From positions 372,001 to 436,000 of the forward strand of contig QQUE01000015.1 of assembly GCA_008501765.1 (NCBI GenBank): 64,000 nt of DNA. Reading direction: 5' to 3'. The stretch comes from Calditrichota bacterium (GTDB lineage Bacteria; Zhuqueibacterota; Zhuqueibacteria; Zhuqueibacterales; Geothermadaptataceae). The position numbers and the translations under genes were made by a program. How positions within the stretch are numbered: position 1 is the stretch's first letter; each line of letters starts with the position of its first letter. The notes beneath the pieces were generated by a model. The model searched no databases. It was not told where the DNA came from and was given only the letters and a program-made list of their open reading frames with translations. Below, in pieces: positions 1-64,000 of the stretch.

Positions 1-1781
1 CCGGTGTTTTTCAACCCGCAGGCAATGCCGGCGTATTTGGCATTTTTGAACGTGTCTTTTACGGCGAGCAAAGTCTCGTGTGCGCCGCATCCGCCAGTTA
101 TTACTTGCCCGGTTGATGTCATATCGCCGTCTTTCAGCGCATTGTCATAGCGAAATTGCCAGCGATCAAATCCACCCTGCTCACACAAATCATCAATACA
201 ACTTTCCAGCGCAAAGGCAACCTGGTTCACCCCGAATCCGCGCATGGCGCCGCAGGGCAAATTATTGGTGTAAACGGCCTTGCTGTCGATTTCCACCGCC
301 GGAATATGATAGGCGCCGGTGGCATGTCCGGCTGCCCGCTCCAATACTTTCATGCCCACGGATGCATAGGCTCCGGTATCGCCGATGATATCGGCTTTGA
401 GTGCGGTCAGTTTTCCACTGCTATCGCACGTGAGCGTGTAATGCATCTCAACCGGGTGTCGCTTCGGGTGCATGCGAATTGATTCTTCCCGGTTCAGCTC
501 TATTTTTACCGGCTTCTGCAAAATTTGTGCGGCGATGGCGGCATGTCCCTGCACCGTTAAATCTTCTTTCCCGCCAAATCCGCCGCCATTGGGCACCAGC
601 GTCACCAGCACATCTTCTTCATTCTGACCTAAAATCCGGGCAATTGATTTTCGATCTTCATAGATGCCCTGCCCCTGCGAATACACCTGTAATTGGCCGT
701 TTTCCGGCATTGCGATACAGCATTCGGGTTCCATAAATGCGTGCTCGATGCGTTGCGTATTGTAGACGCCAGCAGAGACGAAAGCTGCATTTTTAAGCCC
801 ATTTTCAACATCCCCGCGGTTGATTGTGGTTTGTGAAAGTAGATTTCCTTTTGGATGGATGCGCGGTGCCTGTTTTGTCAGGGCAAAATGGGTATCGGAT
901 ATCGGTTCGAAAATTTCATATTCCACTTCGATAGCTGCAACGGCTTCCCGTGCGATGGCGTCGTTCGTGGCCACAACGCAGGCCAAAACATCACCAATGT
1001 AGCGCGTTTCTTCGCCCACGGCGATCATCACTGGCCAATCTTGCACAATGAGTCCGGTGAGTCGATCGCCGGGAATATCGTCGGCCGTGAAGATTTGCAC
1101 AACGCCGGGCAGTGCTTTGGCTTTGTCAAAATTCATCGTGACCACTTTCGCGCGCGGATGGTCGCTAAATTTCAAAGCACCGTGCAGCATGCTCTCGAAA
1201 AACATATCAGCAACAAATGGCCGCTGGCCCAAAGCCAGTTTTTTGGCCTCATATTTTGGCTCCCGTTCGCCGATCCCGCCCGAGGAGACCAACTCGGCAA
1301 CAGGTTTATTGTCTCGCAGCGATTCAGCGGCTATCAAAATAGCATCTTCAATTTTTTTATAGCCGGTGCAGCGGCATAAATTGGGCGTCAGCGCTTTGCG
1401 AATTTCCTGCAAATCTGGCTCAGGATTTTTATCGATGATCGCCTTGGCACGCATGACGAAGCCCGGAGTACAAAATCCACATTGCACACCACCGGCAGCA
1501 ACAAACGCATCGCCGAGGGCATCTTTCGTTTTTTGCTCCAGCCCTTCGATTGTATAAACTTCACCATCAGCAACTTTTTCCATTTTGATGGCACAGGCAA
1601 GTACGGCTTTGCCATTGAGTTCAACTGTGCAGCAACCGCACGATGCTTGCGGTGCACAGCCGTCTTTCAGCGAAGTGATTTTCTCAAACTCGCGTAAATA
1701 TTTGAGCAAAGATAAATCGGATGCGCCGGTGTATTCTTTTTTCTGTCCGTTGAGTATGAAGTGCATAAATTTTTCTTTCAT
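1..1781 (-). CDS. Selenium-dependent xanthine dehydrogenase (5' part; 3' end beyond the left edge)
   Basis: Molybdenum hydroxylase that would oxidise xanthine or related purines in the cytoplasm. About 593 codons are visible. The N-terminus (about residues 6-165) is a two-cluster [2Fe-2S] module with a Cys-rich CGCC segment, QCGFCTPG and CRCTGY. It joins directly to the molybdopterin-binding large subunit, with a GGGFGGKE motif and MRGFGVNQ. There is no FAD domain between them. This fused, FAD-less layout plus the neighbours ygfK and ssnA is what is known of the selenium-dependent xanthine dehydrogenase family, whose selenium is a labile cofactor ligand and not selenocysteine. ATG at 1781 is chosen; a second ATG at 1766 is possible. 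It lies 65 bp downstream of ygfK in the same direction, so cotranscription is likely. Substrate and selenium dependence are inferred. Confidence 0.85.
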   Translation of the reverse strand, partial: MKEKFMHFILNGQKKEYTGASDLSLLKYLREFEKITSLKDGCAPQASCGCCTVELNGKAVLACAIKMEKVADGEVYTIEGLEQKTKDALGDAFVAAGGVQCGFCTPGFVMRAKAIIDKNPEPDLQEIRKALTPNLCRCTGYKKIEDAILIAAESLRDNKPVAELVSSGGIGEREPKYEAKKLALGQRPFVADMFFESMLHGALKFSDHPRAKVVTMNFDKAKALPGVVQIFTADDIPGDRLTGLIVQDWPVMIAVGEETRYIGDVLACVVATNDAIAREAVAAIEVEYEIFEPISDTHFALTKQAPRIHPKGNLLSQTTINRGDVENGLKNAAFVSAGVYNTQRIEHAFMEPECCIAMPENGQLQVYSQGQGIYEDRKSIARILGQNEEDVLVTLVPNGGGFGGKEDLTVQGHAAIAAQILQKPVKIELNREESIRMHPKRHPVEMHYTLTCDSSGKLTALKADIIGDTGAYASVGMKVLERAAGHATGAYHIPAVEIDSKAVYTNNLPCGAMRGFGVNQVAFALESCIDDLCEQGGFDRWQFRYDNALKDGDMTSTGQVITGGCGAHETLLAVKDTFKNAKYAGIACGLKNT

Positions 1782-1846
1782 TTTAACCGTAGGGAACCAC
1801 AACTAATACATTTAATAAACCGAGAATTTTAATCATGAGAACAAGA

Positions 1847-3769
1847 TCACGTAACAACAACATTAGCACCGAAGTGGTTCTGGCTCTGCCGCATTCCATC
1901 GAAAATTAATCGCATTTGATGAAAATCCTGCATGTTGACATCCTCACCATTATCCAATTTTTCGTAGTCAGCCACTGAAACCAAGTCATTTTTAGCATCA
2001 AAAACAAAAACACATTTTTCTGATTGAAAAGTGTAGTGTCCCGATTTTTCATCACGGGAGATTTTATAATCATGGCTGCCAATTCGCCCGATCATTTCAT
2101 TTTCAGCGCTGAAATAAAATCCATTTGACCCTTTAAATTCATCGTATAATTCGCGGGTAAAAAAGAAACGCGGTTTTTGCACAAAAGGACCGCCGTATTC
2201 GGGGCAATAGGTATCGCAGTCACCGCATTCGTTGCAGAAATCGGCGAGGTTGGCGATCTGGGTGTTTTTTTCAATTTTCATCGAGCCGGCAGGCACAGGA
2301 ATGAAGGTATTTTCTTCGAAACAGTAATTAAAAACTTCAATTTCCTGTGGTTCCATTTCATAACTAAAATTTGCTGCATTCGGGCAAACTGTCAGGCATT
2401 TATCGCAGGAGAGACAATCAAAAAGTTCGAGGTGACTGTCAATTTTTTTGGGTGGTTTTTTATTTTTGTTGAAATGGTAAATTGGATTTTCGATCAATCC
2501 CCGCACTATGGCATCCGTGCGCTTCATTGCCTGCGCCGCATTTCCAACAAATTGTTCGAGGACGGTAGACTCACTTTGCTCCATGGCATTTTTCAGGCGA
2601 GACAGATAATCGAACAGTCGCGAATACCCTCCGGTTTTGAGCAAATCTGTGCAGACTGTGACCGGTTTCATATCGCAGGAAACAGCATCGGCAAAATTGT
2701 GTTTGGCAATGCCGGCAGAAAATGAAATATGGAAATCATCCCCCATCGCCTGACGGAAACGGTGCATGCTGTGCATCGATAAAACATGCAGCGGGGGGCC
2801 GGAAAGGTATTGCACATCGTCGGTAAAAATCTTCTCGTTATTTTTAACCACCAGTGTGTTGGTAAATTTTGCTCCCAATCGCCGCCCATGTTTGGCGCCA
2901 AATTTCTGCAAACGCTGCATCATCGCCACGGCTTCATCGAACTGCAGATCATGTTTGAAAGCCTCGGGATCGAGCGCAATATTTTCGTAACCCAAATCAT
3001 CATTGAGCGTTTTGCGCACGAAATCGTAGCCTAAAAGTGTTGGATTCATTTTGACGATAACGTGAAATCCGTGCTCACTCATCAGATGCTGCACGATCGA
3101 TTCGATTTCATCCCGCGGGCAACCGTGAAAAGTGGAAAGCGTCAATGTGTCGGCAATATGCGGATCAATTTGCAGGTTTTTAAACTGGCGAAATTCTTCG
3201 GGCAAACCAGCAAGCAATTCCGCGATCTTTTCGCGCGCATCGCGCATATCGCGCAGCCATTTGTCAACACGCGGCGAAGTGATGCCTTTGAGATCGTAAC
3301 CGGCGGAGACATCAAAAACTGTGTTATAAAATGCATCGCCTTTCGGTTTTCCAAGCAGCTCCATCTCTTCGATAATCTTCAGTAAAATCCAGGCAACAAC
3401 ATATTCGTGATAGGATTCTTCAAGGCGCAATTCTTGCGACCACTCAACATTGTAACAGACATTGCGGGCATCGATACAGGGACGCGGAATGTCGAGCTGA
3501 TCGAGAATTTGTACAGTTTTTAGCTCCATGATTCGCCCGCCGTGCAGGAAAGAAAGCACGATGTTCTGTGCCAATTGCGTATGTGGGCCTGAAGCTGGCC
3601 CCAGCGGTGTGGCCGCTTTTTTGTGGTGAAAATCGACAGAAAAATCGATCCCATCAAACCCGGTGAAGAATTTTTTTTCCGGATAACCGTAGATGGAATT
3701 ATTCGATTTGAATTCGTTGATGATTATTTTTAAATGTGTGCCTAAGTCGAGACCTGTTAATTCTGCCAT
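1847..3769 (-). CDS. ygfK: YgfK-type selenium metabolism oxidoreductase, short form
   Basis: 640 residues. The first ~430 form a dihydroorotate-dehydrogenase/dihydropyrimidine-dehydrogenase-like barrel (start AELTGLDLG, then ATPLGPASGPHTQLAQN). The C-terminal part has two ferredoxin-like Cys clusters, CLSCDKCLTVCPN and CNECGDCDTYCPE. From memory, the E. coli protein annotated as a putative selenate reductase subunit is about 1030 residues and has a flavin/NAD(P) glutamate-synthase-like domain between these parts. No GxGxxG nucleotide fold is visible here, so this looks like a compact version. It probably passes electrons to or from the neighbouring selenium-dependent hydroxylase; this is an inference. 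ATG 3769 is preferred over an upstream TTG at 3781, with GGAA just upstream. Confidence 0.85.
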   Translation of the reverse strand: MAELTGLDLGTHLKIIINEFKSNNSIYGYPEKKFFTGFDGIDFSVDFHHKKAATPLGPASGPHTQLAQNIVLSFLHGGRIMELKTVQILDQLDIPRPCIDARNVCYNVEWSQELRLEESYHEYVVAWILLKIIEEMELLGKPKGDAFYNTVFDVSAGYDLKGITSPRVDKWLRDMRDAREKIAELLAGLPEEFRQFKNLQIDPHIADTLTLSTFHGCPRDEIESIVQHLMSEHGFHVIVKMNPTLLGYDFVRKTLNDDLGYENIALDPEAFKHDLQFDEAVAMMQRLQKFGAKHGRRLGAKFTNTLVVKNNEKIFTDDVQYLSGPPLHVLSMHSMHRFRQAMGDDFHISFSAGIAKHNFADAVSCDMKPVTVCTDLLKTGGYSRLFDYLSRLKNAMEQSESTVLEQFVGNAAQAMKRTDAIVRGLIENPIYHFNKNKKPPKKIDSHLELFDCLSCDKCLTVCPNAANFSYEMEPQEIEVFNYCFEENTFIPVPAGSMKIEKNTQIANLADFCNECGDCDTYCPEYGGPFVQKPRFFFTRELYDEFKGSNGFYFSAENEMIGRIGSHDYKISRDEKSGHYTFQSEKCVFVFDAKNDLVSVADYEKLDNGEDVNMQDFHQMRLIFDGMRQSQNHFGANVVVT

Positions 3770-3881
3770 AATCAGTTCCAATTTTTATCAGTTTAAACCT
3801 GAGTTTCAATCAACCGCTTTTGAAGCCGTTCTGTTCGTCGAATCCAATCGCATGCACTGCAAATTAGCGGTTATTTATCTC

Positions 3882-4092
3882 GGTTATCCAGTTAACTCAC
3901 CTTTGCACAAACCCACCCCGGATATGCTGCAAAACGCTACGCTTTTTCGCATATCGTCCCCTCCCGGGAGGGGATTTGAAAACCGTCTCAGGCTAAATCC
4001 CATCCTGGGAGGGGACAGAACGATGCAAACGGCAAAGCCGATGAGCAGCGAACAGGGGTGGGTTCGTATTTTGCTGAGTTAACTGGATAACC
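3882..4092. repeat. MITE-like inverted-repeat element between ssnA and ygfK
   Basis: The ends are a perfect 18-bp inverted repeat, GGTTATCCAGTTAACTCA at 3882-3899 and its complement at 4075-4092. A 10-bp direct repeat GGTTATTTAT lies just outside each end (3869-3878 and 4095-4104). The interior holds shorter imperfect inverted repeats (CCCACCCC against GGGGTGGG) and two copies of a CCTGGGAGGGG-like box. There is no coding capacity. It fills most of the 336-bp gap between the ssnA stop and the ygfK start, so readthrough RNA would fold into a long hairpin. Confidence 0.7.
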
Positions 4093-4105
4093 AGGGTTAT
4101 TTATT

Positions 4106-5446
4106 TTAAAATTTATCCCAAACCTGTTTTGCGACTTCAATTGATTTACGGGCGATTGCCAATTCATCAATGCCGACAATTTCTTTATTCTGCATTACAA
4201 TTTTACCATTAATAATCGTTGTATCGACCAGCGCATCCGCAATGCCGAAAAGGTAGTGCCCCCAAAAATTATCAGCCGTGAGTGGAGTTGGAGCGAAATA
4301 ATCTACCAATATCACATCTGCCAAGGCCCCTTCTTCCAGCTTGCCGACCTGCTGCCCGGTCACTTTTTCAAATATAGCAGGATTGTTTTGCAAAACCATT
4401 TTTTCAATTTCAGTCCAGCCAACCGTGCTTTGGCGCAAATCATGTTTATGGATGAGATTGGCTGCACGAATGTCGTTCATCAAATTTGGTGACATGCCAT
4501 CCGTACCCAAACCGAGTCGGATACCACGTTCAAGAAGTCCAAAAATATCCGTGCGGCCGACTGTATTATTCATATTGGATTGTGGATTGTGAACTACGAT
4601 CGCGCCACTTTCTGCCAGGCTATCTTTATCTTTTTCTGACAGATGGATACAATGAACCGCAATGGTTTCCGGCCGCAATATTTGAAAATAGCGCAGTCGA
4701 TTGATGACACCCATGCCGTATTTTTTTTGCGTCACTTTTTGATCCGCTTTATCTTCCAGCACATGAATATGGCAGCCTTTTTCCAGATTTTGTATCAATG
4801 CACCGGCTTTCTCAAGGGTATTATTTTCGAGGGTAAACGAGGCGTGCAACCCGATCATGCCATCAAATAAATGGGCTTCATCCTGATTTTTAAGTGCCTG
4901 GCATTTTTTTATGTACCGCTCATTTTCAGCCAAACCGGCATCCGAAATTGCCTGGCCATCACGATCAGAAACTTCGTAGCACAGCGAAGCCCGCAAACCG
5001 ACTTTAACCAATGCATCCTCGATTTTATCGAGAGAACCATCGACCGCGTTTGGGCTGGCGTGGTGGTCGATGACAGATGTTATGCCATTTTTAACAGCGG
5101 AAATGGCGGGAACCAGCGCGCTGTAATAAACCGCTTCGAGGTCGAGAACACTGTCGAGTTTCCACCACAGCATTTGGAGGATTTCGGAGAAATTTTTCGG
5201 GCTGCCCTGCATGGCAATGCCACGTGCGAACGTGCTGTAAAAATGCATGTGGGCATTGACAAAACCCGGCATCAGCAACCGGCCGCGGCCATCTATCTGA
5301 GAAAAATGACTGTATTTTTTCTTTAAATCCTGTTGCGGCCCTATGGCGATGATTTGACTTTTTTCGATAGCCAGCGCCCCGTTAGATATGATGCCGACCT
5401 TATCATTGTTAGTGAAAATTGTGACATTGAAAATCAGCAGCGACAT
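4106..5446 (-). CDS. ssnA: SsnA, selenium metabolism amidohydrolase
   Basis: 446 residues, the usual length for the SsnA branch of the metal-dependent amidohydrolase superfamily (relatives of guanine deaminase and chlorohydrolases). Metal-binding motifs are visible: NAHMHFYSTF (HxH) near residue 65, a VIDHHAS segment, HVLEDK, HCIHLSE and GLGTDGMSPN with the final Asp. The family occurs beside ygfK and selenium-dependent xanthine dehydrogenase and is part of anaerobic purine catabolism loci; its exact reaction is not settled, and an aminohydrolase step on a purine-derived substrate is the natural guess. ATG start with AGGA upstream. Same direction as ygfK, separated from it by the inverted-repeat element. 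Confidence 0.85.
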   Translation of the reverse strand: MSLLIFNVTIFTNNDKVGIISNGALAIEKSQIIAIGPQQDLKKKYSHFSQIDGRGRLLMPGFVNAHMHFYSTFARGIAMQGSPKNFSEILQMLWWKLDSVLDLEAVYYSALVPAISAVKNGITSVIDHHASPNAVDGSLDKIEDALVKVGLRASLCYEVSDRDGQAISDAGLAENERYIKKCQALKNQDEAHLFDGMIGLHASFTLENNTLEKAGALIQNLEKGCHIHVLEDKADQKVTQKKYGMGVINRLRYFQILRPETIAVHCIHLSEKDKDSLAESGAIVVHNPQSNMNNTVGRTDIFGLLERGIRLGLGTDGMSPNLMNDIRAANLIHKHDLRQSTVGWTEIEKMVLQNNPAIFEKVTGQQVGKLEEGALADVILVDYFAPTPLTADNFWGHYLFGIADALVDTTIINGKIVMQNKEIVGIDELAIARKSIEVAKQVWDKF

Positions 5447-5560
5447 GGGGCAATCCTTTTGAAAATGCTCAAACCGGTGTTTTTTTCATTTTGGGGTAGA
5501 AGGCAAATTAATGAATATTCAATTTTTTAACAAGTTATATTTATGAGGTGGAAATGTAAG

Positions 5561-5616
5561 AAGGTCGAAGGTCGAAGGTCGAAGGTCGAAGGTCGAAGGT
5601 CGAAGGTCGAAGGTCG
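5561..5616. repeat. Eight tandem copies of a 7-bp unit
   Basis: AAGGTCG is repeated eight times without error (5561-5616). It lies in the gap between the CotH-kinase gene (which ends toward it) and the ssnA start region. Seven-base units shift the reading frame, so it is unlikely to be coding. It is a simple microsatellite prone to slippage. Confidence 0.95.
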
Positions 5617-5662
5617 AAAATATGTTTTTTACAATTCTAATGATACTTTAATAACAGTGTGC

Positions 5663-7909
5663 TCAATTTAAAATAGTAATTTTGTGCCTGCTGACTTCAC
5701 CACTTTCTGCGGTCATTTTAATGAAATAGATGCCTGCGCTCAGGTGATCGAGCGCAATCTTTTGTGAATATGAATTCGAGAATTGAGCCTTATGGACGTG
5801 TCGGCCAAGGACATTGTAAAAATCGAGGCGCGCGAGGGTTTTGTTCGATTCAACATAAACGAAGTTCGACGCTGGATTGGGGAAAAGCCGGGTGGTAAAT
5901 CGACTGGAATTTATTGGTTGTTTTGAAGTTATGCCGGTACTCGGATCGGGCCGCATGGCAGCGAATTGCATATCAAGCCAATTCAAGCGTAGGCCGATCC
6001 ATGATTTAAGCCTGCCTATTTCTTCATCGTAGGATTTTGAAGGTGGCTCAACTTCCGGCGCCGCATTCTCCGCTACGATTGGCCATTTGACAAAATGCCT
6101 GCCTTTGGCAATCTGCACGTATGATTTTACCGAATCGATAGAGGAATTTAAATGGGCCCAATTTAGCAACGAAGCACGCAATTCAAAATAGCGGTTTGCC
6201 AGCTGTTCTGTAAAAGTTGAATCCTGCATCAGGCGAACATACCAAGCCGGTGAATTGATCTTCCGGTTCTTTCCGATATACTGATAAACCCAGCCGGAGC
6301 CATCGGTAGCGCTGAAAATGCCGGTGTCGATGTTTTTCCATGCCCAGTCAAAATCCCACACCGGGCCGGCATGCAGCAATCCCCCGTCGCTGTCTTTCTC
6401 TTTATAAAAATAGCGGCTCTTGCGGTACGCGTCCGGATTTCTTGAGAGTTCACTGATGATAAAATAGTCGATAAAACTGGCGACATCAATGAAGTTGCGA
6501 TAGCCATAGAGCGAATCAGCGAAAACATCGCTGTACAGAGCTGTTTCAGCCGCGCTGACAAAGGACTGAATGTAACTTTTTTGTTCCAGTGTCATATCAT
6601 CCGGTTTCGGATAATGATAAACGAATCGTACTTTTTGCTCAGGGTGGCCAAGGGGCGAATAGGGTGATATCCAGCTATCCGATCCGGAAGATTTGTAGTA
6701 ATCAACTTTAAAAATATAGCCGCCGGTCAAACTTTTGCCGCTGGTATCTTCGGGTTTCAATTTGGCTATATCAACACGATTTTTGTCCCGCTTAATTTTC
6801 TCAGCAAAAACATATATCCCCTGATATTCCCAGTTGACAAATACTTCGCATAAAACAGCACGGGGAGAATAATGTCCCATTCTGCGAAACAAATCCAGGG
6901 CCAAAATATTGCGCAGGAATGATTTATCATTATAGCTGCTAATCAAAACCCAGTCATTTTCTTTGGGCATCCCGAGCAATGGAACATTCAGGTTTTCTCC
7001 GAAATAATCCCGTGTTTCGATTCCATATGGTTTTTGAGGAAATTTGGAGGAGAATGTACCGCGGATTTCGACTGCAATATCCCCATCAAAGCTGGATATA
7101 CGGCTGGCCGGGTGATTTTGCATTTGCGGCCCGTTATCGATTATTTTCATACGGGCGTTCACTTTGGGCTCATCGGGAATTGGCTCGCCCAAATTATCAA
7201 TCACAATGATAGGTAAATTGGCAGATTTAAAATTTCCAAATATACTTTCACGGGCGTTCAATTCAGCTGTAATGAGAAAATCCGAACTTCTGCTGTACCA
7301 ATTTAATCCTTGCACTGCCAACAAGTTTTCACCAGCAACCAGCACATCGATATTTTCAGAGATATTGAACAAATATTCTTCGCCGGCTTCATTATCTGCT
7401 GTTGCTCGCGAATTCCACAAAACGGAGTCCGGGGCATTTTTTTCAGCGACACGCGTTCCGTTGAGCCAGGCGACAAATCCATCATCAAATCGCATTTCCA
7501 ATAGCAAAAACCGGATGCGGTCGAGCTCATCTACAGTCAATGTGAATGGAATTCGGATGAAACAACTGGAGTTAGGTTTGTTCCCATCGGCGTGCATTTC
7601 ATCACCGACATCCAGGCTGATCATGTGGTCATAACCGCTGCTTTTTTCATAACCAACCCCACCCGGTACTCCTTCACAAAGCCGCCAGTGGCTGTTATCA
7701 AAAGTGATCAGGGAGTGCCAATTACTACTAATGGCTTCTGTTGGAATAAAAACATGTTTCGTGGCATTTTCGGGGATTAATGAAATTTCATCATCGCTGG
7801 AAATTGCGGGGACAACAGGAGCGGTTTCCGGAGATGTAAAATTTGCTTGTGCATGAGGAAAGAGAAACGATAAGGGAACGGCGATCGCCAGCAAATATCT
7901 GAATACCAT
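5663..7909 (-). CDS. Secreted CotH-kinase-like protein with type IX sorting tail
   Basis: 748 residues. Residues 1-22 are a signal peptide. A beta-rich module follows (about 45-215, with LNGTRVAEKNAPD). The CotH protein-kinase fold lies at about 245-650, with EIRGTFSSKFPQKPYGIE, NDKSFLRNILA, YQGIYVFAEKIKRD and GPVWDFDWAWKN. The last ~75 residues are a secretion-system sorting domain (RLFPNPASNFVYVES through LSAGIYFIKMTAESG). CotH proteins phosphorylate protein substrates or coat components in spore formers; in this phylum they are secreted and their targets are unknown. It is placed at or beyond the outer membrane by the tail. ATG start; no obvious operon partner. Confidence 0.85.
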   Translation of the reverse strand: MVFRYLLAIAVPLSFLFPHAQANFTSPETAPVVPAISSDDEISLIPENATKHVFIPTEAISSNWHSLITFDNSHWRLCEGVPGGVGYEKSSGYDHMISLDVGDEMHADGNKPNSSCFIRIPFTLTVDELDRIRFLLLEMRFDDGFVAWLNGTRVAEKNAPDSVLWNSRATADNEAGEEYLFNISENIDVLVAGENLLAVQGLNWYSRSSDFLITAELNARESIFGNFKSANLPIIVIDNLGEPIPDEPKVNARMKIIDNGPQMQNHPASRISSFDGDIAVEIRGTFSSKFPQKPYGIETRDYFGENLNVPLLGMPKENDWVLISSYNDKSFLRNILALDLFRRMGHYSPRAVLCEVFVNWEYQGIYVFAEKIKRDKNRVDIAKLKPEDTSGKSLTGGYIFKVDYYKSSGSDSWISPYSPLGHPEQKVRFVYHYPKPDDMTLEQKSYIQSFVSAAETALYSDVFADSLYGYRNFIDVASFIDYFIISELSRNPDAYRKSRYFYKEKDSDGGLLHAGPVWDFDWAWKNIDTGIFSATDGSGWVYQYIGKNRKINSPAWYVRLMQDSTFTEQLANRYFELRASLLNWAHLNSSIDSVKSYVQIAKGRHFVKWPIVAENAAPEVEPPSKSYDEEIGRLKSWIGLRLNWLDMQFAAMRPDPSTGITSKQPINSSRFTTRLFPNPASNFVYVESNKTLARLDFYNVLGRHVHKAQFSNSYSQKIALDHLSAGIYFIKMTAESGEVSRHKITILN

Positions 7910-7955
7910 GAAAATATCAACAATAAGATTAAGACGATCCTTCGAATTGAAAGAA

Positions 7956-8070
7956 TGACCATTTCAATGTGTTGGGAAGGGAAAATCTCCCCTCTTGCAA
8001 CACAAAAACATCCTATTGCCACCATGCAAATAACCACATAAAAAATTCATGAATCCCATTCAAATGGTCA
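7956..8070. repeat. Nested inverted repeat in the gap upstream of the CotH gene
   Basis: Outer arms TGACCATTTCAATG (7956-7969) and CATTCAAATGGTCA (8057-8070) match in 13 of 14 positions. An inner pair TGTGTTG (7968-7974) and CAACACA (7998-8004) is perfect and encloses a purine-rich/pyrimidine-rich near-palindrome. The rest of the 358-bp gap 7910-8267 is AT-rich and shows no gene. It could be a small mobile element or a 5' leader structure of the CotH gene. Confidence 0.5.
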
Positions 8071-8267
8071 AAGTGAAATCTGCAATGGTCAGGTTGGTCT
8101 GTGACTTCCTGCGGGCCTGGCGGCCAACAAAATAACATCCTTGTTTATTTTAATAATAGATAAACCCGTTTTAATTTATTGCGTGAAATTTTCGATGAAA
8201 TCAACGAAATATTCGACAGTAAAACATCATTTAATAGAAATCCGGAATCGAGCACATTTGCACAAAA

Positions 8268-8831
8268 TTACATTGAATCAAGTGTTTGTTGATAAGTCGC
8301 TGATAACTCCGATCCCACTTTGACCATTTCCTGGAAGAGATTATTTAACATTCCGATGGTTGGTTTATCTTTCACAGCAAAGGCATTTAAATAAATATCG
8401 ATCCACTTTAAATACGTAGACTGGAAAGAATAGACCATGGAAATCTGATCCGCCTTTTTAAATTCGAAACTGGCGAACGCCTGTGTTGCGATGGCTGTTT
8501 GCAGGGATGAATCACGCAAGAGCGGTGGATTTATTCCTTGAAAGCCGGGGATTTTAACCTCGTAAAAAGAGGCATTTTTGCCATGTTTTTTCATAACCTG
8601 CTCCAGCGTGTCAACGACAGATTGATAATATGGCAGGCGATTTTCGATGAAATTCTTGTTTCCTGTCATCTCTGTTTTGATACTCAACATAGCGGCATCC
8701 ACGCGTTGTTGTTCATTATAAGACTCCCTAATTTCGTTGCCCCCCAGGGCCAACAGCACACCGAAAACAATTGAAAAAACCTCAATAAAAAACACACCGA
8801 ATGAGAAATTTCCCAACTTAAAAAACTGCAT
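8268..8831 (-). CDS. Membrane-anchored protein of unknown function
   Basis: 187 residues. One hydrophobic helix near residues 11-30 (FGVFFIEVFSIVFGVLLAL) is followed by a charged, helical soluble part. The layout resembles the DUF6090-type proteins of Bacteroidetes (short N-tail, one helix ending near ALxxNEIRE, then a helical domain of about 150 residues), but I do not see a diagnostic motif, so I assign no function. ATG start with AAGGT about 8 bases upstream. It starts 3 bases after the end of the homocysteine methyltransferase gene, so the two are probably cotranscribed. Confidence 0.6.
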   Translation of the reverse strand: MQFFKLGNFSFGVFFIEVFSIVFGVLLALGGNEIRESYNEQQRVDAAMLSIKTEMTGNKNFIENRLPYYQSVVDTLEQVMKKHGKNASFYEVKIPGFQGINPPLLRDSSLQTAIATQAFASFEFKKADQISMVYSFQSTYLKWIDIYLNAFAVKDKPTIGMLNNLFQEMVKVGSELSATYQQTLDSM

Positions 8832-8834
8832 AAG

Positions 8835-9779
8835 TTACCTTTCCTGAATTAAATTTTCACAAATTGCCTCAATATGCCTTTCATCGGAGCCGCAGCAGCC
8901 GCCGATTATTTTTATTCGGTATTTTTCATGAATCGCAGCCATAAGTCTCCCGAAATCAGTGGGCTCGGAACTATCGAGATATTCCAGTTCATCGAGTTCT
9001 TCCGGGCTTTTCGCAGAAGTGTTGGCCTGCAATCCCTGAATTCGCTGTATCGCTTTTTTATCACAATTTATCTTGTCTTCGACAGCCTGAGTAAATATTG
9101 TTGGATGCACGCAATTAACCATAAAACAATCTGGCGCCGGTCGAATTTGCGAATCAATTTCCTCAATGGCTTGAGAGAGCGGTGTGCCATCAAGCAACGT
9201 CCCGGTTGGATGAATTACGAAACTCAGAATGTAAGGAATCTTGAGACTGGCTATGGCCTCAGCGATGCCGATGGCTTCGGACAAAGCCGGCAAAGTAGCG
9301 ACTTTGATGAAATCGACACCGCTATCGGCAAGTTCGCTTGCCTGCCATGCATGAAAATCGGCGGCTTCTTTCCGGGCAAGTGCTTCCTCCGGGCGGTAAG
9401 CATCGCCCCGGCAGCCCATTAATCCGCCGATAAAAATTTTCTCGCCATAATCGCCGTATCTGCGCCGAATATCCTGTAAAAATCGGACACAATCCCGGTT
9501 GATTGCTTTGTACTTGCGATAATTTGATTTTTCAAGTCGCTCAGGATTGGCGCGCCACGTCGGGCTCAGGTTCAAAAATGGGAAATTATATTTTTTACCC
9601 AAATCGATGTATTGACGAAATATTTTTGCCAACACTCGACGACCTTCGGGCTGGTAAATCAATCCGGCATGGGCGATAAATGGATCCAATTCAACAGTTT
9701 CGGCCCGCCGGATGCGCTCGACCATGCCACCTTCGGTGAGAATAATATCAGCAGATTGCAGTGTGTCTGTAAAAGTCAT
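8835..9779 (-). CDS. Homocysteine S-methyltransferase family protein
   Basis: 314 residues. Zinc-dependent methyltransferase fold that moves a methyl group from S-methylmethionine, betaine or a similar donor to homocysteine, giving methionine. Zinc ligands are visible as the Cys of MVNCVHP (about residue 222) and the pair in IIGGCCGSDERH near the C-terminus. GGLMGCRGDAYRPEEAL and ADSGVDFIKVATLP are typical of the fold. It follows a Cys/Met PLP enzyme in the same direction, 72 bp downstream, which suits a sulfur amino-acid operon. The methyl donor cannot be read from the sequence. Confidence 0.85.
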   Translation of the reverse strand: MTFTDTLQSADIILTEGGMVERIRRAETVELDPFIAHAGLIYQPEGRRVLAKIFRQYIDLGKKYNFPFLNLSPTWRANPERLEKSNYRKYKAINRDCVRFLQDIRRRYGDYGEKIFIGGLMGCRGDAYRPEEALARKEAADFHAWQASELADSGVDFIKVATLPALSEAIGIAEAIASLKIPYILSFVIHPTGTLLDGTPLSQAIEEIDSQIRPAPDCFMVNCVHPTIFTQAVEDKINCDKKAIQRIQGLQANTSAKSPEELDELEYLDSSEPTDFGRLMAAIHEKYRIKIIGGCCGSDERHIEAICENLIQER

Positions 9780-9851
9780 TATAAAATTAATATCTCCGGT
9801 TTTACAATAATTATCTGGATTTATTATCGAGACAACATCCCGTGTTCCATC

Positions 9852-10997
9852 TCAAATTTTTGCGAATGTATTCTGCAAATCTGCGATCAAATCATCCGCA
9901 TCCTCGATACCGACGGACAGGCGTAACAGGCTATCTTTTATACCTTCAGCTTCCCTTTCTTCTGGCGATAAAACAGCGTGGGAGGTCATAGCAGCAGAGC
10001 AAATTGTCGTCTCAACACCGCCGAGACTCATTGACGGTTTGATGAGCTTTAATGCTTTCTGGTACACCGTCGTATCCAGTGCATCCGCAAGTTCGAATGA
10101 AAGCATGCCGCCAAAACCACGCATCTGTATTTTTGCAAGGTCGTGCCCTTCATGATTCACCAAACCGGGATAATAAACTTTATCAACATGCGCACATGAG
10201 TTCAAATATTCGGCAATTTCCTGCGCATTTCGGTTTTGTTGTTCAACACGCAGGGCAAGGGTTTTTATACTTCTTTCCAGCAGACTGCACGTTTGTGCAT
10301 TGAGACTGCCGCCAAAATTTTTCGCACGTCCCAGAATTCGTTGCATCAATTCTGTACTTGAAACAGCAGCGCCCGCACAAATATCACTGTGGCCGCTGAG
10401 GTATTTTGTCGCGCTGTGAACAACCACATCGATGCCCAAGTCCAAAGGATTTTGGTTGATCGGCGAAGCAAAAGTATTATCGATAACCGAAATAAGACCA
10501 TGTGTTTTTGCCAGCTCAGCCACCGCTGCGATATCTGTAATTTGCAACAAAGGATTGGAGGGTGTTTCGATATAAATTAGCCTGGTATTTGCCTGCAAAC
10601 ACGCATCGAAATCATCAATCGCCAGCCCTGCCGTCGTTGTGTGGCTAATGCCAAAATCATCAAAACAATTGGCTATAAAATTTGAAGTACCGCCATACAA
10701 TTTATTCTGAATGATAGCATGATCCCCTTTATGCAAAAAACTGAGAAGAGTGGTGCTGATTGCTGCCATGCCCGAGCTGAAAATGAGCCCTGCTTCACCG
10801 TGTTCGAGGGCCGATATTTTTTGTGCCAACGCTTCCTGGTTGGGTGTGTTAAAATAACGCGGGTAGGCTTTCTTCTCCAAATCGAGGTAGGCATAGGATG
10901 TTCCGGGATAAATTGGCGTGATGGAGCCATGTGTAACCGGGTCCTCAATGGTGCCGCTATGCACACACAATGTTTTATGGGAGCTCGTTTCAGGCAT
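9852..10997 (-). CDS. Cys/Met metabolism PLP-dependent enzyme (cystathionine gamma-synthase / methionine gamma-lyase type)
   Basis: 381 residues from the ATG at 10997, which has GGAG six bases upstream; an in-frame TTG at 11024 has no such site. Fold type I PLP enzyme of trans-sulfuration. The cofactor Lys is K198 in HSATKYLSGHSD. Other family marks are YPRYFNTPNQ, SSGMAAIST, IETPSNPLL and VIDNTFASP. It could be a lyase acting on methionine or cystathionine or a synthase; members cannot be told apart safely by eye. It is followed by homocysteine S-methyltransferase, so homocysteine/methionine exchange is the likely context. Confidence 0.85.
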   Translation of the reverse strand: MPETSSHKTLCVHSGTIEDPVTHGSITPIYPGTSYAYLDLEKKAYPRYFNTPNQEALAQKISALEHGEAGLIFSSGMAAISTTLLSFLHKGDHAIIQNKLYGGTSNFIANCFDDFGISHTTTAGLAIDDFDACLQANTRLIYIETPSNPLLQITDIAAVAELAKTHGLISVIDNTFASPINQNPLDLGIDVVVHSATKYLSGHSDICAGAAVSSTELMQRILGRAKNFGGSLNAQTCSLLERSIKTLALRVEQQNRNAQEIAEYLNSCAHVDKVYYPGLVNHEGHDLAKIQMRGFGGMLSFELADALDTTVYQKALKLIKPSMSLGGVETTICSAAMTSHAVLSPEEREAEGIKDSLLRLSVGIEDADDLIADLQNTFAKI

Positions 10998-11106
10998 GGG
11001 ATCTCCTTCAATTTTCAAGATCAATTTATGCTATTTTTGGGATTTCAACTTAAAGAAAACGAGTGAGTAATGCAAATTTTAAAACAGCGTGGAATTCGCT
11101 CTGAAC

Positions 11107-11144
11107 AAAAAAAACAGGCACAATTGCTGATCGTACCTGTTTTT
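11107..11144 (-). terminator. Intrinsic terminator after tldE
   Basis: Read on the minus strand: AAAACAGG, a 17-base loop, CCTGTTTT, then a further T run (eight T in all). It lies 34 bases beyond the tldE stop and before the next gene's leader. The A-rich other side means it may work in both directions. Confidence 0.75.
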
Positions 11145-11177
11145 CTATTTTAGATTTAAACGAATTAAAGGTAATTT

Positions 11178-12500
11178 CTACAAGCCACTGAACTCAACAC
11201 CTTCAAAAACCAGGCTTGGAATCTGGCGTGATGAATACGGATATGGATCATTCCCAACTTCGATGAGTTTGTTCCAGAACTCCTTGGCATTGCCGGAAAT
11301 ATTCATCTCGTTAATAGGCTGCACAAGCTTGCCATCTTCGATCAATAAACCGACGATTCCAAACGAAAAATCCCCGGTTGTCGAATTGGAGTTGCCACCG
11401 ATAAATCCGGTAATGAGAATGCCGTTTTCAAGGCTTTTGATCAACGCATCACATCCCCTGGTTCCATATTCCAAAACAATATTTGATGCCGATCCGGAAT
11501 TGGGTTGCATGCCCAATTTCCTGCCATAGTAATTATCGATATAATAGTGATTTAGTACACCTCTCTCGATCATCACCCGTTTTTTCGCGGCTATTCCCTC
11601 ACCATCAAACAGGCGGGAGCCGAGGCCGCCATTGATCAGCGGATCGTCGATAATTGTGAGTTTGTCCGAGGCTATTTTTTTGCCGAGCATGCCATCGAGA
11701 AATGAGCTTTTTTGCTGCAATGCCCGCGCACTCATCGGCTGCTGAAACATGCCTAACAAGCGGCCACCGGAGCGGTTTTCAACGATCGTGGTGAACTGCC
11801 CCGATTTTATCTTTTTCTGGCCGATTTTGCGCAAGGCACGCCGGGCTGCCTCCTCGCCCAAAAATTTCGGAGCGGGTAATTTGTTTTTAAAACGCGCAGC
11901 GCCCCAATACCAGTCTTCCGGACGGCCGGAGTCACCATCGCGGACCGTGACTTCAGCGCCTGCATAAAAAACTGTTTTGCGGGATTCGCCTTTGAAACCG
12001 TTACTGAAAACGCTGGTATTTTCTGAGGAAATATCGGTGTAGCCAGCCGTGGATGAAATAATTTTATCACTCACACCAACAGCAGCAGCCTCAATTTCTT
12101 TGGCCATTTTAACGCGATCAGCGGTTGTGACACTGCCGTATTCCTGGTCAAGCAAACCCAAATCTGCTTTTATTTTTTGTGGAAAGAATTTCGGATCCGT
12201 GAGTTGACGATATTCATCCTGGCTCAAATATTTTGTCGCGGCAACTGCTTCGGAAATAAACTTTTTTAATGTTCCTTTGCGCAAATCGTTGGTGGTATGG
12301 CTTGAATAACGGTGATCAGAATAAATCTGCAATGTCAAGGAATTCTGCGTCGATTCCTTTAATTTCTCCAGTTTTTTCTCCCGGATTTCCACATCAACTT
12401 GCCGCTGATTGGAAAGCGCAACAGCCACCTCGTTGGCTCCGGCTTGCAAAGTTTGGTCAACCGCCCATTGGGCGAGATCCATTTTATCAGGATTTTTCAT
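11178..12500 (-). CDS. pmbA: TldE/PmbA-family protein
   Basis: 440 residues. TldE (PmbA) is the non-metal partner of the heterodimeric TldD/TldE protease known from maturation of microcin B17 and degradation of CcdA. N-terminal half: QAGANEVAVALSNQRQVDVEIREKKLEKLKES. C-terminal half: GGRLLGMFQQPMSARALQQKSSFLDGMLGKKI and GTRGCDALIKSLENGILITGFIGGNSNSTTGDFSFG. The HExxxH metal motif of TldD is absent, as expected. No export signal is present. The gene lies 93 bases downstream of tldD in the same direction. ATG start. Confidence 0.9.
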   Translation of the reverse strand: MKNPDKMDLAQWAVDQTLQAGANEVAVALSNQRQVDVEIREKKLEKLKESTQNSLTLQIYSDHRYSSHTTNDLRKGTLKKFISEAVAATKYLSQDEYRQLTDPKFFPQKIKADLGLLDQEYGSVTTADRVKMAKEIEAAAVGVSDKIISSTAGYTDISSENTSVFSNGFKGESRKTVFYAGAEVTVRDGDSGRPEDWYWGAARFKNKLPAPKFLGEEAARRALRKIGQKKIKSGQFTTIVENRSGGRLLGMFQQPMSARALQQKSSFLDGMLGKKIASDKLTIIDDPLINGGLGSRLFDGEGIAAKKRVMIERGVLNHYYIDNYYGRKLGMQPNSGSASNIVLEYGTRGCDALIKSLENGILITGFIGGNSNSTTGDFSFGIVGLLIEDGKLVQPINEMNISGNAKEFWNKLIEVGNDPYPYSSRQIPSLVFEGVEFSGL

Positions 12501-12593
12501 TTTATACCCTTTGTAAGATGGTTCAAAGTCTCAGTGCTACCAGGCTGCTGGAAAAACAACCTGCAACATGAAACATTCAACTTTCAACTTATT

Positions 12594-14141
12594 TTAACTC
12601 ACGCCACCAACGGTAATCTTCGAAACTTTAACGGTCGGCAATCCCATCGACACGGGCACACTTTGTCCGTTTTTGCCGCAAGTCCAGCCGCCTTCGGCCA
12701 TTTTCATATCATCTGCAACCATAACGATATCTTTCAAAACCTGCGGGCCATTGCCGATAATATTCACATCTTTTACCGGTTTTGTCAGTTTGCCATCTTC
12801 GATGAGGTAGCCTGATTTCACATAAAACGTAAAATCACCGGCGCCGATAAATACCTGGCCGTTGGTGAAAGTTTCAGCGTATAGGCCTTTTTTAACAGAG
12901 CGGATGACTTCTTCTTTTTTGTGGGGACCGGGGGACATAAAAGTGTTGCGCATGCGTGGCATCGGGGCGTGGCGGAAGGACTGGCGCCGCCCGCTTCCTG
13001 TGGGTTTGACATTGTAATGGCGGGCGCTAATGCGATCGTGCAAATAGCTGCGCAAAATTCCGTTTTCTACCAAAAACGTTTCCTGCGAATCGTTGCCTTC
13101 GTCGTCAATATTGATGGAGCCGCGAATATTTTCATTGCGCCCATCATCGATAATCGAAACAAATTTTTCCGCGACAGGTTTGTTGATTTTATCAGAAAAA
13201 ACAGAGACATCTTTGCGGTTAAAATCAGCCTCCATGCCGTGGCCAATAGCTTCGTGCAATAAGATACCGGAACTGCCTGCCGCGAGCACAACTTCCATTT
13301 CACCGGCCTCCGGTTTTACCGCATCGAAAAGCGCGACAGTGCTACTCACAGCCTCATCAGCGAGACGCTGCACGTTTGCCGGCGTAAAAAATTCAATTCC
13401 CCGGCGGCCGGAGAGATTGAACGAATTTTGTTCGCGCTTGCCTTCCTGTTCAGCAATGCAGGTCACGTAAATCATGCCCATGGGCTGATAATCATAAACC
13501 ACACGGCCTTCAGAGTTGGCCATCAGCATATAACTGGATTCGTCAATAAACCAAATATTGGATTTGATAATTCGCGGATCTTTTTCAAAGACTTTGCCAT
13601 TGATATTCTGCAAATATGGGATTTTTTCGTCGATACCGACTTTTTCCCAGGGCGTTTCGATGGCATAATATTCAGGGTGATCATGCAATTTCAGCGGGGC
13701 TGCTTTTATTTTTTGATTTGAACTGGCGATGTTTGCCGCTGTTTTCGCAGCCAATTTCATCGCTTTTGGCGTCAATTCTTCGGTGAATGAAAAACCGGTC
13801 TGATCCCCTTTCAACACCCGGATTCCAACACCAAAATCAACCCGGCTGTAGGCCCTATTCACCGATTTGTCCTCCAAACCGATGTAGTTGCTGATTTTGT
13901 GCTGAAAATAAACATCACAATAGTCGCCGCCGTTGGACAAACCCGCCGACATCACATCACGCATCAGCGTTTCCGATACGCCGAAATGGTCGTAATAGCT
14001 GGTCAGCGTGCTGCCGTCTTTTAATGGAGGTGCCATCGCTCGCTCCCAATTTGATTTTAAAAACCAGGGCAACATGCCCGCGGTAACCAAACCTTTCGAG
14101 GTCTTGTCCAGAAATGATCGCCTCGTAATTTTTTCTTTCAT
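12594..14141 (-). CDS. tldD: TldD-family metalloprotease with Tat signal
   Basis: 515 residues from ATG 14141 (AAAGGTGG upstream); the in-frame TTG at 14159 would only add six residues. The metal site is HEAIGHGMEADFNRK (HExxxH) near the middle, with the C-terminal Cys of GGWTCGKNGQSVPVSMG as the usual third ligand. The first residues, ITRRSFLDKTSKGLVTAGMLPWFL, form a twin-arginine export signal. Partner gene tldE follows, but its product has no signal. The protease would therefore be periplasmic, or would carry its partner across as a complex. The target peptide is unknown. Confidence 0.9.
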   Translation of the reverse strand: MKEKITRRSFLDKTSKGLVTAGMLPWFLKSNWERAMAPPLKDGSTLTSYYDHFGVSETLMRDVMSAGLSNGGDYCDVYFQHKISNYIGLEDKSVNRAYSRVDFGVGIRVLKGDQTGFSFTEELTPKAMKLAAKTAANIASSNQKIKAAPLKLHDHPEYYAIETPWEKVGIDEKIPYLQNINGKVFEKDPRIIKSNIWFIDESSYMLMANSEGRVVYDYQPMGMIYVTCIAEQEGKREQNSFNLSGRRGIEFFTPANVQRLADEAVSSTVALFDAVKPEAGEMEVVLAAGSSGILLHEAIGHGMEADFNRKDVSVFSDKINKPVAEKFVSIIDDGRNENIRGSINIDDEGNDSQETFLVENGILRSYLHDRISARHYNVKPTGSGRRQSFRHAPMPRMRNTFMSPGPHKKEEVIRSVKKGLYAETFTNGQVFIGAGDFTFYVKSGYLIEDGKLTKPVKDVNIIGNGPQVLKDIVMVADDMKMAEGGWTCGKNGQSVPVSMGLPTVKVSKITVGGVS

Positions 14142-14311
14142 CAGTCCACCTTTCTGCAAAAACTAATGGTTGAGGTTTAAAAAAACGAAGTTTGAAAAAT
14201 AAGGGGAGAAAAGGTATACTTTAATTTAGACAGTAAAATTGACAATTTAGTTGCACAATTATTTGTCAAGTTTGGCTGCTTTTTCAGTGCGACCGTATCA
14301 GGAGTTGCTGG

Positions 14312-15517
14312 TCAAATCAACGAATCGAATATCCGTGCGAGTTTTTGCGTTTGTAGTTTTCGATCAAATTGGTGGATAAATGCGGCATCGACAGCTTTGG
14401 CAGGTGTCCCGTTGTCAAAATCAGAGACCAGGTTTTCGATTTGCTGCTGAATTGTTTTTTCAATAGATTTAAATCCAATATAAACATTGCGATACATTTC
14501 CAATAAAACGCTCAATTCACCTGGCGTGTCAACGACTAAAAACACCGGTTTCTGCAAATAAAAATATTCAAATGTTTTTGCCGGGATGCCTTCTTTCTTC
14601 CCATCGTTACTGGCAAAAAGTAGCAAAATATCAGCATCTCGCATAAGTTCGAGGCATTTTTTGTGGGGTTGAAAGGGGAGAAATTCGACTATCGAGTGTA
14701 AGTTAGCAAACTTCTTTAACCAGGATTTATTGCCGGTAGCGCCAATTATTTGCACATGCAATTTGTCTTTGAGCGCCGGTGATTCGGTGAGCTGAGCGCT
14801 AAGCGCTGCAAAAAATGCCGTCGGTGATGCTTTGTTGGAAAAACGGCCGCAATAGACGAGTTTCAGTTTTTTGCTGCTGGATTTAAGTTTACCATTTTGT
14901 GGAAAATCATCGGGATCAAAGCCATTTGGAATGACATGCACTTTTGATGCAGGAGCCAACCGGGTGAAATTTCGTTGCGCACTGCTTAGCAATGTTATTA
15001 TCGCAGCGGATTGCGTACATATTTCTTTTTCGAGCCGCTGTTGCCTAACTGGAGCTGGCAGTTTGCCAAAATTTAAATCCCCCGACCATTCATCGCGGAA
15101 ATCACTGACGTGTTTTGCACCGGTTTTCCGGGCTATTTCCATCGCAATGAGTTGCACGGAATGCGGCGGCGAAGATGAAAAAACGATATCAATATTATAT
15201 TTTTTAACCAATTTAATCCCGCGTCTTATTGCCGTCCATTTCCAAAAAACATGCTTGTCCGGGAAACTTATTTTTTTTATTAATTTCCTGATTTCTCCGG
15301 GAAAATAGGCCATCCAATCCCGGGTTCGGTGAATTTCAACTTCGGGAAAAAAAGATTTGAGCGGGGAATCGTCATACTTTTTAAGCGGATGTTGTGCCGT
15401 TAACACGACAGGCAAATAGCCGAAATTCGGCAGGAATTTTACAAACTTTTGCACCCGTTGAACCGCGACGCCGCCTTCCGGTGGGAAGTGGTAGGAAACG
15501 ACGAGCACTCTATTCAT
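14312..15517 (-). CDS. Glycosyltransferase family 4-like protein
   Basis: 401 residues. GT-B fold glycosyltransferase that would move a sugar from a nucleotide donor in the cytoplasm. N-terminal acceptor domain: VLVVSYHFPPEGGVAVQRVQKFVKFLP, then SDFRDEWSGD. C-terminal donor domain: LKLVYCGRFSNKASPTAFFAAL and KEGIPAKTFEYFYLQKPVFLV, which replaces the usual ExxGxxxxE region. Last gene of a set with DegT aminotransferase, PIG-L deacetylase and a WbqC-like protein, and it overlaps the end of the latter by four bases. Likely a surface glycan gene; donor and acceptor are unknown. Confidence 0.8.
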   Translation of the reverse strand: MNRVLVVSYHFPPEGGVAVQRVQKFVKFLPNFGYLPVVLTAQHPLKKYDDSPLKSFFPEVEIHRTRDWMAYFPGEIRKLIKKISFPDKHVFWKWTAIRRGIKLVKKYNIDIVFSSSPPHSVQLIAMEIARKTGAKHVSDFRDEWSGDLNFGKLPAPVRQQRLEKEICTQSAAIITLLSSAQRNFTRLAPASKVHVIPNGFDPDDFPQNGKLKSSSKKLKLVYCGRFSNKASPTAFFAALSAQLTESPALKDKLHVQIIGATGNKSWLKKFANLHSIVEFLPFQPHKKCLELMRDADILLLFASNDGKKEGIPAKTFEYFYLQKPVFLVVDTPGELSVLLEMYRNVYIGFKSIEKTIQQQIENLVSDFDNGTPAKAVDAAFIHQFDRKLQTQKLARIFDSLI

Positions 15518-16230
15518 TGGCGCATCGTCTCCTTTCCTTTGGCGAGAATTTCACCCGCGTTCGGGCCTTCGTTGAACAGCAAATCGATGACGGACATGGC
15601 GGGCTGAAATACCCCGAATTGTTGGCTGTACTGCGGATGCTGAAATTGCAAATATTCAACGCCGATACGATTTTTCTCGAAAAGACCCAAATCCATATAT
15701 TTTTTGCCACTGGGCCCGGAAAGATAGGTGCGGCATTGCAAGCGCAGCCCCATATCGATGATGCGTTCGGTCCGCCCCGGCTCGAGATCGAATTCTGAAC
15801 TCAGAAAATAATTCGTTTTAATTGAAAGCGCCTCGAGGAGAAATTTCATCGCTGCGAAGTTTGCATCAAAAAGAAAAGTCCAGTTTTTTGCGTAAAATTC
15901 AGCAAAGAAATCGGCATATTTTTCGAACCACGGCGCCGTTTTATAATTCACAATCAGTGATTTCCAGTGCTTGCGCCGCCAGTTGATTTCCGTGTTTATC
16001 CGCACATCGCGAATGAGCTGCGCTTGTTTTCCTTTTGTGAGCACAGGAATGGTGAGCCATTGTTTGCCACCCGCTGTTTTGATTTGCGCCCGATTGATGA
16101 AATTATGGGATTTGTATTGCACATCATCTGCAAAAACAAATTTATCGGCTGCCTGAATTTTAAAAAAATAAGCAAGCCACGGCAAATAGTGCAACTGGTG
16201 CGCCGAATAAACTGGGCCATTATTCATCAT
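15514..16230 (-). CDS. WbqC-like family protein
   Basis: 238 residues from the first of two adjacent ATGs at 16230, one base after the stop of the PIG-L gene, so translation is probably coupled. Family marks are VYSAHQLHYLPWLAYFFKIQAADKFVFADDVQYKSHNFINRAQIK and KQWLTIPVL. WbqC-like proteins occur in O-antigen and other surface polysaccharide loci and are thought to act in nucleotide-sugar or amino-sugar modification; the reaction is not settled. A longer frame reaches back to 16329 but only by overlapping the previous gene. Confidence 0.8.
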   Translation of the reverse strand: MMNNGPVYSAHQLHYLPWLAYFFKIQAADKFVFADDVQYKSHNFINRAQIKTAGGKQWLTIPVLTKGKQAQLIRDVRINTEINWRRKHWKSLIVNYKTAPWFEKYADFFAEFYAKNWTFLFDANFAAMKFLLEALSIKTNYFLSSEFDLEPGRTERIIDMGLRLQCRTYLSGPSGKKYMDLGLFEKNRIGVEYLQFQHPQYSQQFGVFQPAMSVIDLLFNEGPNAGEILAKGKETMRQ

Positions 16231-16231
16231 C

Positions 16232-16858
16232 TTAAACCAAAATCCACCGGATGACGTCGAATGCCTCGGCATATTTCTGTGCGATTTGCACGCCGCGCGA
16301 CCGCGCCAGTCCCCAAATAAAATCTGCATCGATAAAGTTGCGATGCTTTTGTGATTTATAGCAGCTCAGCGCTTCCAGCTTCTTTTCGATATGATTTTTT
16401 TGCAGCGGCACAAAGTGGCGGGTGTGAAATGTGATGTTGTTCCACGGTAATTCATAGGCCAGAATTGTGGTCTGCTTGAACGCCCGCACGCCTTCCTGGT
16501 AAATCGTCAGATGGTCCTGATGAATATCATTATTGCTGGGCAAAAACACGATTCCCGGATCGATTTCTTTTTTAAGATTGATCATCTGATCGAGAATTTG
16601 CTGGCGCACGTAGCCCAATTTTCTTATTTCATAATTATAAAGGATGAGCTGATGTGACGGAATACCAAGTACATCCATCGCAGCTCGCAATTCCGACTTG
16701 ACGAGCTCGGGTGTAAATGGCGGTTCGGTTCCGGCTGTTGTAAAGGCAACATAATAAACGGTTTTACCTTCTTCCACAAAACGGCGAATCGTGCCACCAC
16801 AGCCCAATTCCCCGTCGTCGGTGTGGGGGGCACAAATGAGAACAGCATCTTTGTTCAC
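16232..16858 (-). CDS. PIG-L/LmbE-family N-deacetylase
   Basis: 208 residues. Zinc-dependent deacetylase fold that removes N-acetyl groups from sugars or similar amides. The family motif is PHTDDGELGCGGT at residues 11-23 (normally HPDDE; here the second position is Thr and the acid order is DDGE). The second zinc segment is NNDIHQDH near residue 115. GTG start with a strong AGGAGGG site. It lies downstream of a DegT aminotransferase and one base before the WbqC-like gene, fitting amino-sugar processing for a surface glycan. Confidence 0.85.
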   Translation of the reverse strand: MNKDAVLICAPHTDDGELGCGGTIRRFVEEGKTVYYVAFTTAGTEPPFTPELVKSELRAAMDVLGIPSHQLILYNYEIRKLGYVRQQILDQMINLKKEIDPGIVFLPSNNDIHQDHLTIYQEGVRAFKQTTILAYELPWNNITFHTRHFVPLQKNHIEKKLEALSCYKSQKHRNFIDADFIWGLARSRGVQIAQKYAEAFDVIRWILV

Positions 16859-16937
16859 GTTACCCTCCTTCTCATTTTTATCATTATTAATGCAATTTTT
16901 TTTCGTTTAAATATCACATCTCAAGTATAATTTCAGG

Positions 16938-18071
16938 TTAAACTGTGAGAGATTTCTTCAACGCTTCAACCACGATTAATGCTTCTTCGGAGGACAAGTC
17001 GGGATATATTGGCAAAGCCAAAGTCTGCTGCAGAATTTTTTCTGCAACAGGGAAATCACCCATCTGATAAGAAAAATTTTCCTGGTAAAACGGTTGCAAG
17101 TGGACTGGCGGCCAATAAATTGTACCACACTGAATCTCGAACGATTCACGCATTTTTCGGGTAATTTCGACACGCGAATACCGGTCTGCTATAATCACCG
17201 GAAATTTATAAAAACTGTGGCAATAACCGGGCGGGGCGGGAATCATCTGAATTCCATCCACAGATTGCATTTTATGCTGATAAAATTCAGCAACCGAAGC
17301 CCGTTTTGCGATTATTTCGGCAAGTAATTTTGTCTGATAATATCCAATGATCGCCTGAATTTCACTCATGCGCCAGTTATAACCCAGGCGCACAAATCGG
17401 CCCTTGAAGGGCGAATTTTGTTCGATACTGATTCCGTGGCAGCGCAGACTGCGGGCAAATTCGGCGCATTTATCATCATTGGTTGTCACCATGCCGCCCT
17501 CGCCGGTGGTCAAAACTTTTGTCGGGAAAAATGAAAAAGCGCCGCCATCCGCCAGATTTCCAGCCTTGTTATTTCCAATTCCCGCCCCGGCAGCATGGGC
17601 TGCATCTTCAATGAGGAATAACCCATTTTTTGCACAAATTCTCTTAATTTCATCGGTGTGCGGGCAGGGCAATCCAGCGATATGCACTAAAATCACCCCT
17701 TTTGTCTTCGGGGAAAGTCGCCGTTTAATTTCGCGAGGATCGAGACACAGCGTTTCGGCGTGGATATCCGCGAGAACCGGTATGCCGCCAGCAAACAAAA
17801 CAGCGTTTGCCGATGCTGAAAATGTGTTTGTCGGCACGATTACTTCCGCATTCTGCACCTCATAAAAACGCAGCAATATTTCCAGGGCACTGGTACCGGA
17901 GTTGACGGCAACCGCATGTTTGCAGCCGATAAACCGGGAAAACTCAGTTTCAAACTTCGTAATCCACGGCCCCATCGTCAGTTGACCATTTTGAAGAACT
18001 TTATCAACTTCAGTACATATTTTTTGCCGGACATCCGCAGGGAAATACGGTTTGCTCGATTGAATAGCCAT
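16938..18071 (-). CDS. DegT/DnrJ/EryC1/StrS sugar aminotransferase
   Basis: 377 residues. PLP-dependent aminotransferase that adds an amino group to a keto-sugar nucleotide. Marks are VAVNSGTSALEILLRF, EDAAHAAGA and the cofactor Lys K185 in GGAFSFFPTKVLTTGEGGMVTTND. C-terminal RLGYNWRMSEIQAIIGYYQ is typical of the family. The ATG starts two bases after the stop of the epimerase-like gene, so the two are one transcription unit. With the PIG-L deacetylase downstream it points to an N-substituted amino sugar. Confidence 0.9.
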   Translation of the reverse strand: MAIQSSKPYFPADVRQKICTEVDKVLQNGQLTMGPWITKFETEFSRFIGCKHAVAVNSGTSALEILLRFYEVQNAEVIVPTNTFSASANAVLFAGGIPVLADIHAETLCLDPREIKRRLSPKTKGVILVHIAGLPCPHTDEIKRICAKNGLFLIEDAAHAAGAGIGNNKAGNLADGGAFSFFPTKVLTTGEGGMVTTNDDKCAEFARSLRCHGISIEQNSPFKGRFVRLGYNWRMSEIQAIIGYYQTKLLAEIIAKRASVAEFYQHKMQSVDGIQMIPAPPGYCHSFYKFPVIIADRYSRVEITRKMRESFEIQCGTIYWPPVHLQPFYQENFSYQMGDFPVAEKILQQTLALPIYPDLSSEEALIVVEALKKSLTV

Positions 18072-18073
18072 AT

Positions 18074-19024
18074 TTATTGCTGTTCTTTCGCCTTTTTAAA
18101 ATCCTCAATATACTCGCTCAGTCCCTGGTAAACCGAGCGTGGTTGATAGTCCAGTAATTTCTTTGCACGTTCGATATCCATCAAAAACCGGCGCGGTTTT
18201 CCGGATATTTTTTCAGAAATTGACAAATTAGAATGGGTAATTTCTTTCACCATACGAGCCAAATCGGGAATGTATGTTTCCTGCCCGCTGCCAACATTGA
18301 TTATTTTTCCATCAAGTTGATCGATCCGGTCCATGGCTGTCACATTTGCCAAGGCAATGTCCTTTGAAAAAACAAAATCCGAACTGCGATCCGTTACCGC
18401 AGTGAGCTCTCCATTCTGATTTTCAAGGCACTGCTGCACAAATTTAGCAACAATTCCCCGATTTTTTCCCATGCCATATACGCCCGGATAGCGCAAAAGA
18501 ACCATTGGGAAATGAGCTCTGTTCGAAAAATAAGTGCAGGCTTGTTCAGCGAGCAACATGCTCATTCCATTGGGTTCGGCTGGGGCTGGTGGGCAGGTTT
18601 CATCCACTGGAATTTCGGGCAAATTTTCGAAAGGATAAACATTCATTGTTGAACTTTGTATCCAGCCGGAGAGAGCCTGATTTGCAGCTCCCTCCAACAA
18701 GTTAACGGTGCCGAGAAAGTTGGTTTTGAACGCGATCGTGTTTTGCAAATCTGCCGTCGCCTCAGTCTTTGCATCCGGGAAAAACCGCTCGACAGCCATG
18801 TGAAAAACGAAGTTAATTTCATATTTCTCAAATAGACTTCGCGTAAAAAACTTATTGGTGATATCGCCTGAAACCGCATGAAAATTTTTATTCTTTGATA
18901 ACTCAGCAAATCTTGGTGGATTTTCCGACCGGGACAAGCCAAAGACTTGCATCTCTTTTTCGAGAAGTAATTTGCACAACTCAAATCCGATGAGGCCAGT
19001 GGCTCCTGTAACCAGACAATTCAT
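18074..19024 (-). CDS. NAD-dependent epimerase/dehydratase-family protein lacking the YxxxK pair
   Basis: 316 residues. Extended short-chain dehydrogenase fold: TGATGLIGFEL for NAD(P) binding at residues 6-16, HMAVERFFPDA and IQSSTMNVYPFENLPE. The place of the catalytic Tyr and Lys (normally P-Y-G-x-S-K) reads P-N-G-M-S-M at residues 151-156, so both residues are missing (N152 and M156). It may bind a nucleotide sugar without the usual chemistry, or use other residues. Its ATG directly follows the stop of the sulfite-oxidase-type gene with no spacer, and it is followed by the DegT gene. Confidence 0.8.
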   Translation of the reverse strand: MNCLVTGATGLIGFELCKLLLEKEMQVFGLSRSENPPRFAELSKNKNFHAVSGDITNKFFTRSLFEKYEINFVFHMAVERFFPDAKTEATADLQNTIAFKTNFLGTVNLLEGAANQALSGWIQSSTMNVYPFENLPEIPVDETCPPAPAEPNGMSMLLAEQACTYFSNRAHFPMVLLRYPGVYGMGKNRGIVAKFVQQCLENQNGELTAVTDRSSDFVFSKDIALANVTAMDRIDQLDGKIINVGSGQETYIPDLARMVKEITHSNLSISEKISGKPRRFLMDIERAKKLLDYQPRSVYQGLSEYIEDFKKAKEQQ

Positions 19025-20266
19025 TTAATCTTCTACCTGCAAAGTTAAAACGTGATACCCATTTTCACCATCTGCTTTTTCTTCTGCCGTTTCAGATTGC
19101 GGCTGCACAATACCATTGGTATCCGTCGCCCGCACCGCTAAAAAGTATTTTCCTGGCCGCGATGGGGTGCGCCAAGGCAATGTCCAGGTACACCAGACAT
19201 TTGGTGCCGGCCATGTACCGGTGGTGAAATCATCAACTGCCTGAGAAAAAGCCAGTCCATCGGAATCATCATAATCAGGCCGGACCATCGAATCAGGACG
19301 ATCCATCAGTTTTGCGGCACCCCACGTGATATCTTCCGGCGAAGAAGTTTTTGCAGAACCCACTTCCACTTTTTCAACGGAAGCCGTGCCGCCGACTGCA
19401 AATCCCTGCAAAATTACGTCGGTGCCAGGTTTAATTTTCTGGTAATTGACATGGGAAGTTATCTTCGAATTTATTTTAAGCAATGGTTCGTCAGCCCAGT
19501 TCAAATCCGGGCGTGCACGGCTCGCTGGCCGCGTTTCCCACCAGCCTTCTATGTCATCACGATCAGACAAAATGAGTTCGGTGAGCCCTTTGGGACTTTT
19601 CATTCCGAGCATTCCTTGCGTGACCAATCGTACCGGAAAACCATGTTTCATCGAGCCATCGCGCCGGTCACTCAGCGGAACACCATTGAACTTGGTCACA
19701 AAATAAATAGGCGTTTGTTCATCCTGCAAAATGCGGTCAATTTTGTGATTGGTGCTGTAACCATCGTAGCAGTGAAAATAAAGACGCTGTAAATTGGCCT
19801 GTGTCAGGTCAAATCCCAAATGGGCAAAAAATGTGCTCAGCGGGATGCCGGTAAAATAACCATTGCTAATCAAATGACCGCCGGGTTTATTTCCTACGCA
19901 TTGAAAGGTATTGAAGAACGATTTTTCAGCAAATGCATTCTGATTTTTAATTGCATCAACTGCCTGCATCAGTTCGGTATAATTCAGCTTTAACGACCTT
20001 TTTTGTGCGCCCGCATGTTCTTCTGCCAATGTCAGTTGCCATGAATCGAGTTCCAAATCAGTCGGGCGATAGCTTTTCCCTTGAATGTATTCCACATAAA
20101 ATCCGCCCTTCGTTTCATCCAAATCGACGGGGGAACAGAAATCAGGCTCAAAGGCCGTATCGAGCGGGTCAAAAATATTCTTAGTACATGATGTCAATCC
20201 GAGGCCAGGAATCAAATAATACAAGGATCCGGCGGCATTAATTTTGAGAAAATCACGTCTTTTCAT
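19025..20266 (-). CDS. Sulfite-oxidase-type molybdopterin enzyme, exported lipoprotein
   Basis: 413 residues. Residues 1-27 read as a Tat-type signal (KRRDFLK) ending in a lipobox GLTSC, so the product is probably a lipid-anchored periplasmic enzyme. The molybdenum ligand is Cys123 in FQCVGNKPGGHLISNGYFTG. FHCYDGYSTNHKI, HGFPVRLVTQGMLGMKSPKGLTEL and the C-terminal dimerisation domain (AVGGTASVEKVEVG through WTLPWRTPSRPGKYFLAVRATDTNG) follow the sulfite oxidase layout. No heme domain. Substrate unknown; sulfite or another small oxo compound is possible. It is translationally adjacent to sugar genes, which is an unusual partner. Confidence 0.85.
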   Translation of the reverse strand: MKRRDFLKINAAGSLYYLIPGLGLTSCTKNIFDPLDTAFEPDFCSPVDLDETKGGFYVEYIQGKSYRPTDLELDSWQLTLAEEHAGAQKRSLKLNYTELMQAVDAIKNQNAFAEKSFFNTFQCVGNKPGGHLISNGYFTGIPLSTFFAHLGFDLTQANLQRLYFHCYDGYSTNHKIDRILQDEQTPIYFVTKFNGVPLSDRRDGSMKHGFPVRLVTQGMLGMKSPKGLTELILSDRDDIEGWWETRPASRARPDLNWADEPLLKINSKITSHVNYQKIKPGTDVILQGFAVGGTASVEKVEVGSAKTSSPEDITWGAAKLMDRPDSMVRPDYDDSDGLAFSQAVDDFTTGTWPAPNVWCTWTLPWRTPSRPGKYFLAVRATDTNGIVQPQSETAEEKADGENGYHVLTLQVED

Positions 20267-20335
20267 AATTTACACTTTTCTTTTCGTTGAGTTGAAAATA
20301 CAGATATTTCATTCACAAATCTGACGGCTGCTAAT

Positions 20336-21160
20336 TTACCGCTTGAAAGCAACGCCAAGATACATCTCAGTGGCACGCGGGAAATTGCGTCCAGCATAGG
20401 TATTCAAAAAAGTCACGTCAAATTCAATATTTTTGGAAAACAGGTAGATCAGCCCGAATCCGGCCCGGTATTGCTCCTGCTCAACTGAAAATTGTTCGTC
20501 CATAGCCAGCGCCATCGTATTTGAAGTACTCCGGATTCCGTTTAAAACCACGCGGGCGAGATATTTTTTGAACAGTGTGTACCCTGCCTCGAAATTAAAA
20601 TTTATCTCATCTTTGAATTGGCTGCCGCGCTGGCGGTAACCGATGTCGCCGGTAAAATATGCTGGAATCGGATAAAGAGAAGTTCCGATAAGCAATTTTG
20701 CATCAAAATCAAATTCTCCGGTTCCAAGGGGTGGCCGGTCATCAATTTCATAAAAAAGCGGGATTTTTGCGCCGAGCAATGCGGAAACGACAACTGGTCC
20801 GGAAAGAATTTGCCGTTTTAATCCGAGGTCGATATCGCCAGCGAGAAAACTGCGTGTCGTGCCACGGTAGGAGCCGTAATTTCCCACCGAATTTTTAACC
20901 ACAGGATTAGAAATGGAGAGCGTCCATTTATCTGTGACACCGTATTCGAGATAAAAATAGGTTGCCAGATCATCAAACTCAGCGCGGGTCGGTTTGCTGT
21001 CAACTGAAAATCGTTGCGTGGAGTTGAGCTGAATAAGTGTGAGTTTTGAATAGAAATGGCCTTTGGATTGCGTCCATGCACCGGCTTGTACAATTGAATT
21101 CGTAATGAATAGAAAATTCATACTAAATAATAACAAAATGTTCCGGCAATTATTTTTCAT
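20336..21160 (-). CDS. Predicted outer-membrane beta-barrel protein
   Basis: 274 residues. Signal peptide at about 1-26 (ILLLFSMNFLFITNSIVQA). The rest is made of alternating beta-strand-like segments with many aromatic residues (FYSKLTLIQLN, TYFYLEYGVTDKWTLSISNP, FLAGDIDLGLKRQI), and it ends in MYLGVAFKR. This resembles the transporter-like barrels of the phenol-degradation meta-pathway family, but assignment to a family is weak. It lies 69 bases upstream of the molybdoenzyme gene in the same direction. Confidence 0.65.
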   Translation of the reverse strand: MKNNCRNILLLFSMNFLFITNSIVQAGAWTQSKGHFYSKLTLIQLNSTQRFSVDSKPTRAEFDDLATYFYLEYGVTDKWTLSISNPVVKNSVGNYGSYRGTTRSFLAGDIDLGLKRQILSGPVVVSALLGAKIPLFYEIDDRPPLGTGEFDFDAKLLIGTSLYPIPAYFTGDIGYRQRGSQFKDEINFNFEAGYTLFKKYLARVVLNGIRSTSNTMALAMDEQFSVEQEQYRAGFGLIYLFSKNIEFDVTFLNTYAGRNFPRATEMYLGVAFKR

Positions 21161-21404
21161 GGCACACCTTTTATAAAATTAGAAATTGCTTTGCTCGCAC
21201 TGTATGATAGGAAAAAAAGTTCACAAAATATTCACGAAGAGATAACATTTTTTACTAAAGGAAATTAGCGGTTTTTTATATCATCCCACCAGCCAATAAA
21301 TTGAACTATCTGACATAAACAGGATTTATCCGGCCATCTGATTAATGAGAATGTTCTTGTTCCCGCTGGCAAATCTGTGAATAACAATGCTTAAAATGAT
21401 GTTT

Positions 21405-23657
21405 TTATTTTGGATACAACGCCATCAAAACACGCTCGGGTGTAAAAGGTGCTGTGAAGGGGATTTCTGCCTGTGGACGGAATGCTTTCATCGCATTGCG
21501 AATTGCCAGCCAGGCCCCGATGCCGTACATGAATGGCGGTTCGCCAATTGCTTTGGAATGAAATAATCCGGCTGGATGTGCCGCGTTTTCGAGAAAGTGA
21601 GTCTGTATTTTTTCCGGTGCGAAATAAATATCCGGGATTTTATAAGTGCTCAGAGTGTTGGCCAAAAGCTGCCCATTTTCAGAGAAAACAACGTCTTCCA
21701 TTGCCATCCAGCCGATGCCCTGCACCAGCGCTCCCTCTACCTGGCCAAGGTCAACCTTCGGGGCCAGGCTGGTGCCAAGATCGTGCACAATGTCGACCGA
21801 TTCGATAATAAAAGTTCCGCGGATACAATCGAGTCGGGCAATTACAGCGGCTGTACCAAAGGAATAGTAGGCAAATGGATGGCCTTTTTCTTTGCTCTTG
21901 TCGAAATGAATTTTCGGAGTGGCATAATGTGCCTGGGCAGATAAACTTACGCGCGCCCAATAGGCCGAATCAACGAGTGAATTCCAGGTCAAATCGTTTT
22001 CGCGGCCCGAAACAAGAATTCTACTGTTTTCGAATGTGATATTTTCCGATTCTGTTTTCAGCGTTGCTGCGGCAAATTCTATTAATCGCTGCCGAATTTG
22101 TTCGCAGGCGATGCGCGTGGCGTGCCCGTTTAAATCCGCCCCGGAACTCGCTGCTGTGGGCGAGGTGTTTGCGACGCGGCCCGTATTCGTGGAATCGATG
22201 CGCACGGACTCGGGATTTACGCCCAATGTACGGGCTGCCACGGTGCGCAGTTTAGCATTGACGCCCTGACCCATTTCAACAGCGCCGGTGCTGACGCTGA
22301 CGCTGCCGTCGTTGTAGACGTGTACCAGTGCGCCGGCCTGATTCAACGAAGTGTTGGTAAAAGAGATGCCAAAAGTAACCGGCATGCATGCAAAACCTTT
22401 TTTCACCAGCTTGTTCTTTTGATTAAACTCCTGCACATCCCGTTGTTTTTCATGCCAGTTAAAGCGTTCCGTATTGTGCTGCCAGCACGGTTTGATGCGG
22501 CACGCTGCCATAATCTGGCCGTATGGCAATTCATCGCCATCTTTCAGCAAATTTTTTTCCTGAATTGAACTGGCATCGACACCCATTTTTTCTGCGGCGG
22601 CAACAATAGCCGATTCGATGACAAACATCGCTTGCGGGCCACCAAAACCACGGAAAGCCGTGTTCGGGGGTAAGTTTGTACGACAGCTCAATGCCGTGGC
22701 TTTCACGTTTGGGATGTAGTAACTATTGCTGGCATGAAAGAGAGTGCGCTCGAGAATCGCAGTTGAAAGGTCTGCGGCTGCACCGGCATTTTGATAATAT
22801 GTTGCCTCATAGGCTAAAATTTTGCCGTCCTGCGTCAGCCCGATCTTAAAATCCGAGCTGTAGGGATGGCGTTTGCCCGTCATTATCATATCTTCGTGGC
22901 GGCGCAAAATGAGCTTCACCGGGCGCCGGACACAAATTGCTGCCAAACCGGCCATGACCGCCCAGGGCGTGGCCTGATCTTCTTTACCACCAAAACCCCC
23001 GCCGAGCCGCAACACATCGACCTCAATTTTGTGCATCGGCAAATCCAAAACCCGCGCTGCAATGCGTTGTACGGCTGTTGGTCCCTGGGTGCTGGAAATA
23101 AGCTGAAGTCCACCGTCTTCCTTGAGCGACGCAAAGGCTCCCTGCGTTTCAAGGTAGAGATGTTCCTGGCCGCCGGTTTCGGTGCTGCCGGAACTAATCG
23201 TTTCACATTGTGCCCACGCCAGATCTGTATCTCCACAAGAAAATGTGCGGGGTGGTGCAATGAGTTGCCCGTTTTTCGCAGCGATGCGGGCATCGACGAC
23301 CGCCGGTTTTTCTTTATAGGCGATGCTAATCAATTCGACGGCTTCCCGGGCAATTTCCGCTGTTTCAGCAACGACGATAGCAATCGGTTGGCCGATAAAA
23401 TGAACTTCGTGGTCTGCCAAAAGCTGTTCATCCTGAATTATGGAGCCGATCTGATTTTCACCGGGAATATCCGGCGCGCACAATATCCTTTTCACACCGG
23501 GCAGTTTTTCAGCGTTTTGAATCTGTATCCTTTTAATAGTGCCGTGGGCGATGGCACTGCTTTTAACAGCGGCATGCAAGACTCCGGCCGGGCAGGGAAA
23601 ATCATCGACAAAACAGGATTCGCCGCGAACGTGCAGATTTGTGTCCTTGTTTTTCAT
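21405..23657 (-). CDS. xdhB: Xanthine dehydrogenase, molybdopterin-binding subunit
   Basis: 750 residues. Large subunit of a heteromeric xanthine dehydrogenase that hydroxylates hypoxanthine and xanthine. Motifs: RLGGGFGGKEDQ (molybdopterin), MTGKRHPYSSDFKIG, NTAFRGFGGPQAMFVIE (substrate Arg region), GAVEMGQGVNAKL, and the catalytic-Glu region AIGEPPFMYGIGAWLAIRNA near the C-terminus. Its ATG overlaps the stop of xdhA by four bases, giving coupled translation and a 1:1 complex. Downstream is 244 bp with no visible gene. Confidence 0.9.
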   Translation of the reverse strand: MKNKDTNLHVRGESCFVDDFPCPAGVLHAAVKSSAIAHGTIKRIQIQNAEKLPGVKRILCAPDIPGENQIGSIIQDEQLLADHEVHFIGQPIAIVVAETAEIAREAVELISIAYKEKPAVVDARIAAKNGQLIAPPRTFSCGDTDLAWAQCETISSGSTETGGQEHLYLETQGAFASLKEDGGLQLISSTQGPTAVQRIAARVLDLPMHKIEVDVLRLGGGFGGKEDQATPWAVMAGLAAICVRRPVKLILRRHEDMIMTGKRHPYSSDFKIGLTQDGKILAYEATYYQNAGAAADLSTAILERTLFHASNSYYIPNVKATALSCRTNLPPNTAFRGFGGPQAMFVIESAIVAAAEKMGVDASSIQEKNLLKDGDELPYGQIMAACRIKPCWQHNTERFNWHEKQRDVQEFNQKNKLVKKGFACMPVTFGISFTNTSLNQAGALVHVYNDGSVSVSTGAVEMGQGVNAKLRTVAARTLGVNPESVRIDSTNTGRVANTSPTAASSGADLNGHATRIACEQIRQRLIEFAAATLKTESENITFENSRILVSGRENDLTWNSLVDSAYWARVSLSAQAHYATPKIHFDKSKEKGHPFAYYSFGTAAVIARLDCIRGTFIIESVDIVHDLGTSLAPKVDLGQVEGALVQGIGWMAMEDVVFSENGQLLANTLSTYKIPDIYFAPEKIQTHFLENAAHPAGLFHSKAIGEPPFMYGIGAWLAIRNAMKAFRPQAEIPFTAPFTPERVLMALYPK

Positions 23658-25060
23658 GCCAGCACCTCCGCTCCAATCAATTCCGGAAACTGCGTGTGAA
23701 AATGAGCAAAAATAAATTGTTGCAGCAGTCGGCGTTTGTACTCAGCGCTGCCCCGTACGTCGCTGATTGGGGAAATTTCTTCGGCTGCAATTTTCATCGC
23801 TGATTCGACAATTGCCGGGTCAATTATTTTATCCTGTAAAAAAGCATTGGTATTTTTTAGAAGAAGGGGAATCGGCGCAACGCCTCCAGCGGAAATTCGA
23901 GCATCGGTAATTTTATTTTCCTCAACGGCAAAAAACGCGGCCGTATTGACGCTGGCGATATCCAAATGCGTGCGGCGTGATACTTTCTCAAAATTGAACT
24001 TAAATCCGGGATTCGGAATCGGGATTGAGATGTTATGAATGTGCTCGTCTTCCTGCAAATCCAGTTTTTTATACCCAAGGTAAAAATTATGTAAATCGAC
24101 TGTGCGGCTCGCAGATCCAATTTGCAGGATTAGTTTCGCTTCCAACGCGAGCAGTAAAATCACGAAATCAGCAATCGGTGAAGCATTGACAATATTGCCG
24201 GCCAAAGTCGCCCGTTCGCGGATGGGTTTCGAGGCGATGAGTTTCGAGTAGGTATCAATTTCAGGCAAGATTTCGCGAAAAACCGGCGTTTTCCGCACCT
24301 CTTCCATCGTCGCGCTTGCACCCACAATACACTGGTCATTTTCGCGATAAATTTCGCGGCTTTGCTGGCCATCATCGATGAATTGCAGTGGCTGTTTTAG
24401 TAATTTATCTGCTTGCTGGACAAATAAATCCGTCCCCCCTGCCACGATTTTTCCAGGATTTTCTGGTTCAACATCAAATTCTAATCGTGCAAGTTTTTGA
24501 GGAATCGTGTTAAAATATTCCGGCAATTGGCCAGTGCGAACAAGCTCGGGCACGCGCTTGTCCAGTGATAATTCGATGCGACTTTCAACTTCAGTGAGCA
24601 GCAATTTTATTGCCCGTTTGATAGATTCATAGCCGGTGCAACGGCAGATATTTCCCGCAACCGCCAGGATGGCTTCTTCAAAATTTAATGTTGGATTATT
24701 GAGTAAAAAATCGGTGAGAGAAAGAATAAAACCGGGCGTACAAAATCCACATTGGCTGGCGTGTTCGTCGACAAATGCATTTTGCAGAAGCGTGTTTTCC
24801 CGCAGATTCAGGCCTTCGATTGTCACTACATGTTTTCCGGCCAGTGATCCGATTGGCAACAGGCATGAATTTACAGCGCGATACTTTATTTCTTCATCGG
24901 CAATTTCACCCAACAAAACCGTGCAGGCCCCACAATCCCCCTCCCGACAGCCTTCTTTGGTTCCGGGCAATCTGCTTTCACGACGCACAAAATCAAGCAG
25001 AACAGTTCCATGATGCAGGCTCGTTGCAATTTTATTTTGATTTAAATAAAATGTGAGCAT
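23654..25060 (-). CDS. xdhA: Xanthine dehydrogenase, FAD and [2Fe-2S] subunit
   Basis: 468 residues from ATG 25060 (GGGAG upstream); a TTG at 25081 in frame is less likely. The N-terminal ~150 residues hold two [2Fe-2S] clusters (CREGDCGACTVLLG, QCGFCTPGF, CRCTGYESI). An FAD-binding domain follows (about 195-370, with IVAGGTDLFVQ and ERATLAGNIVNASPIADF), then a CO-dehydrogenase-flavoprotein C-terminal domain. It delivers electrons from the molybdenum subunit to NAD or another acceptor. It pairs with xdhB and lies downstream of the glycyl-radical activase gene across a 252-bp gap. Confidence 0.9.
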   Translation of the reverse strand: MLTFYLNQNKIATSLHHGTVLLDFVRRESRLPGTKEGCREGDCGACTVLLGEIADEEIKYRAVNSCLLPIGSLAGKHVVTIEGLNLRENTLLQNAFVDEHASQCGFCTPGFILSLTDFLLNNPTLNFEEAILAVAGNICRCTGYESIKRAIKLLLTEVESRIELSLDKRVPELVRTGQLPEYFNTIPQKLARLEFDVEPENPGKIVAGGTDLFVQQADKLLKQPLQFIDDGQQSREIYRENDQCIVGASATMEEVRKTPVFREILPEIDTYSKLIASKPIRERATLAGNIVNASPIADFVILLLALEAKLILQIGSASRTVDLHNFYLGYKKLDLQEDEHIHNISIPIPNPGFKFNFEKVSRRTHLDIASVNTAAFFAVEENKITDARISAGGVAPIPLLLKNTNAFLQDKIIDPAIVESAMKIAAEEISPISDVRGSAEYKRRLLQQFIFAHFHTQFPELIGAEVLA

Positions 25061-25312
25061 TTGTATTTCTCCCGGTTGCAAGAAGTGTGATGGTCTGGTA
25101 ACTTTTGAAGAAACAAAACTTCAGGGAGAGATTCAATAGCAAATCCAATAACCAATATTCAATTTTCAATTTCCAACTGAAGAATTGAGCGTAACCATTC
25201 ATTTGACCAAATAACCGAGATAACGTACCAATTATTGACTGAGAAATTACTGCAAGACAAGTTTTCGCAGACATTGCGTGTTGATTATTGGATATTGGGT
25301 GTTGAAAAAAAA

Positions 25313-26221
25313 TCACCCGCCGATCATCGCTTCAATGCCGTGGGCGGCGAACTGAGCGATTATCCGTTTCTGATCCTCCGTGCTCGGTTCTGCCATATCG
25401 CCTGAGTCGAATTCTTCGCCGAGTTTTTCGTATTTTTTTGCAGCGATATTGTGATACAAAAGTAAATTAACGCGTTTTTTTTCACCTTCGAGATCAGCCA
25501 CAAATGCCGCCGTGTTTTCGATATTTTCCACATCATCATTGACGCCTTGAATCAAAGGAATGCGAATATTGATACTGGCGCCCGTTGCCGCAAGAACTTT
25601 GAGATTATCGAGAATTTTGTTATTGCTGACATTTGTCCATTTTTTGTGTGCATCTGAATTCATCATTTTCAGGTCATACAAAAAATGGTCGGTGCGCTTT
25701 GCCACTTCCAGCAAAATATCGGTTTTAGCCAGCCCGGTCGTATCTACCGTCCGATGAATGCCACGCTCACCACAGGCATCCAATAGTTCGATAAGAAATT
25801 TGGGATGCATCAACGGCTCACCACCTGAAAAAGTCACGCCGCCACCCGATTGATCGAAAAAGATTCTTTCCTTCTCAACCAGCGCCACAATTTCGCCCAC
25901 CGTTGCGAGACGACCCGACATTTCGGTGGCTTTTGTGGGGCAGACTTCAGCGCATTTGCCACATAACTTACATAAATCGGGATCGGTGACAATCCCTTGC
26001 GGCGTCAGTTCGCAGGCATTTTCCGGGCAGGCTTCAACGCAGGTGCCGCAGTGCAGGCATTTGTCGAAGCTGTACATTTTTTGCACGTGGCGGGCGATGC
26101 TTTCCGGATTGTGACACCAGGCGCAGTTTAAAGAACAGCCCTTGAGAAAAATTGTGATGCGAATTCCCGGCCCATCGTTGATGGCATAACGTTTAACATC
26201 GAATATTAATCCTGATTCCAT
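25313..26221 (-). CDS. Glycyl-radical enzyme activating protein (HypE-like)
   Basis: 302 residues. Radical SAM enzyme that abstracts hydrogen from the Gly of its partner glycyl-radical enzyme. The SAM cluster is CSLNCAWCHNPES (CxxxCxxC) near residue 30. A two-cluster ferredoxin insert follows: CLHCGTCVEACPENAC and CKLCGKCAEVCP. GGVTFSGGEPLMHP binds SAM. It lies directly downstream of the glycyl-radical enzyme in the same direction, across a 747-bp gap of repeats, and is surely its activase. ATG start. Confidence 0.9.
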   Translation of the reverse strand: MESGLIFDVKRYAINDGPGIRITIFLKGCSLNCAWCHNPESIARHVQKMYSFDKCLHCGTCVEACPENACELTPQGIVTDPDLCKLCGKCAEVCPTKATEMSGRLATVGEIVALVEKERIFFDQSGGGVTFSGGEPLMHPKFLIELLDACGERGIHRTVDTTGLAKTDILLEVAKRTDHFLYDLKMMNSDAHKKWTNVSNNKILDNLKVLAATGASINIRIPLIQGVNDDVENIENTAAFVADLEGEKKRVNLLLYHNIAAKKYEKLGEEFDSGDMAEPSTEDQKRIIAQFAAHGIEAMIGG

Positions 26222-26397
26222 AGTTTTATTTCTTTTTTATCGATTCTATTTTCTACAAATTCACACAAATTCTTTATCCATGGCTAGCACATTTTGATTC
26301 AATCGCTTGCAGCGATGGAATCAATAAATCTCCAGGAATGGACATATTTTAACATGACTCTCTTGTGCATTATGAGTAACGATGAAATTTTTAAAAA

Positions 26398-26607
26398 AAC
26401 CGTTGTGCAAAATTCAATTGTATCGACCTCGATCACATTTTTCATGTCATTTTGCTGCGCCGGCCTTCAGCTCGGCAATCTTTTAGCCGGAATCCACAAT
26501 TTTGAAAGTATGGATTCCCAATAGAAGCATTTGGGAATGACGAAAACGATGAATAACTCAATAAATTTCAACAAACATGGAATATTTACCAATTTTGCAC
26601 AATGGTT
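26398..26607. repeat. MITE-like element, family with AACCGTTGTGCAAAATT ends (copy 1)
   Basis: The inverted ends are AACCGTTGTGCAAAATT (26398-26414) and AATTTTGCACAATGGTT (26591-26607), matching in 16 of 17 positions. The interior has a GGATTCC-containing inverted repeat and a GCTGCGCCGGCCTT stretch. Read on the minus strand it matches the element at 58210-58423 over nearly its whole length. A-rich flanks on both sides. No coding capacity. It lies in the 747-bp gap between the glycyl-radical enzyme gene and its activase gene; the rest of the gap outside this element and the hairpin array shows no gene. Confidence 0.75.
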
Positions 26608-26839
26608 AAAAAATATGGTTTTACTCATAGTAGCGTCTGGCTATCCAGATAGCTCCGCAAGGATAACTTATTATTTTATAAAGCCAAACTACGAGTCACT
26701 CGAATTTACACGAATATTTTTTTTGAGTAAACGAGCCTGAATTTTCAATAGTTTTATTCGTAAAATTTGTGATACTAGTGGACAATTATCTATTAATCAT
26801 AGTTTTAAGTGTGTTGATTTATTTGGATAACCAGTATAG

Positions 26840-26968
26840 TAGCGATAACATCGCTAAAGAGTAGCGATAACATCGCTAAAGAGTAGCGATAACATTGCTA
26901 AAGAATAGCCATAACATCGCTAAAGAGTAGCGATAACATCGCTAAAGAGCAGCGATCTCATCGCTTAG
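26840..26968. repeat. Tandem array of 22-bp repeats, each a hairpin, behind the glycyl-radical gene
   Basis: Five consecutive 22-bp units (26840-26861, -26883, -26905, -26927, -26949) and a sixth diverged partial unit end exactly at the stop codon of the glycyl-radical enzyme gene. Each unit contains AGCGAT-AAC-ATCGCT, a 6-bp inverted repeat with a 3-base loop, followed by AAAGAG. Unit 4 has one mismatch in an arm and unit 3 one in the other arm. In RNA from the minus strand this would be a row of small hairpins directly after the stop, between the enzyme and activase genes. Confidence 0.9.
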
Positions 26969-29431
26969 TTAGAACGCTTCGTTTTCCGTGCGTTCGATGA
27001 CTTCCTGTTGCAGGTCGGCGTTCATATCATTGAAATAATCGCTATAGCCGGCCATACGCACCAGTAAATCCTTATAATCATCGGGACATTTTTGCGCGGC
27101 CAGCAAGGTTGCCGTATCGACAATATTAAACTGAATGTGGTGGCCGCCGAGGGTAAAATAACTGCGGATCAGCTGACCCAGCTTTTTTATATCCTCATCC
27201 CGCTTGAGCAAACTGGGGAGAAATCGTTGGTTCAGCAATGTGCCGCCGGACTTCACATGATCGATTTTCGTCAACGATTTAATGACCGCCGAAGGCCCGT
27301 GGGTGTCCGCGCCGTGGCTCGGCGACGTGCCATCAGAAATGGATTTTCCTGCCAAACGGCCGTTGGGCGTCGCGCCCATAACTTTGCCGAAATAGACATG
27401 GCAGGTTGTGGAGAGCATGTTTAAATGATACTTTCCGCCATCTTTTATATTCGGTTTGCCGTCGATGGCCGCCACGAGATCATCATAAACACGAACAGCG
27501 ATATCATCGGCGTAATCATCATCATTGCCAAAAAACGGCGTCTTGTTCATGATAGTTTGCCGCATGAATTCTTCACCTTCAAAGTTTTTTGCCACAGCGT
27601 TTAAAGCAGCCTCCATCGTAAATTTTTTATCTTCGAGGACGTGTTTTTTCAGCGCCACGAGGCTGTCAGTCACGGTGCCGAGGCCGCAGCACTGAATATA
27701 GCTGGTATTGTAGCGCGGCCCGCCATCGTAATAATCGCGCCCTTTGCTTATACAATCGTCGATAACGACAGAGAGAAAAGGAGCCGGCGCATACTTGGCA
27801 AACATGCGATCGATGTAATTACTCACCCGGATTTTCTGGTCGATGACAAAATTGAGCTGCTTGTGAAAAGCCGCATACAATTCTTCGAAGGAAGAAAAAT
27901 CACGCGGATCGCCGGTTTCAATTCCTGCTACTTTTCCAGTGACCGGATCGATGCCATTGTTCAGCGTCACCTCGAAAATTTTCGGCACATTGAGATAGCC
28001 GGTCAACAAATATGCCTCCTTGCCAAAAGCACCAACTTCGATACAGCCGCTGCAGCCGCCTTCACGGGCGTCTTCTAAAGATTTCCCCTGGCGCAGCATT
28101 TCAAGAATATAAATATCCGGATTAAAAACTGAAGGATAGCCGTGTCCCTGGCGAATGACGTGTGCAGCCGCGTGGAGAAATTTATCCGGCGTTTTTGCGC
28201 TGATATGCACCGAATTGCCGGGCTGTAAAACGTGCAACTCTTCGATAACTTCCAGCATGATATACGAAACTTCACTGCTGCCGTCGGTGCCGTCCCGCTT
28301 TACTCCGCCGAGATTGATGTTGGTAAAATCGTTGTAGGTGCCGCTTTCACGGGCTGTTATACCAACTTTTGGCGGCGCCGGGTGGTTATTGACTTTGATC
28401 CAAAAACAAGAGATTAATTCTTTGGCTTCTTCACGTGTCAGGGTCCCATCAGCCAATTCTTTTTCGTAAAACGGGGTCAAATGCTGATCGAAATGTCCGG
28501 GATTCATCGCATCCCAGCCGTTGAGCTCGGTGATGGTGCCGAGATGCACAAACCAGTACATTTGAATGGCTTCCCACAGGGTACGCGGTGCATGTGCAGG
28601 CACCCAGCGGCAGACTTCCGCTATTTTGTTCAATTCGGCTTTTCGTTGTGGATTTGGTTCTGTGGCGGCCATTTGCTCAGCGAGGTCAGCATGCCGCTCG
28701 GCAAAAATAATGACAGCATCGCAGGAGATAGCCATCGCTTTCCACTGCTCCGCCTTGTCAGTGGCATGAGCATCATTGAGATAGTCAAGTCCGGCAATAT
28801 TTTCTTCGATCTCCCGTTTTAAATCCAGCATACCTTTTTTATAAATTTTCCCATCGAGCGCTGTGTGACCGGGAGCACGTTGTTCCATAAATTCAGTAAA
28901 AAGTCCGGCTTCGTAGGCTGCCTTCCATTCTTTCGGCACGTGATTAAAAATACGCTCGCGCTGTGTTTTTCCTTCCCAGTACGGGATCACCTCCCGGGCG
29001 TAGGTATCAATATCTTCCTGCGTAGTAATGTACCGCTGCATGTCGCGTGTATTCAGTACATAAAAATCTTCGACGCTGTGGCAGGTCAATTCCGGAAATG
29101 TTGGAATTGACTTGGGCTTCGGACCGCGCTCACCAACAATTAATTCATCTTCCCCAAGGTAAATCGTTTTTTTCCTGCAGTGGTCGAGGAACGTGAGAGC
29201 ACGCAAAACCGGGATTGAGAATTTGCCATAATTCTCCTTATAAAAGGCGGTTTCGTGCAGCGCCCGCTCGATTGACAGCGTCGGTTCCGCCTCAAAACTT
29301 AATTTTCGCAGGCGCTGTACGCGCGGATTCATGCCCGGGCCAATTTTTTCAGCAAGCGGTTCGTAGAAATTACCCTCGGCAACAGCCGGGCGTTCAGGGA
29401 CTGTATTATTTGTTTTAACATGTTCAAACAT
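26969..29431 (-). CDS. hypD: Glycyl-radical enzyme, trans-4-hydroxyproline dehydratase-like (HypD)
   Basis: 820 residues, the usual length. The thiyl Cys463 sits in GGCSGCIEVGAFGKEAYLLTGY with Glu465 two residues on and Tyr479 sixteen on. This C-x-E spacing with the following Tyr is that of HypD (Cys434, Glu436 and Tyr450 in the Clostridioides difficile enzyme, from memory). It is not the CC of pyruvate formate-lyase or the GCVEP of diol and choline enzymes. The radical Gly is G795 in VRMAGYSDYF. It would dehydrate trans-4-hydroxy-L-proline to pyrroline-5-carboxylate in the cytoplasm without oxygen. No proC or hydroxyproline transporter is in the window. ATG with GGAG upstream. A palindrome lies in its promoter region. 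Confidence 0.8.
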   Translation of the reverse strand: MFEHVKTNNTVPERPAVAEGNFYEPLAEKIGPGMNPRVQRLRKLSFEAEPTLSIERALHETAFYKENYGKFSIPVLRALTFLDHCRKKTIYLGEDELIVGERGPKPKSIPTFPELTCHSVEDFYVLNTRDMQRYITTQEDIDTYAREVIPYWEGKTQRERIFNHVPKEWKAAYEAGLFTEFMEQRAPGHTALDGKIYKKGMLDLKREIEENIAGLDYLNDAHATDKAEQWKAMAISCDAVIIFAERHADLAEQMAATEPNPQRKAELNKIAEVCRWVPAHAPRTLWEAIQMYWFVHLGTITELNGWDAMNPGHFDQHLTPFYEKELADGTLTREEAKELISCFWIKVNNHPAPPKVGITARESGTYNDFTNINLGGVKRDGTDGSSEVSYIMLEVIEELHVLQPGNSVHISAKTPDKFLHAAAHVIRQGHGYPSVFNPDIYILEMLRQGKSLEDAREGGCSGCIEVGAFGKEAYLLTGYLNVPKIFEVTLNNGIDPVTGKVAGIETGDPRDFSSFEELYAAFHKQLNFVIDQKIRVSNYIDRMFAKYAPAPFLSVVIDDCISKGRDYYDGGPRYNTSYIQCCGLGTVTDSLVALKKHVLEDKKFTMEAALNAVAKNFEGEEFMRQTIMNKTPFFGNDDDYADDIAVRVYDDLVAAIDGKPNIKDGGKYHLNMLSTTCHVYFGKVMGATPNGRLAGKSISDGTSPSHGADTHGPSAVIKSLTKIDHVKSGGTLLNQRFLPSLLKRDEDIKKLGQLIRSYFTLGGHHIQFNIVDTATLLAAQKCPDDYKDLLVRMAGYSDYFNDMNADLQQEVIERTENEAF

Positions 29432-29483
29432 GATTCATCTCCACTTTGCAAAATTTATATTTCTCTGAATCCACATAAAATTC

Positions 29484-29506
29484 TGTCAATACAATGCGTT
29501 GTATTG
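29484..29506 (-). promoter_or_regulatory. Palindromic operator candidate with a -35-like hexamer, upstream of hypD
   Basis: 29487-29506 is CAATACAA, a TGCG centre, TTGTATTG: perfect 8-bp arms. On the minus strand a TTGACA hexamer (29489-29484) overlaps its downstream end and could be a -35 box. The palindrome centre is about 65 bases before the hypD ATG. This is what a dimeric repressor site would look like. I see no convincing -10 box. The rest of the 384-bp gap (29432-29815) shows nothing I recognise. Confidence 0.5.
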
Positions 29507-29815
29507 TTTCAATTTGGGTTTAAAAAACAGGGATAATTTGGCAAATCAAAAGGCAGCTATAAAATTATGAACAATCCATTTCAGATTATAGCCGAATTGA
29601 GAGGAAAATCGGGGTTAGTGATAAAACATCCAGCAGTTAAACAGGCAGCGATAGCTCTTACGGATAATTTTTAAAATGATGTAAGTGGTCATTTTCATTT
29701 TCTCCTGATTGCCAAAAATATAAAATGTTTATCTTTGAAAGTCAAGAAAAGTAATAATGCCATTGTTTCATTGAATGAGGCATGACTGTATCTACAAGTA
29801 AGATTTTCCCACCAA

Positions 29816-31243
29816 TTATCTCGTGAATTCAACTGCCTGAGGATTGTCAAAATATTTTCCATTTTTACCCTTCTGCAAAACTTCAGAAGTTTTACCCGGT
29901 TTTTGATAAAATTGAAAATGTTGCAGGGAAAGATGTAAATCGTGCATTAGCTCATTCAACTGCTGTGTCGATTCGGTAATTCCCTGAATTTCTTCATATT
30001 GGCTTTGGGTAATCTTATTGATCCCGGTTATTGTGCGTGAGATCTCACTGCTGGCAATTGCCTGCTCCTTACCGGAGGTTGCAATCTGAGTAATCATATT
30101 CAAAGTCTGATCGGAATTCATGGCGATTTCACTCAGGTCTTCTTTCGTTTTATCAATCAGATTATTGCGCTCATCCAGCGCTTCCATGGTTCGCTGAATC
30201 GAGGCAATGGCACGATCCGTCTCGCTGTGGTTAGTGATAATATTACTCTTGATTTCTTTTGTCGCTTCGGCTGTTCTGACAGCCAATTTCCGCACCTCAT
30301 CGGCAACCACAGCAAATCCACGGCCTTGTTCGCCGGCACGCGCCGCTTCGATGGCTGCGTTGAGTGCCAGTAAATTCGTCTGATCCGCGATATCGCTAAT
30401 AGTCTGCACAATTTCGCCAATTTGCTGGCTGCTCTCGCCCAGGCTGGCAACATTATTAGCGGCCTCATTCACCGTCCCTTTGATAAGCAAAACACCATCA
30501 ATTAATTCTGCTACCGAATTTGAGGCCTTTTTTGCACTGTCGGTCGATTTTTTCACAAATTCCATTATACTATTTGAATTGGTAGAATTTTCATCAATTG
30601 TGATCGAGACTTGTTCCACTGCACCCGCAACATCAATTGTATGCTTCGATAAATCGTTGGCGCTTTGCAGGAGCTTTTCATTGCTTGCAAATATTACTGC
30701 GGCACTGTTTGTTGCTGTCTGCGTACTCTCAACTACTTCATATAAATTCTTGTGTACAAGAGAAATAGCCTTGGTTAATCCATTGTATAACCGCCCCACA
30801 TCATCCGCTTTGTCGCAGGCGAGTGAAATAGTTAAATCGCCCCGGGAAAATTTATCGATTTCGTGCAACAAGACCTCAACACTCTTGCCAAGATACTGTT
30901 TTTGCTCATCGGAGGCATGCCTGGCTTCGTTCGCTGCACGGGCAGCTTTTTCAGCTAAATCACTTTTTTGCAGCGTCTCACCATGGGCAATTTCAAGTTC
31001 AACTTGCGCTGAATTGATTTCTGCCATTTTTTGATTCACATTATCCTGCTTAACGCCGGCATAAAAAGCTGCCAAACCAAGAAATATCGGCGCTGATGCA
31101 ATGATCCACAACAATGGGTCCTCCCCTGCAAGAACCATGGCTTGATGAAGGCCATATTGAAGAACTCTAATAATAAATGCCATAATTGGAAAACATGTTC
31201 CAAACACTGCCCCTGCAACTGCGTATCGCTTGCTATCGTTCAT
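29816..31243 (-). CDS. Methyl-accepting chemotaxis protein without a periplasmic sensor domain
   Basis: 475 residues. Two hydrophobic helices near the N-terminus (about 10-32 and 44-63) are joined by only a dozen residues, so there is no periplasmic ligand domain. A coiled, HAMP-like region follows (about 120-165, with [32 protein letters not shown]). The signalling tip is [37 protein letters not shown] near residue 290, fitting CheA/CheW coupling. There is no C-terminal pentapeptide for CheR. It is transcribed toward hypD, 384 bases upstream of it. The stimulus is unknown and may be cytoplasmic. Confidence 0.9.
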
Positions 31244-31269
31244 CTATGCCTGTCTTTTTCTTAAAAATG

Positions 31270-31419
31270 TATCCCGATGTGCCAAACCTAAAGATTTTCA
31301 CAAAGACTTATAATTCAGCCTCATGTGTCACCCCGGTATTTCACACTGTGAAAACCGGCATGACACGCATATAACCCTGCCATTATTTAGTGCGTTCACT
31401 CAATTTTGCACAACGGGTA
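31270..31419. repeat. MITE-like element, family with AACCGTTGTGCAAAATT ends (copy 3, diverged)
   Basis: The left end TATCCCGATGTGCCAAA (31270-31286) and right end AATTTTGCACAACGGGTA (31402-31419) are an imperfect inverted pair related to the ends at 26398 and 58210. The interior differs: it holds a CACCCCGG... CCGGCATGAC inverted repeat. It fills part of the 395-bp gap 31244-31638 between the chemotaxis gene and the peptidase gene; the rest of the gap is AT-rich without a gene. Confidence 0.5.
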
Positions 31420-31604
31420 AAATGTATTTAAAACAATCGAATACCTGTTTCACTAATATTTTCGGTACCGAGAATATTTATTAAAATAATTTGATAAAAT
31501 TGTATGATAGTTTGGATTTTTTTTAATAGAGGGAAGAGGGGAATGAAAAATGTAAATTTGATCGACAGGAATCAATCAGGAAAAGGAAGTGTTGACCTCA
31601 GACT

Positions 31605-31628
31605 CGGTCAGGGAACATTCCCTGACCG
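31605..31628 (-). terminator. 24-bp perfect palindrome after the peptidase gene
   Basis: CGGTCAGGGAA (31605-31615), CA, TTCCCTGACCG (31618-31628). It lies 10 bases beyond the stop of the M4 peptidase gene (minus strand). There is no T run after it, so it is either a weak or factor-assisted terminator or an mRNA-stabilising hairpin. Confidence 0.5.
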
Positions 31629-31638
31629 ATAGTTGGAA

Positions 31639-34600
31639 TTACTTGAGCAGAGTCATTTTGCGTGTTTGGACAAATTCCTGTCCTGCACCGGTTCTCGCAA
31701 TTATTTTATAAAAATACAGGCCACTGGGCAGCCCCTTGCCTGCCCGATCCAAACCATTCCACGTGGTTTTGTGTTTTCCCGCAGCGAAAACAGCCTGCGT
31801 TACGATTGCAATTTCATGCCCCAACGTATCATAAATTTTCACAGAAACATCGGCTTCTTGTGGCAGTGAAAATTCAATAGTTGTGGCCGGGTTGAACGGA
31901 TTTGGATAATTTTGCATCAATGTAAAATTATCCGGAACGATTTCGGGAGTTTCCTGCACATCGGTAGGGCGTTGGCCGATAGTGAAATCAACGACGTTGA
32001 ATCCGCCGGTGATTATTTGCTGATCGTTTTCATCTCCATTTAAGCCATCTTGCAGCAAATCGGCATACCAGATTGATGCCCCGGTTTCATCGATGTAGTG
32101 ATAATAAATTCGTTTATCATCATTGGAAAAGGAAGGGCTGCCGAGGGAATTAAAATTTTCAGTCACGATGCCGACAGCGCCGCTGTTCAAATCGGCGGCA
32201 AGCACGGTCACCTGAAAATCCGGATCGATATAATCGAATGCGATTTTGTTATCATTGTTTGAAGAAAACACCGGATTGCCAATATCGACGCCCGGGGGCT
32301 GCGGCGCGAAAAGTCGTCCGATAGCTCCATCGCCGGGTCGAATGATATTGATATCCCAATATTCCGTGGTATCGCCAAAGGTGCTGACAAACACATTGAG
32401 TGCGTCATACATTAATAAATCGCTTTGCGAAGACCAATCGATGCGATCCGGATAGAGAATATTTCCTGCCTGTGCGTCTTCCGAATAAGTTGGTGTATAA
32501 AGTTCCAATCGCTTGTCGCTGTTCCCGCTGGCATCATCGAAGTCAAAGATATAAACGGCAGCTTCGATGTAAATCGAAGTTGCAGCCAGAAAACGGCCAT
32601 TCGGTGAAATCGAAACATTGTCCCATTCGCCGGTTGTCGTAAAAACCTGATCCGATGAACCATCTGTGGCGGTAGCATGGATATTTGAGTTGGTATCCAC
32701 ATAATAAATAAAACTGCCGTCATCCGTGGCTGTGGGTCGGCGTTTTACCGGCGAATTTGAAATAGCAACAAATTCAGAAGCGTCTGTCGGTGCGCGAAAT
32801 AGCTGACCGGTTTCCGCATCGGTAACAGCGAGATATTCATTTCCGATTACGGATGGATTGTCTGCCGGCGGTGGTGTTCCCTGTCCGTCGGTGATACCAA
32901 CGGCATCAAACGCTTGAGCTGCGGCCGTTGCATGACTGCCGCCAGCCCCGAAAAGCTGCTCCGCCGATTTAATTACGGCGAGGCGCGCGTCGATAAATTT
33001 TGCATTGCGGGTTAAATAATTTGACAAAGCATGATAATATATTTTTTCGGCATCTGTGAGTCCGACAGATTGGGTGAATAAATAAAATGCTTTGTTGGGA
33101 ATTCCGCTGTTAATGTGTACACCGCCGTTGTCGCCATCCGGTGTGTTTGGCAAATCTTGAAAGGCATTCATATGGGCCGGCTGCTGACCCTGAAAAGCGA
33201 CGTTGGCTGCATCCGGTTCGGCCATATTTCGCAGGCAGTCATTGGGAATTCCGGGTGTAGTGACATCTTCGCCTACAAGCCAGTTTGCCTGCTCGCCTTT
33301 TACCCAAAACTCGAATAACACCCCGAAGACATCAGCAAAGGATTCGTTGAGCGCACCCGGCTGATTTTCATAAACAAGATTAGCGGTGTTTTCAACAACG
33401 CCATGGGTCATTTCGTGGGCTGTAACATCGAGTGAACCGGAAAGGTCACTAAAAGTAGTGCCGTCGCCATTGCCGAAAACCATCAGAGAACCGTTCCAGA
33501 ATGCATTATTAAAATTCTCTTTATAATTGACAACCAGGTTCATCGAGGTGCCTTTGTCGTCGATAGCGTTGCGATTGTGCACGGTCTTATAATAATCGAA
33601 AACCAGGGCGCCATTAGCTGAAGCTGAAACCGCCGGTTTGTTATTCCATGAATTCACATCCGTGGAAGTGACAAAATAAAGTGTACTGTCCGCATTGCGG
33701 GCGTCCAGCGTATAAATCACACCGCGGCCATCTTGCGGCAGTGTTGAAGCGCCGGCATTATACATGGATTTGCTGGTGTTAATCATGTAATTGTCGCTGC
33801 CGATATTGTACACTTTTAAACTTCGGTTCTGGTTGAGCACATCGGTGCCGCTGCCGTCAACCGGGCCGTCAAATTTGATATTGCTGAACTTTTTCACAAT
33901 GTCCCCGCTGAGCGCATCGACAAAATAACTCATATCACTGCCGATGCCTTTTTGCAAGCGAACATGCCATACAAGGTGAATCTGATTTTCATCGGCCCAA
34001 ATCAGTTTTTTAACGGTTTCAGAATCTGCCTGATTTTGAAACGCAATTAAAGCATGTCCGGTCGCTTCATCCGCGCCGATTTCCTCTTTTATTGAGAAAA
34101 ACTTTGGTGTCGGAATGAACCGTCCGTTAAAACTCCGGACCTGATCGTCAGCATCGAAATGCACTAAAACTTCGTGTGCCCAGATTTCCAAACCCTTGTA
34201 CATTTGCTGATAACGTAAGTGCGCCATGCCGGTGGCATCACCCTGAATATCTGTCAATTTAAACTCATTGTGCCCATCGTCAATCTGCAATAGCTGTGAA
34301 TATTCGGCAAAAAATAAATGCGCTTTTCGATCCCAAATCTCATCCTGCGTCATTCCGGTTGTCGCTTTGAAAAGCGCTGTTGATTTGATATTATCGATAA
34401 AAATTGGCACCTGGCTGTCGCCATCCCACCGGACTTTTAACTCAGGCCCGGAAGCTGTCTGTAATTTCTGCAATGCATTAACTTGCGCCTGATATTGCAG
34501 GCTTTGTTGTTTAATTTGCCGATGTGTGCTTTTAAACTGATTGACTTTTGCACTCAATTCCTGCATTTCTTTTTTGGTGGTCTGATATTTTGGCGAATCA

Positions 34601-34746
34601 ATTAAAAGACCACTTTTTTTACCTTTTTTAATGGCAAACGGATTTTTTGCATTTGGATTCGCCTGTTTTTCATTTTTGAATGCGAAAAGTGACAAGCATA
34701 AAATAAACAAAAACATCCGAAGTAATAATTTGTAATAATTGTGCAT
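31639..34746 (-). CDS. Secreted thermolysin-family (M4) metalloprotease with beta-propeller and sorting tail
   Basis: 1035 residues. Signal peptide at about 1-24, then a propeptide (FTP/PepSY-like, about 100-290). The M4 catalytic domain spans about 300-640 with HEMTH at 444-448, Glu468 in GALNESFADVF and the active-site His in NGGVHINSGIPNKAFYLF. A TolB-like propeller follows (about 650-940, with DNVSISPNGRFLAA and NPVFSSNNDNKIAFD). The last ~85 residues (NYPNPFNPATTIEFSLP to GLPSGLYFYKIIA) are the FlgD-like sorting domain common in Calditrichota and related phyla. It probably digests external protein for nutrition. ATG start. Confidence 0.9.
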   Translation of the reverse strand: MHNYYKLLLRMFLFILCLSLFAFKNEKQANPNAKNPFAIKKGKKSGLLIDSPKYQTTKKEMQELSAKVNQFKSTHRQIKQQSLQYQAQVNALQKLQTASGPELKVRWDGDSQVPIFIDNIKSTALFKATTGMTQDEIWDRKAHLFFAEYSQLLQIDDGHNEFKLTDIQGDATGMAHLRYQQMYKGLEIWAHEVLVHFDADDQVRSFNGRFIPTPKFFSIKEEIGADEATGHALIAFQNQADSETVKKLIWADENQIHLVWHVRLQKGIGSDMSYFVDALSGDIVKKFSNIKFDGPVDGSGTDVLNQNRSLKVYNIGSDNYMINTSKSMYNAGASTLPQDGRGVIYTLDARNADSTLYFVTSTDVNSWNNKPAVSASANGALVFDYYKTVHNRNAIDDKGTSMNLVVNYKENFNNAFWNGSLMVFGNGDGTTFSDLSGSLDVTAHEMTHGVVENTANLVYENQPGALNESFADVFGVLFEFWVKGEQANWLVGEDVTTPGIPNDCLRNMAEPDAANVAFQGQQPAHMNAFQDLPNTPDGDNGGVHINSGIPNKAFYLFTQSVGLTDAEKIYYHALSNYLTRNAKFIDARLAVIKSAEQLFGAGGSHATAAAQAFDAVGITDGQGTPPPADNPSVIGNEYLAVTDAETGQLFRAPTDASEFVAISNSPVKRRPTATDDGSFIYYVDTNSNIHATATDGSSDQVFTTTGEWDNVSISPNGRFLAATSIYIEAAVYIFDFDDASGNSDKRLELYTPTYSEDAQAGNILYPDRIDWSSQSDLLMYDALNVFVSTFGDTTEYWDINIIRPGDGAIGRLFAPQPPGVDIGNPVFSSNNDNKIAFDYIDPDFQVTVLAADLNSGAVGIVTENFNSLGSPSFSNDDKRIYYHYIDETGASIWYADLLQDGLNGDENDQQIITGGFNVVDFTIGQRPTDVQETPEIVPDNFTLMQNYPNPFNPATTIEFSLPQEADVSVKIYDTLGHEIAIVTQAVFAAGKHKTTWNGLDRAGKGLPSGLYFYKIIARTGAGQEFVQTRKMTLLK

Positions 34747-34890
34747 AGGATTCTCCCGAATTAAATAAAATTAAAAAGAAAAGTTTCCATGATTAAATAA
34801 AAAAATGTTATCTGCAACTTAAAGAAAGGTATTCGACAAGCAGTCCCCGTTGGCAAATTATAATTCACCGGAAATCGTTGGTTATGCTGG

Positions 34891-35361
34891 TCATTTTTTC
34901 TTTTCGACGATTTCGCAGCATTTACTGTAAAATTGGTCGAGATCAGCGGACATCGTGCTGTTTGCCGCATCCACAGCCCAGGAAATACTGTATGTTTCAC
35001 CGTTGGTTTTGATCTTTAAAAATCGAGTCATATTTCCAGGCGCGGTTCCGGAATTTTCCAAAATCTTTTTGTTTTGGATTTCACTCCAGAGATCTGCAAG
35101 GATTGCCTCATCAAGTTTGCCGGCGGACACAGAATTTTGCTCGGCCGCCCGTCCCGACCATTTTAAAATTTCGCCGTCCAGTCCAATGGTGTAACCTTGC
35201 CATTGCCCGGTGATGCCGCCGCCCTCGCCGAAAACGATGGATAAATTTTCCGGTTTTGTTGGTTGATCGGCTTTCTCTTCACGGCCGCCTGAGCAGGAAA
35301 AAAATATGACCAGGCAAAATAAACAAAGTATTATCCAGCTTGATTTACTTGTTGAAAACAC
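34891..35361 (-). CDS. Small lipoprotein of unknown function
   Basis: 156 residues from a GTG at 35361 with a strong GAGGAG site six bases upstream. Residues 1-23 form a lipoprotein signal ending in FFSC, so the product is lipid-anchored. The mature part has a short beta-rich domain (ENLSIVFGEGGGITGQWQGYTIGLDGEILKW) and ends in a charged tail. No family recognised. It lies 145 bases upstream of the M4 peptidase in the same direction. Confidence 0.7.
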   Translation of the reverse strand: MFSTSKSSWIILCLFCLVIFFSCSGGREEKADQPTKPENLSIVFGEGGGITGQWQGYTIGLDGEILKWSGRAAEQNSVSAGKLDEAILADLWSEIQNKKILENSGTAPGNMTRFLKIKTNGETYSISWAVDAANSTMSADLDQFYSKCCEIVEKKK

Positions 35362-35832
35362 GGTCGCTCCTCTTAATAAACTATGAAGTGTAATTTTGAT
35401 TTTTCGTTGAGACCAACGGAAAATTCAGTTCTTTCTGAAGTGCAGATCCCTTGATATGGCTATTAAAAAACACAGCGTTTTGTGGATCATCTTGCGTTGT
35501 ATTTACTCCACATCGTTTCCTGAAATGGTTTTCGGATAAAGATTTTAATAAAGATGCGCTGTACATAATTGCAGGATTGTCGCCTTTAAAAATTGACGCG
35601 AATTCTATTACAATAAAAAAAATTAAAATAAGTTCAAAGAAAATTTAATAGCAACCCCAATAAAAAAGCAAGAAATTTGATGGGAACTCACGATTAATAA
35701 ATGCGATTTATTGGCTATGGAACAGATACCATTAAAGAGAAAAAAGATTTTTCATTGTTCAATGTCACAAATCTTTTTATCTTCAGACCCGCAAAGTTTA
35801 ATTTTCATGTGTGCAAAAATCAAGGAGAGCTA
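35362..35832. other. 471-bp divergent intergenic region
   Basis: Gap between the divergently transcribed lipoprotein gene and the secreted endonuclease-fold gene, so promoters for both should be here. The stretch is AT-rich, particularly 35590-35660. I see no clear promoter boxes, repeats or short genes. A frame on the minus strand at 35381-35566 has no coding features. Confidence 0.5.
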
Positions 35833-36831
35833 ATGAGGATAATAAACCGGATGTTTCTTTTTCTGTTTCTGACAACAGCAGCTTCCGGACAATCGATCAA
35901 GATTGCCACTTATAACATTTATTTTCTTGATGCCGGGATTTCCAGCGAACGCCAGGCCAATTTAAAGCAGGTCATCGCCGAACTCAATGCCGATGTTATC
36001 GCTTTTCAGGAGATCAACAACCGCGCTGCATTGGAAAACATACTCCCGGATTCCTACAAAATAGCCATTATCGACGCCAAAGATGAAGTGCAGGAAGTGG
36101 CGCTTGCCGTACGACAGCCGTTAAAAATTCATTCATCGAAGTTTATTTATGCAGATGAAAAATTTGACAATGCCTTCCCACGCAGCCGTAACCTTTTGCA
36201 AGTTGAAGTCGAATGGAAGGCGGCGCGTTACTTTTTCCTGGTGTGCCATGCGAAATCCCGGCGCGGCGGCCGGGCAGAAACAGATGCTCGAAGGGAAGAG
36301 GCATCTGCCCTCATAGTTGATCACATTAAAGCCAATCTCGCAGATAAAAATGTCATCGTGCTCGGAGATTTTAACGACAATCCGGACGACCGTTCGATGA
36401 ATATTCTCGAATACGGTGATGCCAATGCGCCCGGCGGCATCGACACAAAAGAAGATTCTTTTCTGTTTAATACCAGCGAAGATTTTCTCAATTCCGATTT
36501 CTGTTCATTTGGCTATAATTATCTTTTCAAAGATACAGAACTGGATACATTTGAACTCACAATTTTGGGTGCCGCGCGGGAGAACAACAAATGGCGTGGG
36601 CAAAAAAACGTCGATTATTACCGTGATGTGCGGGTAAAAGCGATACTTTTTGATCAGATTTTGGTATCAAAAAACTTGCAAAACCGGGTCGGACAAAGTG
36701 GTGTTTTTAACAAATCTGTTGCCGTACGCGGGCAGAGTTCTCGCATCAAATTTCAGGATGGAGAATTAATTTACACACGGCGAGGCGCCTTTGCTTCCGA
36801 TCATGTTCCGGTTTGGATGGTTCTGAATTAG
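35833..36831 (+). CDS. Secreted endonuclease/exonuclease/phosphatase-fold protein
   Basis: 332 residues from ATG 35833 (AGGAGA upstream), which places a signal peptide (INRMFLFLFLTTAASGQS) at the N-terminus; a longer frame back to 35701 would bury it. Catalytic landmarks of the DNase I / synaptojanin-like fold: ATYNIYFLD, IAFQEINN, CHAKSRRGG, VLGDFNDNPDD and the terminal FASDHVPVWM. Mg-dependent phosphodiester hydrolysis is expected in the periplasm or outside; the substrate may be nucleic acid or a phosphoester. It stands alone. Confidence 0.85.
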   Translation: MRIINRMFLFLFLTTAASGQSIKIATYNIYFLDAGISSERQANLKQVIAELNADVIAFQEINNRAALENILPDSYKIAIIDAKDEVQEVALAVRQPLKIHSSKFIYADEKFDNAFPRSRNLLQVEVEWKAARYFFLVCHAKSRRGGRAETDARREEASALIVDHIKANLADKNVIVLGDFNDNPDDRSMNILEYGDANAPGGIDTKEDSFLFNTSEDFLNSDFCSFGYNYLFKDTELDTFELTILGAARENNKWRGQKNVDYYRDVRVKAILFDQILVSKNLQNRVGQSGVFNKSVAVRGQSSRIKFQDGELIYTRRGAFASDHVPVWMVLN

Positions 36832-37000
36832 CCGATCCTCCTTCGGTACCGGCATTTTTTATGTAATTGGAATACGTCACGACACAAGGATCGTTAATAA
36901 CCTGCTTTATTCATAAATATTTACTAAAATATTTTTAACCTATTGATAATTCGATATTTGAGATAGACGTTCAGAAAAACTAAAATTTCTCTTAAAATTA

Positions 37001-37086
37001 TCTCTCACAAAGCCACAGAGCCCACAAAATTAAGTTTTATAAGTATTTAAATATTTTCTTTGTGGACTTAGTGCCTTTGCGTGAGA
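37001..37086. repeat. Inverted repeat upstream of fdhD
   Basis: 28-base arms 37001-37028 (TCTCTCACAAAGCCACAGAG...) and 37059-37086 (TTTGTGGACTTAGTGCCTTT...) are complementary in about 22 of 28 positions with an AT-rich loop of 30 bases. It lies in the 347-bp gap before fdhD. No T run. It could be a terminator-like hairpin of the previous gene, a leader structure or a small repeat element. The rest of the gap shows no gene. Confidence 0.6.
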
Positions 37087-37178
37087 ATTATTCAGGATAA
37101 AGAGAAAAAATTTGAATAGCATTCGATGCAATAAATTAATAATTTGAATAAATTTTAAAAATACTCCTATATCTTGCC

Positions 37179-38003
37179 ATGCAGACCGGACAATTTAGAG
37201 CACAAAAATTCGAATCCGATGCGAAACAAACTGTTGATGATACTTTGACCATCGAAGCGCCACTGCAGATCAACATCAACAGCCGGCCATTTTCGATAAC
37301 CATGCGCACCCCCGGCGATGATTTGCATCTCGTGCGCGGCCTGCTCTACACAGAAAATATTTATACCCTGCTCACCGACAACTTTAGTTATCAGGAACGT
37401 GTTCAACCTGAAACTAACCTCCCCTACTCGGCAAACTTTCTCACGGATAGCACAAATATCGACGGAGATTTCGAGAATCGACGCAGTATTTTATCTGTTT
37501 CTTCGTGCGGGATTTGTGGCAAAAAAGAATTAACCGATTTGATGAGCGGTGGAACTAAATTACGCAGCAACTACAAATTAAGCAATCAAACATTGTTGAC
37601 CATGTTTGAAAAAATGAACCAGAAACAAAAGACTTTTAACCAATCCGGGGGTTCACACGCAGCAGCCGCTTTTGCAGATAATGGTGAATTACTAAATATT
37701 AAAGAAGATATCGGGCGGCATAACGCTGTGGATAAAGTTATCGGCTGCTTGTTATCTGATAAAAAAATAGTACAGGCGCGGGTGTTGCTCATCAGCGGCC
37801 GCATTTCGTTTGAAATCGTTACAAAAGCATTTATGGCGAAAATTCCTATTTTAGCGGCTGTGTCAGCACCGTCTTCGTTGGCGGTAAAAACCGCGGAACA
37901 ATTAGGAATCACACTGGCGGCATTTTGCCGGAATAACCGGGCAACGATTTATTCGCATATTTCAAGAATTACAGAGGGAAATGAAGAATGTCTGACAATT
38001 TAA
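37179..38003 (+). CDS. fdhD: Formate dehydrogenase accessory sulfurtransferase FdhD
   Basis: 274 residues. Passes sulfur to the molybdenum cofactor so that formate dehydrogenase becomes active. The two catalytic Cys are C110 and C113 in SVSSCGICGKKE. Other marks are MRTPGDDLHLVRGLLYTE, SGGSHAAAAF, EDIGRHNAVDKVIG and SGRISFEIVTKA. First gene of the formate dehydrogenase operon and overlaps the next gene by 16 bases. ATG 37179 has no clear ribosome site. Confidence 0.95.
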   Translation: MQTGQFRAQKFESDAKQTVDDTLTIEAPLQININSRPFSITMRTPGDDLHLVRGLLYTENIYTLLTDNFSYQERVQPETNLPYSANFLTDSTNIDGDFENRRSILSVSSCGICGKKELTDLMSGGTKLRSNYKLSNQTLLTMFEKMNQKQKTFNQSGGSHAAAAFADNGELLNIKEDIGRHNAVDKVIGCLLSDKKIVQARVLLISGRISFEIVTKAFMAKIPILAAVSAPSSLAVKTAEQLGITLAAFCRNNRATIYSHISRITEGNEECLTI

Positions 38004-39637
38004 GTCATCTCTCCGGCCGCAAAGGGCTGGAAAATAACTTGTTTGAAAATCTGGTTGATAACGGCAAAATTAACGGCACACCTGAAAACACCGAGATGAA
38101 AAAACTCGCTGAAGAATACCTGATGGGCGATGCCATCATTTATGGAACAGCCTCTTTTTATGATTTTCTGAACAAAGAAAATGCCGGGAAAAAAGCCTAT
38201 GTTTGCAACGGCAGCGCCTGTTTATTAGCCGGGACGCAGGATCATGTGCACTCAGAATTGCAAAAACATTATCAAAAAGAAGAAATCGGTGAGATGTGTT
38301 GTCTCGGCCGCTGCCATGAAAACAGCGCCTTTCAAATCGATGGTAAAAACTTCTCGGGCGAAGCGATTGAAAACATTGATGCTGTAAAAAACGATCACCG
38401 TGCTCAGAGAGACAAATACGTTGTTAAATGCTACGCGCCTGAGGCAATTCTCACCGCAGAATTCCCGGGAGTTTCAGAATATTATCACAATCTTAAAAAA
38501 ATACTGCAAACCCCACCGACTGATCTATTGAAGGAAATTAGCAAGTCCGACCTGAGAGGGCGCGGCGGAGCAGGATTTCCGCTCGGATTTAAATTGCAAT
38601 CGTGCCGCGAAGCTGAAAGCGAGCAAAAGTTCATCGTTTGCAATGCAGACGAGGGCGATCCTGGTGCATTTTCAGACCGCTATATTTTGGAAGAACAACC
38701 CCATGCACTTTTACTTGGAATGATCATCGCTGGTTACGTCGTTGGCGCCGATACCGGGGTAATTTATATCCGCGGCGAATATCCGGAGGCTATTGCCGTC
38801 ATAAAAAATGCTGTCAACGAATTGCAAAAAAACGGATTCATCGGCACTAATATTTTGGGTAGTTCATTCAATTATAAGTTTAAAATTATCGAGGCGGCAG
38901 GCGCCTATATTTGTGGTGAAGAAACAGCGCTGCTTTCATCCCTGGAAGGGCAACGGCCCGAAGTTCGGGTACGTCCACCCTACCCGACGCAACAAGGCCT
39001 GTTCAATAAACCAACCGTTGTAAACAACGTAGAAACATTGGCTTCCATCCCCTGGATAATCAAAAATGGTGGCGCCAGTTACGCCGAGTTCGGTCGAGGA
39101 AAGTCCACAGGCACCAAGCTTGTTTGCCTCGACAGCAATTTTCAGAATCCAGGATTATACGAGGTTGAAATGGGCATGCCACTGGCCGATTTTATCGACA
39201 AATCGGGAGGATTCAAGAAATTCGTTAAAGCACTTCATATCGGCGGGCCACTCGGTGGCATTGTACCAATGAGCCAAGTTTCAAATCTGAGTATCGATTT
39301 TGAAAGTTTTGCTGAAAATGGATTCCTTTTGGGACATGCCAGCATCATCGGCATCCCGGAAAAATTTCCCATGGTCAAATATCTTGAGCACTTGTTTGAA
39401 TTTACCGCCCACGAATCCTGCGGTAAATGCTTCCCCTGCCGCCTGGGCTCGGTCCGTGGAAAAGAAATGCTGCAAAAAGCGCAATTTGAAAAGTATAAAA
39501 TCGACTCCCAACTTTTTGACGATCTGCTCGAAACACTGGAAACGGGCTCACTTTGTGCCCTTGGTGGCGGTTTGCCGTTGGGTATCAAAAATGCTTTACA
39601 TTATTTTGATGAGGAGTTAAAAGAATATTTTAAATAA
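37988..39637 (+). CDS. NuoE-NuoF fusion, NADH-binding diaphorase subunit of formate dehydrogenase
   Basis: 549 residues. The N-terminal ~150 are a NuoE-like thioredoxin fold with [2Fe-2S] Cys (CNGSACLLAG and MCCLGRC). The rest is NuoF-like: GRGGAGFPLGFKLQSC and NADEGDPGAFSDR for NADH and FMN, GEETALLSSLEGQRPEVRVRPPYP, and the [4Fe-4S] site ESCGKCFPCRLGS with a distal CALGG. It carries electrons between formate dehydrogenase FdhA and NAD. ATG with GAGGG upstream. It lies between fdhD and fdhA, with a GxxExxY gene inserted. Confidence 0.9.
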   Translation: MSDNLSHLSGRKGLENNLFENLVDNGKINGTPENTEMKKLAEEYLMGDAIIYGTASFYDFLNKENAGKKAYVCNGSACLLAGTQDHVHSELQKHYQKEEIGEMCCLGRCHENSAFQIDGKNFSGEAIENIDAVKNDHRAQRDKYVVKCYAPEAILTAEFPGVSEYYHNLKKILQTPPTDLLKEISKSDLRGRGGAGFPLGFKLQSCREAESEQKFIVCNADEGDPGAFSDRYILEEQPHALLLGMIIAGYVVGADTGVIYIRGEYPEAIAVIKNAVNELQKNGFIGTNILGSSFNYKFKIIEAAGAYICGEETALLSSLEGQRPEVRVRPPYPTQQGLFNKPTVVNNVETLASIPWIIKNGGASYAEFGRGKSTGTKLVCLDSNFQNPGLYEVEMGMPLADFIDKSGGFKKFVKALHIGGPLGGIVPMSQVSNLSIDFESFAENGFLLGHASIIGIPEKFPMVKYLEHLFEFTAHESCGKCFPCRLGSVRGKEMLQKAQFEKYKIDSQLFDDLLETLETGSLCALGGGLPLGIKNALHYFDEELKEYFK

Positions 39638-39751
39638 TATTTCCACGAATTTCGCCAATGAACGCAAATTTTTAGGCTTTTAACTTTCATTAGCGAAAAT
39701 CCGCGTTATTTGCGGGCGGCGAAAAGATTAAATTTGAGTGGAGATTCAATC

Positions 39752-40135
39752 ATGTCTGACCTTCTTTACCCGGAAGAAAGTTATGCAATTGTTGGTGCCT
39801 ATTTCACAGTGTACAACAAAATGGGCGCTGGATTTACCGAACAAGTTTATCAGGAGTGTTTGGAAATCGAGTTTGAATTTCTTGAGATTCCATTTGTTGC
39901 ACAAAAAGAATTTTCATTGCAGTATAGGGGGAGAGTTTTGGAGAAATCATTTCGACCTGATTTCGTCTGTTATGAGAAAATTATCGTTGAAATAAAAGCG
40001 ATTTCTGCGATAATCAATGAGAATAAAGCACAAATAATCAATTACTTGCATGCATCGCATTTGCAGTTAGAGCTGCTTATAAATTTTGGTCATACCACAA
40101 GTTTGGAATACCAAAGATTTGCCAACAGCCAATAA
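39752..40135 (+). CDS. GxxExxY family protein
   Basis: 127 residues from ATG 39752 (GGAG upstream). The motif that names the family is MGAGFTEQVYQECLEIEF (GxxExxY). FRPDFVCYEKIIVEIKAIS resembles the D...ExK core of PD-(D/E)XK nucleases. Function is unknown. Both flanks (39640-39720 and 40136-40175) carry related CGCGAAT/GCGAAA-rich short repeats, which suggests the gene was inserted as a unit into the formate dehydrogenase operon. It is in the same direction as the operon, so transcription can continue. Confidence 0.85.
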   Translation: MSDLLYPEESYAIVGAYFTVYNKMGAGFTEQVYQECLEIEFEFLEIPFVAQKEFSLQYRGRVLEKSFRPDFVCYEKIIVEIKAISAIINENKAQIINYLHASHLQLELLINFGHTTSLEYQRFANSQ

Positions 40136-40195
40136 CGTTTTGAAAAAATTCGCGAAAATTCGTGCAATTCGCGGGTTTAAAACAAAGGACTTACC

Positions 40196-42895
40196 ATGAA
40201 AAAAATTGCCTTTATAAACAATGTCCCCTTCGAAATGCAGGAAGATGAAACAATTCTTTCCTTCGTAAAACGGCATTCGGGACCGGATCGTATACCGACG
40301 TTGTGTGATGCGCCAAACCTCAAACCCTTCGGCTCCTGCCGCGTGTGCAGCGTCGACGTTGCGCTGACGCAAGATGGACCGGCAAAAGTTATGGCTTCCT
40401 GCCACACCCCGGTTATGGAAGGCAGTTTCATCTTCACCGATTCTGAAAAAGTCCAGCGTTTGCGCCGAAATATTATCGAACTCGTTCTCACGGATCACCC
40501 GCTCGATTGTCTCACTTGCGAAGTAAACGGTAATTGCCAGTTGCAAACCGTAGCTGCCCGTGTCGGAATCCGCGATGTGCGCTACCCAAAAGGAGCGAAC
40601 CACCTCGCAAGACCGAAAGATACCAGCCATCCGTATATGGTTTCGGAGCTCTCCAAATGCATCAATTGCTACCGCTGCGTCCGCGCCTGTGATGAAGTAC
40701 AAGGCCAATTTGTACTCAGCATGGCCGGTCGTGGTTTCAACAGCAAAATAATCAAAGGCAATGACGTCGATTTTGCCGATTCCGCTTGTGTTTCTTGCGG
40801 CGCTTGTGCCCAGGCCTGCCCCACCTCAGCGATTTCTGACGTATTCCAATCTAAATCACTTGTCGCTGAAGAAAAAGTTAGAACTGTTTGTACTTATTGC
40901 GGTGTCGGCTGCAACATCGATGTGGCAACGAAGGACAGCCGAATTCTGAGCATTCAGGCACCGTTCGACGCGGAAGTCAATCAGGGTCACACTTGCCTGA
41001 AAGGCAGATACGCATTCAAATTTCACAATCATCCCGACCGGCTGCGATCACCGATGATTCGGCGCAACGGCGAGCTAGAAAAAGTGAGTTGGGACGAAGC
41101 CTATGATTTTATCGCAGAAAAGCTGACGAAAATTAAAAAACAGCACGGGCCGGACGCTATCGCTGGAATTTCATCAGCCCGCTGCACCAACGAAGAAAAC
41201 TATTTGATGCAGAAATTTATCCGGGCAGTAATCGGCACAAACAACATAGACGGCTGTGCGCGCGTTTGCCACAGCCCGACCGCATTGGGTATGCAACGCA
41301 CCTTCGGCACCGGCGCCGCGACAAATTCCATCGACGACATTAAAGACACAGAATGCATTTTGATTATCGGTGCCAATCCAACGGCGGCGCATCCGGTAAC
41401 CGGGGCAAAAATCAAACAATTCGCCATGAAAACCAACAATCTCATCGTGCTCGATCCCTGCGAAACCGAACTGGCCAAATATGCGAAATACCACCTGCAA
41501 TTACGCCCGGGAACCAACGTTGCTGTATTAAATATGATGCTGTACTACATTATCAGTGAAGACTTAGTCGATGCAGATTTCGTCGAAAATCGCACGGAAG
41601 GCTATGCAGATTTAAAAGAAAGTGTGCTCAATCTTAATATTGATGAACTCGAAAAAGTATCCGGTGTCGACCGGAAATTGGCGCGCCAGGCAGCGCTGAC
41701 TTACGCCAAAGCAGGCGCCGCAATGTCGTTCCACGGTCTCGGCGTTACCGAGCATAGTCAGGGCACTTTTACGGTGATGCTGATCGCTGAGCTGGCGATG
41801 ATAACCGGCAATATCGGCCGTCGGGGTGTTGGCGTCAACCCGCTGCGGGGCCAAAATAATGTTCAAGGCTCTGCCGATATGGGCGTACAGCCGCACCAGG
41901 GCGCGGGATATCTCGATATCACCAATCCGCAAATTCGAAAAAACTACGAAGATTTTTACGGTGTTGCCATGCCCACGGAAATCGGCCTAAAAAGCACGCA
42001 CATGCTCGAAGCCGCGGACGAGGGAAAACTCAAAGCCCTGTGGATAATCGGCGAAGATATTGCACAAACCGACCCCAACGCACAAAAGGTGCGGGATTCG
42101 CTGAGTAAATTGGACTTGCTCGTCGTGCAGGAACTCTTCGAAACTGAGACGACGAAATATGCCACAGTCATTTTACCGGGTGCTTCATTTTTGGAGAAAA
42201 ACGGTACGTTTACCAACGGTGAACGCCGCGTGCAGCGTGTCAATCAGGTTATTGCCCCACTTCCGGGCACAAAGCCGGATGGTCAAATAATTGTCGACAT
42301 CATGAACAAAATGGGCTATGCACAACCGGATTATCACCCGCGTACGATGTTGCAGGAAATTTCCCAGATTGTGCCATTTTTCAAAGGGATCAAATGGGAT
42401 GAGTTGGGTAAAAATGGCAAACAATGGCCGGTTGCTGAAAACGGACAGGACACCCAAATATTGCACCAGGAAACGTTCAAGCTCGGCAAGGGCCGTTTCT
42501 TCTTTTTTGATTTCGCTGAAAGCAAGGAAATTGAAGAACACGGCGAAAACTATCCATTTATCATGACAACCGTGCGCAATCTCGAACACTACAACTGCGG
42601 CACGATGACCCGCCGCACCGACAATGTAAACATCAGCACAAAAGATGTTTTGCTGATAAATCCGGGAGATGCCGATTCCAAAGAAATAACCAGCGGGGAT
42701 AAAGTCCAATTAAGCTCGGCGCGCGGCTCTGTCGAGCTCACCGCCGAAGTCTCGGGCACGGTAAAACCGGGAATTCTCAGTACCACCTTCCACTTTCCGG
42801 AAATCATGGTCAACAACATCACCAGCGATGTGATGGACTCCGAAGCGTCCTGCCCGGAGTACAAAGTTGTGGCCGTGGATGTGGTTAAAGTTTGA
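40196..42895 (+). CDS. fdhA: NAD-linked formate dehydrogenase, catalytic subunit (Cys form)
   Basis: 899 residues. N-terminal NuoG-like part has a [2Fe-2S] (CDAPNLKPFGSCRVC) and a His-Cys cluster (HPLDCLTCEVNGNCQLQ). Two ferredoxin clusters follow (CINCYRCVRAC and CVSCGACAQACP), then the molybdopterin domain with CTYCGVGC. The molybdenum ligand is Cys358 in ARVCHSPT, where many relatives use selenocysteine; the codon is TGC. PLRGQNNVQGSADMG and LFETETTKYATVILPGASFLEKNGTFTNGERRVQ are typical. Oxidises formate to CO2, or reduces CO2, with NAD through the NuoEF-type subunit. ATG with AAGGA upstream. Confidence 0.95.
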   Translation: MKKIAFINNVPFEMQEDETILSFVKRHSGPDRIPTLCDAPNLKPFGSCRVCSVDVALTQDGPAKVMASCHTPVMEGSFIFTDSEKVQRLRRNIIELVLTDHPLDCLTCEVNGNCQLQTVAARVGIRDVRYPKGANHLARPKDTSHPYMVSELSKCINCYRCVRACDEVQGQFVLSMAGRGFNSKIIKGNDVDFADSACVSCGACAQACPTSAISDVFQSKSLVAEEKVRTVCTYCGVGCNIDVATKDSRILSIQAPFDAEVNQGHTCLKGRYAFKFHNHPDRLRSPMIRRNGELEKVSWDEAYDFIAEKLTKIKKQHGPDAIAGISSARCTNEENYLMQKFIRAVIGTNNIDGCARVCHSPTALGMQRTFGTGAATNSIDDIKDTECILIIGANPTAAHPVTGAKIKQFAMKTNNLIVLDPCETELAKYAKYHLQLRPGTNVAVLNMMLYYIISEDLVDADFVENRTEGYADLKESVLNLNIDELEKVSGVDRKLARQAALTYAKAGAAMSFHGLGVTEHSQGTFTVMLIAELAMITGNIGRRGVGVNPLRGQNNVQGSADMGVQPHQGAGYLDITNPQIRKNYEDFYGVAMPTEIGLKSTHMLEAADEGKLKALWIIGEDIAQTDPNAQKVRDSLSKLDLLVVQELFETETTKYATVILPGASFLEKNGTFTNGERRVQRVNQVIAPLPGTKPDGQIIVDIMNKMGYAQPDYHPRTMLQEISQIVPFFKGIKWDELGKNGKQWPVAENGQDTQILHQETFKLGKGRFFFFDFAESKEIEEHGENYPFIMTTVRNLEHYNCGTMTRRTDNVNISTKDVLLINPGDADSKEITSGDKVQLSSARGSVELTAEVSGTVKPGILSTTFHFPEIMVNNITSDVMDSEASCPEYKVVAVDVVKV

Positions 42896-42902
42896 CTTGT
42901 GT

Positions 42903-43025
42903 GATCCTTGCGAAGGTTTTGAACCTTCGCAAGGATATCGAAACATGTTGATGCCGAAGGAGTGCAATCCCTTTATGGATTGCCGATATTGCAGTTTCGG
43001 GCATTGCATAAAGGCAATGCACTCC
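42903..43025. repeat. Compound inverted repeats after fdhA
   Basis: First hairpin: arms 42903-42918 and 42922-42937 (core CCTTGCGAAGGTT with a TTG loop), 15 of 16 paired. Second structure: outer arms GGAGTGCA (42959-42966) and TGCACTCC (43018-43025). These enclose two small hairpins, GCAATCC with GGATTGC and GCATTGC with GCAATGC. No T run follows the first hairpin. They occupy the 324-bp gap between fdhA and sodB and probably end or protect the operon transcript; the repeated 'AATGC' theme suggests a mobile repeat. Confidence 0.7.
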
Positions 43026-43219
43026 GAGTTTTATGAAATTCAATTTTTTATCTTTGTGAATAATAATCCAGCATAATTTTTGGAATTAATAACAAGTTTT
43101 ATTAGTTTGCATTCCTATCGAAACCACATACAGGCCATTGCTCGGGCAGGATGAACACCCAAAAAATTTTATCAATAGCTTGTATATTTCATAAATCAAT
43201 TAAAATTCAGGAGAATTTT

Positions 43220-43810
43220 ATGTCAATCGTACTACCTGATTTGCCATTTTCCAAAGATGCTTTGGAACCGCATATAAGTGCAAAAACGCTTTCGTTTCAC
43301 TACGAAAAACACCACAACGCATATGTAACCAACACAAACAAATTGATCGCCGGTACGGCTCTCGAAAATTCTTCGCTGGAAGAAATCATGCAGAAAGCTT
43401 CCGATGATTCGTCGCTTGCCGGTCTTTTTAACAATGCGGCACAGGTTTGGAACCACTCATTTTATTGGAATTGCCTCGAAGGCAACGGTGGTGGCAAACC
43501 CGGTGGTGAAATCGCCAAGCGCATCAACGCTGATTTTGGCAGCTACGAGAAATTCGTCGAGGCGTTCAAAACTGCCGGTGCAACGCAGTTTGGTAGCGGC
43601 TGGGCCTGGCTCGTGCTCAATGGCGACAAGCTGGAAATCGCCAAAACCGCCAACGCAGACGCACCACTGGTACACGGCCTCAAGCCACTGCTCACCGTAG
43701 ACGTGTGGGAACATGCTTATTATCTGGATTACCAGAATCGCCGCCCCGACTATCTCGGTATTTTCACCGACAAGCTCATCAACTGGGATTTTGTTAACTC
43801 GCAGCTTTAA
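43220..43810 (+). CDS. sodB: Superoxide dismutase, Fe/Mn type
   Basis: 196 residues from ATG 43220 (AGGAG upstream). Cytoplasmic enzyme that turns superoxide into oxygen and peroxide. Metal ligands: His of FHYEKHHNAYV (about 27), His of QVWNHSFYWNCL (about 75), and Asp/His of DVWEHAYYLDYQNRRPDYL (about 158 and 162). VWNHSFYW resembles the iron form, but metal choice is not certain. An intrinsic terminator follows, so it is probably monocistronic. Useful for an anaerobe with glycyl-radical and Fe-S enzymes. Confidence 0.95.
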   Translation: MSIVLPDLPFSKDALEPHISAKTLSFHYEKHHNAYVTNTNKLIAGTALENSSLEEIMQKASDDSSLAGLFNNAAQVWNHSFYWNCLEGNGGGKPGGEIAKRINADFGSYEKFVEAFKTAGATQFGSGWAWLVLNGDKLEIAKTANADAPLVHGLKPLLTVDVWEHAYYLDYQNRRPDYLGIFTDKLINWDFVNSQL

Positions 43811-43835
43811 TTAGATTACCAAGTTTTGGATCTTT

Positions 43836-43870
43836 AAATCTCCCGAGGTCACAGCCGGGAGATTTTTTTT
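43836..43870 (+). terminator. Intrinsic terminator after sodB
   Basis: AAATCTCCCG (43836-43845), ten-base loop, CGGGAGATTT (43856-43865) and a run of eight T (43863-43870). It starts 25 bases after the sodB stop. Confidence 0.9.
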
Positions 43871-43889
43871 GCCATTGCGAAAATTTGCC

Positions 43890-44264
43890 ATGAAAAACGA
43901 ACAGACCATAATTTACGACGGTGTTTGCAATCTCTGCGCAGGCACGGTCGCCTTTATTCGCAAGCGTGATCGGAACGGAAAATTCCAATTTATCCCATTT
44001 CAAAATAAAAAAGTGAGAGAAGATTTATTGACAGATTTTGATAGCGTCGCAGCAGATTTAAACACCGTCGTTCTGATCAAACACGGGCAGGTATTCACAA
44101 AAAGTGAGGCTATTCTTGAAATTCTTGCAGAGTTGGGTGGGGTATGGAAACATGCACGCATTTTTAAAATTATTCCACAAGGAATGAGGGATTTTATTTA
44201 CGAGCGCATCGCTTTAAATCGTTATAAAATATTTGGTAAAAAGGAAAGTTGTGACTTGTATTAA
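43890..44264 (+). CDS. DCC-type thiol-disulfide oxidoreductase (DUF393)
   Basis: 124 residues. The family motif DGVCNLC (DxxCxxC) is at the N-terminus (TIIYDGVCNLCAGTVAFIRKRD), and FQFIPFQ and GQVFTKSEAILEIL follow. A thioredoxin-like fold with a predicted redox-active Cys pair; substrates are unknown. ATG 43890 puts the motif near the N-terminus as in relatives; an upstream TTG at 43869 would lie on the terminator T run. No strong ribosome site. Confidence 0.85.
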   Translation: MKNEQTIIYDGVCNLCAGTVAFIRKRDRNGKFQFIPFQNKKVREDLLTDFDSVAADLNTVVLIKHGQVFTKSEAILEILAELGGVWKHARIFKIIPQGMRDFIYERIALNRYKIFGKKESCDLY

Positions 44265-44329
44265 ATATTTGAAATCAGGTTTCATCGAAGTACAACGAAT
44301 CGACGGATGCCTGAAAGAAATTATTAAAT

Positions 44330-44524
44330 AACGTGAGTTGATGTAAGAACAAAATGAATAAGAAACAAGTCATCCCGGCTCGAGTACCAACGAGATGCCG
44401 GGATCTCCTCGCAAAGCACCTTAACCTATGTTTGAGTTAATCGTTTGAGATCCCGGTATTTTGCGCTGCAATAACCGGGATGACGAGACATATTGGTGCA
44501 AGTTCCTTATGTCAAACTCAGGTT
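44330..44524. repeat. MITE-like element, family with AACGYGAGTT ends (copy C)
   Basis: The ends AACGTGAGTTGATGTAAG (44330 onward) and CTTATGTCAAACTCAGGTT (ending 44524) are an imperfect inverted pair. A 4-base direct repeat AAAT flanks the element exactly (44326-44329 and 44525-44528). The inside has an inverted repeat GTCATCCCGG (44369-44378) and CCGGGATGAC (44475-44484), and differs from copies A and B. The last TT plus the following A form the TAA stop of the minus-strand aminotransferase gene. Confidence 0.75.
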
Positions 44525-45992
44525 AAATTGCTACGAATTCTTCTCTTAAATTAATCATAAACTTTTCATTACCTTTAAGCTGAAATTCAGCGGTTTTGCA
44601 ATCAAAATCATATTCCTTTTGCCAGCGATGGTAATTTTCTAATGTCTGATTTATCCCCTCCACAATGTGTTTAATTTCAGCATCAGTCATCGTCGGGTGA
44701 ATGGAAACACGAATCCATCCGGGTTTATCAGTGAGATCGCCGTGGTCAATTTTGTCGGTGATATTTTTCGACATTTCCAAATCCACTTCCAGCAAAATAT
44801 GGCCATAAGTGCCGGCACAGGAACAACCACCGCGGGTTTGAATACCGAATTTGTCGTTCAGCAATTTGACAAATAAATTATAGTGCAAATTTTTCGAATA
44901 GAAGGAGACATAGCCGAGTCTGTTTTCCTGCTGGTCGTCCAGGATTTGAATGAAGGGATTTTTACGCATATTTTCGACCAGCAGTGATTTTAGTTCGTGC
45001 TCACGCTCAACGATATTGTTCACGCCCATTTCTTCCTTTAACAAAATTGCCAATGAGGCTTTGATCGCCTGCAAGAATCCCGGCGTCCCGCCATCCTCCC
45101 GAACTTCAATATCTTCAAAAAAACGATGCCCACCCCAGGGATTTGTCCAGAGTACTGTTCCACCACCGGGATGGTCGGGTACGGTATTTTGATACAACTC
45201 CTTGTTGAAAAGGATTACACCGGATGCGCCCGGCCCTCCAAGAAATTTATGCGGTGAAAAGAAAATTGCATCGAGCCGCTGTGCTGCGTTTTCCGGGTGC
45301 ATGTTGATGTTGAGATAGGCGGCCGAAGCTGAAAAATCAACAAAACAATAGCCCCCGTATTCGTGCATCATGGCTGCCATTTCATGGTAGGGCGTTATAA
45401 TTCCCGTGACATTTGAGCAGCCGGAAAAAGAACCGATGAGCATCTCACGTTCTTTGTTTTCTTCCAAAATCTGACGCAAATGTTCGAGATCAGGCAAACC
45501 GTCATCTTTCCTGTTGATAATTCGGACATCACACAAACATTCTTCCCAGGTTGTCTGGTTGGAATGATGTTCCATGTGGGTGATTATGACCAGCGGCCGT
45601 TTGTTGCCCTGCGGCGGAATGCAGTCCTGATATTTTTCAGGAACACGCATGCCGAGAATACGCTGGAATTTATTAATTACGGTTGTCATGCCGAATCCGG
45701 CGAACAGCAGCACATCGTTTTCATTGGCGTTGACATGATTTTTTATGATATGATGCGCCTGATGGTAAGCATCAGTCATCACCGTGCCCGTGAGTGTGGT
45801 TTCAGTGTGGGTATTGGCAACGTACGGGCCTAATTCATTGGTGATAAATTCTTCAATCGGGCGGTACAGGCGCCCGCTTGCAGCCCAGTCAGCGTATGTT
45901 ATGGGCATATCCCCTGCAGAAAATGCATGTTTAAATCCATGTCCGATTGTATTTTCCCGAAAGGGTGCGAAGTATTTTTCCAATGTACTCAT
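44523..45992 (-). CDS. Class V aminotransferase (cysteine desulfurase-like)
   Basis: 489 residues from ATG 45992 (GGAAAAAGT upstream). PLP enzyme with the SufS/CsdA fold. The cofactor Lys is in FFSPHKFLGGPGASG (about residue 240). FVDFSASAAY holds the PLP-binding Asp, and the Cys-rich RGGCSCAGTYGH lies near residue 400. The active Cys loop of true desulfurases is not certain here, so sulfur transfer versus another beta-lyase or transaminase role is open. The stop codon is formed by the end of the MITE-like element at 44330-44524. No operon partner. Confidence 0.8.
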   Translation of the reverse strand: MSTLEKYFAPFRENTIGHGFKHAFSAGDMPITYADWAASGRLYRPIEEFITNELGPYVANTHTETTLTGTVMTDAYHQAHHIIKNHVNANENDVLLFAGFGMTTVINKFQRILGMRVPEKYQDCIPPQGNKRPLVIITHMEHHSNQTTWEECLCDVRIINRKDDGLPDLEHLRQILEENKEREMLIGSFSGCSNVTGIITPYHEMAAMMHEYGGYCFVDFSASAAYLNINMHPENAAQRLDAIFFSPHKFLGGPGASGVILFNKELYQNTVPDHPGGGTVLWTNPWGGHRFFEDIEVREDGGTPGFLQAIKASLAILLKEEMGVNNIVEREHELKSLLVENMRKNPFIQILDDQQENRLGYVSFYSKNLHYNLFVKLLNDKFGIQTRGGCSCAGTYGHILLEVDLEMSKNITDKIDHGDLTDKPGWIRVSIHPTMTDAEIKHIVEGINQTLENYHRWQKEYDFDCKTAEFQLKGNEKFMINLREEFVAI

Positions 45993-46324
45993 ACTTTTTC
46001 CATATTTGAAATGTTGTTCAATCTGTCCATTCAGCAAGAAAATCAGCCTGATAATATAAGCGGCATACGATTTGAAAGCAAAAGAAAGTTTTCCCGGAAT
46101 TATTGAATATTATTGATAATTCATGTTCAAAAAATGAAAGAGCACAGCCGGGGAGCCCATAATAAATTGCGTTCGCAGAAGAAAATATGTATATTGGTTT
46201 TAAAAGATTTATGACAACAAAGTCGTGCAGCGCTACTCTAAAAACCTGTCTAATTTAAATCCAGGTTTTATTATTTCTTTAATCTTTAATGTTCAATTAC
46301 AATAAATCGACGAAAAAGAGTAAA
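45993..46324. other. Intergenic region between the aminotransferase and tilS
   Basis: 332 bases between divergent genes, AT-rich. Promoters for both are expected here. I see no clear promoter boxes, repeat or short gene. Confidence 0.5.
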
Positions 46325-47716
46325 ATGAACTCAGGTAAAATTGAGGACCAATTTCTCACCGCTCTTTTAGAAAAATGCGGCGCAGCAGAACAGCGAATTT
46401 TGGTGGCGCTTTCCGGCGGCCCGGATTCTGTGGCTTTGTTGCATTTGCTCGTCGCGACGCAGAAATTGTGGCAGGGTCAATTGTTCGCAGCTCACATAAA
46501 TCACAAATTACGTGCGGCAGCCGAGGATGACGCGCTTTTTTGCTCGAAGCTCTGCGAACACCTGCAGATTCCGTTTTTTACCGAGAAAGTGGATGTGCGT
46601 GATTTTAGCGCAAACGAGAAATTGAGTATCGAAACAGCGGCCCGCGAGTTGCGCTATGAAACATTAGATCGCATCCTGCGCGAACAAAAATGTAATTTGC
46701 TCGCGCTGGGCCACCATGCGGATGACCAGGCTGAAACCACCCTTGGCAATTTGTTGCGCGGCACTGGTTTGCGCGGTCTCGCAGGCATGCCCTATAAATT
46801 TGGCAATCGCATTCGGCCGTTGCTGGGCCTTTCGCAGAATGATCTTTTAGATTTTTTAAAAGAGCAGCAAATTTCCTATCGAAAAGATGAATCCAACCTG
46901 GACACGCAGTTCAAAAGAAACAAAATTCGCCACAAATTACTCCCTTATTTGCAGCAGGAATACAACCCGCAGATTTCCGATGCCCTCAATAAATTATCCC
47001 AAATCAGCAATCATGCCGAAGACTACCTTGTCAGCGAAGCCGGCAAAGCTCTGCAGGCCATGACAATTGAGGAAACAGAATTTAAAATTGTGCTTGATAT
47101 TGAGCGATTTTGGAGCTATTTTGACATTTTACAAAAATACGCCTTAAGGTTGGCCATAGAAAAATTAACATCGAATCAAATACGGCCAAATTATTCGGAT
47201 TTGGAACGTATTGAAACCAGCCTGAAAACAAACAAAATTGGCACACAAATTCCGCTGCACGGAAAATGGGAAGCGCTTATCGATCGCGAGGTCATTGTAT
47301 TTCGTGCCACCACCGCGTTCAATTTTGATATGCACGTAGAGATGGACGGATTTGCCGAACACAAAGATGGCTGGAAAATAACAGCAACCAGGATAGATTC
47401 CGCTGGAATTGATCCCCGAAATCAGGCAACGCGTTTTTCTCAGTTTACTGACAACACGAAAATAAAAGGCCGTATTCGAGTTCGGAGCTTCCGGAAAGGT
47501 GATTTTTTTTATCCACTTGGCCTTAAAGGAAAAAAAAGCATCAGCGATTACTTCACGGACAGGAAAGTAGCCCTGTATAAACGAAAAGAAATTCCCATTG
47601 TTTATTGCGATACGGGGATTATCTGGATTGTGGGACACCATCTTGACGAGCGATTTAAAGTTACCAGCCACACCAATTCCATAATAAAATTTGAATTTAA
47701 GGACAAAAACCTGTGA
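46325..47716 (+). CDS. tilS: tRNA(Ile)-lysidine synthase TilS
   Basis: 463 residues from ATG 46325; an in-frame ATG at 46289 would add 12 residues. Adds lysine to C34 of the AUA-reading tRNA-Ile, so the anticodon reads AUA and not AUG. The PP-loop is VALSGGPDSVALLHLL (about residues 27-42). LALGHHADDQAETTLGNLLRGTGLRGLAGM and KDESNLDTQFKRNKIRHKLLP are family hallmarks, and the C-terminal TilS domain (LGLKGKKSISDYFTDRKV) is present. First gene of the housekeeping run; its stop overlaps the hpt start. Confidence 0.95.
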   Translation: MNSGKIEDQFLTALLEKCGAAEQRILVALSGGPDSVALLHLLVATQKLWQGQLFAAHINHKLRAAAEDDALFCSKLCEHLQIPFFTEKVDVRDFSANEKLSIETAARELRYETLDRILREQKCNLLALGHHADDQAETTLGNLLRGTGLRGLAGMPYKFGNRIRPLLGLSQNDLLDFLKEQQISYRKDESNLDTQFKRNKIRHKLLPYLQQEYNPQISDALNKLSQISNHAEDYLVSEAGKALQAMTIEETEFKIVLDIERFWSYFDILQKYALRLAIEKLTSNQIRPNYSDLERIETSLKTNKIGTQIPLHGKWEALIDREVIVFRATTAFNFDMHVEMDGFAEHKDGWKITATRIDSAGIDPRNQATRFSQFTDNTKIKGRIRVRSFRKGDFFYPLGLKGKKSISDYFTDRKVALYKRKEIPIVYCDTGIIWIVGHHLDERFKVTSHTNSIIKFEFKDKNL

Positions 47717-48285
47717 GTTCTTTCACTGAACAGCTGATCAAAAACAAGAACAACATTCTCCTGAACCGCGCCCAAATTCAACAAAAAGTTAAAGAACTGG
47801 CAGCACAAATTTCAAAAGATTATCAGGGTAAAACGCCCGTTTTAATTTGCGTACTCAACGGCAGTTTCTCATTTTTTACCGACCTTGTACGCAACTTGAC
47901 AATTGACTGCGAAGTGGATTTTGTCAAAATAAGCAGTTACGGTGATGCATTAAAATCCACGGGAAAAGTCAATGCGCTCAAACACGTCGATTGTCCGCTC
48001 GAAGGCCGCGATGTGATCATCGTCGAAGATATTATCGATACAGGATTATCCGTTCGTTTTTTACGGCAATGGATAAATAAATTAAATCCGGCGACCATGC
48101 AATTTGTTGCCTTGCTCGTTAAAGAAGGCACAGCGGTTGTCGACTATGAATGTGAATATTTCGGATTTAGAATCGGTAAAGAATTTGTAATTGGGTATGG
48201 ACTTGATTACAAACAACTTTTCCGCAATTTACCTGAAATATATATCATGCCCGATATGTTACTTCAAGCAATGAATAAGAAATAA
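47713..48285 (+). CDS. hpt: Hypoxanthine-guanine phosphoribosyltransferase
   Basis: 190 residues. Purine salvage: joins hypoxanthine or guanine to PRPP. The PRPP loop is VIIVEDIIDTGLSVRFL, with PVLICVLNGSFSFFTDLVR and GDALKSTGKVN for substrate contact. GTG start at 47713 overlaps the TilS stop by four bases, with AAGGA upstream. It has the usual tilS-hpt-ftsH order. In this genome it meets purine catabolism (two xanthine dehydrogenase systems) at the same substrate. Confidence 0.95.
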   Translation: MSSFTEQLIKNKNNILLNRAQIQQKVKELAAQISKDYQGKTPVLICVLNGSFSFFTDLVRNLTIDCEVDFVKISSYGDALKSTGKVNALKHVDCPLEGRDVIIVEDIIDTGLSVRFLRQWINKLNPATMQFVALLVKEGTAVVDYECEYFGFRIGKEFVIGYGLDYKQLFRNLPEIYIMPDMLLQAMNKK

Positions 48286-48477
48286 AGCGCCGAAATAGGT
48301 CTTTGGTAGTTAAAATATAGAACTAACTTCAATTCTTTTTAGAAAATAGGCCGTGTTTTTTTTGACTGCAAACCAGATTGGGCTGCATTTTTTTTAAATT
48401 TTAAAAATGAAAAAAACAAACCTGTGAGCCACCCACGCTTATTTCGGAAAACAATTTTAATCTGATACGGAAAGTAT

Positions 48478-50469
48478 ATGAATTCTCAAAACAGCAATAA
48501 TCCAAACTCGAAAAATAAAAAGAAAAATGACGATAATTTTCAGTGGTCAAAAGCTACCCGAACGCTCGCCTTCTGGCTTTTCATTTTTATAATCTCAATT
48601 TGGCTCACCATGCAACTTGGCCAGGGGGAAAATCCACGAAAAAAAATCGGCTATTCTGAATTTCTTGGCCTGCTGGAAAGCAAAACGATTTCAACCTGTA
48701 CGATCGAGGGTTTTGAACTCACTGGCGAATTAAAAGAACCGCGTGATTTTGAGGGCGATGGCAGGCAGTACACCCATATTATGGTTATGCTTTCCGAAGA
48801 AATTCCCATGGAAACCGCTGACAAATGGATTGAAAATTTTGGAGTAGAGATTGAATTCAAGGAGCGTTCACTCGACTGGGGCAGCTATCTGCTCAACCTC
48901 CTGCCCTGGATTTTGTTAGCCGGATTCTGGATATTTTTTCTACGCCGTATGCAGGGCGGTGGTGGTGGCGGTTCACGTGGCATATTTAACTTCGGACGCT
49001 CCCGTGCTAAATTGATGTCTGAATCCGGTCAAAAAGTGACTTTTAAGGATGTGGCCGGCGCCGACGAAGCCAAAACTGAACTTGTCGAAATTATCGAATT
49101 TTTACGCGAACCCGAAAAATTTCAACGCCTCGGCGGCCGTATTCCCAAGGGAGCATTACTGCTCGGGCCTCCGGGAACAGGAAAAACCCTATTAGCGAAA
49201 GCCGTTGCAGGGGAGGCTGGCGTCCCATTTTTTAGTATGTCCGGGGCCGATTTTGTCGAAATGTTTGTCGGCGTCGGTGCTTCCCGTGTACGCGACCTGT
49301 TTGAGCAAGGCAAGAAAAATGCTCCCTGCATTGTTTTTATCGATGAAATTGATGCCGTCGGCCGCAGCCGTGGTGCCGGTTTAGGCGGCGGTCACGACGA
49401 GCGTGAGCAAACACTCAACCAATTGCTCGTCGAAATGGATGGTTTCGAATCCAATGAAGGTGTCATTTTAATAGCTGCCACCAACCGGCCCGACGTGCTC
49501 GATAGCGCCCTGTTGCGGCCTGGCCGATTTGATCGTCAAATTGTCGTTGATCTACCCGATGTTCGTGGACGTGAAGGAATTCTTAAAGTGCACTCACGCG
49601 CAATTTCGGTTTCCCGCGATGTCGACCTCGAAGTTATCGCTAAAGGCACCCCGGGATTTTCCGGCGCTGATCTTGCCAATATGGTGAATGAGGCTGCATT
49701 GCTCGCAGCACGCCGCGATAAACGCATCGTCGATATGAATGATTTTGAAGATGCCAAAGATAAGGTGTTGATGGGAACCGAACGAACGAGTCTTCTATTA
49801 AGTGATAAAGAGAAAAAATTGACAGCGTACCACGAAGCTGGCCATGCCCTGGTTGCAAAGTTCACAAAAGATGCCGATCCGGTACACAAAGTAACCATAA
49901 TTCCTCGCGGACGAGCCCTTGGGGTGACAACTTATTTACCAATTGACGAGCGTCATTCATACCCAAAATCATACTGTGAAGACCTGCTTGTTCATTTGCT
50001 GGGGGGCCGTAATGCCGAGCTGCTTATTTTTAAAGATGTCACCAATGGCGCAGGAAACGATCTCGAGCGCTCGACAGAACTTGCCCGCAAAATGGTCTGC
50101 GAATGGGGAATGAGTGAAACGGTTGGCCCGCTCGTTTACGGCAAAAAAGAAGAAGAAGTCTTCCTTGGTCGGGAATTTGGCCGCAGCCGAAATTACAGCG
50201 AAGAAACAGCCCAGCTCATCGATTTGGAAATAAAGAAAATCATTACTCTCGCTGACGAAAAATGCAATAAAATTCTCCGGGAAAATATCGACAAACTTCA
50301 CGCGATTGCCAAAGCGCTGCTCAAACACGAGACGATCGATGGTGAAGATATCGATAAACTTATCAACGGAGAAGAGCTGATAAAGGAAAACAAAAATGGC
50401 ACCTCCGAGCCAATTGTGAAAGACGAATCACCAACTGAAGAAGCCGAGGAAAATTCCTCAGAAAATTAG
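48478..50469 (+). CDS. ftsH: ATP-dependent zinc metalloprotease FtsH
   Basis: 663 residues. Membrane-bound AAA+ protease. Two membrane helices (about 30-46 and 136-155) bracket a periplasmic domain. Walker A GPPGTGKT is at 230-237, Walker [12 protein letters not shown] near 285-295, the second-region Arg sits in [21 protein letters not shown], and zinc HEAGH is at 452-456. A 30-residue acidic C-terminal tail ends in ENSSEN. ATG with GGAAAG upstream. Confidence 0.95.
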
Positions 50470-50482
50470 AAAAGTTGTTCAA

Positions 50483-52054
50483 ATGAATGGTCCAGGTTCG
50501 CAGAGCTCGATTGTTCTATTCAGTTGGTTTGCATTGATGTTGGTTCTGATTTACCTGCATCGGCGGAACGCATTTTTAAGCAGGAAGACTTTTCTGACGA
50601 CTTTGTTCGTCGGTACTTTCCTGCTTTTTTTTATTTTATTTTATTTGGAAAAAGATTCAGAAAACGATTTTAGTGCTGGACGTGTGGCAATTTTCCCATT
50701 CCGCTACCAGACGGCTGACAGCTCCGTATTTACCCCATTCAGCCTGGCCATTCCGGACTTGACCGGGCAAATTTTCAATGCAGCGAACAGCCGTAAATAT
50801 TTTGCAATTCCGCTCGAATGGCTAATTATTCCGAGCCAAACAGATTCATCCGGCTATGTCGCAAATTCGAGAAGGCAAGCCAGCAGGCTCAAAGCGGCGA
50901 ACTACCTTACGGGAAATTTCAGAAAATCGGGGAGCCGACTGCGTTATGAAATTTTACACTTTTCCAGGTCAGATGAGCATCCAAAAAATAAACTGAAATT
51001 TAGTGTTGCAAAGGACAGTTTGAAATTTGCCGGTAGAGCAATTGCCCGGTTTATACGCCAGCAACTTGATCTTCCCGAAATCCAGGATGACAGAGTTCCC
51101 GATTTTTCTCCTGAATATTATGAGGCACAATTAAATTTAATGCGCGGGGATACTGTTTCAGCCAAGCAGAATCTGGGATCGCTTGCGCCCAATTCTGCCG
51201 AATATCTGAAAATTTGGGGGAGAATTTCTCTGACGCCGGAGAAAAGGCAACAGCTATCCCCGGAGTCAAGAAAGATCCGCACGGAAAAATTAACGCAGGC
51301 TGTGCTCAATTTTACAAAAAAAGATTCAAGCGATATCGATATCACAATTTTAACAGCCACCTGCATGCTCTGGCAAGGAAATTATAATCAGGCAGAAAAT
51401 TTTTTGAAGAAAGCCCACAGACTCGAATCGAGACGCGCCGAAATATACCAACTTTTTAGCCGGCTCCATTTTTCCAGATATAAAGAGCTGGGATTCGAGA
51501 ATGAAATTGAATTACTTGAGCACGCACTTCAGCTTAATCCGGCTAACCTTGACCTTGTGCGTGAATTGGCTTCGACTTATTTGATGCAGAAAAAAACCGA
51601 AAAAGCCACAGAATTACTGGAAGAATATATCCGGCACTATCCAAATAACTTTATGTTGTTAAATGCCTTAGGGCAAACTTACATCAAACGTGGCCACAGT
51701 CTAAAAATATTTGAAATTTACAATAAAATACTTAAAATTGACCCGGAGAATTCGGAGGCCTTTTATAACCTGGGTATCTATTATTTTCATAGTGGTGATT
51801 TCGCAGCGGCGAAAGGTTTTTTTGCCAAAGCTTTAATAAATAAGGAACAAATAAACAGTTTTTTATATCTGGCCCATATGGCTGAAAAAGAAAATTTCCC
51901 GGATGAAGCGATATATTATTTACAACAACGGATTAAGTTTCGCCATTCGCCGGATGATGAATTTGCTGAGGAAGCACGGCGCCGATTATTTAATCTGAAC
52001 ATCGCTGCGGGAAAAATCGATAGCAGCGGCCAGATTATTCAGCGCGACGATTAA
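50483..52054 (+). CDS. TPR-repeat membrane protein of unknown function
   Basis: 523 residues. Two hydrophobic helices at about 11-24 and 36-53 near the N-terminus. About 65-210 resembles a lipoprotein-like domain (GRVAIFPFRYQTADSSV) of the kind that precedes TPRs in CsgG- or adenylate-cyclase-associated proteins. The rest (about 270-510) is made of tetratricopeptide repeats (WQGNYNQAENFLKKAHRLE and AFYNLGIYYFHSGDFAAAKGFFAKAL). It probably scaffolds other proteins. It is inserted between ftsH and folP in the operon. The ribosome site is weak. Confidence 0.75.
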   Translation: MNGPGSQSSIVLFSWFALMLVLIYLHRRNAFLSRKTFLTTLFVGTFLLFFILFYLEKDSENDFSAGRVAIFPFRYQTADSSVFTPFSLAIPDLTGQIFNAANSRKYFAIPLEWLIIPSQTDSSGYVANSRRQASRLKAANYLTGNFRKSGSRLRYEILHFSRSDEHPKNKLKFSVAKDSLKFAGRAIARFIRQQLDLPEIQDDRVPDFSPEYYEAQLNLMRGDTVSAKQNLGSLAPNSAEYLKIWGRISLTPEKRQQLSPESRKIRTEKLTQAVLNFTKKDSSDIDITILTATCMLWQGNYNQAENFLKKAHRLESRRAEIYQLFSRLHFSRYKELGFENEIELLEHALQLNPANLDLVRELASTYLMQKKTEKATELLEEYIRHYPNNFMLLNALGQTYIKRGHSLKIFEIYNKILKIDPENSEAFYNLGIYYFHSGDFAAAKGFFAKALINKEQINSFLYLAHMAEKENFPDEAIYYLQQRIKFRHSPDDEFAEEARRRLFNLNIAAGKIDSSGQIIQRDD

Positions 52055-52081
52055 ATTATCATGACATAAGGACTATGAATC

Positions 52082-53284
52082 ATGCACGATTACTCACTTC
52101 GAAAACTCCATTTGTCCAACCAGGGCATGATGGCACAGGAATTAGGGGTGCAGACTTCGAAAAAACTGGAAGAATTTACCAATTTATATGCCCGGCACGC
52201 GACCGTTTTAAAAGTTATCAGCAGAAAAAAAGAAGTCGACAAGCAGCTTTTATCGGTTTTTTCGATGCGCTCTATCCCCTGCTGGTTGCAAAGTTCCAAC
52301 TCATTTTATTTATTCAGCAGTGACCCGGAATTACGGGACTGGTCCCGTGTTCAATCATACATTTCAAGTGAAGAGGAGCATTTAATTTCCTGCCTGCGGA
52401 ATTACCTGCGAAATTCGCAACGCTATGAATTTGAGATGGTCAACGATCACTACATGTTTCAGTTTGGCGGCCCGACCCGGGTCATGGGCATTCTCAACGC
52501 GACACCGGATTCATTTTACGAGCAAGGCAAATTTTCAGATCACCGCAAGGCCATCGATAAAGGGATAAAAATGGAAGCTGACGGCGCGGATATCATCGAT
52601 ATCGGCGGCGAATCAACGCGCCCCGGCGCCGTGCAAGTCGATGAAGCCGAGGAATTAACACGCGTCATTCCGGTCATCGAAGGACTGGCTGCCGATGTGC
52701 GTATTCCACTGTCGATCGACACCTACAAATCCCAGGTAGCCGAAGCAGCAATTCAGGCTGGCGCGACAATTGTTAACGATATCAGCGGCATGCAATTTGA
52801 CGCCGGGATGCCGGAAGTTATCAAACATTACAATGTGCCGATCGTTTTAATGCACATAAAAGGCAAACCCCACGATATGCAGGTTGATCCGACCTACGAC
52901 AATATGATGGACGAAATTTACATGTATTTTGAGGATCGCATCAGTGCAGCCGTAGAGGCCGGGGTTGAGCGCGATTTGATTATAATCGATCCCGGGATTG
53001 GCTTTGGAAAAAGGTTGTGGGACAATTACGAAATTTTACAGCGATTGCCCGAATTCCGCGGGCTGGGCTGTCCAATTCTCGTCGGGCCGTCGCGAAAATC
53101 TTTTATCGGCAAAGCCCTTGACCTGCCCGTGGAAGAACGCCTCGAGGGCACAGCCGCTGCAGTTACGGCCGCCGTTTTGGGTGGCAGCCATATTATCCGG
53201 GTCCATGATATCAAGGAAATGCTTCGCGTCGTGCAAATTGCCGATCTGATCGCAGCCAATGTTTTAATTCAAGAACAGGAATAA
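52082..53284 (+). CDS. folP: Dihydropteroate synthase with N-terminal extension
   Basis: 400 residues. Folate biosynthesis: couples pABA to dihydropterin pyrophosphate. The DHPS domain begins at about residue 130 (RVMGILNATPDSF at 133-145), then IIDIGGESTRPGA, SIDTYKSQVA, IVLMHIKGKP, IIDPGIGFGKR and VGPSRKSFIG. The first 125 residues are an extra domain not seen in E. coli FolP (about 280 residues). The ATG gives the full frame; an internal start is possible but the extra region is open and in frame without a break. The cdaA ATG follows the folP stop by two bases. Confidence 0.9.
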   Translation: MHDYSLRKLHLSNQGMMAQELGVQTSKKLEEFTNLYARHATVLKVISRKKEVDKQLLSVFSMRSIPCWLQSSNSFYLFSSDPELRDWSRVQSYISSEEEHLISCLRNYLRNSQRYEFEMVNDHYMFQFGGPTRVMGILNATPDSFYEQGKFSDHRKAIDKGIKMEADGADIIDIGGESTRPGAVQVDEAEELTRVIPVIEGLAADVRIPLSIDTYKSQVAEAAIQAGATIVNDISGMQFDAGMPEVIKHYNVPIVLMHIKGKPHDMQVDPTYDNMMDEIYMYFEDRISAAVEAGVERDLIIIDPGIGFGKRLWDNYEILQRLPEFRGLGCPILVGPSRKSFIGKALDLPVEERLEGTAAAVTAAVLGGSHIIRVHDIKEMLRVVQIADLIAANVLIQEQE

Positions 53285-53286
53285 CG

Positions 53287-54087
53287 ATGCTTCTCAGGGC
53301 CCCTTTGTTTAAAATATTTTTCATCGAAGTGACAATCATCGACGTGTTGGATGTGCTGATTCTTTCCTACCTGATTTACAAATTATATTTCTTTTTGCAG
53401 GGCTCGAGAGCGGCACAAATGGCCATGGGGTTGCTCGTCATTCTTTTCGCATCTGTGCTCACACAAATTTTTAATATGGCAAGTATGAGCTGGCTTTTTG
53501 AGAATTTGCGTACGGTATGGCTTGTGGGATTCGTGGTGCTTTTTCAACCGGAATTACGGCGAATGTTGATTCATTTGGGCCAAACGCGGCTGATTCGCAT
53601 GCTCATAAAAGGGACCGGCGAACACATTATCGATGAGGTTGTTACCGCTGCTTCGCAGCTGGCCCGGCACAGTTACGGGGGCCTGATCGTTTTGCTGCGC
53701 AACACCGGCCTGAAATCTTTTGTGGAAACCGGCATGAAATTGCAGGCAGAAGTTTCGGCGCCACTACTCGTTTCCATATTTAATCCGCGCTCGCCGTTGC
53801 ACGATGGCGCTGTCATCATTCAGGACAACATCATTGAAGCGGCGAAGTGTATTTTGCCCCTAAGCCAGGAAAAAAACTTTGATTCATCGCTGGGAACGCG
53901 GCACCGGGCCGGGATTGGTATTTCCGATGAATCCGATGCTTTTGTGATTATTATTTCCGAAGAGCGCGGCCAGATTAGTACCGCTTTCGATGGTGTCCTG
54001 ACACGCAATATTTCTGCTGATGAGCTACGCACAACGCTCAACGAAGTTATGCAAGTTCGGCAGGCTGAGAAAAAAGGAGAAGAATAG
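53287..54087 (+). CDS. cdaA: Diadenylate cyclase CdaA
   Basis: 266 residues. Makes cyclic di-AMP from two ATP. Three hydrophobic helices in the first ~90 residues, then the DAC domain (about 110-240) with the catalytic D173-G174-A175 in SPLHDGAVII and R205-H206-R207 in GTRHRAGIGISDESDAF. The folP-cdaA order in a ftsH operon is a common arrangement. ATG start 2 bases after folP. Downstream is 519 bp without a gene. Confidence 0.95.
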   Translation: MLLRAPLFKIFFIEVTIIDVLDVLILSYLIYKLYFFLQGSRAAQMAMGLLVILFASVLTQIFNMASMSWLFENLRTVWLVGFVVLFQPELRRMLIHLGQTRLIRMLIKGTGEHIIDEVVTAASQLARHSYGGLIVLLRNTGLKSFVETGMKLQAEVSAPLLVSIFNPRSPLHDGAVIIQDNIIEAAKCILPLSQEKNFDSSLGTRHRAGIGISDESDAFVIIISEERGQISTAFDGVLTRNISADELRTTLNEVMQVRQAEKKGEE

Positions 54088-54368
54088 CCTGTTGCCCTTT
54101 TTTTGAATCTTACCCGGTGAAAAATTCATACTATACTGACTTACAAAATGAATCTCCTTTTCAACAATTCCGGGTTCTTCGTTCCATCATGCCTTTAGGC
54201 GGAATCCATATTTGCAACCATGCGGATACGCGATAAATGCATTCGGCACGAGGCATAGCGTCCATTATTTTTACAACGTGCTTAGCTATCCATGTGCTCC
54301 CAAATTCAAATTCCGATTGTGCTATGAGTCTGAAAACTATTGTTTTTCAAAGTAAATTATTCATATTT

Positions 54369-54533
54369 AACGTGAGTTCAATGTAAGCTGTAACATTCTT
54401 TACCAAGCATAACTAAAATAGAGCGAAGGCGTCTCGCCGAGCGTTTCGTGCGTTATCCTCGGCGGGACGCCTTCGGACTATATCCTATAATTAATTCGTT
54501 TTGTCCCAATTCTTTTTATATCGAACTCGCGTT
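54369..54533. repeat. MITE-like element, family with AACGYGAGTT ends (copy A, 165 bp)
   Basis: The 165-bp element begins AACGTGAGTTCAATGTAA and ends TATCGAACTCGCGTT. It is flanked by an exact 4-base direct repeat ATTT (54365-54368 and 54534-54537). A strong internal hairpin (54425-54441 with 54458-54474, 16 of 17 pairs, GAAGGCGTC...) lies inside. It is nearly identical to copy B at 59037-59201. It fills the middle of the 519-bp gap 54088-54606; the remaining parts of the gap show no gene. Confidence 0.85.
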
Positions 54534-54606
54534 ATTTAAACAATTACTGCCACGATAAGGTCTTTTTTCCTGTCCCCAATTTTTTAAATATTTTAAAGGA
54601 AATAAA

Positions 54607-56127
54607 ATGCAAAAGGTCAAATCTGCCGCCACTGCTTTATCTTTATGGTTTTTCATATTTCTTGGCGCCAATGCGCAATCACCGCAAGAATTTGGTAAAT
54701 TCGCCAAACAGGTGCTCAATGACTGGCAAACCCCGGGCGCCGCTGTTGCGGTCGTGCAGGATGACAGCATTGTATTTGCGCAGGGGTATGGAGTTCGTAC
54801 GCTCGGAAAAGCCGACAAAGTAGATAGAAACACCCTTTTCGCTGTCGCTTCAAACACCAAAGCGTTTACCGCCGCCTTGCTCGGTTTACTCGTCGATGAA
54901 GGCAAAATTAAATGGGATGATGCGGTAGGCACTTACCGCCCGGATTTTCAGATGTTCGATCCTTACGTGAGCCGGAATCTCAGTTTCCGGGATTTATTAA
55001 TTCACCGCAGCGGACTTTCCACTTTCGGTGGGGATCATTTATGGATTGGGCACAATTTATCCCGCGATGAAATTATTTCCCGCTTGCGGTACCTCGAGCC
55101 GACACGCTCATTTCGCACCCATTTTCAGTATCAGAATCTGATGTTTCTCGTCGCCGGGGAAATGATTCCGACGATAACCGGCCAAAGCTGGGATGAAGCC
55201 ATGCAGGAGACATTTTTCGAGCCACTGGGTATGAAAAGTACAAATCTCAGCATCCGCGATCTCGAAGGCCAAAGCAACGTCGCCAGCCCCCACGAGTCTG
55301 TTGACGGCGGTCCGTTGCAGGTCATTCCCTACGATTTTCTCGATAATATCGCCCCGGCTGCTGCGATCAATTCAAACGTCATGGATATGGCCCAGTGGAT
55401 GATTTTAAATATGAATAATGGCCGATACAGAGACACACAAATTTTACCAGAAAACCTGATCAATGAAATGCAGCGCGTGCAGTTTCCTCTTGGTGTTTCA
55501 AAAATGGCTGCTGAATTGCTCGAAGCGAAATTTGCAGGATATGGGCTGGGCTGGGGAATTTCTGAATACAATGGCTACAAATCCGTTGGCCATGGTGGCG
55601 GCATGTCTGGAATGATCTCCCAGCAAATGATGTTACCGGAGAAAAAACTGGGTGTGATCGTGCTCACAAACCGGGCGCCAACGACAGCACATCGAATTCT
55701 GTGCTACACATTACTCGATCATTATCTTGGCATCGAAGGCCGTGACTGGAACCAGATTTATTTGCAACAAAAACAACGCCGGGAGGAGTATAAAACAAAG
55801 AGACAGGAAAAATTATACAGCGAACGCCACCTCGATACCAAGCCATCTTTGCCGCTCTCGAGCTATGTCGGCACCTACTCTTCGCTCTCATCCGGCAAAG
55901 CAAAAATGAATCTCAAAGATGGAAAACTTGTTTTTGACTATAACGCGCGGCATATCGGCACGCTGGAACACTGGCATTACGATACCTTTCGGGTGCATTG
56001 GAAAAACCCGATCAGCGATATGGAACCGGTCACTTTCCTGCAATTTAAACTCAAAGAATCCGGCGATGTCAAAGAATTGACGGTTACATTTTATGATCCA
56101 CTGACATTCGTTCGAGAAAACGAATAA
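54607..56127 (+). CDS. Secreted class C beta-lactamase-fold serine hydrolase
   Basis: 506 residues with a signal peptide (about 1-23, ending ANAQ). The catalytic SxxK is S82-N-T-K85, the YxN is Y175-Q-N177, and the HxG is GHGGGMSG near residue 325. A C-terminal domain of about 110 residues follows (about 395-506, SSYVGTYSSLSSGKAKMNLKDGKL), like the DUF3471 domain of many such hydrolases. It is likely a periplasmic peptidase or esterase; resistance to beta-lactams cannot be inferred. ATG with AAAGGA upstream. Confidence 0.85.
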   Translation: MQKVKSAATALSLWFFIFLGANAQSPQEFGKFAKQVLNDWQTPGAAVAVVQDDSIVFAQGYGVRTLGKADKVDRNTLFAVASNTKAFTAALLGLLVDEGKIKWDDAVGTYRPDFQMFDPYVSRNLSFRDLLIHRSGLSTFGGDHLWIGHNLSRDEIISRLRYLEPTRSFRTHFQYQNLMFLVAGEMIPTITGQSWDEAMQETFFEPLGMKSTNLSIRDLEGQSNVASPHESVDGGPLQVIPYDFLDNIAPAAAINSNVMDMAQWMILNMNNGRYRDTQILPENLINEMQRVQFPLGVSKMAAELLEAKFAGYGLGWGISEYNGYKSVGHGGGMSGMISQQMMLPEKKLGVIVLTNRAPTTAHRILCYTLLDHYLGIEGRDWNQIYLQQKQRREEYKTKRQEKLYSERHLDTKPSLPLSSYVGTYSSLSSGKAKMNLKDGKLVFDYNARHIGTLEHWHYDTFRVHWKNPISDMEPVTFLQFKLKESGDVKELTVTFYDPLTFVRENE

Positions 56128-56174
56128 CAAGCCGCATATTCTGAGAGCCCGGGTCGCAAAATTGGAGATTGAAG

Positions 56175-56456
56175 ATGGAAGAAAAAATAATGACCCTGCA
56201 TCCCGAGGGAAAAAATGGGGTCAATATTCTAAAAAGAAGGTATGATCTGATTCGGGACACCTTGCTAAACATCCTTGCTCAAACCGGGGAGATTGAATTT
56301 CGTGAACTCTCCAATATGGTGATCGCTGCGCTCGCAGGCAAATTCGATGGTAAAATATTGTGGTACATCGTGACAGTAAAACAAGATTTGGAAGCCCGCG
56401 GTCTCGTTGAAAAAGTGGCCAAATCAAGTCCACAGCGGATTCGATTGAAAAACTGA
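56175..56456 (+). CDS. DUF6958-family small protein
   Basis: 93 residues from ATG 56175 (GGAG upstream; the in-frame TTG at 56169 adds two residues). EEKIMTLHPEGKNGVNILKRRYDLIRDTLLNIL followed by GKILWYIVTVKQDLEARGLVEKV looks like a winged-helix-type small domain, and from memory matches the DUF6958 family, of unknown function. It lies between the class C hydrolase and a glutamine amidotransferase in the same direction. Confidence 0.75.
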   Translation: MEEKIMTLHPEGKNGVNILKRRYDLIRDTLLNILAQTGEIEFRELSNMVIAALAGKFDGKILWYIVTVKQDLEARGLVEKVAKSSPQRIRLKN

Positions 56457-56524
56457 TTCACAATTATTTTCAATTTGAAAATGAAAGCAGATGCAAAAAA
56501 ATTTATTTTTCGGTAAAATATAAA

Positions 56525-57385
56525 ATGTGCAGATTTCTCGCCTACAAAGGCATGCCAATTTTGATGGACCAATTGCTGTATCAGCCACAAAACTCGCTGA
56601 TTCATCAGAGTTACCACGCATTGGAGCGGCAGGATCCCGTCAATGGCGATGGATTTGGCATTGGCTGGTATGTGCCGGAAATTTCACCCGAGCCAATTCG
56701 CTACGTGAGTGTCAAACCCGCCTGGAATGATATGAATCTGCGCTCAATGGCTCCAAAAACCAAAGCAGAATGTTTCTTTGCGCATGTTCGGGATGCCAGT
56801 GTTGGCGCTGTCACAGAATTAAATTGCCACCCGTTCCAATTTGGCCCCTATTTAATGATGCACAACGGACGCATTGAAGGATTTAAAAATATCAAACGCC
56901 CGTTGCGAGCCTTTCTTGCGCAAAATATTTATGATTGGCTCTCCGGCGAAACGGATACCGAACATTTTTTCGCCCTGTTTTTGCATCATTTATATAAATC
57001 AAAATCAGAAAATCATCAAAATGCAGACATCATCGAAGCGCTGGTGAAAGCTATTATTTCATTAAAACAGCTTTTCAAAGCACATCAGCCCGAAAAACAC
57101 TTTTATTTGAATCTGGCCATCACCGATGGCAAAAAACTGGTCGCTTGCCGCTACGACACCAATCCGGAAATTGAAGCACCGACACTTTACTACTCGACCG
57201 GTGGCCATTTTCAATGCGTCGATGGCTATTGCCGCATGGTGCCAACGAATTCTGCCGAACGCTCAGTATTAATTGTCTCTGAACGTTTAACCGAAGTAGA
57301 AGAAGACTGGCATAAAATTCCAGAACAACATTTGGTAGTCGTTAGTGAAAATTTGGATGTTTCGGTCATTCCAATAGAAATTTAA
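56525..57385 (+). CDS. Class II glutamine amidotransferase (YafJ/EgtC-like)
   Basis: 286 residues. N-terminal nucleophile fold: Cys2 after removal of Met1 (MCRFLAYKG). GDGFGIGWY, FFAHVRDASVGAVTELNCHPFQFG and LMMHNGRIEGF are typical of the stand-alone Gln amidohydrolase branch. It cleaves a gamma-glutamyl amide; the YafJ branch is of unknown physiological role, and the EgtC branch acts on ergothioneine precursors. No ergothioneine genes are in the window. Ribosome site weak. Same direction as its neighbours. Confidence 0.85.
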   Translation: MCRFLAYKGMPILMDQLLYQPQNSLIHQSYHALERQDPVNGDGFGIGWYVPEISPEPIRYVSVKPAWNDMNLRSMAPKTKAECFFAHVRDASVGAVTELNCHPFQFGPYLMMHNGRIEGFKNIKRPLRAFLAQNIYDWLSGETDTEHFFALFLHHLYKSKSENHQNADIIEALVKAIISLKQLFKAHQPEKHFYLNLAITDGKKLVACRYDTNPEIEAPTLYYSTGGHFQCVDGYCRMVPTNSAERSVLIVSERLTEVEEDWHKIPEQHLVVVSENLDVSVIPIEI

Positions 57386-57457
57386 TTCAAAATATCCGTC
57401 ACCACTTTACATTCAGTCAAAATTTCGAACAAGTTTATTAATTGCAAAGAGATTAAA

Positions 57458-58204
57458 GTGACCTCTCGCTCCGGAACTTTTGCCTATAAAGAAAACAGAC
57501 TCGGGGATACGCAGGCCCTCATCGTAGAAACATCCTCCGAAGTTTTTAAGCCGACGAGCACAACAAATCTGCTCCTGAAAACTGTTCGGCAAAATGTCCG
57601 TGGCACCATCAATTCCGCTCTCGATCTCGGTTGCGGCTGTGGCATAATCGCGGTCGCTCTGGCTAAATTGGTGATGCCGGAAGCCGCTGTATGTGCCTCA
57701 GACATCAGCGCTAAAGCCGTGCAATTAGCCACACATAATGCAAAGAGTCACCAACTATCAATCGATTGCCGCACCGGCAGCATGTTCGCACCGTGGGCGG
57801 AGCAGAAATTTGATCTCATCGTCAATGATGTCGCAGCAATGGCAGAACCGGTTGCACGATTATCACGCTGGTACCCACCGCACATCGCCAGCGCTGCCGG
57901 AGATGATGGCTCACGCTGGACGGTCGATATTTTATCCCGTGCGTCTGAATTTCTCGAAAATCAAGGGCAATTGTTTTTTCCGGTACTCACACTTTCCAAC
58001 GAGCATAAAATTTTAGAAATGGCCAATGCACAATTTGCCAATGTTGAACTATTAGCTGAAGAATGGTACCCGCTGGGTAGTTATTTATTACCCCATCTTG
58101 AATTTCTATTGGAACTGAGGTCGTCCGGAAAAATTAGCATTATCAAGCGCGACAGCCGCTGGTGCTGGGCAACAAAAATTTACCGTGCAACGAACGATAA
58201 ATAA
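57458..58204 (+). CDS. Methyltransferase with a changed catalytic NPPY motif
   Basis: 248 residues from a GTG at 57458. SAM-binding methyltransferase fold: LDLGCGCGIIAVALAKL near residues 54-70, ASDISAKAVQLA. The N5-Gln or N6-adenine motif is normally NPPY; here the same place reads NDVAAMAEP, so the substrate is not the usual Gln or adenine. About 160-248 is a C-terminal part with no clear mark. It could act on a small molecule or a protein. It stands between the amidotransferase and a 312-bp gap with a MITE-like element. Confidence 0.75.
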   Translation: MTSRSGTFAYKENRLGDTQALIVETSSEVFKPTSTTNLLLKTVRQNVRGTINSALDLGCGCGIIAVALAKLVMPEAAVCASDISAKAVQLATHNAKSHQLSIDCRTGSMFAPWAEQKFDLIVNDVAAMAEPVARLSRWYPPHIASAAGDDGSRWTVDILSRASEFLENQGQLFFPVLTLSNEHKILEMANAQFANVELLAEEWYPLGSYLLPHLEFLLELRSSGKISIIKRDSRWCWATKIYRATNDK

Positions 58205-58209
58205 AAATT

Positions 58210-58423
58210 AACCCGTTGTGCAAGATGGTTAAAGATTCAGTTGATAGTTGAAATTTATTGGTTTATTTCCCGTTCTCGTCATTCCCAAATGTTTCTATCG
58301 GGAATCCATGCTCACAAACTATTGGATTCCAGCTGAAAAATTGCCGAGCCGAAGGCCGGCGCAGCAAAATAACATGAAAGATATACTAAAGACCGATACA
58401 AATGAATTTTGCACAACAGGTAT
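58210..58423. repeat. MITE-like element, family with AACCGTTGTGCAAAATT ends (copy 2)
   Basis: The ends are AACCCGTTGTGCAA (58210-58223) and AATTTTGCACAACAGGT (58405-58421). Over nearly its full length it is similar to the element at 26398-26607 in the opposite orientation. It has a GTCATTCCCAAATG box and a GCCGAAGGCCGGCGCAGC stretch. It fills most of the 312-bp gap 58205-58516. No coding capacity. Confidence 0.75.
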
Positions 58424-58516
58424 TATTAATAAACAAGAAAGATAATCCTACCCATTTTATGCATTATTGATATATTGTATGACACTAACTTTTCAATTGA
58501 CACAACTGGAGTGAAA

Positions 58517-59038
58517 ATGATGATTAACTCGATCATTGCTGAGTTTAGAAGATACAAACAATTGGGCGAAAAAACGATCGACCAGGTTGCAGATAAAGAC
58601 TTAACTGCCATCGTTGGTGCAGATAACAACTCGATTTCAATTCTTGTGGGCCACCTTTCCGGAAATCTGAAATCCCGTTTTACCGATTTCCTTACCACTG
58701 ACGGCGAAAAAGAATGGCGCAACCGCGACGGCGAATTTGAGGAACCGCAGCTTTCACGCACAGAATTACTCGAACTGTGGGAAGCGGGCTGGACAGTACT
58801 TTTTAACACCCTTGATTCCCTGCATGATAACGATCTTGCGAAAGTTGTAAAAATCCGTGGTATTGAATTAACAGTGATCGAAGCGCTGCATCGTTCGTTG
58901 GCGCACGTAAGCTACCATGTCGGTCAGATTGTGCTCATCGGCCGCAGCTGTGTTGGCGATAAGTGGCAATCCTTGAGTATTCCCAAAAAAGGATCCGCAG
59001 AATACAATGCCAACCCGACGAAAGAAAAAATCAAATAA
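58517..59038 (+). CDS. DinB-superfamily protein (DUF1572-like)
   Basis: 173 residues from ATG 58517 (GGAG upstream). A four-helix DinB/YfiT-type fold: ILVGHLSGNLKSRFTDF and HRSLAHVSYHVGQIVLIGRS, the His residues being the metal site of the family. Members bind a divalent metal and often act as thiol transferases in bacillithiol or glutathione-S-transferase-like roles; the substrate here is unknown. Its TAA stop is formed by the first bases of MITE-like copy B. Confidence 0.8.
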   Translation: MMINSIIAEFRRYKQLGEKTIDQVADKDLTAIVGADNNSISILVGHLSGNLKSRFTDFLTTDGEKEWRNRDGEFEEPQLSRTELLELWEAGWTVLFNTLDSLHDNDLAKVVKIRGIELTVIEALHRSLAHVSYHVGQIVLIGRSCVGDKWQSLSIPKKGSAEYNANPTKEKIK

Positions 59039-59201
59039 CGCGAGTTCGATATAAGCTGTAACATTCTTTACCAAGCATAATTATAATAGAGCGAAGGCGT
59101 CTCGCCGAGCGTTTCGTGCGTTATCCTCGGCGGGACGCCTTCGGACTAGATCCTATAATTAATTCATTTTGTCTCAATTCTTTTTATATCGAATTCGCGT
59201 T
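59037..59201. repeat. MITE-like element, family with AACGYGAGTT ends (copy B, 165 bp)
   Basis: The element begins AACGCGAGTTCGATATAA and ends TTATATCGAATTCGCGTT, a nearly perfect inverted pair. It is the same length (165 bp) as copy A and almost identical, including the central GAAGGCGTCTCGCC hairpin. Possible target repeat AAAT and AACT (three of four). The first AA plus the preceding T make the TAA stop of the upstream DinB gene. It lies between that gene and the AhpD-like selenoprotein gene. Confidence 0.85.
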
Positions 59202-59246
59202 AACTAGTTAAATTGATCTACTAAAAAGATACACTTGAGGAAATTT

Positions 59247-59780
59247 ATGGCATTTATCGACTATATCCCGTTAGAAAACATTCCTGAAAAAGACCGTGTT
59301 TCAGATAAAGATAATATTTTGCGCATTCATGGCGTGCATAGCCGAATAATGAAAAAACACTATGATTTGTACCGGGAACTCATGTACAGCAGCGGATTAT
59401 TGAGTCGCATGCAGCGGGAAATGATCGCTGTTGTCGTTTCAAAGGAAAATGAATGTCATTACTGAATTGTGCACCACGGAGCGGGGCTCCGTCGTGTCGT
59501 CGAAGTAAGTCAGTTGGATAAAGAAGAAACGAATCAGTTTTTACTTGCACTCAAAGAAGATTTCAGAACCGCAAATATAACAGCAGCAGATCGCGCCATG
59601 CTGGATTACGCCGTTAAATTAACACACAGGCCGGCAGAAATGACAGCCGCCGATGTACAAACATTAAAAAAACATGGCTTTGACGACCGCGCCATCCATG
59701 ATATTTGTGCCATCACGGCCTATTTTGCGTTTGTAAACCGTATTGCTGATGGGCTGGGAGTTGAGTTGGAAACAAGCTAA
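59247..59780 (+). CDS. AhpD-like peroxidase-related protein, probable selenoprotein (in-frame TGA = Sec73)
   Basis: 177 residues if TGA at 59463-59465 is read as selenocysteine. The frame is open on both sides of that single TGA. Upstream it ends REMIAVVVSKENECHY and downstream it resumes IVHHGAGLRRV, which together form the AhpD/peroxidase-related core. The CxxC of the family would be C70-H-Y-U73. The proton-relay residues of AhpD fit: Glu58 is 12 before C70 and His77 is 4 after position 73. A GC-rich hairpin follows the TGA (listed apart). Start ATG 59247 with GAGG upstream. It should reduce peroxides or disulfides in the cytoplasm. The alternative is a Cys-to-stop mutation in a dying gene. 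Confidence 0.85.
59472..59496 (+). promoter_or_regulatory. Candidate bacterial SECIS hairpin
   Basis: Upper stem ACGGAGC (59476-59482) pairs perfectly with GCTCCGT (59486-59492) around a GGG loop (59483-59485). A lower stem CAC/GTG (59472-59474, 59494-59496) continues after a C-C mismatch. The loop starts 17 bases after the TGA, within the 16-37 base range reported for bacterial SECIS, and the first loop base is G, as the consensus wants. It is inside the coding sequence, as expected in bacteria. Confidence 0.75.
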
Positions 59781-59834
59781 TTTTAAGAGAATTCTGATCA
59801 ACCTATATTAACAAATCAAAAAAAAGGTAAACGA

Positions 59835-60929
59835 ATGCAATCACACGCTTATCGCTATTTGCTGATATTTCTGCTCATTCTCTATGTTCCCGTCATCGTT
59901 TTCGGACAAAAGTATACGGGCCCAAATGTAGAAAAAGCGACCGTACTTGCTGAAGAGTTCATGCAAGAGAGCAAAGCTGCCGGTTTGGCAATTTCAGTTG
60001 GAAAAAATGGAAAAATTATTTGGTCAGCCGGTTTTGGCTTTGCTGATCTCGAACAAAATGTTCCGATATTACCCGCACGCACAAAATTTCGCATTGGCAG
60101 TGTAGCCAAACCGATAACGGCAGCAGGGCTCGCGTTGCTGTACGAACAGGGTCGAATCGACCTCGATGCGCCGGTTCAAAAATACGTGCCAACTTTTCCA
60201 GAAAAGAGATGGCCGATTACAACCCGTTCCGTCGCCGGACATCTCGCTGGAATCCGCCACTATCGCGGGGAGGAATTCCTCAGCGTAAAACATTATGAAA
60301 CAGTTCTCGAAGGTCTCGCCATTTTCGCCAAAGACACACTTTTATTCATGCCGGGAACACGTTATTCCTATTCCAGTTATGGCTGGAATCTCGTCAGCGC
60401 AATTGTCGAAGGCGCTGCTGGTGAACCATTTCTGGAATTTATGAATAAAAAAGTATTTCGGCCTTTGGGGATGTTTAACACCATCGCTGATCATTTGGAC
60501 AGCATAATTGTCGGCCGCTCACGCTATTACGAGTTTCAGGACAGTGTATTGGTTAATGGCCCACCCGTGGATAATAGTTACAAATGGGCCGGTGGCGGTT
60601 TTATTTCCACTTCGGAAGATGTCGTTCGCTTTGGTTTTGCCCATTTGAATGAAAAATTCCTAAAGAAGAAAACGATCGACGAATTTTGGGCATCACAGAA
60701 AACCAATGCTGGCAAAGAGACAAATTATGGCATCGGCTGGAGCAGCGGAATCGATAATTCAGGCAGGAAGTGGGTTGGCCACAGTGGCGGGTCCGTTGGC
60801 GGTTCCACTTTTTTCAGGATGTACCCAAAAGAAAGCGTTGTCGTTGTGCTCATTTCTAACATGAGTGGATTGCGCTACAATGAATTACCCTCGCAAATAG
60901 CAGAAATTTTTCTCAAAACCGGAAAATAA
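59835..60929 (+). CDS. Secreted class C beta-lactamase-fold serine hydrolase (LACTB-like)
   Basis: 364 residues with a signal peptide (about 1-24, ending FGQ). The catalytic S89-V-A-K92 is in FRIGSVAKPITAAGLALLYEQG. YSSYGWNLVSAIVEGAAG contains the Y-x-x-N type motif, and WVGHSGGSVGGSTFF is the third box. It resembles mitochondrial-type LACTB serine proteases more than drug beta-lactamases. It follows the selenoprotein gene by 54 bp in the same direction. ATG with AAGG upstream. Confidence 0.85.
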   Translation: MQSHAYRYLLIFLLILYVPVIVFGQKYTGPNVEKATVLAEEFMQESKAAGLAISVGKNGKIIWSAGFGFADLEQNVPILPARTKFRIGSVAKPITAAGLALLYEQGRIDLDAPVQKYVPTFPEKRWPITTRSVAGHLAGIRHYRGEEFLSVKHYETVLEGLAIFAKDTLLFMPGTRYSYSSYGWNLVSAIVEGAAGEPFLEFMNKKVFRPLGMFNTIADHLDSIIVGRSRYYEFQDSVLVNGPPVDNSYKWAGGGFISTSEDVVRFGFAHLNEKFLKKKTIDEFWASQKTNAGKETNYGIGWSSGIDNSGRKWVGHSGGSVGGSTFFRMYPKESVVVVLISNMSGLRYNELPSQIAEIFLKTGK

Positions 60930-60944
60930 ACAGGAAGGAATTTT

Positions 60945-61193
60945 GTGACTGAACCAAACCAGCATTGGCTGGATAAACTGCCATTTCCCCATCTTTTCAT
61001 CGCTGCACTGTTATTGGGCCTGGCGCCGTTTGCTACTGAACCGCACCTCATAGAAAAAATACGCATGCTATTCGATGGCAATCTTTCGCGGCCAATCGAT
61101 ATTTTCGACCTTTTCATGCACGGCGCACCAATCATATTGATTGCACTGAAAGCTGTGCGAACTTTTATTCTGAAACCAAAATCAGAAAATTGA
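60945..61193 (+). CDS. Small two-helix membrane protein
   Basis: 82 residues from a GTG at 60945 with GGAAGG upstream. Two hydrophobic stretches (about 17-29 and 58-72) flank PHLIEKIRMLFDGNLSRPIDIFDLFMHGAP. Similar proteins exist in many phyla and are often labelled RND transporter, which the size cannot support. Function unknown. It starts 15 bases after the hydrolase gene, so probably cotranscribed. Confidence 0.65.
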   Translation: MTEPNQHWLDKLPFPHLFIAALLLGLAPFATEPHLIEKIRMLFDGNLSRPIDIFDLFMHGAPIILIALKAVRTFILKPKSEN

Positions 61194-61206
61194 ATTAGCC
61201 TGAATT

Positions 61207-61332
61207 ATTCATAAACTGGTAAAAATGTGCCTGGCACTTCTACAAGTTACAAAACCACTTAAAAGATACTTTGCTTAGTTAAATTTATAAAAATCAACTA
61301 AGTGCCAGGCACATCTACTGCGCTTTATGAAT
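61207..61332. repeat. Nested inverted-repeat element between convergent genes
   Basis: Outer arms ATTCATAAA (61207-61215) and TTTATGAAT (61324-61332); inner arms ATGTGCCTGGCACTT (61225-61239) and AAGTGCCAGGCACAT (61300-61314), both perfect. Each inner arm also holds a GTGCC-TGGCAC half-palindrome. It lies between the convergent small membrane gene and the serine dehydratase gene. It may be a mobile repeat or a bidirectional transcription end. Confidence 0.75.
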
Positions 61333-61340
61333 AAGAGAAG

Positions 61341-62948
61341 TTAGTGTACTTTTCTTTTTAACTCAGCTTCAATTTTTTTTGAAGTCCTGGTGACAGACAA
61401 CCCTGCGCACGCGGTACAGCGTAATCCAGCCGGCAACATTTTCCCAACCTTGTCCAGCGTTTCAATGACTTCGTCCAGGGGAATTACGGCATCAAAATTG
61501 GCGAGCGCCATATTTGCACAGGCTAAAGCATTGCTGGCGGCTATTACATTTTTGCCCAAACATGGCACTTCAACCCGGTTTGCAACCGGATCACAAATCA
61601 TACCCAGCGTATTTTGCAAGGCCATCGAAGCAGCGTCGATGGCCTGTTTGCAGCTGCCGTTTGCAAGTGTTACCAACGCAGCCGCAGCCATCGCCGAGCC
61701 GGAGCCACATTCGGCCTGGCAACCGCCAACTTCCGCAGCGAATGTCGCATTTTCTGCGATAAAAACGCCGATTATTCCTGCTGCCAGCATTGCTTTGATC
61801 CGCATTTCCATTGGCAGTTCCAGCGCATCGGCAGTGCCGAGACAGGCGCCGGGTAACGCCCCACAGGAGCCTGCAGTCGGCGCTGCAACAATTGTTTGCA
61901 TCGAACTTTTTGATTCCATTAATGCTGTGGTGTAAAGAATAATTTGGTTCAAAATGCCACCGTCGAGCAAACGGCCAGCCTGCATTTGCTGTTGGAAATT
62001 ACCGCTCTGCGGGCCGAGAATCCGGTCGGAAAAATCCGTACCGCGAATACCAGTCTCAATTCCATTTTGCATGATGCCGATGATATTTTCCATATTTGCA
62101 AAAATCTGTTCTTTGGAAATATTGCCACGCGCGCTTTCGTATTTCACTGCAAGTTCCCAAAGGGACAAATTTTCATCTTGATTGCAAAGCAACATTTCAG
62201 TGCAATTTAAAAACGGCACGGTCAAATCCTTGCGTGACAGCACGGGCAAAACGGGTGAAATTTTCTTAATCTGCCGAACATTAAATTTTGTCTTCAGTTG
62301 CGCAAGTAATTCTTCATTTGGAAAATGTTGTGCTTTAATCTCAACAAAATTCACCCTATTTTTCTGATGAGAAATTACAGCATCACACACAAATTTTTCA
62401 TTTAAGAAATCCACAAGTTTAGCATTTTCGGAGTTTAGATAGAGCAATGTTTCAAAATAATCACCCGCCATCGAAACCTCGACGCCATCAATTTTGATGA
62501 CTTCGATGATGCCGCCGCCCGTGGAAAGTGCGATCATCTCGTGTGTTTCTCGTTGATTTTTCAGGGTTAATTTATAGGTATTTGGATGGTCTGCTTCAAA
62601 TTGTGAGATCTTAATTTCAACATTTATGCCTGCGCGCTTGATCGCGGTGGCTGAATCAACCAAGCGTTCGTCTGCGGCATCCCAGCCGAGAAGTCCACCA
62701 AAGAGTCCCATGTCAGAGCCCTGACTTTCATGTGTGGTGGCCAACGAGCCATCGGGGTGAAATTCTATCAGGACATCAGTCAATTTGCCACCCATCAGGT
62801 CTCTGGCCATCCTGCCGATGCGCACCGAAGCGGCACAATGTGAACTCGAAGGGCCGCGCATTACCGGCCCAAGAACATCATTAAAAATGCTTGGCAATCC
62901 CGTAGATTTGTTTTCTGAACTAAAATCTGAACAATTTTGACAACTCAT
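61341..62948 (-). CDS. sdaA: L-serine ammonia-lyase, iron-sulfur type, fused beta-alpha
   Basis: 535 residues from ATG 62948 (AAAGG upstream); ATG 62972 is also possible and adds 8 residues. Deaminates L-serine to pyruvate with an oxygen-sensitive [4Fe-4S] cluster. Beta domain first (SIFNDVLGPVMRGPSSSHCAASVRIGRMA, DMGLFGGLLGW). Then the alpha domain (about 255-535) with APTAGSCGALPGA and MICDPVANRVEVPCLGKN, whose Cys are the cluster ligands. Adjacent upstream is a Cys/Met-metabolism PLP enzyme across 27 bases, probably cotranscribed. Suits an anaerobic amino-acid degrader. Confidence 0.9.
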   Translation of the reverse strand: MSCQNCSDFSSENKSTGLPSIFNDVLGPVMRGPSSSHCAASVRIGRMARDLMGGKLTDVLIEFHPDGSLATTHESQGSDMGLFGGLLGWDAADERLVDSATAIKRAGINVEIKISQFEADHPNTYKLTLKNQRETHEMIALSTGGGIIEVIKIDGVEVSMAGDYFETLLYLNSENAKLVDFLNEKFVCDAVISHQKNRVNFVEIKAQHFPNEELLAQLKTKFNVRQIKKISPVLPVLSRKDLTVPFLNCTEMLLCNQDENLSLWELAVKYESARGNISKEQIFANMENIIGIMQNGIETGIRGTDFSDRILGPQSGNFQQQMQAGRLLDGGILNQIILYTTALMESKSSMQTIVAAPTAGSCGALPGACLGTADALELPMEMRIKAMLAAGIIGVFIAENATFAAEVGGCQAECGSGSAMAAAALVTLANGSCKQAIDAASMALQNTLGMICDPVANRVEVPCLGKNVIAASNALACANMALANFDAVIPLDEVIETLDKVGKMLPAGLRCTACAGLSVTRTSKKIEAELKRKVH

Positions 62949-62975
62949 ATTTAACCTTTTCTCAAATTCCATTTA

Positions 62976-64000
62976 TTAGCCTAACTGAGCCAAAGCCTGT
63001 TCTAAATCATTTATTAAATCGTCGCTATTTTCGAGGCCAACTGAAATACGCATATCTCCGACCGAAATCCCCAGGTTTTTAAACTGATCGGCCGGCAGTT
63101 CTTTTAAATAGCTGATTGCCGGAGCATAAATCAGGCTTTCGTGTCCCCCCCAACTCACACCAATCTGGAAAATCTGCAATGCGTTAAAAAAGTTTTTAAT
63201 CTGTTGCACATCGCGAGTGGCCAGTTCAAAACTCAACAACCCACTAAATCCTGTCATTTGCTTTTCTGCAAGTTTTTTTTGAGCAAAATCAGCCAATCCC
63301 GGGTAATTTACTTTTCTTATTTTAGAATGACTTTCTAAAAAAGCGGCCACATTCATCGCATTTTCCTGATGTTTGAGCATGCGAATGGGCAAAGTCCGCA
63401 GGCTTCGCAAAATCAGCCACGCCTCAAATGGCGCCATCTTGCCACCGAGAAGTTCGAATTCATTGACCGAAATTTCAATGATATCTTTTTCCGATCCAAT
63501 CACTACACCGGCGACAACGTCACTGTGGCCACCAAGATATTTAGAGCAGGAGTGCACTTCGAGATCAACGCCCATTGCCAGCGGTTTCTGAAATATTGGT
63601 GTCGCCCAGGTATTATCGATGATCGTTTTGATGCCTTTTTCACGCGAAAACCGGGCCACAGCAGCAATATCCTGCAAACGGAAGACAGCCGACGATGGGC
63701 TCTCCAGATAAATCAGGCGTGTATTTTTCTGAATTGCACTCTCAAATTCTGTAGCCTCGCCACCGTCGATATAAGTTGTCTCAATATTCATCTTTTTTCG
63801 CAGATATGTATTCAAAAGATTATTGGTCGGCCCGTAAATATTTTTTATGGTGATTACGTGATCCCCTGGCTTAAGGAAATGCAGGATTGCAGCAGAAATG
63901 GCGGCCATTCCCGAGCCGAATAATTTCGCCCGTTCGCCCCCGGCAAGGAGTGCGATTTTCTCTTCTACCAGGCTCACAGAAGGATTTTTACCGCGGGTAT
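62976..64000 (-). CDS. Cys/Met metabolism PLP-dependent enzyme (5' end beyond the right edge)
   Basis: About 341 codons are visible; the frame is open to the edge (the TRGKNPSVSLVEEK segment is N-terminal in the family), so the start is missing. Fold type I PLP enzyme. Cofactor Lys in HSCSKYLGGHSDVVAG; GSGMAAISAAI and TIIDNTWATPIFQKPLAMG are further marks. It resembles cystathionine beta-lyase or gamma-lyase. It is related to, but clearly distinct from, the enzyme at 9852-10997. It precedes sdaA, so sulfur amino-acid or serine breakdown is the likely role. Confidence 0.9.
   Translation of the reverse strand, partial: TRGKNPSVSLVEEKIALLAGGERAKLFGSGMAAISAAILHFLKPGDHVITIKNIYGPTNNLLNTYLRKKMNIETTYIDGGEATEFESAIQKNTRLIYLESPSSAVFRLQDIAAVARFSREKGIKTIIDNTWATPIFQKPLAMGVDLEVHSCSKYLGGHSDVVAGVVIGSEKDIIEISVNEFELLGGKMAPFEAWLILRSLRTLPIRMLKHQENAMNVAAFLESHSKIRKVNYPGLADFAQKKLAEKQMTGFSGLLSFELATRDVQQIKNFFNALQIFQIGVSWGGHESLIYAPAISYLKELPADQFKNLGISVGDMRISVGLENSDDLINDLEQALAQLG

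Follow-up and report, generated by a model that had tools for sequence, protein, structure and literature searches.

The active site of AhpD contains a CxxC motif in which the second Cys attacks and the first one resolves, while a Glu and a His relay protons. Forms of such proteins with selenocysteine (Sec) in the motif (CxxU) have been reported from environmental sequence data; 27 AhpD-like selenoproteins assigned to COG2128 were described in 2005 from the Sargasso Sea set (PMC1088965), and AhpD-like 1 and 2 selenoproteins were listed in larger numbers for the GOS set (PMC2398784). An entry in a 2026 review gives 'AhpD-like protein, TIGR01926, CxxU' as a selenoprotein family (PMC13188914). 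The same review describes the constraints on the bacterial SECIS element (bSECIS) as a loop of 3–9 nt with G in the first two loop positions, an upper stem of 4–16 bp, and a location of the loop 16–37 nt past the UGA (PMC13188914).

The gene considered here lies in a 64,000-nt stretch of DNA, hereafter the window, whose genome (5.9 Mb, 98.9% complete) shares its class with a record titled Caldithrix sp. (Calditrichota). A preliminary description of the window, made from its sequence, proposed an AhpD-like probable selenoprotein with a SECIS, in which an in-frame TGA splits an otherwise open frame exactly at the second Cys of CxxC, and stated that Sec in AhpD-like CxxU sites had been reported before. 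These points agree with the present analysis and, for the last one, with the three sources above (PMC1088965, PMC2398784, PMC13188914). The suggestion that this branch was unreported does not hold, as the review already counts TIGR01926 with CxxU among the selenoprotein families (PMC13188914). The reading frame begins with the ATG at 59247, which is preceded at a short distance by GAGG, and closes with a TAA at 59778–59780; its sole in-frame TGA before this TAA is codon 73, and the motif reads C70-H-Y-U73. The coordinates of the features are collected in the table.

Table. Features of the Sec-encoding gene and of the xanthine dehydrogenase locus in the window.
Feature	Position	Strand	Details and basis
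AhpD-like (TIGR01926) selenoprotein CDS	59247..59780	+	177 aa with Sec73, final TAA counted in
TGA read as Sec73, second position of CxxU	59463..59465	+	TGA 57/63, Cys 6/63 aligned loci
TGT = Cys70, resolving Cys of CxxU	59454..59456	+	sequence; invariant in 20-sequence alignment
Glu58, proposed proton-relay residue	59418..59420	+	43/43 and 20/20 invariant; role by analogy with AhpD
His77, proposed proton-relay residue	59475..59477	+	43/43 and 20/20 invariant; role by analogy with AhpD
bSECIS upper stem-loop	59476..59492	+	stem 59476–59482 with 59486–59492, loop GGG 59483–59485; fold, covariation, frozen codons, constraints
Xanthine dehydrogenase, two genes	small subunit 23654–25081, Mo subunit 21405–23657	-	profile scores

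The gene product scores 129.8 bits against the TIGR01926 'peroxidase-related enzyme' profile (NCBIfam; curated cut-off 81.8) and matches the Pfam CMD domain. E58, C70, U73 and H77, that is, the CxxU together with Glu and His at the AhpD spacing that is looked for in a TIGR01926 member, are invariant in the 20-sequence alignment, so that the two relay residues named in the preliminary description are indeed kept. The best match among solved structures is PDB 2pfx (E 2.7e-27), which has Cys opposite the TGA. This structure and 3c1l, 2oyo, 2prr, and 6k40 are peroxidase-related proteins of TIGR01926 type and belong to the same family by sequence, with E values down to 2.7e-27, but carry Cys where the window gene has Sec, as seen in three alignments. 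A second family, the NF041238 AhpD_rel_CFYUT alkylhydroperoxidase-related (seleno)protein, is likewise AhpD-related with a CxxU, and its model is 357 positions long; the window gene reaches 56.7 bits against its cut-off of 175, which rules it out as the family of this gene.

Homologues of the gene were drawn from 99 related genomes and from GTDB contigs. The aligned column is TGA or Cys: 63 loci cover it, of which 57 have TGA, a count that takes in the window gene itself and two pairs of near-duplicates, and six have TGT or TGC, and the GTDB loci covering the site have TGA in 35 of 35 cases. The TGA forms span at least eight named phyla and come from records of Acidobacteria, Gemmatimonadetes, Desulfosarcina, Neomarinimicrobiota, Krumholzibacteriota, SAR324, Chloroflexi, Planctomycetota, Zixiibacteriota, and Caldithrix. 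Synonymous sites are saturated and dN/dS is unusable; the share of differences at third codon positions was used instead. Compared to either of two homologues (L048 and L049), the window gene differs mostly at third positions, before the TGA as well as after it, and for L048 the third-position differences amount to 51 of 76 upstream and 82 of 140 downstream. Both halves are therefore coding. Frame decay around the TGA in close relatives, named beforehand as an observation that would speak against recoding, is confined to one relative with an extra stop codon (L019 and L077, from the Caldithrix record). Its in-frame TAG is located about 18 codons past the conserved TGA in a variable stretch, and may be due to pseudogenisation, to misassembly or to another cause.

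The 7-bp stem with a GGG loop that had been described after the TGA is borne out, with 17 bases to the loop and 10 to the stem, and its 3-nt loop, stem length, and spacing fit the published bSECIS constraints. Its fold energy is unremarkable for its composition (z about −1.2 to −1.8). Among 51 distinct aligned sequences, the stem positions are paired in 92.8% of cells, compared to 32–57% when the 3′ partners are slid, and ten double-sided changes occur at three pairs, compared to 1.2 in shuffles; the shuffle control seldom or never matched these values. For example, GGAG/CTCC in the main group of homologues corresponds to GCAG/CTGC in a distant group. Synonymous codon use is nearly frozen from codon +4 to codon +9 (Ala GCG 31/31, Leu CTC 40/43, Arg CGT 34/40, and His CAC 39/43), with the exception of the Gly codon of the loop (+7), which shows a mild codon bias only. 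The same-codon rate is 0.59–1.00 at codons +4, +5, +6, +8, and +9, where 0.20–0.59 is expected, and returns to background at codons +10 and +11 (0.22–0.24 versus 0.20). Such a pattern marks an RNA element that lies within a coding region. A scan of the 64,000-nt window with Rfam at gathering thresholds gave no match, which says nothing against a bSECIS. With its strongly conserved in-frame SECIS, the family offers a clean test case of how bases can serve RNA structure and protein coding at once.

Since the TGA is found in 57 of 63 loci, the stem covaries, and the synonymous codons are frozen, the case is lifted above chance. A lone stop that splits an otherwise ordinary gene, one base away from TGT and TGC, could by itself be taken for a pseudogene or for a sequencing error in a Cys codon. 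This explanation has practically no probability left, because 56 other loci, which belong to several phyla, independently have the same TGA, protein constraint acts on both halves, the downstream synonymous positions are frozen within a covarying hairpin, and the genome contains the Sec machinery; a chance stop or pseudogene is thus rejected. It is also very improbable that the TGA acts as a genuine stop or as a site of regulated readthrough, which would yield a 72-aa CMD fragment and a separately made ORF of 103 aa. The downstream ORF does have a GTG start at 59469, but this GTG is not conserved, codon +2 being Val in 20 of 43 sequences and GTG in only five of the 43. Moreover, five Cys homologues (L031, L032, L033, L034, and L037) each run through the position as one uninterrupted chain, and the SECIS geometry and the SelB machinery fit Sec insertion. 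A standard annotation without recoding would cut the gene into these two fragments, whereas its predicted product is one full-length selenoprotein.

The Sec machinery is complete in the window's genome. A tRNA-Sec scores 66.4 bits, above the cut-off, and is called by ARAGORN as tRNA-SeC with anticodon tca; SelB (342.5 bits) is encoded close to it on the same contig, and SelA (544.2 bits) and SelD (353 bits) are also present. Because the genome holds all four components (selA, selB, selC, and selD), the lack of selB or tRNA-Sec, which had been named as a refutation, does not apply. The SelD gene contains one in-frame TGA in the context SCG-TGA-AAKASP, which is the usual SelD active-site context, and this locus (L089, G000:C3:229267-230187, minus strand) is by its sequence itself a selenoprotein gene. 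Across the related genomes, selB was found in 64 of 99, so that a test of its co-occurrence with the TGA form has little power; it was not found in three genomes with TGA forms (G005, G006, and G043), which are 83–91% complete. Collectively, the machinery, the TGA/Cys column, and the covarying stem support a selenoprotein with a SECIS, and sequence and comparison establish the recoding site, the RNA element, the Sec machinery, and the protein family.

We consider it very likely that Sec73 is inserted under the direction of SelB and the stem-loop in a TIGR01926-type AhpD-like enzyme whose CHYU site would reduce a hydroperoxide or a similar oxidant. In the proposed mechanism, SelB would bind the stem-loop just 3′ of the UGA at codon 73 and bring Sec-tRNA(Sec), and the ribosome would insert Sec and continue to the TAA at 59778. 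By analogy with AhpD, Sec73 would be the attacking residue of CHYU and react with the oxidant, Cys70 would resolve the oxidised Sec73 as a selenenylsulfide, and Glu58 and His77 would relay protons; a cellular thiol or lipoyl compound is the candidate reductant for regeneration of the Cys70-Sec73 site. A selenenylsulfide site that reduces a hydroperoxide or a disulfide is the most likely reading; from homology we infer an activity as peroxidase or disulfide reductase, and likewise the reductant and the role in the cell.

The selenoprotein might instead act mainly as a thiol-disulfide oxidoreductase or adaptor rather than as a direct peroxidase, a reading that we rate somewhat below an even chance. 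TIGR01926 is named only 'peroxidase-related', the roles of AhpD-like and CMD proteins are varied, and no neighbour gene is conserved across phyla, the shared flanks being found solely within one Gemmatimonadota group. On the other hand, the AhpD catalytic spacing is kept by E58, C70, U73, and H77. Because no neighbour is conserved, the gene context gives no functional hint. The gene had been placed between two class C hydrolases, which is correct for the downstream neighbour, a gene of the class C beta-lactamase family, but not for the upstream one, a DUF1572/DinB-like gene. The selenium-hydroxylase locus that had been reported elsewhere in the window, at 21405–25081, looks like an ordinary xanthine dehydrogenase: it scores 826.8 bits as xanthine dehydrogenase and 288 bits with the Se-dependent model, for which the cut-off is 830, and a selenium hydroxylase is not supported. 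Both subunits score higher as the ordinary than as the Se-dependent type, with the Mo subunit slightly under the curated cut-off of its model and the small subunit further under its own.

In the tree, the window gene belongs to a group that spans several phyla and has good support (100/98, 33 rows), and all of its members have TGA. TGA homologues from the window genome's own family (L021, L022, L023, and L030) fall outside this group, and a close copy of the gene was not found in the two genomes of the same genus, one of which is 67% complete. The gene has likely moved horizontally between Sec-using bacteria, with differential loss of paralogues as the alternative. A broader idea, that the 'MAFIDYIP' sub-branch of TIGR01926 is a Sec-only lineage spreading horizontally between such bacteria, is put forward tentatively and is a little less probable than its opposite; TGA is found in this sub-branch at all 35 GTDB loci covering the site, in several phyla. 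Placing the Cys forms on the tree takes three changes, and long branches lead to some of these forms.

Two further sets of TGA-containing genes were observed. Within the same phylum, TGA also occupies the column in a second TIGR01926-like group that is distant from the main one (L042, L043, L044, L035, L045, and L046), with the SECIS stem altered to CGCAG...CTGCG, and four genomes (G013, G019, G031, and G037) contain both the main and the distant form. In addition, two genomes of the window's class encode TIGR01926-type proteins, at L039:1447-2028 (minus strand) and L040:1297-1941 (plus strand), with TGA at the Sec column and a Gly where the resolving Cys would otherwise be (GGAPU rather than CxxU). 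They are 68% identical to each other, and one is above the TIGR01926 cut-off and the other slightly under it. Their SECIS-like hairpins 3′ of the TGA, ACGGC-AGTTC-GCCGT and GGCGGC-AGTTC-GCCGCC, differ by paired changes in the stem, with fold energies that alone are not significant. A TIGR01926-type Sec enzyme without the resolving Cys would require an external thiol. This GAPU variant is less familiar than the CxxU form; it was not found in the parts of the AhpD-like selenoprotein literature consulted here.

In comparison with the known CxxU AhpD-like selenoprotein (TIGR01926/COG2128; GOS AhpD-like 1), no difference in kind from the window gene was found. Both belong to the same NCBIfam family, both have Sec as the second residue of CxxU, and both have a bSECIS just downstream. 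In view of the earlier reports of CxxU AhpD-like proteins, the window gene is therefore a further well-supported member of a described selenoprotein family, to which a Calditrichota-related genome contributes a solid example.
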